Source of the DNA: a virus | Virus record (IMG/VR): IMGVR_UViG_3300006920_000118 | Location: 1 to 35,351 of that record | Reading direction: 5' to 3' (one strand) | DNA: 35,351 bases | In this document: positions 1-35,351 of the stretch, piece by piece | Position numbering within the stretch: the first letter of the stretch is position 1 | How the letters are laid out: every line of letters starts with the position of its first letter | Translations under genes and position numbers: made by a program | The notes under the pieces: model-generated | The model's input: only the letters and a program-made list of their open reading frames with translations | The model's database searches: none | What the model was told of the DNA's origin: nothing

Positions 1-103
1 GACAAGTAACAAACACTACCACAACAATAGGAGAGCCTACTAAAGTCTATGTAACAGAGCAAGACATAAGTAATACACAAAATAAGGTTAGTGTGAATGA
101 AGC
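1..103 (+). repeat. Terminal repeat, left copy (matches 34722-34824)
   Basis: Bases 1-103 are identical to 34722-34824; base 104 is A here and C in the other copy, after which the two diverge. Both copies lie in the 3' end of the tape measure gene. The sequence beyond the repeat is homologous but strongly divergent on the right. The repeat therefore looks like the overlap of a circular assembly that runs into a different allele, rather than a packaged direct terminal repeat. Confidence 0.9.
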
Positions 104-119
104 ACAAGCGACAATATAA
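1..119 (+). CDS. Tape measure protein, C-terminal end (partial at window start)
   Basis: The first 119 bases encode the last 38 residues and stop codon of the tape measure protein whose complete copy lies at 32840-34840. The codons from base 3 give a C-terminus (ending SVNEAQATI) identical to that copy. The DNA is identical for 103 bases and then differs by silent changes and a different stop (TAA here, TAG there). This fragment therefore marks the closing point of a circular or terminally redundant genome, not a separate gene. Confidence 0.9.
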   Translation, partial: QVTNTTTTIGEPTKVYVTEQDISNTQNKVSVNEAQATI

Positions 120-149
120 AAAAAGCCATGTACTGCAATACACGGCTTT
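118..149 (-). terminator. Rho-independent terminator (best on minus strand)
   Basis: AAAGCC-A-TGT at 122-131 pairs with ACA-C-GGCTTT at 140-149 around an 8-nt loop, with one A/C mismatch. Read on the minus strand the stem is followed by a U run (A118-A124 on the plus strand). On the plus strand only three T follow, so it may also stop tape measure transcription, but less well. Confidence 0.65.
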
Positions 150-186
150 AACCTTAAAAAAATAATTATTTATAAACTTTAAATAT
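118..186 (-). ncRNA. Putative short minus-strand RNA with its own promoter and terminator
   Basis: A perfect host-type promoter on the minus strand (TTG at 220-218, 19-bp spacer, TATCTTTG at 198-191) would start a transcript near 184-186. About 35 nt later lies a hairpin (149-122) followed on this strand by a run of U (complement of A118-A124). No ORF of any size fits between them. The expected product is an untranslated RNA of about 68 nt. The divergent allele at 34841-34874 lacks the whole unit. Start and end points are inferred, and the target is unknown. Confidence 0.55.
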
Positions 187-190
187 TTCA

Positions 191-220
191 CAAAGATAGC
201 AAACTTTTTAAATAATGCAA
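191..220 (-). promoter_or_regulatory. Bacteroidota-type promoter, minus strand
   Basis: On the minus strand TTG (220-218) is followed after exactly 19 bp by TATCTTTG (198-191). This is a full match to the Bacteroidota housekeeping form TTG / TAnnTTTG. It points away from the protease gene toward the hairpin at 149-122. Its TTG lies inside the late element TGCAATTA (216-223) of the plus strand. Confidence 0.65.
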
Positions 221-243
221 TTAAATAATAAATAAATACTTTA
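216..243 (+). promoter_or_regulatory. Late-type promoter element 1 (TGCAATTA / TACTTTA)
   Basis: TGCAATTA at 216-223 and TACTTTA at 237-243 lie 33 and 12 bp before the ATG at 249. The same two blocks at the same distances occur before 864, 3866 and 34874. The spacing equals that of host -33 and -7 elements, but the words differ, which suggests a phage-specific late promoter. Function is inferred. Confidence 0.6.
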
Positions 244-248
244 TAGAT

Positions 249-824
249 ATGAAAACGTATGAACTAATAATAGACAGCAAAGAAGATAGCGGTGTAGACT
301 ACATTGCTTTAGTAGACCGCCCTGCAATAGAAAGCGACTGGCAAGCCTTTAAAGAAACTAAACTACAGTTTAAAGTAAAGGACGAAGAGAAGAGAATAGT
401 AAGCGGTTATTTCATGATAGCAGATAAACCTATTTACAGAAATAACGAACAACTAGGAGAGCATAACGTAATATTTAGAGCAGACGTTATTAAAGACATT
501 GTATTTAAGTTTATGGCTAACGGCTTTAATTCTAATACTAACCTAATGCACGAAGCAGAATTAAAACTAAGTGATGTATTTGTATTTGAATCTTTATTAA
601 TAGATAGAGATAGGGGGGTTAATCCGCCGCAAGGATATGAAGATGCACCTGACGGATCTTGGTGGGGAAGTATGAGAGTAGATAATGATAAGGTTTGGAA
701 TTTAATTAAGGAAGGACAATTCAAAGGTTTTAGCGTAGAGGGGTTCTTTAGTTATGTAAAAGACGAACCAACAGAGGACGAACAAAAACTAGCAAAAATA
801 ATAGAGTTGTTTAAAAGTCTTTAA
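249..824 (+). CDS. XkdF-like prohead protease (peptidase S78_2 type)
   Basis: This 191-aa protein resembles the PBSX XkdF family of putative capsid maturation serine proteases, which cleave the scaffold and capsid proteins during procapsid maturation. Family-like features are the N-terminal LVDRPAIESDW (about 22-32), GYFMIADKPIYRN (about 53-65), the conserved His in LMHE (about 99-102), GSWWGSMRV (about 136-144) and FKGFSVEGFFSY (about 158-169). His of LMHE and Ser of FSVEG are the likely catalytic pair. Scaffold and capsid genes follow directly, the usual order. It is preceded by late-type element 1. A divergent homologue, roughly half identical by eye, begins at 34874 at the same genomic position after the repeat. 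Confidence 0.85.
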   Translation: MKTYELIIDSKEDSGVDYIALVDRPAIESDWQAFKETKLQFKVKDEEKRIVSGYFMIADKPIYRNNEQLGEHNVIFRADVIKDIVFKFMANGFNSNTNLMHEAELKLSDVFVFESLLIDRDRGVNPPQGYEDAPDGSWWGSMRVDNDKVWNLIKEGQFKGFSVEGFFSYVKDEPTEDEQKLAKIIELFKSL

Positions 825-830
825 AAATAG

Positions 831-858
831 TGCAATTAATAATTATAAAAATATTTTA
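831..858 (+). promoter_or_regulatory. Late-type promoter element 2 (TGCAATTA / TATTTTA)
   Basis: TGCAATTA at 831-838 and TATTTTA at 852-858 lie exactly 33 and 12 bp before the ATG at 864, as at the other members of this set. It sits in the 39-bp gap between protease and scaffold genes and could give capsid genes their own strong late transcription. Confidence 0.6.
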
Positions 859-863
859 ACAAT

Positions 864-1433
864 ATGGAAGCAACCAACATTTTAGAAAAAATTAAAAGAA
901 TCGTATTTGGCGAAGAAGAAGCGAAAGCAGAAGTAACCAAAAGCGCCTTTATGGATGCTACTTTAGAAGATGGTACATTGATTAATATTGAGCCAGCACT
1001 AGAAGTAGGTGCAGCAGTAGTAGTAATTGATGCAGATAATAACCCAGTAGTAGCACCAGACGCTGAACATACATTAGCAGACGGCACTAAGTTTGTAACT
1101 GTAGAGGGTGTTATTACTGACATTATGCCAATGGAAGAAGTAGTAGTAGAGGAAGAAGTACCGATGGCAGAAGATGCTACGGAAACACAAGAGCAAAAAG
1201 TAAAAAAGGTAGTTGAATCTATTGTAAAGGAATCTCACTTCGCAACAGAAGAAAAGGTTAATGAAGCGGTAGAATCACTTAAAGCACTATTTGCAGAAGA
1301 ATTAAGCAAGGCTAAGAACGAAATTAAAGACATAGTATTTAAGTCTTTTACAGAGTTTGGAGCAACAGAAAAAGCAGCGCCAACGGAAAAGCCGAAAGCA
1401 CTAAAAAAGAAAAACAATTTATTCATTAAATAA
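864..1433 (+). CDS. Putative capsid scaffold protein
   Basis: The 189-aa protein is acidic in the middle (EEVVVEEEVPMAEDATE, about 92-108). It has a predicted helical, coiled-coil-like stretch from about 110 to 165 and a basic C-terminus (KPKALKKKNNLFIK). Size, composition and place between the protease and major capsid genes are typical of phage scaffold proteins, which guide procapsid assembly and bind the shell through a basic C-terminal tail. No specific sequence motif proves this. It could also have a protease-inhibitor or virion role. Confidence 0.7.
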   Translation: MEATNILEKIKRIVFGEEEAKAEVTKSAFMDATLEDGTLINIEPALEVGAAVVVIDADNNPVVAPDAEHTLADGTKFVTVEGVITDIMPMEEVVVEEEVPMAEDATETQEQKVKKVVESIVKESHFATEEKVNEAVESLKALFAEELSKAKNEIKDIVFKSFTEFGATEKAAPTEKPKALKKKNNLFIK

Positions 1434-1443
1434 AAATTAAATT

Positions 1444-2379
1444 ATGAGTTTTAACGTAGCAGGATTAAGTGCATATATCGAAAATGCAGACTTTCCAATT
1501 ATCGCAGCAATACAAGTATCTTCTGATACAGCAGCATTAGCGACAAAACAATTAGGGATTAAAGGTAGTTCTAAAATGCACTATCTTACTTCTGATGTAG
1601 TATTCCAAGACGGTGCAAACTGTACACGTTCAGCAAGTGGAACTACAACTTTAACAGATAGAACTATTACCGTTGGTGATGTGGCTATTTATGAAAACCT
1701 TTGTGCAAAAGACCTTATTGGTAAGTATGCACAAATCTATATGGCACAAGGTGCAGCAGGAGACAAAGTTCTTCCAGCAGAAGTAGATGCTGCTTTCATG
1801 CAACAAAAAATGGAAGGTATCAAAAAACAATTAGAAGTTTCTGATTGGCAAGGTGATACTTTATCTGGTACTAATAACCTTTCTTACTATGACGGTTGGT
1901 TGAAGCAAATTGATGCAGGTTCACCAGTAGACGGTAACACAGGTGGAGTAACAGTTGCTACAGGTGTAACGGCTGCTAACATTATTGCAGTACTACAAGG
2001 TATGTTCTTATCTATCCCTCAAAACATTAGAGGTAGAGAAGATTTATCAATCTTTATGCCTAGAGAGTATTACGATTTGTATGTAGTTGCTTTGATTAAC
2101 GCTAACTTGTTTCACTTTATCGGAGAAGATGGTGTATCTAAATTACACGGAACTAACGTATCGGTAAGACCTACTGACGGACTATTAGGACTTGATAGAA
2201 TGATACTTACATGGAATGGTAACTTAGTTATCGGAATGGATGGAGATGAAGAGCAAGATAACTTAGAAGTAAGATTAGATCCTGTTACTGAAAAGAACAT
2301 CTTTTTCGATTGTAACTTTAAAAGAGGAACACAAGTTTTTTACACAGAAGAGTGTGTAGAATTTACTTTAGTACCTTAA
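1444..2379 (+). CDS. Major capsid protein (HK97-fold expected)
   Basis: The 311-aa product follows protease and scaffold and ends just before a strong terminator, the standard place and length for a major capsid protein. It begins MSFNVAGLSAYIEN. Codon choice is smoother and rich in aliphatic and Gly/Ala/Thr codons, as in highly expressed virion proteins. It contains sites usual for this class such as LSIFMPREYYDLYV (near 200-213) and a C-terminal RGTQVFYTEECVEF. No N-terminal delta domain of HK97 length is apparent, in line with a separate scaffold. The assignment rests mainly on context. Confidence 0.8.
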   Translation: MSFNVAGLSAYIENADFPIIAAIQVSSDTAALATKQLGIKGSSKMHYLTSDVVFQDGANCTRSASGTTTLTDRTITVGDVAIYENLCAKDLIGKYAQIYMAQGAAGDKVLPAEVDAAFMQQKMEGIKKQLEVSDWQGDTLSGTNNLSYYDGWLKQIDAGSPVDGNTGGVTVATGVTAANIIAVLQGMFLSIPQNIRGREDLSIFMPREYYDLYVVALINANLFHFIGEDGVSKLHGTNVSVRPTDGLLGLDRMILTWNGNLVIGMDGDEEQDNLEVRLDPVTEKNIFFDCNFKRGTQVFYTEECVEFTLVP

Positions 2380-2402
2380 TAATTAAATAATAACTAGAGA
2401 AG

Positions 2403-2435
2403 AGGGTGGTGGTTAAGTACTGCTACCCTTTTTTT
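2403..2435 (+). terminator. Rho-independent terminator after capsid gene
   Basis: AGGGT(GG)T at 2403-2410 pairs with (G/C-rich) GCTACCCT ending at 2429, and seven T follow (2429-2435). It separates the capsid gene from the next virion genes and would set a higher capsid mRNA level or partial read-through. Confidence 0.75.
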
Positions 2436-2451
2436 ATAAAAAATAATAAAA

Positions 2452-2913
2452 ATGAGTTTAATAACAAATTATTGGGACATCTTTAGAAGCGACAAATTAA
2501 AAGAAAAGTTTGAAGAGGTTGATAATACTATTTATGTGGAAGAGGTAGAAATTACCGCAGCACAATTAATAGCAATGAATGGAGCAGCAGTTGAGGTTGT
2601 CCCAGCAGAGGGAGCAGGAAAAGTTTTAGAGTTGGTAGATGCAGTTTTTATCTTTGACTATGGAACAGTACAATTTACAGGTGGTGGTGCAGTTGTTTTA
2701 GAAGAAGAGACTAGCGCAACGGCTTTGAGTGGCACAGTAGCAGCAGCAGTATTTACAGCAGCAGCAGATAGCATTACTAAAGTACTAGGAGTAGGAGCAA
2801 CACTAACGGCAAACAAGGGAATCTTTATATCAAATGCAACGGCTGCTTTTGCTGATGGTGATGGTGTATTAAGATTGAAAGTTGCTTATAGAGTTCATTC
2901 AACAGGATTATAA
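2452..2913 (+). CDS. Putative head decoration / capsid-associated protein
   Basis: The 153-aa protein has a short N-terminal lead followed by a compact Ala/Val/Gly-rich beta domain. The segment ITAAQLIAMNGAAVEVVPA (about 34-52), then FIFDYGTVQFTGGGAVVLEE, and the end LRLKVAYRVHSTGL give the look of small virion proteins often coded right after the capsid gene. A shell-decorating role is likely from position and composition, but no catalytic or binding motif is visible. Its start is preceded by an A-rich leader rather than a Shine-Dalgarno site. Confidence 0.5.
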   Translation: MSLITNYWDIFRSDKLKEKFEEVDNTIYVEEVEITAAQLIAMNGAAVEVVPAEGAGKVLELVDAVFIFDYGTVQFTGGGAVVLEEETSATALSGTVAAAVFTAAADSITKVLGVGATLTANKGIFISNATAAFADGDGVLRLKVAYRVHSTGL

Positions 2914-2932
2914 ATATTTAAAACAATAAAAA

Positions 2933-3457
2933 ATGGCGTGTTTACTAACAACAGGATTTACACTAGATTGCAATGACAATTCTGGCGGAATCGAAGAAAT
3001 ACTAATAGGTAACTTTTCTGAGATAACTTCTTTTACAGACTTAGCAGGAGAAATTACTGCAATAACTCAAGATGGGGTTACTTCTTTCTACAGATACGAA
3101 CTAGAGCAAGAGGATAGTGATTTAATTACTACTGAAAACAGGAGTGCAGAAAATGGCACTTTGTTTTACGAGACAGTACTTAACTTTACTATTGATAAAC
3201 TTGCAGCAACAAAAAGCGAAGAGTTGAAAATTATGGCACAGGCTAGAAAGTTGGTGATACTTGCCAAACTTACAGACGGTCAATATGTGGCTATGGGATT
3301 TGATAGAGGAGCAATGAAGCAAGGAGGTACTAACCAAATGGCAAGCGGTAAGGCTTACGGAGATAAGCAAGGTTATACTATTGGCTTAACTTCTAAAGAA
3401 AATCATTATCCTTACTTCACTACTCAAGCGGTGGTAGATACTTTGACTATTGCATAA
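2933..3457 (+). CDS. Putative major tail tube protein
   Basis: The 174-aa product begins MACLLTTGFTLDCND, a beginning I associate with a conserved structural protein of Bacteroidota siphophages and prophages. It has alternating beta-strand patterns (FYRYELEQEDSD, FYETVLNFTIDK) and a helical middle (KSEELKIMAQARKLVILAKL), compatible with the tail-tube fold. Position in the head-to-tail part of the virion block and the convergent terminator directly downstream fit an abundant structural protein. Alternative: another capsid-surface protein. Confidence 0.5.
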   Translation: MACLLTTGFTLDCNDNSGGIEEILIGNFSEITSFTDLAGEITAITQDGVTSFYRYELEQEDSDLITTENRSAENGTLFYETVLNFTIDKLAATKSEELKIMAQARKLVILAKLTDGQYVAMGFDRGAMKQGGTNQMASGKAYGDKQGYTIGLTSKENHYPYFTTQAVVDTLTIA

Positions 3458-3483
3458 CCAATAAAAAAGGAGGGTGTAAATCT

Positions 3484-3518
3484 AAAAAGCCTACTCTATT
3501 AATTTAGGGTAGGCTTTT
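3484..3518. terminator. Bidirectional terminator between convergent genes
   Basis: A 14-bp stem (3485-3498 with 3505-3518, one G-U pair, 6-nt loop) has U runs on both strands: TTTT at the plus-strand end and the complement of AAAAA at 3484-3488 on the minus strand. It ends both the tail tube gene and the minus-strand gene 3792-3556. Confidence 0.8.
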
Positions 3519-3555
3519 CTCTGCAAATAATACAAGGGAAACCACTCACCTTATA

Positions 3556-3792
3556 TCAAATCATAAACAACGCTTTTAATAAGTTTTCTACTTCTTTAAT
3601 ATCTTTAAAAGATACTGAATACAATTCTCCACTTAATGTAGGAGAAAAAAAGTCATCATTATTAAATTTTTCTATACTTAACTCAAAACTATTGTTCCTT
3701 AGCCAAATATAAGAACTAACCCCGTACCTTTTCTTATTGTAGTGTTTGACTTTCTTAAAGCCTAAGTTAATCATTTCTTTATCCTTTATCAT
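3556..3792 (-). CDS. Minus-strand small protein of unknown function (moron-like)
   Basis: This 78-aa reading frame on the minus strand has its own perfect host-type promoter (3837-3808), an A-rich leader and a downstream bidirectional terminator, so it is very likely real. I chose the ATG at 3792 because the predicted transcript starts near 3801, which excludes the upstream TTG at 3810. The protein (MIKDKEMINLGFKKVKHYNK...) is Lys-, Phe- and Asn-rich without membrane segments. It reads like a compact alpha/beta protein with FELSIEKFNNDDFFSP in the middle and an amphipathic C-terminal helix. Function is unknown. Its antisense position inside the late operon suggests early or host-driven expression. 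Confidence 0.7.
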   Translation of the reverse strand: MIKDKEMINLGFKKVKHYNKKRYGVSSYIWLRNNSFELSIEKFNNDDFFSPTLSGELYSVSFKDIKEVENLLKALFMI

Positions 3793-3807
3793 AGTTTTAA
3801 TTTTAAA

Positions 3808-3837
3808 CAAATATAAACAAACTTATCAAAAATGCAA
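3808..3837 (-). promoter_or_regulatory. Bacteroidota-type promoter, minus strand
   Basis: On the minus strand TTG (3837-3835), 19 bp, then TATATTTG (3815-3808) matches the host consensus exactly. It drives the 78-aa minus-strand gene. As with the promoter at 220-191, its TTG lies inside the late element TGCAATTG (3833-3840) of the opposite strand. Confidence 0.7.
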
Positions 3838-3860
3838 TTGTATTTTATTTTTATATTTTA
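3833..3860 (+). promoter_or_regulatory. Late-type promoter element 3 (TGCAATTG / TATTTTA)
   Basis: TGCAATTG at 3833-3840 and TATTTTA at 3854-3860 stand 33 and 12 bp before the ATG at 3866, the same geometry as the elements before 249, 864 and 34874. It would restart late transcription after the bidirectional terminator, ahead of the portal and connector genes. Confidence 0.6.
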
Positions 3861-3865
3861 ATAAT

Positions 3866-4060
3866 ATGGAGTTTAAGAAAGAATTAATTAACCACAAATG
3901 GAACGGCAAAGGCTTTAGAGGTATCTTAATTTGTGAAGATAACAAGGAGTTACTAATTAAATTAGATGCGCCAGTTTTCGAGGTGGAGAAAAAAAAGAAG
4001 TACAAAGGTATTAAAGAAGATAAGCCAACCGATGACAATAGCAATACAGAAAGCGAGTAG
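3866..4060 (+). CDS. Small hypothetical virion-block protein
   Basis: This 64-aa protein starts at the ATG placed 33 bp after late-type element 3. The open frame extends upstream, but that part overlaps the promoter and has biased low-complexity translation. The N-terminal half (NHKWNGKGFRGILICEDN) looks folded. The C-terminal half is Lys/Glu-rich and ends in an acidic, Ser/Asn-rich tail. It overlaps the next gene by 29 bp. No family was recognised; by position it may be a small head or connector accessory. Confidence 0.5.
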   Translation: MEFKKELINHKWNGKGFRGILICEDNKELLIKLDAPVFEVEKKKKYKGIKEDKPTDDNSNTESE

Positions 4061-4385
4061 TAACGAATTTTCACTAAGTAATATACTAGTAAAATCAATC
4101 TTTGCTAGTCGCACTTACTTATTTAAGTTTATCGGAGGAAGCACAAAGGCAGAGCAAACTTTAGTACTTGCACCTACTGTAAGTGATAACAGATTTAACT
4201 TTACTTTAATAGAGGGAACGGATATTACTTTTAACGAGTTGGGCTTTTACGAGTGGAAACTATACGAAGTTAACGGTACTCAAAACCTGCTTTGTGATGG
4301 CTTTATGAAAGTTTATAACACTGTTAACGAACCAACAACACCAACCGCTTTAAACGGTCAAACATACAAAGTATACAATGGATAA
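4032..4385 (+). CDS. Hypothetical structural protein upstream of portal
   Basis: The 117-aa product starts at the ATG at 4032. An upstream start at 3966 would overlap the previous gene far more and adds a basic, unlikely N-terminus. It is beta-rich (TYLFKFIGGSTKAEQTLVLAP, split as strands) with WKLYEVNG and a C-terminal Thr/Pro-rich linker. This looks like a small immunoglobulin-like virion domain. It overlaps the portal start by 8 bp, pointing to coupled translation. Function is unproven. Confidence 0.5.
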   Translation: MTIAIQKASSNEFSLSNILVKSIFASRTYLFKFIGGSTKAEQTLVLAPTVSDNRFNFTLIEGTDITFNELGFYEWKLYEVNGTQNLLCDGFMKVYNTVNEPTTPTALNGQTYKVYNG

Positions 4386-6288
4386 TAAAAATAAATACTC
4401 ATTTTCTTTTATCAGTTTTGATGCTCATAAACCGCCTGTAATTTTTGAAAAGAAAAATGCAGATTGGATCATATTTGGAGATGACAAAGAATATTATAAT
4501 AACTACCCTCAATACCTATTAGATAACTACAATAAGTCTGCTATCCATAATGCAATCTGCAATGGAAAGATTAACTACATTGTAGGAAGTGGTTTAGAGG
4601 TTAATTACTATACTGATGTTGCTAGTTTAGCAATGGCTAAAGGAACTATTAAAAGTGCTAACGAGTATGAGGATGCAGATGACTTAAATAGAAAGTTATC
4701 TACTGACTTAGTTTTATTTGGTGGTTTTTACGCTGAGTTAATACAGTCTAAAGACGGTAAAGGAATTAGCGCTTACCATTTATCATTTAATTATATTAGA
4801 CGTTCTAAGGAAGATGAAAGCGTTTGGTATTATACTAAAGATTGGGAATGTAGAAAGCCACAAGACAATGAAGATTTTAAAGAGTTTAGGACGTTTGAAG
4901 GAGAGTTTAAAAGCGGTGTTAACTACTTGGTTGACTATTCACTTTACAGAGCAGGAAATGAGCCTTATGCATTGCCAGACTATTTGGCTGCTAACAGTTA
5001 TATTGAGTTAGATTGGCGTATAGGTAATTTCTTGTTGAATAATGTTAAAAGTGGCTTTAGTGCTTCTTTCATAATTAACTTTCAGAACGGAACACCAACA
5101 GACGAGCAAAAGCAAGACATTGAAAGACAGTTAAAAAAGAAGTTCGGAGGAGATGACAACGGAGGTACTTTTGTAATTAACTTTACTGACCCTGACACGC
5201 CACCTGCAACTATTGACGTAATACCAACTAGCGGACATGACGATAGATTTAACACTTTAAAAGAAGCGGTTAGGGATAATCTTTTTACTTCTCACAATGT
5301 TACTAACCCTATGTTATTTGGTGTACGTGAAGCGGGTAGGTTAGGAGGGACTACAGAGGTAATAGAATCCTTTAACTTAATGCAGAACACTTATACTAAT
5401 AATAGACAAATATTATTAGAGAAGTTCTGGAATGACTTATTGGCATTTAAAGGAGTAGGTGCAAAAGTTGGAATTATTGAAGCGTTACCATTTGGGGAGA
5501 GTGAGAAAGTTAATGAGGTTGCTTTAGCACTTGGTACTTTATCGCCATTAGTTGCGACTAAGATATTAGAAGCGATGACTAACTCAGAGGTTAGAGCCTT
5601 GATTGGATTAGAGGGTTCTATTATAAGAACAGGAGATGCCAACCAAACTACTAGCAGTACAACAACTACTACTAACTTTTCCAAAGAAGATGAAGATAGT
5701 ATAATGTTAGACTTCTTTAATACTTGCGGTATAGATGACGATGAGTTAGAAGTAATTGAGAGCAGAGAATTAATGGCAAGTTCTATAGAAGATGCTGAAA
5801 GTCAAAGGTTAAACTTTGCTACTGTAACAGATTTACAAAGTCAGATATTAGCAATTATTGTTTCTAATCCTAATATGCCTGTGGCAGAGATAGCGGAAGC
5901 AATAGGAGAAACCCCAAGTGCTACTATGGATCAGATAGACATAATGCGAGCGAATGGATTAGTAGAGTTGAATAATGATAGTAACCCAGAGCCAACAGAA
6001 GAGGGTAAGAAAGAAAATGAAAGCGAAGTGTTTTTAGTTTATAAATATGACAAAAGACCTGACGTTTCTGGCGGTGCAATTATAGATACTACTAGAGATT
6101 TTTGCAAGCAACTCATAAGACTAAATAGAAGTTACACATTATCGGATATTAAAAGATTAAGAAACGGTCAAGGCTTAGACGTTTTTACAAGTCGTGGTGG
6201 TTGGTACACTAAGCCAGGAACTAATAATCACGTACCTTATTGCAGACACACATGGAAACAAAGACTAGTAAAAAGAAAGAAAAAATAA
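4378..6288 (+). CDS. Portal protein with C-terminal winged-helix and MuF-like extension
   Basis: The 636-aa protein is the portal, the dodecameric ring through which DNA enters and leaves the head. The first ~380 residues match portal character, including the stem region NPMLFGVREAGRLGG followed by TEVIESFNLMQNTYTNN (about 310-345). Residues about 395-430 are hydrophobic helix and are followed by a Thr/Ser-rich linker. A winged-helix-like segment (PNMPVAEIAEAIGETPSAT, near 500-518) follows. The last ~65 residues (FCKQLIRL..., GGWYTKPG, YCRHTW) resemble the C-terminal part of MuF-type minor head proteins, with a Cys/His pair. Portal-MuF fusions exist in Bacteroidota phages; the inserted HTH is less usual. 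A stand-alone mid-sized MuF gene is absent here, which supports the fusion. Confidence 0.8.
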   Translation: MDNKNKYSFSFISFDAHKPPVIFEKKNADWIIFGDDKEYYNNYPQYLLDNYNKSAIHNAICNGKINYIVGSGLEVNYYTDVASLAMAKGTIKSANEYEDADDLNRKLSTDLVLFGGFYAELIQSKDGKGISAYHLSFNYIRRSKEDESVWYYTKDWECRKPQDNEDFKEFRTFEGEFKSGVNYLVDYSLYRAGNEPYALPDYLAANSYIELDWRIGNFLLNNVKSGFSASFIINFQNGTPTDEQKQDIERQLKKKFGGDDNGGTFVINFTDPDTPPATIDVIPTSGHDDRFNTLKEAVRDNLFTSHNVTNPMLFGVREAGRLGGTTEVIESFNLMQNTYTNNRQILLEKFWNDLLAFKGVGAKVGIIEALPFGESEKVNEVALALGTLSPLVATKILEAMTNSEVRALIGLEGSIIRTGDANQTTSSTTTTTNFSKEDEDSIMLDFFNTCGIDDDELEVIESRELMASSIEDAESQRLNFATVTDLQSQILAIIVSNPNMPVAEIAEAIGETPSATMDQIDIMRANGLVELNNDSNPEPTEEGKKENESEVFLVYKYDKRPDVSGGAIIDTTRDFCKQLIRLNRSYTLSDIKRLRNGQGLDVFTSRGGWYTKPGTNNHVPYCRHTWKQRLVKRKKK

Positions 6289-6419
6289 GTTCTTACCAAA
6301 GACTTAAAAACAAGTTTGAACACTATAAAAACGGAGTAGAGGCAATGATAGAAAGACCGCATAGTAGTGAAGCAAAGAACTTTAGAATGAACTATAAATT
6401 AGAAAATGACTTAATGTAA
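6252..6419 (+). CDS. Small basic hypothetical protein (overlaps portal end)
   Basis: A 55-aa frame begins inside the last 37 bp of the portal gene and ends in a TAATG overlap with the next gene. It fills the 130-bp gap that would otherwise be empty. The product begins METKTSKKKEKISSYQRL and is Lys/Arg/Asn-rich and helical. The start-stop overlaps at both ends support translation. Function is unknown; a head-completion or DNA-contacting role is possible but not shown. Confidence 0.6.
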   Translation: METKTSKKKEKISSYQRLKNKFEHYKNGVEAMIERPHSSEAKNFRMNYKLENDLM

Positions 6420-6976
6420 TGGCGAACGTTTTATTTATAAGTGAAAGTTACTTAAAGAGTAATACCAACATAGACGAGAATGTAGATATTAAAGAGATAC
6501 TACCCGCTATTGCAGATGCTCAGGCTATGCACTTACTACCCGCTTTAGGTTCTGCTTTATACGATGACTTAAAGACTAAGATAGCAGCAGGAACTACCAA
6601 CGCAGACGAGGACACTCTACTAACAGATTTTATAGCACCTATGTTAACTAAGTTTGTGCAAATGGAGTTATCTAGTGATTTGCTTTTTAAGTATAGAGAT
6701 AAGGGCGTAATGACTAAGAGTAGCGAAAACTCACAGCCTGTAGACTATACTAAGATGCGTTACTTAATGGATAGATGGGATAATAAAGCACAATTCTATA
6801 AGAAGCGTTTAATAGATTATCTATGTGGTAATACTACTTTATTTCCTGCTTACTTACAAAGTCCTAACACTTGGGACGTTTTACCAGATACAGACGCATT
6901 TACTAACCCTTTTTATTTAGGCACGCAAACATGGGAAGAGAAAAAAGAAAAACTGAAACTAAGAGGAAGTTTGTAA
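6419..6976 (+). CDS. Head-tail connector-like protein (DUF6712 type)
   Basis: The 185-aa product has the helical N-terminal pattern of head-completion (gp6-like) connector proteins: LFISESYLKSNTNIDENV, then DIKEILPAIADAQAMHLLPALGS (about 27-48) and a Tyr-rich helical region (YKKRLIDYLCGN). This matches the DUF6712-type proteins that follow the portal in Bacteroidota phages. It would extend the portal ring as the first neck protein. The TAATG overlap with the preceding small gene and the next genes suggests one transcription unit. Confidence 0.65.
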   Translation: MANVLFISESYLKSNTNIDENVDIKEILPAIADAQAMHLLPALGSALYDDLKTKIAAGTTNADEDTLLTDFIAPMLTKFVQMELSSDLLFKYRDKGVMTKSSENSQPVDYTKMRYLMDRWDNKAQFYKKRLIDYLCGNTTLFPAYLQSPNTWDVLPDTDAFTNPFYLGTQTWEEKKEKLKLRGSL

Positions 6977-7056
6977 ACATAGACAAGAAATTAAAGAAAT
7001 ACTTTGATGTTAAACTACGAGAGAATAATAGAGGAAAGCAGAACCTTTGCAAATAA
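6931..7056 (+). CDS. Possible very small basic protein overlapping two genes
   Basis: A 41-aa frame (begins MGREKRKTETKRKF) bridges the end of the connector gene and the start of the next gene in another frame. It covers the 30-bp gap and overlaps both neighbours. The very high Lys/Arg content resembles the small basic frame at 6252-6419. The overlap pattern is suggestive but the frame is short, so it could be chance. Confidence 0.3.
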   Translation: MGREKRKTETKRKFVNIDKKLKKYFDVKLRENNRGKQNLCK

Positions 7057-7471
7057 CCACCAACAAATTAATAGTTTTGGTAATGGAGACCTTTGGGAGG
7101 TTGTGCAGCGTGATAAATTACAAGCGTATAACTACCCTTTATTATGGATGCAAGACAATGGTAGTACAGTTCAAGATAAAGCGGTATTCTTTAACTTTAA
7201 TATCTTTGGTATAGATCAAGTATTAAATGGAGAAGAAAACGAAAACTTTGTTAAGTCTAGTATGCACCAAATACTATTAGACTATCTAGCCTACTTTAAG
7301 CAAATAGTATTAACAGATATAGACGGCAATAGAATTAAATTTGATTTACAGTTAACCGCTAATTTAACAAGTTTTACAGAAAGGTTTAACGATGAATTAA
7401 CAGGATGGGTAATGACTGTAAGTTTTAAAACACCATTCACTTATAACAAGTGTAACATACCAGTATCATAA
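7007..7471 (+). CDS. Putative tail terminator / neck protein
   Basis: The 154-aa product starts at the ATG at 7007 (a TTG lies one codon earlier). It has the layout LWEVVQRDKLQAYNYPLLWMQ (broken at about 28-48), a middle strand-helix portion (FGIDQVLNGEENENFVKSS) and a C-terminal ERFNDELTGWVMTVSF stretch. That arrangement is typical of Bacteroidota phage proteins coded between connector and holin and thought to cap the tail or join it to the neck. Assignment is by pattern and position, not by a diagnostic motif. Confidence 0.5.
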   Translation: MLNYERIIEESRTFANNHQQINSFGNGDLWEVVQRDKLQAYNYPLLWMQDNGSTVQDKAVFFNFNIFGIDQVLNGEENENFVKSSMHQILLDYLAYFKQIVLTDIDGNRIKFDLQLTANLTSFTERFNDELTGWVMTVSFKTPFTYNKCNIPVS

Positions 7472-7938
7472 TGCCACATAGAACAGAACTTAGTAACCTA
7501 TTTGAAAAAACCAGTTTTTACTGCGCTCAAATATTAGCCGTATTAATATCTTTTATAACTCCTATAGCAGGGGTTTTAATTGCTGTAGGGGCTTTTGTAT
7601 TCTTAGATACTATTATAGGAATATGGAAAGCAAAGAAGATAAAGCAACCTATTACATTTAGGAGAATGAGCAGCGTTATTAATAAAATGCTAGTTTATCA
7701 ATTAACTGTTATTACTTTCTTTATACTAGGTCATTTTATTGTAAACGACATAGTAAAAACCTTTATTGATGTTGACTATGCAATGACTAAAATAGTAGCA
7801 GTAGTATTAATTTCTATAGAGTTTTTTAGTATAGATGAAAGTTTTAAAACCGCTACAGGTAAAGGACTTTTAGAACGGCTTAACTATTTAATATCTAAAT
7901 ACAAAGAGAATAAAAAATCATTTAGAAAAGACGATTAA
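7471..7938 (+). CDS. Holin (phage holin family, Bacteroidota type)
   Basis: The 155-aa membrane protein has hydrophobic segments at about 18-50 (ILAVLISFITPIAGVLIAVG) and 71-92 (KMLVYQLTVITFFILGHF), and a third around 104-120. The family-like end IEFFSIDESFKTATGKGLL (about 117-135) precedes a Lys-rich cytoplasmic tail. Holins form membrane lesions that start lysis and let the endolysin reach the wall. The M15 endolysin and spanin-like genes lie close downstream. It overlaps the preceding stop (TAATG). Confidence 0.75.
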   Translation: MPHRTELSNLFEKTSFYCAQILAVLISFITPIAGVLIAVGAFVFLDTIIGIWKAKKIKQPITFRRMSSVINKMLVYQLTVITFFILGHFIVNDIVKTFIDVDYAMTKIVAVVLISIEFFSIDESFKTATGKGLLERLNYLISKYKENKKSFRKDD

Positions 7939-7971
7939 AAAAAATAGTTTATATTTACAAAAAATTAAACT

Positions 7972-9072
7972 ATGACTAATAAAAAGATTTATGTAAATGA
8001 CCAAGATGCAAAAGCAGTTTTTGGTAAGGTTAATACAAACAGAAAGTACAGATTAAACCCTGAACAACTTCAAAGGTTGAACGAGTACAAAGCAAACAAG
8101 AACATTGCTATTTTAGGTTTAGAGAACCACGAAGGGCAAGCGACAAATAGTCCTTACTATTGGGATAAGTCAGATCCAAAATATAGTTTCTTTGTAAAGA
8201 ACCCGAACTTTAAGACAGAAGATAAAGACGACTTTGTAAGCGAGTTGTTAGAATCAATAAAAGGACACGAGCCTAAATATCCAAAGATAAAAAGGAAGTT
8301 AGAAAGTGAAGGACATTTATTAGTAGTAGACCCTGCTGACATCCACGTAGGTAAACTTGCTAGGGCTTTTGAGACAGGAGAAGAGTATAACGCACAAATA
8401 GCAGTACAACGTGTCTTAGATGGTGTTAAAGGAATTATAAAGAAGTCTAACGGTTTTAATATAGATAAGATATTATTTGTAGGTGGTAACGACATTTTAC
8501 ATATTGATACACCTCAAAGAAAAACAACAAGCGGAACTCCACAAGATACTGACGGTATGTGGTACGATAACTTTCTAATTGCGAAGAAACTTTATGTAGA
8601 TGTTTTGGAGATGCTTTTAACAGTTGCAGATGTTCACTTTGTATTTAATCCAAGTAACCACGATTATACAAACGGCTTCTTTTTGGCTGACGTAATAAGC
8701 ACTCACTTTAGAAACTGTAAAAACATTACATTTGATTGTAGCATAGCACATAGAAAGTATTACGCTTACGGTAAAAACTTAATTGGAACTACTCATGGAG
8801 ACGGTGCAAAACAACAAGACTTAGGTAGCCTTATGAGTATTGAAGCAAAAGACCTTTGGGCGTATGCTGAACACCGTTACTATTATACACATCACGTACA
8901 CCACAAAACAGCAAAAGACTTCATTAACGTAACTGTTGAGAGTTTAAGAAGTCCTAGCGGTTCGGATAGTTGGCATGATAGAAACGGTTACACTGGCGCA
9001 CCTAAAGCGGTTGAAGGTTTTATTCACCATAAGGACTTTGGACAAGTAGCAAGATTAACACATATATTTTAA
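7972..9072 (+). CDS. Calcineurin-like metallophosphoesterase (Mre11/SbcD-like fold)
   Basis: The 366-aa protein has the full set of binuclear-metal phosphoesterase motifs in order: DPADIHVG (about 119-126, D-x-H), VGGNDILH (about 169-176, in place of GDxxD), NPSNHDY (about 226-232, GNHD variant), GTTHGDG (about 272-278) and HHVHHK (about 307-312, GHxH variant). The metal ligands are kept although the glycines next to them vary. Members act on DNA ends or nucleotides. Place between holin and endolysin is odd for a nuclease, but such genes are common in Bacteroidota phages. Possible roles are DNA-end processing, host DNA degradation or phosphatase activity; substrate is unknown. Confidence 0.75.
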   Translation: MTNKKIYVNDQDAKAVFGKVNTNRKYRLNPEQLQRLNEYKANKNIAILGLENHEGQATNSPYYWDKSDPKYSFFVKNPNFKTEDKDDFVSELLESIKGHEPKYPKIKRKLESEGHLLVVDPADIHVGKLARAFETGEEYNAQIAVQRVLDGVKGIIKKSNGFNIDKILFVGGNDILHIDTPQRKTTSGTPQDTDGMWYDNFLIAKKLYVDVLEMLLTVADVHFVFNPSNHDYTNGFFLADVISTHFRNCKNITFDCSIAHRKYYAYGKNLIGTTHGDGAKQQDLGSLMSIEAKDLWAYAEHRYYYTHHVHHKTAKDFINVTVESLRSPSGSDSWHDRNGYTGAPKAVEGFIHHKDFGQVARLTHIF

Positions 9073-9077
9073 TTATT

Positions 9078-9464
9078 ATGTATAAACTAAGTAAAAGAAG
9101 TTATGAACGCCTTAACGGTATAGATGCTATATTAATAGCAATAGTAACAGAAGCAATAAAAGAAAGCCCTTATGACTTTGGGATACCTAGAAGCGGAGGT
9201 ATGAGAACAGCAGAAGAGCAAAAGGAATTATTCGACAAAGGCAGAAGCAGAGCAGACGGAACTAAAAACAAATCTTACCACCAAACAGGTAAGGCTTTTG
9301 ACATATTCGCTTATGTAGACGGTAAAGCATCATGGGAGAAAGAACACCTTAAACCAATTGCTAAACATATTTTAAAGGTTGCTAAGGATCAATTCGATAT
9401 TAATTTAGAATGGGGTGGACATTGGAACGGATTTAAGGATATGCCACATTTCCAAATATCATGA
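9078..9464 (+). CDS. Endolysin, M15-family L,D/D,D-peptidase
   Basis: The 128-aa protein carries the zinc-peptidase signature of phage M15 endolysins. SYHQTGKAFDIF (about 66-77) supplies the first His and Asp ligands, and LEWGGHWNGFKDMPHFQ (about 110-126) supplies the catalytic Glu/Asp and the last His ligand. These enzymes cut peptide cross-links in peptidoglycan. It has no signal peptide, so release to the wall depends on the holin at 7471-7938. It overlaps the spanin-like gene by 4 bp (ATGA). Confidence 0.88.
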   Translation: MYKLSKRSYERLNGIDAILIAIVTEAIKESPYDFGIPRSGGMRTAEEQKELFDKGRSRADGTKNKSYHQTGKAFDIFAYVDGKASWEKEHLKPIAKHILKVAKDQFDINLEWGGHWNGFKDMPHFQIS

Positions 9465-9739
9465 TTAAAGGTTACATAGCAACGATAATTACATTATCTA
9501 TATTTTGCATCTTAGCAGCGTTCTTTTTAGGGCGTATGAGTAAAACGTGTGAAGAGTGTATTCCAGCAGATCCTATTATTAAATACATTGAAATAAAACA
9601 CCATGAGAAAGAAATTGAAATCAAAAGAGACTTTGAAAAGAAAATTAACACTATTCCTAATGCTACTGCTAACGACCTCGATAGCATTTGGTCAGACTAT
9701 GCAGAAAGATACGGTAAAGATACCTTTAAACGTCTATAA
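9461..9739 (+). CDS. Inner-membrane spanin-like protein (Rz-like)
   Basis: The 92-aa product has one N-terminal membrane segment (ATIITLSIFCILAAFFLG, about 7-24) followed by a charged, helical periplasmic part with Lys/Glu repeats (IEIKHHEKEIEIKRDFEKK, about 44-62). That is the design of an Rz-type inner spanin, which with an outer partner fuses inner and outer membranes as the last lysis step. The partner frame starts inside it, as in many Rz/Rz1 pairs. Assignment is by architecture and place. Confidence 0.65.
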   Translation: MIKGYIATIITLSIFCILAAFFLGRMSKTCEECIPADPIIKYIEIKHHEKEIEIKRDFEKKINTIPNATANDLDSIWSDYAERYGKDTFKRL

Positions 9740-9974
9740 AATAATGTCTACTTGTCCTATCTATTTAGACGAGTGTAATGCTTTAAGGGTTAACGATAGT
9801 ATTTATATTAGTAAGTTAGATAGTGCTGTTAATTATCTAGCGTTAAAATCAAAAGATTTAAGCGACTTAAACACAAAGCAAGGTATTAAGATAAAAAAAC
9901 TTCGTTTTAATGTTGTTAAAAGTGGTGTATTAGGTTTGGTGGTTGGTTTTGTTTTATGTATCTTCGCTTTATAA
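9603..9974 (+). CDS. Nested spanin-partner-like protein with signal peptide and C-terminal membrane segment
   Basis: The 123-aa frame starts 142 bp inside the preceding gene in another frame and extends beyond it. It begins with a classical signal sequence (basic start, LTLFLMLLLTTSIAFGQ, likely cleavage near residue 30) and ends with a hydrophobic segment (VLGLVVGFVLCIFAL, about 108-122). There is no lipobox cysteine at the cleavage site, so it is not a usual Rz1 lipoprotein. It may be the outer partner of a spanin pair or a unimolecular spanin-like protein held by its C-terminus. A terminator follows at 10005. Confidence 0.55.
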   Translation: MRKKLKSKETLKRKLTLFLMLLLTTSIAFGQTMQKDTVKIPLNVYKIMSTCPIYLDECNALRVNDSIYISKLDSAVNYLALKSKDLSDLNTKQGIKIKKLRFNVVKSGVLGLVVGFVLCIFAL

Positions 9975-10004
9975 TCTTTCATAGTTTAGTTTTAATTTCA
10001 GAAG

Positions 10005-10029
10005 AGCCTGCTTAATTGCGGGCTTTTTT
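10005..10029 (+). terminator. Rho-independent terminator at end of late/lysis block
   Basis: AGCCTGC (10005-10011) pairs fully with GCGGGCT (10018-10024, one U-G) around a 6-nt loop, and six T run to 10029. It closes the late transcript just before the early promoter at 10069. Confidence 0.85.
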
Positions 10030-10068
10030 GGTTTTATAAAAAAAAATTAAACTTTTTTCACTTTTTGT

Positions 10069-10098
10069 TTGGTAGTTAAAATAATTGTGTTACATTTG
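10069..10098 (+). promoter_or_regulatory. Bacteroidota-type early promoter
   Basis: TTG (10069-10071), 19-bp spacer, TACATTTG (10091-10098): an exact match to the host consensus. It lies between the late terminator and the first gene of the recombination block and is the best candidate for the main early promoter. Confidence 0.8.
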
Positions 10099-10125
10099 TA
10101 TTAACAAATTAAAACAATAAGAATT

Positions 10126-10350
10126 ATGACAAAGTTAGAAAAATACATAGAAACAATAAACAAATTTAATAATGTAGTAATCTTTGGTTCTGAGAAGCAA
10201 GGAAGTTTTACAAATTTATATTTTAAATGTACTTCTTTTGCAAAAGAAGGAATAGAAGAAGAACTTAATGACAAGGCTTTTAAGTCTTATAATAATATGG
10301 ATATTAAAAATGTAGATGGTGAGTATTTTTTTACATTTATTAATTATTAA
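10126..10350 (+). CDS. Early hypothetical protein
   Basis: This 74-aa protein is the first gene after the early promoter and has an A-rich leader. It has an N-terminal helix (TKLEKYIETINKFNN), a central strand and the end DGEYFFTFINY. Its length and place suit a small host-takeover protein, but no family is recognised. It is separated from the ribbon-helix-helix gene by 19 bp. Confidence 0.55.
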   Translation: MTKLEKYIETINKFNNVVIFGSEKQGSFTNLYFKCTSFAKEGIEEELNDKAFKSYNNMDIKNVDGEYFFTFINY

Positions 10351-10369
10351 CCCACCTAAATAAACGACT

Positions 10370-10495
10370 ATGAAACACTACGCACTACGTCTACCGCCAG
10401 AACTAATCGAAGCGATTAAGAAAGACGCCAAAAAGAATCAAAGAAGTACATCAGCACAGATTAGATATGTGCTTAAAAAACACTTAGACAAATGA
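10370..10495 (+). CDS. Tiny Arc-like ribbon-helix-helix DNA-binding protein
   Basis: A 41-aa frame (MKHYALRLPPELIEAIKKDA...) fits the Arc/MetJ ribbon-helix-helix fold. The strand HYALRLP is followed by helix PELIEAIKKDAKKNQ and a second helix beginning RSTSAQIRYVLKKHL. Such proteins dimerise and bind operators with the N-terminal strand. It is the second gene of the early operon and overlaps the next gene by ATGA, so it is probably an early repressor or auto-regulator. The fold pattern is clear; targets are unknown. Confidence 0.75.
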   Translation: MKHYALRLPPELIEAIKKDAKKNQRSTSAQIRYVLKKHLDK

Positions 10496-10713
10496 AAGAC
10501 TTAGAAACTATTGAAAGGCTGCTAGATGTAGCGGAGTTAATCAACTCACTAGAAAAAGACCTTACTAGGTCTAAGAAAGAAAGAGAAGATTTAGAAGGCT
10601 TAGATGATTTATTTGAAAATGGAACTTTCTTAGACAAGACTATTAAGTTTACAGAAGATAGGTTAGTGTTATTGAACTACGGATATGAAATAATTTTAAA
10701 CGAATTGAAATGA
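10492..10713 (+). CDS. Small helical early protein
   Basis: The 73-aa product is almost wholly helical, with charged heptad-like segments (LINSLEKDLTRSKKEREDLE, about 17-36). It has no recognised domain. ATGA overlaps at both ends place it firmly in the early operon between the ribbon-helix-helix gene and a 52-aa gene. A partner or adaptor role is possible; nothing specific can be said. Confidence 0.55.
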   Translation: MKDLETIERLLDVAELINSLEKDLTRSKKEREDLEGLDDLFENGTFLDKTIKFTEDRLVLLNYGYEIILNELK

Positions 10714-10868
10714 ATATACAACTACCAGTACATAAGTACTTAGCATTACTAACTCAAAAAGCGGTAACTAATGCAGACACGATCCAAAGCAAAGACTTTC
10801 AAGAATGGTTAATACATTTGAAAGCGGAAAGAATTGCAACTACAAATAAAATTAATAACTTAGCGTAA
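10710..10868 (+). CDS. Small hypothetical protein, 52 aa
   Basis: This frame starts in an ATGA overlap with the previous stop and ends 18 bp before the ERF gene, filling the gap. The product (MNIQLPVHKYLALLTQKAVT...) is helical, with QEWLIHLKAERIATTNK near the end. No family is recognised. Operon position is the main support. Confidence 0.6.
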   Translation: MNIQLPVHKYLALLTQKAVTNADTIQSKDFQEWLIHLKAERIATTNKINNLA

Positions 10869-10886
10869 AATTAAAACAAAACAATT

Positions 10887-11396
10887 ATGAAACGACTGTT
10901 AAACGTACAGAAAGAAATCGGCACACTATCAAAGAGTGCTAAGAACCCATTTTTTAAAAGTCAATACTTAGACTTGACTACAATTATCCAACACGTTACA
11001 CCGCTTTTAAATGAGCAGGGATTAGTATTAATTCAGCCACTTGCAGGAGATAGCGTAACAACGGCTATTTTAGATAGTGAAACAGGAGAAGTAATAGCAA
11101 GTAGTAGCCTAACTTTAGCACCGATGGCAGACCCTCAAAAAATGGGAAGTCAAATTACCTACTTTAGAAGATACACTTTAAAGAGTTTACTAGCAATAGC
11201 GGAGGAAGATGATGATGGTAATAGAGCAAGTAGACCAACACCAAAGCCTAAGATGTCTAAAAATCATTTCGATACTATGTTAAAAGGTGAAGATATTAAC
11301 GACCTTAGAGAGGTTTTAAAGAACTACGATTTAACACCAGAACAAAAAGAAGCAATTACTAACAGAGGAAAAGAATTAAAAGATGGGAGCAAGTAA
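10887..11396 (+). CDS. ERF-family single-strand annealing recombinase
   Basis: The 169-aa protein shows the ERF-superfamily pattern: FFKSQYLDLTTIIQHVTPLL (about 22-41), the TAILDSETGEVIASS segment (about 58-72), GSQITYFRRYTL (about 86-97) and the acidic EEDDDGN (about 106-112). ERF proteins form rings that anneal complementary single strands and recombine phage DNA, often helping circularisation. The C-terminal third is a separate basic/acidic tail. An SSB homologue sits two genes downstream and NinG is further on, forming a recombination set. Confidence 0.88.
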   Translation: MKRLLNVQKEIGTLSKSAKNPFFKSQYLDLTTIIQHVTPLLNEQGLVLIQPLAGDSVTTAILDSETGEVIASSSLTLAPMADPQKMGSQITYFRRYTLKSLLAIAEEDDDGNRASRPTPKPKMSKNHFDTMLKGEDINDLREVLKNYDLTPEQKEAITNRGKELKDGSK

Positions 11397-11604
11397 AGAG
11401 GAATTTATAAATGTGAGAATGTCAACACCAGACTATCACGAATTACCCGACTATATTAAGTCATCTATGGATATTAAATTTATAGACGTTGAAAATGTAG
11501 ACTATTCAGATAGTGAGTTGTGGGTATCACAAAAGAAAGTAAGTGATAAGGAATTTAAGAAACTCAAAAAGATTGAGTTCGATATAAGAAATAATAACAA
11601 GTAA
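11383..11604 (+). CDS. Hypothetical protein between ERF and SSB genes
   Basis: A 73-aa acidic protein overlaps the end of the ERF gene by 14 bp. It contains PDYHELPDYIKSSMDIKFID (about 16-35) and ends in a Lys-rich helix (EFKKLKKIEFDIRNNNK). No domain is recognised. The overlap suggests translation coupled to the annealase, and a recombination-accessory role would be a guess. Confidence 0.5.
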   Translation: MGASKEEFINVRMSTPDYHELPDYIKSSMDIKFIDVENVDYSDSELWVSQKKVSDKEFKKLKKIEFDIRNNNK

Positions 11605-11635
11605 ATAAATAGAGGCATCTAAATGCAAAACAATT

Positions 11636-11965
11636 ATGTATAAAGTAAAAGGAACAATCGCTTCAATAGAGGAAGTGAAAACACTAGACAACGGTGCAAA
11701 GGTGGTTAATTACATCTTAGACCAAACAGCAGAAAATGGCTATGTAACCAAGTATAATATCGGACTTTACAAAAAAGCAGAATATGCTGAACACGTAGAT
11801 AACTTTGTTAAATACAATAAAGTAGGTGATGAGGTAGATGTAGAGTTTACAATTAGATCGCAAGAGTACAATGGTAAAATATACAACAACCTAAACCATT
11901 GGAAACTGGATAAGGTAGGAGCAACTACAACGGCAAAAGAAGAGGTTGAAGATTTACCTTTCTAG
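11636..11965 (+). CDS. Single-stranded DNA-binding protein (DUF3127-like OB fold)
   Basis: The 109-aa protein matches the DUF3127-type OB-fold proteins of Bacteroidota. It has KGTIASIEEVKTLDNG (about 4-19), beta strands through VDVEFTIRSQEYNG, NNLNHWKLDKV, and an acidic tail ending EEVEDLPF. A tail ending in an acidic stretch plus PF is the hallmark of SSB proteins, which use it to dock partner enzymes. It works with the ERF annealase and replication genes. A terminator hairpin follows directly. Confidence 0.8.
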   Translation: MYKVKGTIASIEEVKTLDNGAKVVNYILDQTAENGYVTKYNIGLYKKAEYAEHVDNFVKYNKVGDEVDVEFTIRSQEYNGKIYNNLNHWKLDKVGATTTAKEEVEDLPF

Positions 11966-11969
11966 CCTT

Positions 11970-12037
11970 ACCGTTTAAATACCAAAATAACCGTTCATCA
12001 CAATTTTAAAAAGATGGACGGTTTTTTTATAACTTTG
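11970..12037 (+). promoter_or_regulatory. Tandem-box promoter A (ACCG boxes 20 bp apart plus TAACTTTG)
   Basis: ACCGTTTAAAT at 11970 and ACCGTTCATCACAATTTTA at 11990 start exactly 20 bp apart. TAACTTTG (12030-12037) follows 40 bp after the second box, with no TTG at the -33 position. The same geometry occurs at 16055 and 20368. Box position corresponds to activator sites replacing a -33 element. It would drive 12062 and the DnaA-like gene. Inference from repetition; no binding data. Confidence 0.6.
11991..12028 (+). terminator. Rho-independent terminator after SSB gene
   Basis: CCGTTCATC (11991-11999) pairs with GATGGACGG (12013-12021, one U-G) around a 13-nt loop, then seven T (12022-12028). 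The left arm is also the second box of tandem-box promoter A, so early termination and middle initiation overlap physically. Confidence 0.8.
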
Positions 12038-12061
12038 TTTAAAATTAAAAACAATAGAATT

Positions 12062-12337
12062 ATGAAAGACTACACTAAAGAAGAAAAAATAAAAATTGAT
12101 AAAGAGTTGTCAAATTTAAAAAAATCAGCAGATGAAAAAACGCCATCTTTTAAAGACATTATAAACTACTTTAATGGCGTGGAAAAAGTATTTTCGTATT
12201 ATGATAATAAAGTACATAATATAAAGCAACCATTAAATGCATTTAAGATAAATAGAAATTGGTATTTAGAAACTAAAGAGGGTGGTGATGTCATGGTTTT
12301 TTCTTTTTTTAAACAAAAATATGCAATTAAAAACTAG
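12062..12337 (+). CDS. Hypothetical protein, first gene after tandem-box promoter A
   Basis: The 91-aa protein starts at the ATG at 12062, after an A-rich leader. The frame is open further upstream, but that part lies in the terminator and promoter. It is Lys-rich and helical at first (TKEEKIKIDKELSNLKKS), then more mixed with NWYLETKEGGDVMVFSFFK near the end. No domain is recognised. The distance from the -7-like element fits a transcript starting about 20 bp upstream. Confidence 0.55.
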   Translation: MKDYTKEEKIKIDKELSNLKKSADEKTPSFKDIINYFNGVEKVFSYYDNKVHNIKQPLNAFKINRNWYLETKEGGDVMVFSFFKQKYAIKN

Positions 12338-12341
12338 AATT

Positions 12342-12470
12342 ATGGATGAATTAGAAAACTTGAAAGCAGCCGTTATAGACTTCTTGGCTGAGTTAGAAAC
12401 TTACAACGTAGATATACCTGTTAAGTTATGGGAGCAAATGGATGAATTAGAACACCTTGTTAAAAAATAA
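12342..12470 (+). CDS. Small acidic hypothetical protein, 42 aa
   Basis: A 42-aa frame begins 4 bp after the preceding stop with an A-rich leader. The product (MDELENLKAAVIDFLAELE...) is a strongly acidic helix pair ending MDELEHLVKK. A small protein-protein adaptor or an anti-host factor would fit, but nothing specific is visible. The frame stays open for 29 more codons beyond its TAA, through the structured RNA. Confidence 0.5.
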   Translation: MDELENLKAAVIDFLAELETYNVDIPVKLWEQMDELEHLVKK

Positions 12471-12476
12471 ACAATA

Positions 12477-12577
12477 AAGCCGTCTATCTTCGATTTAACA
12501 CCGAAAGGATTAACTCAATTTATTAAGACTTCTAGCGGAAGAGTTCCACAACTAGATTAAAAAGATAGGCGGCTTTT
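12477..12577 (+). ncRNA. Structured RNA element with a 14-bp closing stem
   Basis: A 14-bp stem (12477-12490 with 12562-12575, one U-G) encloses 71 nt that hold two further hairpins. One is a GAAA tetraloop hairpin: TTAA/TTAA at 12495-98 and 12510-13, plus CC/GG at 12501-02 and 12507-08. The other is a two-part stem: TCTAG/CTAGA at 12531-35 and 12552-56, and inside it GGAA/TTCC at 12537-40 and 12544-47. Four U end the outer stem, so it may stop transcription weakly. It could be a stable ncRNA, a processed sRNA or a regulatory leader of the DnaA-like gene at 12594. Confidence 0.5.
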
Positions 12578-12593
12578 AATTAAAACTAAATAA

Positions 12594-12977
12594 ATGAATA
12601 TTGAAAGAATTAACCCGTACGTTTACGCTGGACTATCAGCACAGAAACAACAAGAAAGCAGAAAGAATAAAGTATCTTCACTTGATGTAGTGTTAGATTT
12701 TATCTGTGATAAGTTTGAAACAACTAAAGAAGATTTAAGAACTAGGAAAAGAAGCCGTGAGACGCACGTTTACCCTCGTAGAATGTTCTACTACCTTTCA
12801 AGGAAGTACACGCTTAACAGCGTAACTAAAATAGGTTTAACGCTACGACAAGACCACGCCACAGTTTTACATTCTATAAGCGAGTGCAAAAAGGATATTT
12901 CTTTTATTTACTCAGAAGAGGGTAAAAAGTTTGCTCAAATTGAAAAGGAGTTTAAAGAAAAATACAATTTAAATTAG
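12594..12977 (+). CDS. Stand-alone DnaA domain IV-like DNA-binding protein
   Basis: The 127-aa protein lacks the DnaA ATPase but has the DNA-binding domain IV. It has DVVLDFICDKFETTKEDLRT (about 31-50), RTRKRSRETHVYPRRMFYYL (about 49-68), then the signature RQDHATVLHSI (about 84-94), the form of the DnaA DHTTVLHA box-recognition motif. It would bind DnaA-box-like DNA at a phage origin or as a transcription regulator. The tandem boxes of this phage (TTATCACA at 16081) are near-matches to TTATCCACA, so a link is possible. It precedes the replication genes. Confidence 0.8.
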   Translation: MNIERINPYVYAGLSAQKQQESRKNKVSSLDVVLDFICDKFETTKEDLRTRKRSRETHVYPRRMFYYLSRKYTLNSVTKIGLTLRQDHATVLHSISECKKDISFIYSEEGKKFAQIEKEFKEKYNLN

Positions 12978-13026
12978 AGTTTAAAGGCTTGGAGATAGAG
13001 GATTATGTAACAATTAAAAAATAAAT

Positions 13027-13056
13027 TTGTTTATTACAAAATAATAATTATCTTTG
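13027..13056 (+). promoter_or_regulatory. Bacteroidota-type promoter of the replication operon
   Basis: TTG (13027-13029), 19 bp, TATCTTTG (13049-13056) match the host consensus exactly. The transcript would start near 13062 and carry a ~100-nt structured leader before the ATG at 13161. Confidence 0.8.
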
Positions 13057-13061
13057 CTAAC

Positions 13062-13143
13062 AAGTTCGGACAGGAACAAAAAGAAATTTTATTAACCCTT
13101 GTGTTAGTTGGACTGTCCTCCGCTTTCACAGGGGTTTTGTTTT
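13062..13143 (+). promoter_or_regulatory. Structured leader with attenuator-like hairpin and possible pseudoknot
   Basis: AACCCTTGTG (13094-13103) pairs with CACAGGGGTT (13127-13136, one U-G) and is followed by a broken U run (TTTGTTTTAT region), as in a terminator. Its 23-nt loop contains CTGTCC (13113-13118), complementary to GGACAG (13068-13073) upstream. The two pairings can form a pseudoknot or compete. This suggests control of read-through into the replication operon; the trigger is unknown. Confidence 0.5.
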
Positions 13144-13160
13144 ATATTAACTTTTATATT

Positions 13161-13364
13161 ATGATTATTAAATTTAACAGCGAACACATTAACTCAGTTA
13201 TTGAGGTTCAAAAATCAGACTATAAAGAAATAAGTGTTTTCATTACAAATAATGAAGATGGTCACGAGGCAGGCGTATTTCTAAATGAGCAAAGTATATT
13301 CCTTTTAATAGGTCAATTATTAAGACTTCAATCTGAAATAAAAAAGGAGGTTTCTAATGGCTAA
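13161..13364 (+). CDS. Small hypothetical protein of the replication operon
   Basis: The 67-aa protein starts at the ATG at 13161. The longer frame from 13101 runs through the leader hairpin and is unlikely. It is beta-rich (MIIKFNSEHINSVIEVQKS) followed by an amphipathic helix (SIFLLIGQLLRLQSEIKKE). It overlaps the replication protein gene by 8 bp. No family is recognised. Place in front of the replication genes is the only hint. Confidence 0.55.
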   Translation: MIIKFNSEHINSVIEVQKSDYKEISVFITNNEDGHEAGVFLNEQSIFLLIGQLLRLQSEIKKEVSNG

Positions 13365-14025
13365 TGGTAAAAAATCAGTTCTATTATATTGTGATCTAAT
13401 ACACACAATAGAGAAGATGGACAACAATACAGCAGGTCTTTTCTTTAAGCATTATTTAAGATACATTAACGACTTAAACCCAGAAACGGATAACCAAATA
13501 ATAGATATTACTTTTGAAAGCGTTAAACAAAACCTTAAAAGAGACTTAAAGAAATGGGAGGAAAGAGCCGAGAAGAGTAGAGAGAATGGTAGTTTAGGAG
13601 GTAGACCAAAGAAAGAACCTAAAAAACCAACTGGGTTATTAGAAAACCAAACAGGTAAAAATAAACCTGTTAATGTTACAGTAACAGATACAGTAAAAGA
13701 TAAAGATATTATTAAGAAGGCTAAAGCCTTTCCGACTGAACAAGATTTTTTAAACTTCTTTAACAAAGGTCGTAAAATACTTTTAGGTACTTTAGGTAAA
13801 ACTAGAGTAATGTGTAGTACAGATTCAAACAACTTTAAAAAGTTAAACGTAGCATACACTAAAGACGAGTTTAAACACGCTATTACAATGATGAGTAAGG
13901 ATGAATGGGTAAAGACTGCTAGCAAGTTTACAATATCACACCTACTAGCACCTAAAAACTTTGATAAGTACTTAAACAAAACTGACGTTAGACCAATGGC
14001 GCAAGGATTAATAGAGGGGAACTAA
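13357..14025 (+). CDS. Phage replication protein (DUF6291-like N-terminus)
   Basis: The 222-aa protein begins with a DUF6291-like region: LLYCDLIHTIEKMDNNTAGL (about 9-28), then FFKHYLRYINDLNPETDNQ, FESVKQNLKRDLKKWEER and RSRENGSLGGRPKK-like basic linker (about 75-90). The C-terminal third resembles a replisome-organiser tail with helical FKHAITMMSKDEW and ISHLLAPKNFDKYL. The adjoining downstream gene is the DnaB/RecA-like ATPase, so it probably acts as origin-binding protein or helicase loader. Overlaps on both sides show an operon. Confidence 0.7.
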   Translation: MANGKKSVLLYCDLIHTIEKMDNNTAGLFFKHYLRYINDLNPETDNQIIDITFESVKQNLKRDLKKWEERAEKSRENGSLGGRPKKEPKKPTGLLENQTGKNKPVNVTVTDTVKDKDIIKKAKAFPTEQDFLNFFNKGRKILLGTLGKTRVMCSTDSNNFKKLNVAYTKDEFKHAITMMSKDEWVKTASKFTISHLLAPKNFDKYLNKTDVRPMAQGLIEGN

Positions 14026-15089
14026 TGTATAAAAGACTAACAGAAGTAAATAGCGAATTAGAGGAACTGCACAGCAAAGGTTTGCAACGTGGTTATTCAG
14101 TTGGTTGGGCTTGGGATAAATTCCCTTTCACAATTAAACTAGGAACTACAACCTATCTAGCAGCACCTCCGCACCAAGGTAAAACAGAGTTTTGGTTTGA
14201 GTGCCTAATTAATCTATCATGCCTACATGGTTGGAAACATTGTATTTTTAGTCCTGAGACTGGAAGCGCAGCAGAAATATACGCAGAGTTAATAAGTAAG
14301 TTTGTCGGTAAACCGTATTTTGGTGCTAATAAAATGAAACCAAGTGATAAAGTACATGGTGAAATGTTTATCAATGAGCATTTTGTAGTAATAGATCCGA
14401 TTGATGAAGATTTAACAATAGAACAATATTTTAAATTAGTTGACGATATAGAAAACCAACAAGGTATTAAATTTCACACTACAACTATTGACCCTTGGAA
14501 CGAACTAAAAGAACATCTAACGCCTGACGATATGGGCAGGGAAGATAAGTACCTTAGTAGAATACTTGGATTAGTAAGAAAGAACGCTAAAAGCAAGAAT
14601 AGACATAACTGTTTAATCAATCATGTAAGAGACCAAGTAACAGTAGTAGAGGATAACATTAGATACAATCCAATACCAACGGCTAGAGACTTTGCAGGAG
14701 GTCAGGTATGGTTTAGAAAAGGTATGTTAATGGGTATCATTTGGAGACCTCCTTACGGATTAGCGGATAGCAACGGTATAAACTACAAAGCGAATCAAAC
14801 TGTTTTTAAAGTTGCTAAAAGTAAACCAAAAGGAGTTAGCGCAAATGGTCTTTATAACTTTTACTTAGATGTAGAAAAGTATAGATATTACATGGAGGAT
14901 GAAAGAGGGCTAAGAGTTTATGCAGACCGTGGAGAGTATAACGATACTAAACCACCAGAGCCAAAACAAACAACTATTGAAAGCGCAATAAAGCCTAATG
15001 TAGACTTTGATAAACCTAAAGAAGTAATTAAACCTAAAGTAAATAACGCACCTGCGGACTGGTTAGAGGAATCAGACCCTTGGGATTAA
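14025..15089 (+). CDS. RecA-fold replicative helicase-like ATPase (DnaB-like)
   Basis: The 354-aa protein has a RecA-type core. The Walker A is the variant APPHQGKT (about 47-54), the Walker B lies near TTIDPWNEL (about 153-161), and CLINHVRDQ (about 196-204) fits the sensor strand of DnaB-type motors. GGQVWFRKGMLMGIIWRP resembles the arginine-finger and H4 region. The C-terminal tail (PKVNNAPADWLEESDPWD) is acidic and aromatic and may bind partners. It is shorter than cellular DnaB and lacks the N-terminal domain. It follows the replication initiator-like gene by a 1-bp overlap. Confidence 0.7.
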   Translation: MYKRLTEVNSELEELHSKGLQRGYSVGWAWDKFPFTIKLGTTTYLAAPPHQGKTEFWFECLINLSCLHGWKHCIFSPETGSAAEIYAELISKFVGKPYFGANKMKPSDKVHGEMFINEHFVVIDPIDEDLTIEQYFKLVDDIENQQGIKFHTTTIDPWNELKEHLTPDDMGREDKYLSRILGLVRKNAKSKNRHNCLINHVRDQVTVVEDNIRYNPIPTARDFAGGQVWFRKGMLMGIIWRPPYGLADSNGINYKANQTVFKVAKSKPKGVSANGLYNFYLDVEKYRYYMEDERGLRVYADRGEYNDTKPPEPKQTTIESAIKPNVDFDKPKEVIKPKVNNAPADWLEESDPWD

Positions 15090-15100
15090 ATATTAAAACT

Positions 15101-15421
15101 ATGAACGTACAGATAACAAAGAACAACTTACTTTTAATAGTAAAGGAGTTGGAAACAAATAAAAAGCCAAGCGAGAAGTCTAAAGCATATTTACAGTTTA
15201 TTAAAGACGGTGTAATGACTATCGATATTCTAAACAATATGATAGACGATTTAAACAACACAATAGCGGTTAACTTTAGAAGCGAGGTAGTAAAGAAGAT
15301 AGACGAGAAACAAGCCTTTAGAAAGTTGAGAACTTTGGAGGATGAAAACAAGGAGTTAAAAGCAGAGATAAACCAACTAAAAGAGACTAACGATAAGTTA
15401 ATAAATCAAATTACCGTATGA
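15101..15421 (+). CDS. Coiled-coil hypothetical protein
   Basis: The 106-aa protein starts at the ATG at 15101, just after the ATPase gene. Its C-terminal half is a clear coiled coil (FRKLRTLEDENKELKAEINQ, about 74-93), with Leu/Ile spacing continuing to the end. The N-terminal half is helical with KKPSEKSKAYLQFIKDG. It overlaps the methyltransferase gene by ATGA. Function is unknown; a dimer or adaptor for replication is plausible. Confidence 0.55.
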   Translation: MNVQITKNNLLLIVKELETNKKPSEKSKAYLQFIKDGVMTIDILNNMIDDLNNTIAVNFRSEVVKKIDEKQAFRKLRTLEDENKELKAEINQLKETNDKLINQITV

Positions 15422-16065
15422 AATTATTAGACCTTTACGCAGGATCAAGAAGCATGGGAAAGGAAGCGGATAAACTAGGCTTTGATGTTTGCAGCGTAGA
15501 TATTAAACAGTTTGGAGATATTGACATAGTAATAGATATTGAAGAATTAACTATTGAGATGTTGCCATTTATACCTGATATTATTTGGTTAGGTATTCCT
15601 TGCACGTCTTGGAGTTTAGCAGGTATAAGTCACCATAGAAGAAACGGTATAGAACCTATAAGCGATTTTGCTAAAAAGTCTGATAGACTGCTTAATCATA
15701 ATTTAAAGTTGATAGAGGACTTGTTAAAAATTAACCCTAACTTGAAATGGTACTTTGAAAACCCTAGAGGATGCTTAAGAAATATGCCACAAATGAAACA
15801 ACTGCACCGTACAACTATTTGGTATTGCACTTATGGAGACTTTAGGGCAAAGCCAACTGACATATGGAGTAATAATATCTACACACCTTTATTTAATCCA
15901 CTAGGATGGAAACCAAGAGCAGAATGTTGGAACGGTAACAAAAACTGCCACCATGAAAGCGCACCAAGAGGAAGCAAAACAGGTACGCAAGGATTAAAGA
16001 ATAATCACGAACGGTCTAAAATGCCAGTAGAACTATGTAAAGAAATACTCAGTTACCACTTATAA
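15418..16065 (+). CDS. Short C5-cytosine DNA methyltransferase
   Basis: The 215-aa protein has motif I as DLYAGSRSMG (about 4-13), motif IV with the catalytic Cys as GIPCTSWSLAG (about 59-69) and motif VI as ENPRG (about 114-118). The length is far below full Dcm-type enzymes (about 350-400 aa). No normal target-recognition domain is seen after motif VI, and the typical QxRxR motif VIII is not evident. Short versions occur in many phages. It would methylate phage DNA against host restriction, or take part in further base modification next to the IbrA/IbrB genes. Confidence 0.75.
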   Translation: MKLLDLYAGSRSMGKEADKLGFDVCSVDIKQFGDIDIVIDIEELTIEMLPFIPDIIWLGIPCTSWSLAGISHHRRNGIEPISDFAKKSDRLLNHNLKLIEDLLKINPNLKWYFENPRGCLRNMPQMKQLHRTTIWYCTYGDFRAKPTDIWSNNIYTPLFNPLGWKPRAECWNGNKNCHHESAPRGSKTGTQGLKNNHERSKMPVELCKEILSYHL

Positions 16066-16123
16066 AGTATATTAACCGCTTATCACAATTTTAGATTTTG
16101 TAAGGTGGATAGTATTACTTTTG
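16055..16123 (+). promoter_or_regulatory. Tandem-box promoter B (ACCG boxes 20 bp apart plus TACTTTTG)
   Basis: ACCACTTATA at 16055 and ACCGCTTATCACAATTTTA at 16075 start 20 bp apart. TACTTTTG (16116-16123) follows 41 bp after the second box. There is no well-placed TTG. Its second box contains TTATCACA, close to a DnaA box. It would drive the modification island (16148 onward). Confidence 0.6.
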
Positions 16124-16147
16124 GAATATAAATTAAAAACAAAGATT

Positions 16148-16558
16148 ATGAATGAAAAAACAGATTTAAATAGGATTTACCACCATTACGAAATGTGGGA
16201 AGATTGGAAACACGGCTTTTATAATAATTCATCTGGTTCTGAAAAAGAAAAATTAAAGCAAAAAGCAATTAATATGTTTAATAGCGAAGAGTTGACTAAG
16301 CAAAACATGAAAAGAGTTATTGAAGAGTGGACTTGCTCCTGTGAACATAATTTAACAAACAACGGATTAAATAAGGTGGCTTACATTGGTCAAGCAGCTT
16401 GCTGTATATACGGAGGAGTTCCTTCAACTGTAACCATGGAGTGTTGGAGTTTATTATCTAAAGATGTGCAAGATAGATCAAACAAGATAGCGAAAGAGAT
16501 TATAAAAGAATGGATTGACAATAATAAAAACATACAATTATGCCTAAATATTTATTAA
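16148..16558 (+). CDS. Conserved phage protein of unknown function linked to IbrA-like genes
   Basis: The 136-aa protein starts at the ATG at 16148; an earlier ATG at 16121 lies in the predicted promoter. It has NRIYHHYEMWEDWKHGFYNN (about 8-27), a Cys-containing VIEEWTCSCEHNLTNNG and YIGQAACCIYGGVPSTVTME (about 80-99). Similar proteins with a QAACC core are, to my knowledge, common in prophages and lack a defined function. It overlaps the IbrA-like gene by 19 bp, so it probably belongs to the same system. The paired cysteines (AACC, SC) might bind metal or a thiol partner. Confidence 0.6.
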   Translation: MNEKTDLNRIYHHYEMWEDWKHGFYNNSSGSEKEKLKQKAINMFNSEELTKQNMKRVIEEWTCSCEHNLTNNGLNKVAYIGQAACCIYGGVPSTVTMECWSLLSKDVQDRSNKIAKEIIKEWIDNNKNIQLCLNIY

Positions 16559-17754
16559 AAAACAACGTACTAGAAGAGACTAGAGAAAGGGTTAAGTGGA
16601 CTTTTGACAACTTCAATAGAGTATATCTTTCTTTTAGTGCTGGTAAGGATTCAACAGTAATGCTTCACACGACTATGGAGGAAGCGAAAAGAAGAAACCA
16701 AAAAATAGGATTGCTAATAGTAGATTTAGAAGGTCAATATAAATTAACAATAGATCACATTTACGCTTGCATTGAAGAGTATAGAGAATGGATAGATTTA
16801 TATTGGGTTTGCTTGCCTATACATTTAAGAAATGCGGTTTCTGTTTATGAGCCTTTTTGGAAATGTTGGGACACAGAAAAGAAAGAAGATTGGATTAGAG
16901 AGCAGCCTAAAGAAGCAATAACAGACTTAAATTACTTCCCTTTTTTTAAAGATGGAATGGAGTTCGAGGAGTTTGTCCCAGAGTTTGGGGAGTGGTATTC
17001 TAATGGCGAGTTAACTGCTTGTTTAGTTGGTATAAGAACGGATGAAAGTTTAAATAGGTATAGAACTATTGCAAGTGATACTAAAGTAAAACTACAAGAT
17101 AAGTCTTACACTACTAAGGTAACAGAAAATGTTTTTAACGTATACCCAATATACGATTGGAGTACTAAAGATATTTGGATATACCACGCTAAGGACACAA
17201 CCAAAAGGTATAATCAACTTTATGAATTAATGCATAAAGCAGGTTTGTCAATATCCCAACAAAGGATTTGCCAACCATACGGAGACGATCAAAGAAGAGG
17301 GTTATGGCTATTCCATTTAATAGAACCAGAAACTTGGTGTAAGGTAGTTGCGAGAGTTAACGGAGCAAATAGCGGCGCTCTATACGTTAATGAAAGTGGA
17401 AGTGTAAACGGTTATAATAAAATTACAAAACCGTCAGGACATACTTGGGAAAGTTTTTCAATGTTATTTCTAAATAGCATACCATACAAAACAAAAGAAC
17501 ATTATTTAAACAAGATATACACTTTTATTAAGTGGTGGGAAGAGAGAGGTTATAGTAATGGAATACCAGACGAAGCACCTTATATTTTAGAGAGTAAAAA
17601 GTTAGCCCCTAGTTGGAGAAGAATTTGTAAATCGTTATTAAGAAATGACTATTGGTGCAAGGGGTTAGGATTCACACAACACAAAACAGACGCTTATAAG
17701 AAGTATTTAGAATTAAAAAAGAAACAAAGAGAATTGTCTAAATTTTTGAAATAA
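16540..17754 (+). CDS. ibrA: IbrA-like PAPS-reductase-family protein (DUF3440 type)
   Basis: The 404-aa protein belongs to the PP-loop ATP pyrophosphatase / PAPS reductase superfamily. YLSFSAGKDSTVMLHTTMEE (about 29-48) holds the SGGxDS-like PP-loop, VDLEGQYKLTIDHI follows near 62-75, and IRTDESLNRYR lies near 164-174. The length and C-terminal part (SISQQRICQPYGDDQRRGL, then NGANSGALY) match DUF3440/IbrA proteins (about 400 aa). E. coli IbrA with IbrB activates prophage eib genes; the chemistry is unproven. Here it is followed by a PD-(D/E)XK nuclease and an IbrB-like gene, all overlapping. A sulphur- or adenylation-based nucleic-acid modification is a plausible inference. Confidence 0.82.
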   Translation: MPKYLLKNNVLEETRERVKWTFDNFNRVYLSFSAGKDSTVMLHTTMEEAKRRNQKIGLLIVDLEGQYKLTIDHIYACIEEYREWIDLYWVCLPIHLRNAVSVYEPFWKCWDTEKKEDWIREQPKEAITDLNYFPFFKDGMEFEEFVPEFGEWYSNGELTACLVGIRTDESLNRYRTIASDTKVKLQDKSYTTKVTENVFNVYPIYDWSTKDIWIYHAKDTTKRYNQLYELMHKAGLSISQQRICQPYGDDQRRGLWLFHLIEPETWCKVVARVNGANSGALYVNESGSVNGYNKITKPSGHTWESFSMLFLNSIPYKTKEHYLNKIYTFIKWWEERGYSNGIPDEAPYILESKKLAPSWRRICKSLLRNDYWCKGLGFTQHKTDAYKKYLELKKKQRELSKFLK

Positions 17755-18269
17755 TGGTATCAGTAACTAAATTAATATCCATATTAGATAAACCTGCTCT
17801 ATTGGGTTGGGCTAATAAAATAGGCTTACAAGGAATTAGATTAAAAGACTATCAATCAAAATCAAAGAAAGGGGGCAACATAAGACATAAAGAAGTAGAG
17901 GATTACTTAAATCACGGAATAGAGTTTAAAGGCTTTGAAAAGTTAAAAGAAACTTTAAAAAGTTACAAGGTTTTAGGGTCTGAGGTAGATGTAAACAATG
18001 GATTTATATTAGGTCGAATAGATATTGTTTTAGAAAAAAATAAAAAGAAATATGTTTGCGATTTAAAATCCAGTAAGTATATTTACATTTCTACAAAGTT
18101 ACAGTTATCAGCATACAAACACTTATTAAAAGCTGATTACATATGTTTTATAAATACAGAAGATTTAGAGTTAAAAATAATAGATATAGACACCTCTAAA
18201 TACTTTGAAATAATTAAAAGACTATATCAAATACATAAATTAATAACAAGTTTAAACGAAAAATTATGA
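17754..18269 (+). CDS. PD-(D/E)XK nuclease, RecB/Cas4-like
   Basis: The 171-aa protein shows the RecB-type nuclease order: RHKEVEDYL (His, about 43-51), GRIDIVLEKNKKKYVCDLKS with the metal-binding Asp of GRID and the DLK triad (about 87-106), and QLSAY (about 117-121). It is a bare nuclease domain without helicase. It lies between the IbrA- and IbrB-like genes with 1-bp and 4-bp overlaps, so it is translated with them. Such enzymes may trim ends, cut unmodified DNA or aid recombination. Its place suggests a link with the modification pair. Confidence 0.78.
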   Translation: MVSVTKLISILDKPALLGWANKIGLQGIRLKDYQSKSKKGGNIRHKEVEDYLNHGIEFKGFEKLKETLKSYKVLGSEVDVNNGFILGRIDIVLEKNKKKYVCDLKSSKYIYISTKLQLSAYKHLLKADYICFINTEDLELKIIDIDTSKYFEIIKRLYQIHKLITSLNEKL

Positions 18270-18931
18270 TTGAATTAACAAAAGATGAAAAAACATTGCT
18301 AGAGAAAATGAGTGATGTTAAAACCGCACTAAGATACTCTTCATTAGATAATAAGGTGCATTTAATAAATGAATTTAAAAAAATGATGCACGAAATTAGT
18401 CCATTCAAAACCGAACCAGTAGATTGTGTTTTGTGGGTTAAAAATGATACGGTTGCTGCAAACAACTACAACCCTAATTCAGTTGCTCCGCCCGAAATGG
18501 AATTGCTAAGACTTAGCATATCTAACGATGGCTACACGCAACCGATAGTAAGCATGGATAATTCAGACGGTACTAGAGAGGTTATAGATGGATTCCATAG
18601 AAATAGAGTTGGGAAAGAATGTCAAGACATACAAAGCAGAGTGCATGGTTATTTACCAGTTGTAACAATAAGAGAAAGTCAAAAGGATTTAAACAATAGA
18701 GTTGCTTCTACTATACGTCATAATAGAGCAAGAGGAAAGCATGGAGTAGAAAGCATGAGTGATATAGTTGTTGATCTTAAAAAAAGAAATTGGTCTCCAG
18801 CAAAAATATCAAAAGAATTAGGTATGGATTCTGACGAAGTTCTTAGGCTTTCTCAAATATCTGGATTACTAGAAATGTTTTCAGACGGTGAATTTTCTAA
18901 AGCTTGGGACGTGAAAGAGGATGCAGAGTAA
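18266..18931 (+). CDS. ibrB: IbrB-like ParB/sulfiredoxin-fold protein
   Basis: The 221-aa protein has the ParB-like fold at its core: DCVLWVKNDTVAANNYNPNS (about 53-72), then MELLRLSISNDGYTQPIVSM (about 76-95) and the signature VIDGFHRNRVGKE (about 105-117, G-x-H-R). It is followed by RHNRARGKHGVESMSDIVVD (about 151-170) and an HTH-like helix pair (SPAKISKELGMDSDEVLRLS). This matches IbrB, which works with IbrA. ParB-fold proteins bind CTP or act as nucleotide kinases, so a nucleotide-linked role is possible. It directly precedes the MazG-like gene. Confidence 0.82.
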   Translation: MIELTKDEKTLLEKMSDVKTALRYSSLDNKVHLINEFKKMMHEISPFKTEPVDCVLWVKNDTVAANNYNPNSVAPPEMELLRLSISNDGYTQPIVSMDNSDGTREVIDGFHRNRVGKECQDIQSRVHGYLPVVTIRESQKDLNNRVASTIRHNRARGKHGVESMSDIVVDLKKRNWSPAKISKELGMDSDEVLRLSQISGLLEMFSDGEFSKAWDVKEDAE

Positions 18932-18933
18932 TT

Positions 18934-19254
18934 ATGAAAAAATTAATATTAAAATGGGCTGATGAACGAGGTTTGTTAGTTCAAGGAAACGAAAGAAACC
19001 AATTAATTAAACTATATGAAGAAGCGGGGGAATTATCCTCCGCTATTCTTAAAGATAACCAAGAAGAGGTTAAAGATGCTTTAGGAGATATACAGGTAGT
19101 TTTAATTATACTTGCAAATCAATTAGGCTATGACTTAGACGAATGTTTAGAAGAAGCGTATAATGTGATTAAAGATAGGCAAGGTAAAAAAGTAAATGGG
19201 ATATTTATTAAGAATTATGAAACAAGAAATAAACCAACTAACAGAAATAATTAA
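18934..19254 (+). CDS. MazG-like NTP pyrophosphohydrolase
   Basis: The 106-aa protein starts at the ATG at 18934, 2 bp after the IbrB-like stop. It has the all-alpha NTP-PPase pattern LYEEAGELSSAILK (about 26-39, the EExxE metal site) and EVKDALGDIQVVLIILAN (about 45-62, the ExxD site), with a further NVIKDRQGKK motif typical of MazG. It hydrolyses NTPs or dNTPs to monophosphates; in phages it cleans or balances nucleotide pools or lowers ppGpp. Next to the modification genes it may remove unwanted nucleotides. Confidence 0.8.
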   Translation: MKKLILKWADERGLLVQGNERNQLIKLYEEAGELSSAILKDNQEEVKDALGDIQVVLIILANQLGYDLDECLEEAYNVIKDRQGKKVNGIFIKNYETRNKPTNRNN

Positions 19255-19462
19255 TAACTTTAACGGCAAGGAATTAACGCCAGCACAAAAGAAAATATTA
19301 TTAACTTTGACCAATATTAGAAAAGCAATGGAGCGACAGGATAATTATATTATCGAAATGGAGCATGAGGTTGAAAGGATATGCAGAGACAATGTTAATA
19401 GAGTTGTAGAGGTTGAAGAGTTAAGAAGTAGGTTAGTGAGGATTAAACTAGAAAGAAAATAG
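19217..19462 (+). CDS. Small coiled-coil hypothetical protein
   Basis: The 81-aa protein starts at the ATG at 19217, overlapping the MazG-like gene by 38 bp. It is helical throughout, with MEHEVERICRDNVNRVVEVE and EELRSRLVRIKLERK giving a coiled-coil look near the end. The stop at 19460-19462 is directly followed by the NinG start. No family is recognised. Confidence 0.5.
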   Translation: MKQEINQLTEIINNFNGKELTPAQKKILLTLTNIRKAMERQDNYIIEMEHEVERICRDNVNRVVEVEELRSRLVRIKLERK

Positions 19463-19463
19463 A

Positions 19464-20015
19464 TTGGCTAAAAAATGTACATACTGCAAAGAAGAGTTTA
19501 AACCTAAATTCAATAATCACTTCAACAGAAAGTTTTGCTACTCAGATAAATGTATTGGATTAGCCGCTAAAGATGTTTTAAAGACTTCTAAGGAAGTGAA
19601 ACGTAAGGAGTGGAATAAGACCAAGAAGATTAAAAAAGAAGCGTTAAAAACAAAGAAAGACTACGCTAAAGAATTGGAAGTAATATTTAATAGGTTTATC
19701 AGATTAAGAGATAAAGACGAACCTTGTATTAGTTGCGGCAAAAAGTTAGGTAGTAAATACGATGCAGGACATTACAGAAGTAAAGGAGGTAATCCTGAGT
19801 TAAGGTTTGAAGAAAATAACGTTCACGCACAATGTGTCTATTGCAACCAGCATCTTCATGGCAACCTTATTAACTATCGATTAGGATTGATTGAGCGTTA
19901 CGGTTTAGCGGTTGTGGATTGGTTAGAGATACAACACGAACCAAAGCACTACTCAATAGATGAGTTAAAAGAAATGAAAGAATATTATAAAGAACAAATA
20001 AATAAATTAAAATGA
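19464..20015 (+). CDS. ninG: NinG-like recombination protein
   Basis: The 183-aa protein matches phage lambda NinG (Rap), an endonuclease that resolves branched recombination intermediates. The N-terminal zinc ribbon CTYCKEEFKPKFNNHF (about 4-19) is followed by CYSDKC, a Lys-rich linker, CISCGKKLGSKYDAGHYRSK (about 89-108) and an HNH-like QCVYCNQHLHGN (about 121-132). The start is a TTG at 19464, as no ATG lies nearby. With ERF and SSB it completes a recombination set. Confidence 0.85.
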   Translation: MAKKCTYCKEEFKPKFNNHFNRKFCYSDKCIGLAAKDVLKTSKEVKRKEWNKTKKIKKEALKTKKDYAKELEVIFNRFIRLRDKDEPCISCGKKLGSKYDAGHYRSKGGNPELRFEENNVHAQCVYCNQHLHGNLINYRLGLIERYGLAVVDWLEIQHEPKHYSIDELKEMKEYYKEQINKLK

Positions 20016-20365
20016 ACCTACTAAGACAAGCAACACTAGACAGAGCATCAAGGCGTAAAGATAAAAGCGTGTCTCTTACATTTATAACAAGTTTAGAGCA
20101 ATCAACGGATAAATTTAGTGAGATAGACAAACTACTAGACACTACTGGACTAATTTACTTCAAGAGTAACGGAGTATTAACCACTAACGAACTAGAAGAA
20201 CTAGACAGCATTGATTTAGAGATAGAAGGAAAGACTAAAAGCCAACGGTTGAGAAACACTTTACACGTTTATTGGTCACAGAATAAGCAAAAGGAAACTT
20301 TCAAAGAGTTCTATGCTTTAGAAATGGAGAAGATAATTGAGCATTATAAGGGTAAATTAGACTAA
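20012..20365 (+). CDS. Conserved Bacteroidota phage protein of unknown function
   Basis: The 117-aa protein begins MNLLRQATLDRASRRKDKSV and continues LTFITSLEQSTDKFSEIDKL, then YFKSNGVLTTNEL and IEGKTKSQRLRNTLHVYW. This looks like a conserved gene that I recall near NinG in Bacteroidota phages and prophages, without known function. It is basic at first and then helical. A nucleic-acid role is possible. ATGA overlap with ninG. The tandem-box promoter C begins 3 bp after its stop. Confidence 0.6.
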   Translation: MNLLRQATLDRASRRKDKSVSLTFITSLEQSTDKFSEIDKLLDTTGLIYFKSNGVLTTNELEELDSIDLEIEGKTKSQRLRNTLHVYWSQNKQKETFKEFYALEMEKIIEHYKGKLD

Positions 20366-20367
20366 CT

Positions 20368-20437
20368 ACCGCTTATCAAATGATACTACCGTTCATCACA
20401 ATTTTAAAACAATTAAAAGCAATTAGGTATAATTTAG
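20368..20437 (+). promoter_or_regulatory. Tandem-box promoter C (ACCG boxes 20 bp apart, weak -7)
   Basis: ACCGCTTATCAAATGATACT at 20368 and ACCGTTCATCACAATTTTA at 20388 start 20 bp apart, as at sites A and B. A -7-like TAATTTAG (20430-20437, one mismatch) lies 42 bp after the second box, 5 bp before the ATG at 20442. No TTG lies at -33. Confidence 0.55.
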
Positions 20438-20441
20438 CAGT

Positions 20442-20771
20442 ATGAAAATAAAACTAATAGACGAGAAAGGAAAGGTTATTAAGAATGACTTATTCAAAAA
20501 GATATGTGAGGTAACAGGCTTTGAGGAATACGACCTAGAATATCTAATACTAAACGGATGCAATATAACTACTCAATCAATGCCTTTGACATTTGAAGAG
20601 ATAATAGAGATAGGTATGCAGGTAATTAAGTTTCATGAGACTAATCCGATAATTGGAGAGTGTGATACTTGCGGAGGTGATGGATGCTATGATTTATTAT
20701 ATGGGGATCAACTAATTGAAGGTATTGCTTGCGAAGATTGCAGAGGAACTGGAGAGGTAGAACTAAATTAA
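20442..20771 (+). CDS. DnaJ-type zinc-finger protein
   Basis: The 109-aa protein has an N-terminal region (MKIKLIDEKGKVIKNDLF) and a C-terminal DnaJ-like zinc module: ECDTCGGDGCYDLL (about 73-86) and ACEDCRGTGEVEL (about 96-108), two CxxCxGxG-type half sites that bind one zinc. It has no J domain. Stand-alone zinc modules of this kind are usual in phages, with unclear roles (RNA, protein or nucleic-acid binding). It is the first gene after tandem-box site C. Confidence 0.65.
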   Translation: MKIKLIDEKGKVIKNDLFKKICEVTGFEEYDLEYLILNGCNITTQSMPLTFEEIIEIGMQVIKFHETNPIIGECDTCGGDGCYDLLYGDQLIEGIACEDCRGTGEVELN

Positions 20772-20821
20772 AAGATATGAGAGATAAACTAATTGAAGGC
20801 GGGTTTAACGTATGATAATAT

Positions 20822-20890
20822 GAAAAGCGCGCGCAAGTTGTGAAAAGTGTGCGCAAATTAACTAATAAAACTAAAAAGGTGCGCATATTT
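20822..20890 (+). repeat. Tandem GAAAAGYGYGCGCAA repeats (operator- or iteron-like)
   Basis: GAAAAGCGCGCGCAAGTT (20822-20839) and GAAAAGTGTGCGCAAATT (20842-20859) start 20 bp apart. A third, weaker copy (AAAAGGTGCGCA, 20874-20885) places its TGCGCA 30 bp after that of copy 2. The core TGCGCA is a palindrome. The GC-rich cores stand out in AT-rich DNA just upstream of the glucosaminidase gene. Tiny start codons lie within (MKSARKL and VKSVRKL), but the DNA repeat is a better explanation. Confidence 0.55.
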
Positions 20891-20929
20891 AAAGTAAACG
20901 TAATTAATGCTTCACTTAAAAATAAAATT

Positions 20930-21361
20930 ATGAAATTTAGAGACAAATTAACAGAAGGGCACTACTACACCGAGATATTGATAATACTAATGTGTATATT
21001 TTTATTCGCTGCTAGTTGTAAAGCACAAAGCAAAGAGGAAGTTTACAAAGAGTTGATACGCCAAGAGGTAAAGCATCCTGACATAGTACTAGCGCAGATT
21101 AGATTAGAAAGCGGTAATATGACAAGTAAACTGTATAAGGCTAATAGAAATTTTGCAGGAATGAAACTAGCCAAGACTAGAAAGACAACCGCTAAAGGTG
21201 AGCGTTACGGACACGCTTACTATCTACATTGGAAAGACTGCGTTAAAGATTTAAAGATATGGCAAGACTGCTATTATAAAGGAGGTTGTTATTATGACTT
21301 CTTAGAGACTATTGGATATGCAGAGAGCGAAGAATATATTAATAAATTAAAACAGTTTTAA
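20930..21361 (+). CDS. Glucosaminidase-like wall hydrolase with possible lipobox
   Basis: The 143-aa protein starts at the ATG at 20930 after an A-rich leader; the frame is open upstream but that part is the repeat region. It has a hydrophobic N-terminal segment (EILIILMCIFLFAASC) with Cys30 in an AASC lipobox-like site, so it may be a lipoprotein or secreted. The rest is a glucosaminidase/FlgJ-like domain: HPDIVLAQIRLESGNM (about 49-64, catalytic Glu60), FAGMKLAK and YGHAYYLHWKDCVKDLKIWQ. It lies far from the lysis block, so it may act at entry, release or in wall remodelling. Confidence 0.72.
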   Translation: MKFRDKLTEGHYYTEILIILMCIFLFAASCKAQSKEEVYKELIRQEVKHPDIVLAQIRLESGNMTSKLYKANRNFAGMKLAKTRKTTAKGERYGHAYYLHWKDCVKDLKIWQDCYYKGGCYYDFLETIGYAESEEYINKLKQF

Positions 21362-21362
21362 A

Positions 21363-21566
21363 ATGACACCTAAACACTACGATAATAAAAACGGCAGTCT
21401 TTATAAATTTGCAGAAGATCACAACCTAAACGCATGGGAATTTGACATAGTTAAAAGAATTGTAAGGTGTAGAAAGAAAGGACAATTTACAGAGGACTTA
21501 GATAAAACTATTGAAGTAATTAAACTATACAAAGATGAGTACAACGAAAAGCAAAACAGAACTTAG
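21363..21566 (+). CDS. DUF3310-like small protein
   Basis: The 67-aa protein begins MTPKHYDNKNGSLYKFAEDH and has EFDIVKRIVRCRKKGQFTED (about 27-46) followed by LDKTIEVIKLYKDEYNEK. This is the layout of the DUF3310-type (nucleotide-kinase-named) small phage proteins, with a conserved K-G-xx-EDL-KA/T pattern. Biochemical role is unsettled. It follows the glucosaminidase gene by 1 bp and overlaps a 39-aa frame. Confidence 0.6.
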   Translation: MTPKHYDNKNGSLYKFAEDHNLNAWEFDIVKRIVRCRKKGQFTEDLDKTIEVIKLYKDEYNEKQNRT

Positions 21567-21654
21567 AATTATCCGAAAGGAAATGAAAACACCGAGTATA
21601 GGATTATTTTATAGATGCTACTATACGAATCAATATAAATTTAGAAGTAATTAG
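21535..21654 (+). CDS. Possible very small protein, 39 aa
   Basis: A short frame begins 29 bp before the stop of the preceding gene and ends at the start of the promoter region at 21651. The product (MSTTKSKTELRIIRKEMKTP...) is basic with a Tyr/Phe-rich end. It fills an otherwise empty 120 bp. Overlap with its neighbour resembles other small genes here. It could be chance. Confidence 0.4.
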   Translation: MSTTKSKTELRIIRKEMKTPSIGLFYRCYYTNQYKFRSN

Positions 21655-21681
21655 GTTATTTAAAATATTTGTTTATATTTG
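21651..21681 (+). promoter_or_regulatory. Host-like promoter with weak -33 before sigma-like gene
   Basis: TATATTTG (21674-21681) is a perfect -7 element. The -33 position holds TTA (21651-21653) at 20-bp spacing rather than TTG. It lies 5 bp before the GTG at 21687, so the transcript would be almost leaderless or would use the later ATG at 21729. Confidence 0.5.
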
Positions 21682-21686
21682 CATAC

Positions 21687-22205
21687 GTGAATAATATAAT
21701 TGAATCTATATACCCAGAGATAAGCAAGATGAGTAAAGTCATTTCTAGCGGTAACGAGTTGAGCGGAGACTTGTCCCAAGAGGTGGCTTTATATCTTTTA
21801 ACACTAGGAGAGGAAAAGATAACTATGCTACATGAAAGCGGAGGTTTACTTAACTATACTTTTAGGGTTGCTTACCTTAAATGGAACTCCAATAACGGTA
21901 TCGAAGTAGGAGCAGTTAACAATAGTTGCTTTAAAGCAGTTTACAGAGACTACCATAAGATTACAGAAGATATAGATAACTGCCACGACAAAGGTAACAT
22001 AGCGTTATGGCAAGATGCTAGGGAGTTCTTAGACGTTGCAACACTATTAAACAGTCTGAGTACCTTAGATAGATTAACAATAGAGGAACTAATGAGTGTT
22101 AACTTCAATATGAGTTTGCTAAGTTCACGTACAAATATTAATAGAAACAATTTAAAAGTTAGAATAGATGCAATTTATGATAAACTTAGGGGTGCAAGAG
22201 ATTAG
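21687..22205 (+). CDS. Sigma-70-like (ECF-type) transcription factor candidate
   Basis: The 172-aa protein has the two-part plan of small sigma factors. A region-2-like part comes first (NIIESIYPEISKM, then GDLSQEVALYLLTLGEEK, about 28-45, and LLNYTFRVAYLKWNSNNG). After an acidic linker follows a region-4-like helix-turn-helix (LSTLDRLTIEELMSVNFNMS then LLSSRTNINRNNLKVRIDAI, to the end). The -7 element just upstream implies a start at GTG 21687 or ATG 21729, not the upstream ATG at 21669. It lies ahead of the terminase and late genes, so it may read the late-type elements TGCAATTR/TAYTTTA. Similarity is by pattern only. Confidence 0.6.
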   Translation: MNNIIESIYPEISKMSKVISSGNELSGDLSQEVALYLLTLGEEKITMLHESGGLLNYTFRVAYLKWNSNNGIEVGAVNNSCFKAVYRDYHKITEDIDNCHDKGNIALWQDAREFLDVATLLNSLSTLDRLTIEELMSVNFNMSLLSSRTNINRNNLKVRIDAIYDKLRGARD

Positions 22206-22413
22206 TTTAATGTTAATTGCTTTGTCTTTTATTCATGCTTGGATAGAAATAAGAAAGCATGTTGATAAAGTAATAGAGTTAAAGACTAAACCTTTCTTTT
22301 GTGATGCGTGTTTAAGTTGGTGGGTAGGTTGCTTACTGGTTATCATAACACAAAACCCAATATTTTTTATACTTTATATGTGTAACTCAATTTACAATAG
22401 AATAAAATTATGA
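22177..22413 (+). CDS. Small membrane protein with CxxCLSWW motif
   Basis: The ~78-aa protein has two hydrophobic segments (EISLMLIALSFIHAWI and WWVGCLLVIITQNPIFFILY). Between them lies FFCDACLSWWVGC, a Cys-rich motif I have seen in small membrane proteins of Bacteroidota phages. The start could be ATG 22168, ATG 22177 or GTG 22192, as all overlap the sigma-like gene. Role is unknown; it is not near the lysis block. Confidence 0.5.
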   Translation: MINLGVQEISLMLIALSFIHAWIEIRKHVDKVIELKTKPFFCDACLSWWVGCLLVIITQNPIFFILYMCNSIYNRIKL

Positions 22414-22709
22414 ATTTAGAAAAGATAATTAAATATGTAGAAGCCTATGCCAAAACTAGGAGTTCTCATGGTATCACTAGAGAAGATAAAGCAGAGATTA
22501 TTAAACTGCATGACGAACTTATACCGATGGACGTTAAACTTGATCGTAAAGGTTCAGAGGATTGTGGCAGTTGCATCAGTAAAGCGCTTGCGAGGTTTGG
22601 TATTCACTTGGATATTCTCAAAGCACATTATGAGGGAACAAAAGAAACTCCAAGAACTGCAAAGGCACAACCAAAGAAAAAAAGAGGTAGACCACGCAAG
22701 AAAAAATAA
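22410..22709 (+). CDS. Hypothetical protein with C-terminal AT-hook-like motif
   Basis: The 99-aa protein has a helical N-terminal part (NLEKIIKYVEAYAKTRS), a middle with CGSCISKALARFGIH and a basic tail KKKRGRPRKKK. RGRP flanked by Lys/Arg is the AT-hook core that binds the minor groove of AT-rich DNA, which suits this AT-rich phage. It lies just upstream of small genes and the terminase, so a packaging or regulatory role is possible. It overlaps the previous gene by ATGA. Confidence 0.6.
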   Translation: MNLEKIIKYVEAYAKTRSSHGITREDKAEIIKLHDELIPMDVKLDRKGSEDCGSCISKALARFGIHLDILKAHYEGTKETPRTAKAQPKKKRGRPRKKK

Positions 22710-22728
22710 CCTATTGATTGACTACCAA

Positions 22729-22872
22729 ATGCAGGTAAATGAGTTTGGCGAGTTAATTAATTGTTTAGACGGTGTACCCTATTACGTGGATGGAATGGTA
22801 ACAGAGTACTGTAGTTACTTTGAAGAGATGCCAATAGAGTTAATATTTACCTTTGAATATAGATTAGAATGA
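22729..22872 (+). CDS. Small acidic hypothetical protein, 47 aa
   Basis: I place the start at ATG 22729 (a TTG at 22714 is possible). The same frame is open far upstream, but that part overlaps the AT-hook gene and is probably not coding. The product (MQVNEFGELINCLDGVPYYV...) is acidic and ends EEMPIELIFTFEYRLE. It overlaps the next gene by ATGA. No function can be given. Confidence 0.45.
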   Translation: MQVNEFGELINCLDGVPYYVDGMVTEYCSYFEEMPIELIFTFEYRLE

Positions 22873-23051
22873 ATTTAGATAAGAAAACAATAGCCAAAGT
22901 ATGGCAGACTATCAACAAAATGAAGAGGGTAGGCTATAAGGTTACAGATAAAACCGTAGTAATGCAGGTTAATGTAATGAAAGATGGAGAGGTAGATAGG
23001 GTGCAAGACGTTACTTATAAGAACATTAAAAAGTATTTAAGGAAGTTATGA
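22869..23051 (+). CDS. Small basic hypothetical protein, 60 aa
   Basis: The 60-aa protein is Lys/Val-rich with a helical start (LDKKTIAKVWQTINKMKRVG) and a beta-like middle (TVVMQVNVMKDGEV). It ends NIKKYLRKL. ATGA overlaps at both ends place it in a chain of small genes leading to the terminase. No domain is recognised. Confidence 0.5.
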   Translation: MNLDKKTIAKVWQTINKMKRVGYKVTDKTVVMQVNVMKDGEVDRVQDVTYKNIKKYLRKL

Positions 23052-23245
23052 ACATAACACTAACAACAGGAGAGAAGCACAGAGTTAACAACTGTACAGC
23101 AAAAGAACTAATACAGATAATAGGTAAGCATAATTCACTAGGTATTAACTTCATATTGCTAGATATTAACGTACCTTTGAGAGCCGAGATAACAAGTCAA
23201 AAGAGAATGTTTAATATCAATCATATAGTAGAGATATGGGATTAA
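23048..23245 (+). CDS. Small hypothetical protein, 65 aa
   Basis: The 65-aa product begins MNITLTTGEKHRVNNCTAKE and is alpha/beta with LIQIIGKHNSLGINFILLDI in the middle. It overlaps the neighbours on both sides (4 and 10 bp). No family is recognised. It belongs to the run of small pre-terminase genes. Confidence 0.5.
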   Translation: MNITLTTGEKHRVNNCTAKELIQIIGKHNSLGINFILLDINVPLRAEITSQKRMFNINHIVEIWD

Positions 23246-23448
23246 GAAATAACTTAATAGATTTTTATTTAACTGGGTTAAAACTAAAGCACGAAGAGTT
23301 AAGCGAGGAGATACTAGCAAAGGACTTTAACGAGAATAGAAGCATTAATAATACTTTGATCTTTGAGGGTGCAATAGGAAAACATATTCTCTATGAAGAG
23401 TTAGATGCTAAAAGTATATTCTCTTATTTTAAATATATTTACAAATGA
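23236..23448 (+). CDS. Small hypothetical protein, 70 aa
   Basis: The 70-aa protein is helical, with LRNNLIDFYLTGLKLKHEEL at the start and AIGKHILYEELDAKSIFSYF near the end. Its stop overlaps the small terminase start (ATGA). It may be linked to packaging by place only. Confidence 0.5.
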   Translation: MGLRNNLIDFYLTGLKLKHEELSEEILAKDFNENRSINNTLIFEGAIGKHILYEELDAKSIFSYFKYIYK

Positions 23449-23900
23449 AACCACTAACACCTAAACAAGAGAAGTTCGCTAATTTGTATGTAGAGTTAGG
23501 TAATGCTAGCGAAGCGTATAGACAGGCTTATGATGTTACAGACCCTGATGCTAATTGGATTGCTTCTAAGGCTTCTCATTTACTTTCAGAGGACAATATT
23601 ACGGCAAGGGTAGAAGAACTCAGAGAAGCAACCGCAAAAGCACATTTAATAGATAGATCATTTATAGTTAACGGGCTATTAGAAGTAATTAGTGATGCTG
23701 ACTATACTTTCAAACTTGGTAAGGATAATACACTAGGTAAAGAAGATAGCAAAGCATTTTATAGGTTAATGAATCAAACTAAGAACACAGACAAGTTAAG
23801 AGCATTAGAGCAGTTGGCCAAGATGCTAGGATTGAATGAGCCAGATAGAACTGAAACAACTATTAAGACAGTAGAGATAATAGAAAAGTCAAGAGATTAA
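23445..23900 (+). CDS. terS: Terminase small subunit
   Basis: The 151-aa protein begins KPLTPKQEKFANLYVELGNA and continues SEAYRQAYDV, the helix-turn-helix opening usual in small terminase subunits of the P27/SPP1-like kind (TxKQxxFxxxYxxxxNAxxAYxxAY). The rest is helical with a basic/acidic C-terminal end (ETTIKTVEIIEKSRD) that probably contacts the large subunit. It binds the phage packaging site. Its stop overlaps the large subunit start (TAATG). Confidence 0.88.
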   Translation: MKPLTPKQEKFANLYVELGNASEAYRQAYDVTDPDANWIASKASHLLSEDNITARVEELREATAKAHLIDRSFIVNGLLEVISDADYTFKLGKDNTLGKEDSKAFYRLMNQTKNTDKLRALEQLAKMLGLNEPDRTETTIKTVEIIEKSRD

Positions 23901-25093
23901 TGGAAGTAACGCCAATATTCACAAAGAACCGTAACACTACAAAGAAGATAGTAGTTAATAGAGGGGGTACTAGAAGTAGTAAAACCTATTCTATTGCACA
24001 ACTTTGCGCTTTATGGTTAGTTAGTGGAGAAATGGGTAAGGGTAACTACATACATAAAGGCGTATGGAGTACAGTTAGGAAGCATCAAACAACATTAGAG
24101 AAAACAGTAGTAAGAGATTTTGAGGAGATACTACTAAATAATGGGTGGTACGATTTAATAGACCACAACAAGACTAAGAAAACGTATAGTTATGACGGTA
24201 GGCTAGTTGAGTTCTTTGGTGCAGATGACCAGCAGAAGTTAAGAGGTGCTAAAAGAAATATACTTTACTGTAATGAAGCAAACGAACTAGAGTATAAAAG
24301 CGAGTTCTTTCAGTTGCTTATGCGTACCACAGATAGAATATTTATAGACTTCAACCCAGACGATGAAGATATTTGGATTAATACCGAGTTAGAGCAAAAG
24401 AGAAGTTTAGATAAGGGGGACGTTGAGACAATAGTAAGCACTTACAAAGATAATACTTTCCTCCCTCAGACATTAGTAGAAGAGATTGAGTACCTGCAAA
24501 AAACAGATCCTGAGTTCTGGAAGATATACGGCTTAGGAGAGTACGGTAATATTACAGGTTTAGTTTATGATACTGTTACAATGGTTAACGAGATACCAAG
24601 CAATGCTAAATTTGTTTGCTATGGTTTAGATTTTGGGTTTACTAATGACCCAACAGCAGTAGTAGAGATTTACCGCCATGACCAAGACTTATACATTAAT
24701 GAGTTGATTTATGAGAGTGGTTTAACTAATGAGGATATTGCCAATAGGCTAAAGCAGTTTGGAGTAACAAGACAACAAGAGGTTATTTGTGATAGTGCAG
24801 AACCTAAGAGTATTGAGGAACTTTACAGACAAGGAATAAACGCTAAGCCAACTAAGAAAGGAGCAGATAGTATTAAGAACGGTATAGACGTTTTAAAGCG
24901 TTTTAAAATACACTTAACTAATAAGAGTACTAACATAAGGAAAGAGTTTAGAAGTTATAAATGGGCGGTTGATAAGACAGGTAAAAGCATAGGCAAGCCT
25001 ATTGATAAATTCAATCATGGAATGGACGCAATAAGATACGGCGCAATAATACATCTAGCACATAGAAATCAAGGTATTTATTCAATAATTTAA
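23900..25093 (+). CDS. terL: Terminase large subunit (PBSX/SPP1-like)
   Basis: The 397-aa packaging motor has an ATPase part with Walker A GGTRSSKTYS (about 22-31, Lys present) and Walker B ILYCNEANEL (about 121-130, catalytic Glu). A C-terminal RNase H-like nuclease follows: YGLDFGFTNDPTAVVEIY (about 242-259, first Asp), CDSAEPKSIEELYRQG (about 291-306, second Asp) and KFNHGMDAIRYG (about 374-385, third Asp). It translocates DNA into the procapsid and cuts the concatemer. The order terS-terL is standard. Confidence 0.93.
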   Translation: MEVTPIFTKNRNTTKKIVVNRGGTRSSKTYSIAQLCALWLVSGEMGKGNYIHKGVWSTVRKHQTTLEKTVVRDFEEILLNNGWYDLIDHNKTKKTYSYDGRLVEFFGADDQQKLRGAKRNILYCNEANELEYKSEFFQLLMRTTDRIFIDFNPDDEDIWINTELEQKRSLDKGDVETIVSTYKDNTFLPQTLVEEIEYLQKTDPEFWKIYGLGEYGNITGLVYDTVTMVNEIPSNAKFVCYGLDFGFTNDPTAVVEIYRHDQDLYINELIYESGLTNEDIANRLKQFGVTRQQEVICDSAEPKSIEELYRQGINAKPTKKGADSIKNGIDVLKRFKIHLTNKSTNIRKEFRSYKWAVDKTGKSIGKPIDKFNHGMDAIRYGAIIHLAHRNQGIYSII

Positions 25094-25106
25094 TTATCTT
25101 TGTTGG

Positions 25107-25280
25107 ATGAAACAAGAATATTTTAACGAAGAGCTTTATGTAGAAGAGGGTTTTAAAGGTAGTGTTATAGAAATTGGTATTAGCGACTACCATAACAGTA
25201 ATCTTACTTGCTTAACATTAGAACAACTTATTAAACTGAAAGAATATTTAGATATAATTATAGCAAATGAAACTACCTAA
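25107..25280 (+). CDS. Small hypothetical protein between terminase and tail chaperone
   Basis: A 57-aa frame fills the gap between terL and the tail chaperone gene and overlaps the latter by 14 bp. The product (MKQEYFNEELYVEEGFKGSV...) is acidic with CLTLEQLIKLKEYLDIIIAN at the end. A -7-like TATCTTTG lies 12 bp before the ATG but without a TTG. No family is recognised. Confidence 0.55.
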   Translation: MKQEYFNEELYVEEGFKGSVIEIGISDYHNSNLTCLTLEQLIKLKEYLDIIIANETT

Positions 25281-25893
25281 GAACTGGAACGATATAACAA
25301 TAGGTCAATTTATCGACCTACTACCAAGTAACTACAAAGATAAGAACGAAGTAGAGCAAATAATACATACTTTAAAGGTAGTAACCAATAGCACTATTGA
25401 AGAAGTTAGAAAGGTTACTATTGAGGATGCTAAGAAATACTCAAAGCAGTTATCCTTTTTAAATGAACTACCAAAGGGCAAGCCTAAAATGGAGTTTAAA
25501 CTAAAAGGCGTTAGGTATAAAGTAGAGCCTGATGCATCAAAGAGTAGTGCAGGTACTTATATGAGTACTATGCACATATTTCAAGGGTTACAAAAAGATG
25601 AGGAGCACATAGATAAAAACTTGCACATCATTTTAGCACAGGTAATAAAGCCGACTAGATTTAATTGGAAGAAGTTAAAGAGGGAATATGTAGATGTTGA
25701 TCTAATAGAGTTGTCTAAGTTACTTTATGAAGAATTACCTGTGTCTATTGCTTACCCTATCATTGTTTTTTTTTGCAAACTCTCGAAGCACTTAACACCA
25801 ATTATAGAAAACTATTTGACAAAGACGCTACAAAAGACGAGGGAAGAATTGCGAGAAGTGGAAAGGGCTTTGAAAACTGGGGATGGTTTATAA
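25267..25893 (+). CDS. Tail assembly chaperone (short, unshifted form)
   Basis: The 208-aa frame begins MKLPKNWNDITIGQFIDLLP and matches, by place and by the overlapping downstream frame, the gpG-type tail chaperone that coats the tape measure protein during tail assembly. It contains a T9 run (25766-25774) where a -1 shift is expected. Without the shift it ends at 25893. Its C-terminal part after the T run is then short and helical. The chaperone pair lies upstream of the tail genes as usual, though the tape measure gene here is far downstream. Confidence 0.7.
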   Translation: MKLPKNWNDITIGQFIDLLPSNYKDKNEVEQIIHTLKVVTNSTIEEVRKVTIEDAKKYSKQLSFLNELPKGKPKMEFKLKGVRYKVEPDASKSSAGTYMSTMHIFQGLQKDEEHIDKNLHIILAQVIKPTRFNWKKLKREYVDVDLIELSKLLYEELPVSIAYPIIVFFCKLSKHLTPIIENYLTKTLQKTREELREVERALKTGDGL

Positions 25894-26048
25894 CCTTAGA
25901 TAACTTATCCAATAGTAGACCTGAGACTTGGGAGGAGTTTGAGAAGATGGGAGTAATACAGTTTTTAAATATTTGCTCATTCTATAAGGATAAACAAAAA
26001 GAGCAGGAAAGACAAATTAAACTACAGCAAATGCGTAGCGGTAGATAA
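25267..26048 (+). CDS. Tail assembly chaperone, long -1 frameshift product (G-T type)
   Basis: The zero frame reads V-F-F-C over GTT TTT TTT TGC at 25765-25776. A -1 shift on this T run enters the frame TTG CAA ACT that continues to 26048 and gives a product of about 260 aa. The added part contains FENWGWFITLDNLSNSRPET and EEFEKMGVIQFLNICSFYKD, and a basic end (QRQIKLQQMRSGR). It has the look of the T domain of tail chaperones, with W-G-W and YKDK motifs. No ATG or good start exists for this frame, which supports frameshifting. Ratio of forms is unknown. Confidence 0.7.
25766..25774 (+). other. -1 ribosomal frameshift slippery site (nine T)
   Basis: Nine T (25766-25774) form a T-TTT-TTT slippery heptamer in the chaperone frame. 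The downstream frame in -1 is open to 26048 and codes a conserved-looking domain. No clear downstream stem was found by eye. Confidence 0.7.
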
Positions 26049-26065
26049 ACTTAATTTTTTTTTTA

Positions 26066-26072
26066 TATTTTA
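26066..26072 (+). promoter_or_regulatory. Possible fifth late-type element (-7 block only)
   Basis: TATTTTA at 26066-26072 is 12 bp before the ATG at 26078, as in the four full late-type elements, but the TGCAATTR block is missing at -33. The T10 run in between makes the match less telling. Confidence 0.3.
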
Positions 26073-26077
26073 TTAGT

Positions 26078-26620
26078 ATGGCAGACGGTATTAGTATTGA
26101 GGGCGGTTTTGATGACATAGATTTAACTAGCGACTTTTTAGACGGTACTATTAAAGGTGTATTAACTCAGTTTGCTAGTGATTTACAAGATGACCTTAGA
26201 AGAAGCATAGACAACAAAGGGTTAAATTACACAATGGCTTTAGCGCAAGAGATGACAACCGCACCTAATGTAGTTGAATTGGACGATATGCTTATTTATA
26301 CTTTAGAGTATCCAATGTACGGAGCGTATCAAGATGAGGGAGTAAGCGGTACTAGAACTAAATTTAATACACCTTACTCATTTAAGAATGAAAGTGTAGG
26401 TAGGGGAATGATAGAAGCGCTTAGCAAGTGGGGTAGAAATAAGTTTGGTTTAGATATACCAGATAGTAAAGGATTTGGTTTTGGAGCAGCAATTAATAAA
26501 AAGAGATTTGGAATTAAACCAACATACTGGTTTAGAGATGTAATAACAGATGGTAGAATAGAAGCGTTAGAGGACGAGTTAGGCAAGTCTATAGCGTTTG
26601 CAATGATAGAAAGAGCATAA
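26078..26620 (+). CDS. Tail completion / HK97 gp10-like protein
   Basis: The 180-aa protein has a helical start (GVLTQFASDLQDDLRRSIDN) and the typical MYGAYQDEGVSGTRTKFNTP (about 87-106), where YxxYxDEGxxG is a mark of tail-completion (gp10-like) proteins of Bacteroidota phages. It ends in a helical part with PTYWFRDVITDGRIEALEDE. It would close the head-proximal end of the tail. It overlaps the next gene by 1 bp. Confidence 0.6.
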   Translation: MADGISIEGGFDDIDLTSDFLDGTIKGVLTQFASDLQDDLRRSIDNKGLNYTMALAQEMTTAPNVVELDDMLIYTLEYPMYGAYQDEGVSGTRTKFNTPYSFKNESVGRGMIEALSKWGRNKFGLDIPDSKGFGFGAAINKKRFGIKPTYWFRDVITDGRIEALEDELGKSIAFAMIERA

Positions 26621-27804
26621 TGGCAATAACAATAAAACAAAGCCCCATAGAATATACTAGCGTTTATAATAGTGTAGTTTTCACTTGTTCAAGTAGTAAC
26701 GTAGCAGAGCCTAAATTTAATTTTATATTTGAAATATATGATACTACAAACACAACTTTACTAAGAACTTTGAGAATACCACCAGAGATTAATTATAGTT
26801 ACGGTGTTTCAGATGTTAGCAGAGTTTTAGAGGATTATGTAGGTACTGACTTCTTTAAATATGATACAGATACGCAACCTAAAGAAGCGCCTAACAGTTA
26901 TTTTAAGTATTATATTAGGATAGGAGAAGAATACGAGGTAGCAGGAGTTATAACACAGTTTTTAAATCTTTATAGTGCGCCTGACACTATTTTTAATGGG
27001 TCTTTAAAGTACAGCACTTTTATAAATTTTGACTTAGTAAGCGGTTACGAGTTAGACGGAATTACTAAAAAATTTCTAACTAATATAGATAATAAGACAG
27101 TAGATAGAACTGATGAGGGGTTTATGCACTTTTTTAATTCTAGTCAGAATAGCAATTTTAAAATACAAACTTATTTTAGTGATGGATCAATAGACCAAAC
27201 AGCAACAATAACTAATGCAGCATTAGAGGACTTTGCTATGTTTCCTTGTAACCCTGTAAGCCTTAACGCTGCAACTTTAGCAACAGGAGTACAACCGTTA
27301 ATAGATACGGATATATTTAGTTATGTAATATTTGCAGAAGATGGGGGAGCGGTAGTAAGTCAAAACTACACTTTTAATGTAGTAGATTATTGCACCCCGT
27401 ACACTTTACACTTCTTAAATGATTTAGGAGGGTTTGATAGTTTCCCTTTTAAAGTGGCTAAAGATAGTTACACTTTTGAAAAGGAGTATTACAAGCAAGA
27501 CCCTTTACGTATTCAATCTGACGGTACTTATGTATTCAGCGAGTTAGATAGAGAGGTAGTACAGAATTACACTAACCAAAAGCAAAAGACTAGATTAGTT
27601 AGTGATTGGATAAGCACAGAAGAAAGCGAATGGCTAAGAGAGTTATTTAGTTCTCCTGAGATATACCTACAAAATGGTAGCACGTTTACTAGTGTATTAT
27701 TAAAGGTTACTGACTACCAAGTTAAGTATGAGGAGTTTGATGAGATATTTAATATTGAGGTTGAGATAGAATATAGTGTTGACAGTTATAGACAAAGATA
27801 CTAA
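26620..27804 (+). CDS. Tail protein, beta-rich (Bacteroidota type)
   Basis: The 394-aa product begins MAITIKQSPIEYTSVYNSVV, followed by immunoglobulin-like strands (KFNFIFEIYDTT, YFKYYIRIGEEY). It has a Phe/Tyr/Thr-rich middle and a C-terminal SVDSYRQRY. This opening (IxQSPIxYTxVYNxxxF) is the usual beginning of large tail or baseplate proteins in Bacteroidota phages. The place after the chaperone and completion genes suits a distal tail or baseplate role. No enzymatic motif was seen. Confidence 0.55.
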   Translation: MAITIKQSPIEYTSVYNSVVFTCSSSNVAEPKFNFIFEIYDTTNTTLLRTLRIPPEINYSYGVSDVSRVLEDYVGTDFFKYDTDTQPKEAPNSYFKYYIRIGEEYEVAGVITQFLNLYSAPDTIFNGSLKYSTFINFDLVSGYELDGITKKFLTNIDNKTVDRTDEGFMHFFNSSQNSNFKIQTYFSDGSIDQTATITNAALEDFAMFPCNPVSLNAATLATGVQPLIDTDIFSYVIFAEDGGAVVSQNYTFNVVDYCTPYTLHFLNDLGGFDSFPFKVAKDSYTFEKEYYKQDPLRIQSDGTYVFSELDREVVQNYTNQKQKTRLVSDWISTEESEWLRELFSSPEIYLQNGSTFTSVLLKVTDYQVKYEEFDEIFNIEVEIEYSVDSYRQRY

Positions 27805-28545
27805 ATGATTACAGAGAAATTAATATTTAAGATACCTTACGAGATACCTACTGCTTTTCATCCTTCACAATTAACAGGAGGGCAGTTATATCTACGTAAA
27901 GACCAAGCAACGGTTAGTAGTTGGGTTAGTGATATTGGAATAGCAAGAGACTTTGTACAAGGTGTAGCAGGTCAGCAACCTACTATTTCAACAGATACTG
28001 TTGATTTTGATGGTATTAATGACATTATGTTATTATCAGAATCTAATCTTTTCGGTAGTGATAGCAGCGGAATAATGTTTTTAAGTGGTTATTTTGATGG
28101 CAATTTTATTCGGCTTTTTACTTCGTCTTGGAGTAGTTCAGATTTTCAATATATTGATATTTTTATAAATTCAAGCGGAAATTTAAACGTAAGGTTTAAC
28201 AGTGCTGGAACTGGCGGATCAAACGATTATGTTAGGTTTAATGAGGTAATACCAACAAATAGTTATTTTTATGTATCAATTGAAAGTATCGGAGTTGGAA
28301 ATCCTTATATTGCAACTGTTAATGGTGTATTGTCTGCAAATACTGTTATTCTTGGTGCTGACAACGGTAAATGGTTTGATAGTGTACCTAATAGAAATTC
28401 AAACACTTTAGGTGGTAGGGTTTTATTAAGCGGTACAGGTTACACAGTTTCAATGCTTAATAAAAACTACTACAACAATACCGCTTTAACCGCTTTAGAA
28501 AAGTCTAATATGCAAACTTTTATGTCAGACCCTACAAACTACTAA
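27805..28545 (+). CDS. LamG/concanavalin-like tail adhesion protein
   Basis: The 246-aa protein starts 1 bp after the preceding gene. After a short lead it has a LamG-like jelly-roll pattern: QATVSSWVSDIGIARDFVQG (about 33-52), QPTISTDTVDFDGINDIMLL (about 57-76, where vxFDGxxD is the signature) and further beta strands to LEKSNMQTFMSDP. LamG domains bind sugars, so it may contact the host envelope as a receptor-binding part of the tail tip. It is coded between two tail proteins. Confidence 0.65.
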   Translation: MITEKLIFKIPYEIPTAFHPSQLTGGQLYLRKDQATVSSWVSDIGIARDFVQGVAGQQPTISTDTVDFDGINDIMLLSESNLFGSDSSGIMFLSGYFDGNFIRLFTSSWSSSDFQYIDIFINSSGNLNVRFNSAGTGGSNDYVRFNEVIPTNSYFYVSIESIGVGNPYIATVNGVLSANTVILGADNGKWFDSVPNRNSNTLGGRVLLSGTGYTVSMLNKNYYNNTALTALEKSNMQTFMSDPTNY

Positions 28546-28546
28546 G

Positions 28547-28792
28547 ATGAAAATAATAATATTTGATAATATAATGGACTGCGGAGAGGTTTACAACTAT
28601 TTAGAGTTTAACTTGAAGCACTTACACGAAGTAGGCACGCACAACTATACTAATATACAAGAACACCCAACAGAGCAAAAGTATTGCATTTTTATAGAGT
28701 ACAAAGAGCCTTATATAAATGCTGTAAATGGTTTGTTAATTAACGAGGTTTTAGTAGATTTTACTAATGACTGGAAAAATCAAGATTTATAA
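28547..28792 (+). CDS. Small hypothetical tail-block protein
   Basis: The 81-aa product begins MKIIIFDNIMDCGEVYNYLE and continues with HLHEVGTHNYTNIQEHPTE and YCIFIEYKEPYINAVNGLLI. It is alpha/beta and acidic. It lies between the LamG gene and the large tail protein with 1-bp spacing or overlap. No family is recognised; it could be an adhesion chaperone or small tail part. Confidence 0.5.
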   Translation: MKIIIFDNIMDCGEVYNYLEFNLKHLHEVGTHNYTNIQEHPTEQKYCIFIEYKEPYINAVNGLLINEVLVDFTNDWKNQDL

Positions 28793-31689
28793 TGGCAATA
28801 GGTTACAACAATTACGAAATAACACTAAAGGAAAGTTTACGCCCTGCTATTACTTATGCGGTTAATGATTTAAAAGACCCTAGCAAGCGTAAAAGTGATT
28901 ACAGTAAAACTATTACACTACCAAGTTCTAAAGAGTTGGATAAGTTGTTTAATCACATCTTTGAGATAAATGTAGAGACTTTAGACTTTAATCCAAACAA
29001 GAAAACAGAGATAACTTACTTAGCGGATGAGGAAGTACAACTAGAGGGATATTTAAAACTTGATGAGGTTGTTATTAATGATCGTAATAAGATAGAATAC
29101 AAGGTAAGTATCTTTGGTAAGGTAGGGGACTTATTTAACAATATAGGGGAGTTAGAACTAACAGATATTACAGGGTTAGATAAATATAACCACGATAGAA
29201 GTACTAACATAATGGTTAACAGTTGGGACACTTCAATAGAAGAGAACGGTGTAAGCGTTGCATTTAGTTATGGTAAGGGTTACGTTTATCCGCTTATTGA
29301 TTACGGCTTTAATTCAGACTTACAAGATTATGGAGTAATGGACTTACTACCCGCTATGTATGTTAAAGAATATGTAGACGGTATTTTTGCAGATGCAGGT
29401 AAGACATACACGAGCAACTTCTTTAATCTAACATTATTTAAGCATTTAATTATACCTTTCAATGGTAATGAAATTAATCGTACTAATGCACAGATTGAAA
29501 ATGAATTATTTAGAGCAGATAGTGCAAGTGTTACCTTATCTTCTTTCGCTACTTGGGAGACTATAATATTCCCTAATGAAATTTCAGACGTTGGCGGAGT
29601 TTATGATAATACAACTGGAATTTACACAGTAGTAGATGGTGGTTATTATGACTTTTTTACTAACTGCGATTTTAAAGTGGAATACACGCCAAGCGGTAAC
29701 CTAGTAGACGTTTATATTAATAGACCTATTGGAGTTCAAATAGGTGTGTTTGTTAACGGAGTACAGGAAAGTATTAGCACTATGTGGGTAGGAGATACAA
29801 CAGTAGCAATAGCACCCGCTGCAACTTATGATACAGGTACAAATGTAGCATATCCAAGTGATGCGCACGGAACTATAATAGCAACTAATGCAGGCGGGGT
29901 GATGACTTACGGGGACACTAAGATGACTAATCCAGCGTCTAACCTACCTACTCAAAGAATTAACAGATCGTTAATAGCAGGGGAAACAGTAGAGATAAAA
30001 GCGAGATACATTAATGCACCACAGCAAAGGTTTGCAAGTAGTCAATACTTTACAGATAATGCAGGGGCTTTCTTTGGAGGTACTGTAACCGCAACTATTA
30101 ATAGCGGTAAGTTTCTAAACAATGTAACTAACGGAGCAGTAGTAGAAACAGGTACAATAGACATGTATTCCGTAATACCTGAGAACATAAAGCAAAAAGA
30201 CTTTTTAACTTCTATATTTAACATGTTTGGTTTAGAAATTGAGCCAGATAAGAATGACCCAAATAATTACATCATTGAGCCATACAGTACATTTTATCAA
30301 AGTGCCGCTTTAGATTGGCAACATAAGATAGATAACAATAATGATTTAATTTACGAGCCTATGGGCTTGCTAGAAGCATCTGAATATCTGTACAAGTTTA
30401 AGGATGACAAAGACTATTATAACCAAACTTATAAGGATGCACAAGAAGAAACCTACGGGCAAAGAAGCGGTTTAATAGATAATGATTTTGTAAAGAAGAT
30501 AACTACAACAGAATTAATATTTTCCCCTACTCCAATAGTAGGGCAAAACAATGTAGATTTAGTAGTACCTACTATTATAAAAAATGATATTAACAATTAC
30601 ACCACCACCGCCCATAATATAAGAATACTTTACTACGGAGGCTTAAAGACTTGTTCTACTGCTTGGAGTTTAAGTAGTACGTTTGGAACTTCTACTAATT
30701 ACACTAGTTACCCTTATGCTGGACATTTTGACGACCCTTACAGCCCTACACTAGATATTAACTTTGGTATGCCTAAGATGTTGTATTACAGCAACACATA
30801 CCAAGACATAAATATAACAGATAACAATTTATTTAACACTTACCACTTACCAAGACTTCAACAAATAGCAAACAGAGATAGTAAACTAGTAAGCGGTATG
30901 TTTTATTTAAAGCCGTCTGACTTAGCAAGCCTATCTTTTAGGAAGTTATACTTCTTCAAGAACAGTTATTTCAGACTTTATAAGATTGAGAATTATGACC
31001 CAAACAAAAGACTTACTAAATGCTACTTTTTAAAGGTTATAAATGTTAACCCTTTTGCAGATACTACATACCCAGTTAGCGGAGGTAAAGGAGACACAGG
31101 GGGGACTTTTGATAATGGGGTGGAGGTTTATGAAGATATACCATTGCTTAAGTATGACATACCTAAAAACAATAATATAGCAAATATTAGAAGCGGATTA
31201 ATTGCAGGTAAAGATAACTATGTAGATTATTCTAGCAAGAACATTAATATAACAGGAGACGGAAATAGTGTTGCCTCTTATTTAGAAGATGTTACATTAA
31301 TTAATTCTAATAATAATTCAATTATCGGAAATAATGTTACTTTAATTAATACAGATGGATTAGTAATTGAAGAAGATAATGTAGTTTATGTTGACGGCGT
31401 TAAGGTTTCAGGGGGTCTAGTAGAAGAGAAGAGCGCAAACTTTACAGCAGGTAATGACTTCTTAACATACAAAGTAGATACAAGTTCCGCGAGTGTTGTT
31501 ATTAGTTTAGATGATACTACAAGTAAAGAGGGGCAAATTTGGAATTTCAAAAAAACTAGTAGTTCTTTTAATATGGAAATAAAGCCACTAAATAGCAAGA
31601 CAATAGACGACAATACGAGCGTAGTTGTTACTGCTTTAAATACTAATATAACCGTACAATATGACGGTACAAATTTTATAATATTATAA
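28792..31689 (+). CDS. Large tail/baseplate protein with C-terminal beta-helix-like region
   Basis: The 965-aa protein begins MAIGYNNYEITLKESLRPAI and has the segment DLKDPSKRKSDYSKTITLPS (about 26-45), typical of the largest tail proteins of Bacteroidota phages. The centre is mixed beta with a hub-like part. Residues about 797-870 are repetitive: NINITGDGNSVASY, VTLINSNNNSIIGN, NVTLINTDGLVIEE and DNVVYVDGVKVSG. VTLIN recurs 15 residues apart, as in a beta-helix or tailspike-like adhesin. It is followed by a beta C-terminal domain. It is probably the baseplate or tail-tip hub that carries an adhesion domain. No peptidase motif was seen. Confidence 0.65.
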   Translation: MAIGYNNYEITLKESLRPAITYAVNDLKDPSKRKSDYSKTITLPSSKELDKLFNHIFEINVETLDFNPNKKTEITYLADEEVQLEGYLKLDEVVINDRNKIEYKVSIFGKVGDLFNNIGELELTDITGLDKYNHDRSTNIMVNSWDTSIEENGVSVAFSYGKGYVYPLIDYGFNSDLQDYGVMDLLPAMYVKEYVDGIFADAGKTYTSNFFNLTLFKHLIIPFNGNEINRTNAQIENELFRADSASVTLSSFATWETIIFPNEISDVGGVYDNTTGIYTVVDGGYYDFFTNCDFKVEYTPSGNLVDVYINRPIGVQIGVFVNGVQESISTMWVGDTTVAIAPAATYDTGTNVAYPSDAHGTIIATNAGGVMTYGDTKMTNPASNLPTQRINRSLIAGETVEIKARYINAPQQRFASSQYFTDNAGAFFGGTVTATINSGKFLNNVTNGAVVETGTIDMYSVIPENIKQKDFLTSIFNMFGLEIEPDKNDPNNYIIEPYSTFYQSAALDWQHKIDNNNDLIYEPMGLLEASEYLYKFKDDKDYYNQTYKDAQEETYGQRSGLIDNDFVKKITTTELIFSPTPIVGQNNVDLVVPTIIKNDINNYTTTAHNIRILYYGGLKTCSTAWSLSSTFGTSTNYTSYPYAGHFDDPYSPTLDINFGMPKMLYYSNTYQDINITDNNLFNTYHLPRLQQIANRDSKLVSGMFYLKPSDLASLSFRKLYFFKNSYFRLYKIENYDPNKRLTKCYFLKVINVNPFADTTYPVSGGKGDTGGTFDNGVEVYEDIPLLKYDIPKNNNIANIRSGLIAGKDNYVDYSSKNINITGDGNSVASYLEDVTLINSNNNSIIGNNVTLINTDGLVIEEDNVVYVDGVKVSGGLVEEKSANFTAGNDFLTYKVDTSSASVVISLDDTTSKEGQIWNFKKTSSSFNMEIKPLNSKTIDDNTSVVVTALNTNITVQYDGTNFIIL

Positions 31690-32837
31690 TGAGTTACAAT
31701 CCTTTTAATTATTCTGTTTTAGATAGTGATAACACTAGTGAAACTTTACTAACAGCAGGTAGTACTTTTACAGGTACAGCAGTTCAGGACTTTGCCTACC
31801 CTCATTTATTTGTGCAAGCAGCAACAGACCAAGATGGAGAAATTAGAGTGCAGTTTAGTAATGACGGCACAAACTGGGACACAACTCTAACCATACCTTA
31901 TACAAACGGCTCTATTAATGTACCACAACCAATATTTAAAAGTGGGCGTTATCATAGAGTAGTATTTGAAAATACAAGCGCAAGCGACCAAACTTATTTA
32001 AGGCTATTTACTTATTTAGGTGTAGCAACAGAATTAACAGCAGATTTAAATGGTACAATTTCTCAGGTATTCCCTGCTGCGGTTGTTAGACCTACTGACT
32101 TTTTTACAGAGGTAGCAAATGGTAAAAGACAAGGCAATAGCAATGTAAATAAATTTGGTTATAATAATGATGTTGATAGTGCAAGCGAAGAGATAGTAGC
32201 AAGTTTTGGCGGTACGTTTAACATTATGACAACCGCAGATACTTTAGACGTGGTTAGTAGTTCTGCAAATGATACAAGCGCAGGCACAGGAGCAAGAACA
32301 ATATTAATAAGTGGAATAGGTGCGGATTGGTTAAGTCAAACAGAGATAGTTACTTTAAACGGAGTTACACCAGTTACAACCGTTGCTACTTGGTTAGGGG
32401 TAAATAGGGTAGTTGTTTTAAGTAGTGGAACTTCACAAAGTAACGAGGGTAATATAACTATTGACGACACAGCAGGAACGGTAGGGACACAGGCGCAAAT
32501 ACCAACAGGATCAAGCGTAACACAACAAGCAATCTACCACACGCAAATAAGTCATAATTTGCTTTTAGATTTCCTTTACTTAAATGTAAATAAATTGTCA
32601 GGAGGAAGCACGCCAACAGTAACCATAAGAGGTTATTCTTTCAGTAGAGTAACACTAACTATTTACGAAGTATTTAAACAAACCATAGATACAAGTTCAG
32701 AAAATACAGTAGATATAAATTTAAGAAATCCTTTTATCTATGGAGGTAGAGAGGTTATTTATTTTACTGCTGAAACTGACACAAACAACACAGTAGTTAA
32801 TTTAAGGTTTGGAGGAATTGAACAAAAACAAATATAA
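31689..32837 (+). CDS. Virion structural protein, marine-phage tail-fibre type
   Basis: The 382-aa protein has an N-terminal beta domain (EIRVQFSNDGTNWDTTLTIP), a middle with LDVVSSSANDTSAGTGARTI (about 185-204) and ISGIGADWLSQTEIVTLNGV. That DTSAGTGARTI-like block is, to my knowledge, widespread in structural proteins of marine phages and cyanophages, where it forms fibre or tail decorations. The rest is beta-rich. A fibre-like or tail-tip role is likely. It overlaps the preceding gene by 1 bp. Confidence 0.55.
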   Translation: MSYNPFNYSVLDSDNTSETLLTAGSTFTGTAVQDFAYPHLFVQAATDQDGEIRVQFSNDGTNWDTTLTIPYTNGSINVPQPIFKSGRYHRVVFENTSASDQTYLRLFTYLGVATELTADLNGTISQVFPAAVVRPTDFFTEVANGKRQGNSNVNKFGYNNDVDSASEEIVASFGGTFNIMTTADTLDVVSSSANDTSAGTGARTILISGIGADWLSQTEIVTLNGVTPVTTVATWLGVNRVVVLSSGTSQSNEGNITIDDTAGTVGTQAQIPTGSSVTQQAIYHTQISHNLLLDFLYLNVNKLSGGSTPTVTIRGYSFSRVTLTIYEVFKQTIDTSSENTVDINLRNPFIYGGREVIYFTAETDTNNTVVNLRFGGIEQKQI

Positions 32838-32839
32838 TT

Positions 32840-34840
32840 ATGGCACAAGATAAAACAGTAGGAATAAAAGTAGAGGTAGATAGTAAGCAGGCTACTAAAT
32901 CTTTAGGCGACTTAGAAAATGAGTTTGAAAGGTTAAACGAAGAGATTAGAAAAGTCCCTATTAACTCTAAGGAATTTCAAGACCTTAATAAGCAAATAGC
33001 CCAAACAGGTAGAGAGGTTAAGAACTTAGAGTTATCTATGGAATCACTTGACAACGAGCAAGTAGCCAGCGAATTAGGCTCAGTTGCGGGTGCAGTCGGG
33101 GATGTTTCAGCAGCCTTTATATTATTAGGAGACGATAGCGAAACAATGCAAGAAGTAGCAAAGAACATAGAGTTTGCTATGGGCTTGTCTATGGGTTTAA
33201 AAGGTGCTATTGAGGGTGTGAGTTCTGCTAACAAATTACTAACCAATTCTACATTAATACAAAATGCAGTTGAAAAGGCAAGTAACTTTATTAAGGTAGG
33301 CTCAGCCGTAACTAATGCACAGTTAGCAGCAAGTGAAGCAGCAAGAGGAACGGCAACAGCAGGAGCAACCGTAGCAACAAGCGCAGCAACAGCAGGCATG
33401 AAACTCTTTAGGCTTGCATTAATTGCTACTGGACTTGGTGCTATTGTGGTTGGTTTAGGTTTACTAATAGCGAACTTTGACAAGGTTACTAAAGCGGTTA
33501 AAGGTGCTGTTAATTATATTTTAGACTTATCAACTTCTTTTCAAAATTTAGGAACATCAGCAAAAGTATTAATAGGTTTTTTAACTTTTGGTATTGCACC
33601 CGCTATAAGTTTTATAATTGAAAAGGCTAAAGAATGGGGAATAGTTGAAACTAGAGAAGAGCAAGAAAGAAAAGCAAGACAAGATCAAGCGGTAAAAGAT
33701 AAGCGTGCAGAAACAGATGCTAAGATTAAGTTAATTGAAAAGGAAATAGAAGCAGCAAAGAAATTAACGCAAGAAATAACAGAGGGGTTAGATTTTGAAA
33801 TAGCAAAAAAGAAAGCAGCAGGAAAGGACTATGCAAAACTTGAAAGGGAAAAATTAAACTTAATAATTGAAACTACTAAGCAACAAGCCGCTTTATTAGC
33901 AGAACAAGTAAAAGCAGAGTTTGAGGCTAACTTAGAAATTGCTAAGATACGTTCTAAAATGGGCGGGCTACAGGCAAAGGTCGCTAAGATATTCTTAGAC
34001 GAGGTTGAAGCGTTAGGAGGTGAGCAAGGTGCTTTATCTATGTTGTTAAAAAGTGATGAGGGATTAACAGAACTTGAAAGCACATTAAAAAAGGCTAGCC
34101 AAGATTTAGAAATATTTGAGATAGAACAAACTAAAATAACTATTGACGCTGTTAAGAAACGTAACGAGGAAGAGAAAAAACTTTATGACGAGAATGTAAT
34201 AGAAAGAGCAAAGAGAAGAAAGACCGCAAACATAGAATTAATAGAAGAGGAAAAAAACGCTTACTTGGATTATATGGCTTTGATCCAAAAGACGGCACAA
34301 GAACAACAAGAAGCAGAAGATGCAGCAAGGGAAGAGAAGAGAAAGAAGCAAGCGGAGGACGTACAGAACGCTGGAGACTTGGTTAATAGTTTAAGTGATT
34401 TAAACAACGCTATGTTAGAGGCACAGTTAGAAGGTGCTAACGGCAATGAGAAGAAAATGGAGGAAATACGTAAAAAGGCTTTTGCTAGAGACAAGGCTTT
34501 GAAAATTGCACAAGCAACCATTACAGGTATTCAAGCAGTACAAACAGCATTAGCAAGTCCCTTTCCTTTTAACATTGCATTGGCAGCAATTAACGGAGCG
34601 GCAGCGTTGGCTAATATAGTTAAGATAGCAAAAACACAGTTTCAAGGTTCTAGCGGTGGTGGAGGTTCAGCGCCAAGTAGTTTAGGTAATACTGGGAGAG
34701 GTGCTAACGGTGCTAATGTAGGACAAGTAACAAACACTACCACAACAATAGGAGAGCCTACTAAAGTCTATGTAACAGAGCAAGACATAAGTAATACACA
34801 AAATAAGGTTAGTGTGAATGAAGCCCAAGCAACTATTTAG
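32840..34840 (+). CDS. Tape measure protein
   Basis: The 666-aa protein sets tail length and enters the host membrane at infection. It has an N-terminal coiled coil (LENEFERLNEEIRKVP, about 25-40), Ala/Gly-rich hydrophobic parts near 187-214 (LFRLALIATGLGAIVVGLGL) and 242-259, and a long charged coiled coil from about 265 to 520 (EEQERKARQDQAVKDKRAET). An Ala-rich helical end and a Gly/Ser/Thr-rich tail close it. At about 0.15 nm per residue the tail would be roughly 100 nm. It comes after the tail-tip genes rather than before them, an unusual order. Confidence 0.82.
   Translation: MAQDKTVGIKVEVDSKQATKSLGDLENEFERLNEEIRKVPINSKEFQDLNKQIAQTGREVKNLELSMESLDNEQVASELGSVAGAVGDVSAAFILLGDDSETMQEVAKNIEFAMGLSMGLKGAIEGVSSANKLLTNSTLIQNAVEKASNFIKVGSAVTNAQLAASEAARGTATAGATVATSAATAGMKLFRLALIATGLGAIVVGLGLLIANFDKVTKAVKGAVNYILDLSTSFQNLGTSAKVLIGFLTFGIAPAISFIIEKAKEWGIVETREEQERKARQDQAVKDKRAETDAKIKLIEKEIEAAKKLTQEITEGLDFEIAKKKAAGKDYAKLEREKLNLIIETTKQQAALLAEQVKAEFEANLEIAKIRSKMGGLQAKVAKIFLDEVEALGGEQGALSMLLKSDEGLTELESTLKKASQDLEIFEIEQTKITIDAVKKRNEEEKKLYDENVIERAKRRKTANIELIEEEKNAYLDYMALIQKTAQEQQEAEDAAREEKRKKQAEDVQNAGDLVNSLSDLNNAMLEAQLEGANGNEKKMEEIRKKAFARDKALKIAQATITGIQAVQTALASPFPFNIALAAINGAAALANIVKIAKTQFQGSSGGGGSAPSSLGNTGRGANGANVGQVTNTTTTIGEPTKVYVTEQDISNTQNKVSVNEAQATI
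34722..34824 (+). repeat. Terminal repeat, right copy (matches 1-103)
   Basis: Identical to bases 1-103, after which the copies differ at 34825 (C instead of A). It marks closure of a circle of about 34721 bp. What follows (34825-35351) is a different allele of 104-780. Confidence 0.9.
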
Positions 34841-34868
34841 TGCAATTAGATAATAAATAAATATTTTA
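34841..34868 (+). promoter_or_regulatory. Late-type promoter element 4 (TGCAATTA / TATTTTA)
   Basis: TGCAATTA at 34841-34848 and TATTTTA at 34862-34868 stand 33 and 12 bp before ATG 34874. It begins directly after the tape measure stop (34838-34840). The ~95-bp minus-strand RNA unit present between stop and element at the left end is absent here. Confidence 0.6.
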
Positions 34869-34873
34869 TAAGT

Positions 34874-35351
34874 ATGACTACATTTGAATTAATAATAAAC
34901 GAACAAGACGAGCATAGCGGAGTTGATGCCATTTCTTTAGTTGACCGCCCAGCCACAGAAAGCGACTGGCAAATTTTTAACGACCAAAAGCCAGAGTGTT
35001 TTAAAAAAACTGATATTGAAGGAGTTTTTACAGGTTACTTTATGATTAGTGATAAGGTAATTTATAGAAATAACGAAGAGTTAGGAGAGCATAATATATT
35101 TTTCTCTAAGGAAACAATAGGTAAAATACAAATGAAATTTATGTCTAGGAATTTTAATCTTAGCGCAAATATTATGCACAATCCAAATTTAGCACTAGAT
35201 GATGTAGTAATTTTTGAGCATTGGATTATAGACAAAGAGAAAGGTAAATTACCGCCAAAAGGATTTAAAGTAGAAGCAGACGGTTCTTGGTTTGGTTCTA
35301 TGTACATACCACCTCACTTAACTAAATTAAGAGAAGCGGCATTAGATGGTA
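34874..35351 (+). CDS. Second, divergent XkdF-like prohead protease (cut by window end)
   Basis: The open frame runs to the window end (159 codons, no stop). It is homologous to 249-824: FELIINEQDEHSGVDAISLV with LVDRPATESDW, GYFMISDKVIYRNNEELGEH, MKFMSRNFN, IMHNPNLALDDVVIFE (His kept) and ADGSWFGSMY. By eye about half the residues agree, too divergent for a sequencing variant. It follows the same tape measure end, so it is an alternative allele at one genome position, or the start of a second related genome. Confidence 0.8.
   Translation, partial: MTTFELIINEQDEHSGVDAISLVDRPATESDWQIFNDQKPECFKKTDIEGVFTGYFMISDKVIYRNNEELGEHNIFFSKETIGKIQMKFMSRNFNLSANIMHNPNLALDDVVIFEHWIIDKEKGKLPPKGFKVEADGSWFGSMYIPPHLTKLREAALDG

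Follow-up and report, generated by a model that had tools for sequence, protein, structure and literature searches.

Gene Content of the IbrAB Locus

The whole stretch analyzed here, hereafter the window, is the 35,351-base IMG/VR record IMGVR_UViG_3300006920_000118 (positions 1–35,351) of an uncultured virus, in which portal, terminase, lysis, and replication genes were found. Four overlapping or touching genes at 16148–18931 encode the QAACC protein, IbrA, a nuclease, and IbrB. The features of the region are as follows:

15418–16065, + strand: short C5-cytosine-methyltransferase-like protein (phrog_757, 5.8e-25, full length); neighbor, not core
16097–16123, + strand: TTTG / TACTTTTG boxes with 15-nt spacing; possible weak promoter
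16148–16558, + strand: QAACC protein, 136 aa from the ATG at 16148; proposed third Ibr component (linkage, fusions)
16540–17754, + strand: IbrA, DUF3440 PP-loop protein, 404 aa (PF11922; phrog_2302, 4e-84)
17754–18269, + strand: compact RecB-type PD-(D/E)XK nuclease, 171 aa, RecB/Cas4-like (phrog_298, 6e-9; PF12705, 0.002)
17749–18229, + strand: stretch absent from the close relative L021, which has a nuclease-less operon (alignment of L021 and window)
18266–18931, + strand: IbrB, predicted ParB fold and KorB-like DNA-binding domain, 221 aa (phrog_2159, 3e-68)
18934–19254, + strand: MazG-like pyrophosphohydrolase (PF12643, 1.6e-8); neighbor, not core

QAACC and ibrA overlap by 19 nt, ibrA and the nuclease gene join at TAATG, the nuclease gene and ibrB join at ATGA, and ibrB and mazG are 2 nt apart, while 82 nt separate the end of the methyltransferase-like gene from the QAACC ATG. 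An alternative QAACC start at TTG 16121 is unlikely because of the in-frame ATG at 16148. The initial annotation had described this run together with the upstream methyltransferase, and family matches and coordinates place every named gene there. Of its tandem-box promoter, the boxes themselves exist (TTTG at 16097 and TACTTTTG at 16116), but the canonical pattern is absent: the Bacteroidota-type pattern with a spacing of 19–23 nt was not found at this site, and scans with simple promoter consensus sequences remained near chance level. A promoter at 16097–16123 is doubtful because the 15-nt spacing is shorter than usual. Elsewhere in the window, a DNA repair exonuclease (phrog_704; 7972–9072) is encoded just upstream of the endolysin gene, outside the replication region, and its family (c16) recurs in several IbrAB contigs.

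Loci and contigs of relatives are denoted by L numbers. Counts refer to the loci listed in each scan (at most 80), from which records very near the window may be missing; the loci are related by phylogeny and the contigs are fragmentary, and E-values and counts are non-independent.

The methyltransferase and MazG had also been counted as parts of the island. The methyltransferase-like protein scored 18.9 bits against PF00145, below the cut-off of 22, and its phrog_757-type family occurs in seven loci at variable distance, while MazG adjoins the module in just one contig besides the window. In L021, neither gene lies beside QAACC-ibrA-ibrB in that part of the contig, and the module instead adjoins sequence matching window positions 12469–12600 and 13285–13348. 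Based on the L021 alignment and the few neighboring loci, both genes were rejected as core parts.

Predicted Folds of IbrA and IbrB

IbrA matches PF11922 (DUF3440) with 123.3 bits against a cut-off of 25, and 145 of 152 IbrA sequences contain the SxSxGKDS loop. The nearest structures to its AF2 model (pLDDT 88.5) are FAD synthase (Z 15.4), APS/PAPS reductases (Z ~13.5–15), and ATP sulfurylase (Z 14.5), and the loop and structural matches together indicate a PAPS reductase-like PP-loop fold. These three kinds of enzyme bind oxyanions in the form of adenylyl compounds. The PP-loop and residues R166, E169, S170, and R173 are invariant in 83 IbrA sequences, and this conserved catalytic set suggests that IbrA is an enzyme. 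The same 83 sequences share no invariant cysteine, and ECG(L/I)H, the catalytic motif that reductases have close to the C-terminus, occurs in none of the 152. A redox PAPS reductase (CysH) was therefore rejected, as the catalytic cysteine motif is missing. The PHROGs label for this family (phrog_2302) is phosphoadenosine phosphosulfate reductase, an auxiliary metabolic gene, despite the absent motif.

In several divergent IbrA loci (L142:5294–5563, L158:1456–1725, L263, L276, and L285–L291), the IbrA profile also matches an additional ORF of some 90 residues, which usually lies between QAACC and ibrA. In L017, the match of a related ORF (5925–6578) covers IbrA residues 323–399, and the additional ORF may represent the IbrA C-terminal domain in a second, separate copy. 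In Pseudomonas phage Amjad_SA (L005:6209–8167), which has IbrB-QAACC-IbrA, an unannotated protein of 652 residues is encoded directly 3′ of ibrA with a 1-nt overlap.

The structure of IbrB was taken from the model of an IbrB-QAACC fusion protein of the relative L011 (pLDDT 87.7), whose pTM of 0.53 makes the domain placement uncertain. The IbrB part resembles KorB (Z 14), superposing on a ParB N-domain at 1.6 Å over 93 residues and on the KorB DNA-binding domain at 1.0 Å over 57 residues. A ParB N-domain fold and a helix-turn-helix DNA-binding domain were thus both found on this model, and IbrB is predicted to combine a ParB/KorB-like nucleotide-binding fold with a KorB-like DNA-binding domain. 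The window IbrB scored 19.1 against PF02195, below the cut-off of 26.3, and carries DGFHR at the position of GERR, the corresponding ParB motif.

KorB and Noc are DNA-binding regulators, and the predicted ParB/KorB/Noc-like fold with its DNA-binding domain would suit a role of IbrA-IbrB-QAACC in regulating phage gene expression or replication, with the nuclease, controlled by this regulator, serving in DNA processing or host takeover. Such a role agrees with the original description of IbrAB in E. coli as co-activators of prophage genes, which the title of Sandt et al. (2002), as cited in PMC10434257, gives as activation of prophage eib genes. We nevertheless consider it improbable, as the invariant PP-loop catalytic set points to an enzyme and regulation alone leaves the repeated recruitment of RecB-type nucleases (see below) unexplained.

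QAACC as a Proposed Third Component

The association of QAACC with IbrA-IbrB, suggested by the initial annotation, proved near-universal in the phage loci sampled. Among 80 viral loci listed for the IbrA profile, 70 have QAACC, which is directly upstream of ibrA in all 70 and usually touches or overlaps it (median gap -10.5 nt). The QAACC-profile search listed 79 loci, with ibrA present in all 77 that are untruncated; the other two end just after QAACC. Eighteen fusion proteins carry QAACC at the C-terminal end of IbrB, and distances among ibrA, ibrB, and QAACC correlate (r 0.74–0.82). Conserved residues include E27, W70, N84, and G90. For 12 members, a Pfam search at E 0.01 found nothing and a PHROG search gave a single marginal match. 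Modeled within the IbrB-QAACC fusion, the domain is all-helical (pLDDT ~97), and none of the PDB matches listed covers it well. By its linkage, QAACC is a predicted and previously undescribed third component of the IbrA-IbrB operon in IMG/VR phages; it occurs in three of 80 IbrAB loci from cellular genomes.

In some phage loci that lack QAACC, another conserved protein of about 120–140 residues overlaps the ibrA start (L003:571–948, L067:1280–1645, L089:4228–4605, L096:1787–2596, and L097:5627–6055). It contains motifs such as GWVAxITGF and SRGIxxxY and is possibly a replacement partner.

A Compact Nuclease Linked to IbrAB

A scan based on nuclease motifs only identified 31 new loci, which together with the window and L027 form a set of 33 at 167 bits or more (approximately 22 clusters at 70% identity). 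All 33 nucleases have the GxxD, DxK, and Q..xY active-site motifs of the RecB-type PD-(D/E)XK family, and all 33 loci have ibrA within 2.1 kb, counting L270 and L282, where just a partial ibrA lies at the locus edge. Among weaker relatives (81 bits or less), ibrA was present in one of 22, at a distance of 4.7 kb. The compact nuclease occurs in just eight of the 80 IbrA loci listed. Its insertion between ibrA and ibrB, which had seemed unusual in the window, recurs, bringing the total to six contigs (window, L261, L265, L285, L286, and L287); in other loci it follows ibrB, follows ibrA where genes are fused, or precedes the module. Other genes also enter this junction, since L046 has an acetyltransferase-like ORF (6746–7258) between ibrA and ibrB.

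The compact nuclease belongs to the same superfamily as the RecB/Cas4-like phage exonucleases (phrog_298), shares a KPALxxWA motif with longer relatives (L019/L020), and has a weak profile match to MGME1. It differs from the phrog_298 exonucleases in its size (171–190 aa), its lack of the Cas4 cysteine cluster, and its confinement to IbrAB operons. The window nuclease scored 32.1 bits against Cas4 (TIGR00372, cut-off 65), and family members mostly have one to three cysteines (range 1–5) and lack the four-cysteine iron-sulfur arrangement. No match to it was found in 50,697 records of cultured phages, and 395 genomes from the phylum of Myroides yielded only seven weak matches (76 bits at best), with scores like those of the longer relatives. 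A literature search found no paper linking IbrAB with a nuclease.

Exchange of Nucleases at a Fixed Operon Position

Two further families of RecB-type nucleases are associated with the same operon. Of 30 high-scoring c17 loci, 23 have the nuclease gene directly next to ibrB or ibrA, compared to none of 50 weaker ones, and family c11 occupies the slot in 19 of 21 loci at 280 bits or more compared to none of 14 weaker ones; a few of these 19 are slightly further off, and the remaining two loci are cut at contig edges. No two of the three families occur together in any of 117 loci, some of them shared between scans. Close IbrA relatives have different nucleases (e.g., L009/L103, L016/L437, and L263/L358). 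On a tree of 171 IbrA sequences, the compact nuclease shows at least 18 state changes (shuffled mean 23.6), c17 shows 10 (shuffled 20.0), and c11 shows 7 (shuffled 11.7). These patterns indicate non-orthologous exchange of the three families at a fixed operon position, as judged from gene order and the IbrA tree, and 176 of 234 dereplicated IbrA have none of the three.

L021 is the nearest relative of the window (IbrA 95%, IbrB 94%, and QAACC 84% identical). Its positions 309–1933 align with window 16131–17755 and its positions 1927–2618 with window 18229–18921. L021 most likely lost the nuclease alone while keeping IbrAB, because the end of its ibrA directly joins a remnant matching the last bases of the window nuclease gene. 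IbrAB without a nuclease thus occurs, whereas the nuclease was not seen without IbrAB in the 33 high-scoring loci, which fits the prediction for a nuclease paired with a protective modification.

Chance proximity in a mosaic phage genome would be a very improbable explanation for the whole arrangement; MazG and the methyltransferase do look like chance neighbors, but the linkage counts contradict this for QAACC and the nucleases. The exchange within the slot is instead read as functional coupling of the nuclease to IbrAB, which we consider highly probable. Exchange could also reflect a shared need for one exonuclease in a recombination region.

The main and a serious rival follows from this latter point, namely that the nuclease is a recombination exonuclease partnering an ERF-type annealing protein, and is close to IbrAB through a shared replication/recombination region or the same pathway. 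The window encodes ERF (10887–11396), SSB, and NinG, although the ERF gene is not adjacent to the nuclease, and the compact nuclease is the sole RecB-type nuclease detected in most large contigs. Nuclease distances also track those of ERF (r 0.85, nine contigs) better than those of IbrA (r 0.21), which favors recombination; the weak coevolution with IbrA was read as repeated exchange and is compatible with either explanation. However, ERF is found in eight of 27 contigs with the compact nuclease and RecT in one of 17, these being fragment contigs, whereas ibrA is found in all. Moreover, a separate YqaJ-type exonuclease coexists in L261, L095, L285, and L288–L290 and directly follows ERF in L129 and L159, and L021 lost its nuclease while keeping IbrAB. 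On balance, recombination appears an unlikely, if substantial, alternative.

A conserved core flanked by interchangeable effector nucleases is a typical feature of defense systems, and the exchangeable slot would accordingly suit a role in superinfection exclusion, in which the phage-borne module defends against competing phages, IbrAB acts as a sensor rather than a modifier, and the nuclease is the effector. This seems quite improbable: PADLOC returned weak superfamily matches only (to DndC, BrxP, Cas4, and DruK) and left IbrB and QAACC unmatched, the module is part of the early replication region, and a nuclease is absent from many of its copies.

Comparison With Known Systems

The same pairing of a DUF3440 PP-loop protein with a ParB-fold protein is found in E. 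coli as IbrA-IbrB of ECOR-9 and YbdN-YbdM of K-12, the ybdNM operon having been described in PMC9068703. The enterobacterial loci found keep ibrA-ibrB, and cellular pairs, unlike the phage operon, are mostly without QAACC and nuclease.

DNA phosphorothioation offers a likeness in its PAPS reductase-type PP-loop protein with a ParB-superfamily partner; DndC works with DndB in this way, and nucleases are linked to the system (PMC10853773). However, IbrA scored 24.6 bits against the DndC equivalog TIGR03183 (cut-off 290.4) and lacks an invariant cysteine, and no DndD or DndE was seen. The Dpd system for 7-deazaguanine modification of DNA includes the ParB-like DpdB (PMC12839542), which is the point of likeness, but the core genes here do not include DpdA. 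In Fusobacterium phage phiFN37 (L008:9751–11036), IbrAB occur together with a second ParB-like gene and a queuine tRNA-ribosyltransferase gene approximately 3 kb away, a pair reminiscent of deazaguanine DNA modification.

Potential Function of the IbrAB Module

We know of no biochemical activity for IbrA or IbrB. From gene linkage, exchange in the slot, nuclease loss in L021, and predicted folds, we infer that the operon may encode a DNA modification system. Judged by these folds, the operon combines genes for a nuclease and an adenylate-type enzyme with those for a DNA-binding subunit and a helical, linker-like one. QAACC, IbrA, and IbrB would form one DNA-directed enzyme complex, with the nuclease as an exchangeable fourth part. 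IbrB may bind DNA through its KorB-type helix-turn-helix domain and a nucleotide through its ParB-type domain, and QAACC may link it to IbrA. Using ATP in the PP-loop site, IbrA would activate a carbonyl group or oxyanion by adenylation, DNA being the most likely carrier of this group. The nuclease would then attack unmarked DNA of the host or a competing phage, or intermediates, and be kept only where IbrAB is present. We hold this full reading, an adenylating (modification) complex directed at DNA and equipped with an exchangeable nuclease, tentatively, at somewhat under even chances.

A more specific form of it, rather unlikely in our estimation, is a phage modification-and-restriction system of new chemistry, in which QAACC-IbrA-IbrB installs a PP-loop-dependent mark and the interchangeable nuclease destroys unmarked DNA. 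A modification complex with a nuclease for unmarked DNA would explain why the nuclease was not seen without IbrAB and why IbrAB persists without the nuclease. Against modification stand the nuclease-less majority of dereplicated IbrA and the scarcity of QAACC in cellular pairs.

IbrA and IbrB occur widely among phages and bacteria, and phage databases annotate the former as a PAPS reductase and the latter as a partition protein. Their fixed third partner and a refillable nuclease slot provide a first functional handle on IbrAB, and IbrAB, QAACC, and the nuclease probably act on DNA together. If this is true, the module would represent a new pathway for modifying or processing DNA, and even a negative outcome would correct many annotations.
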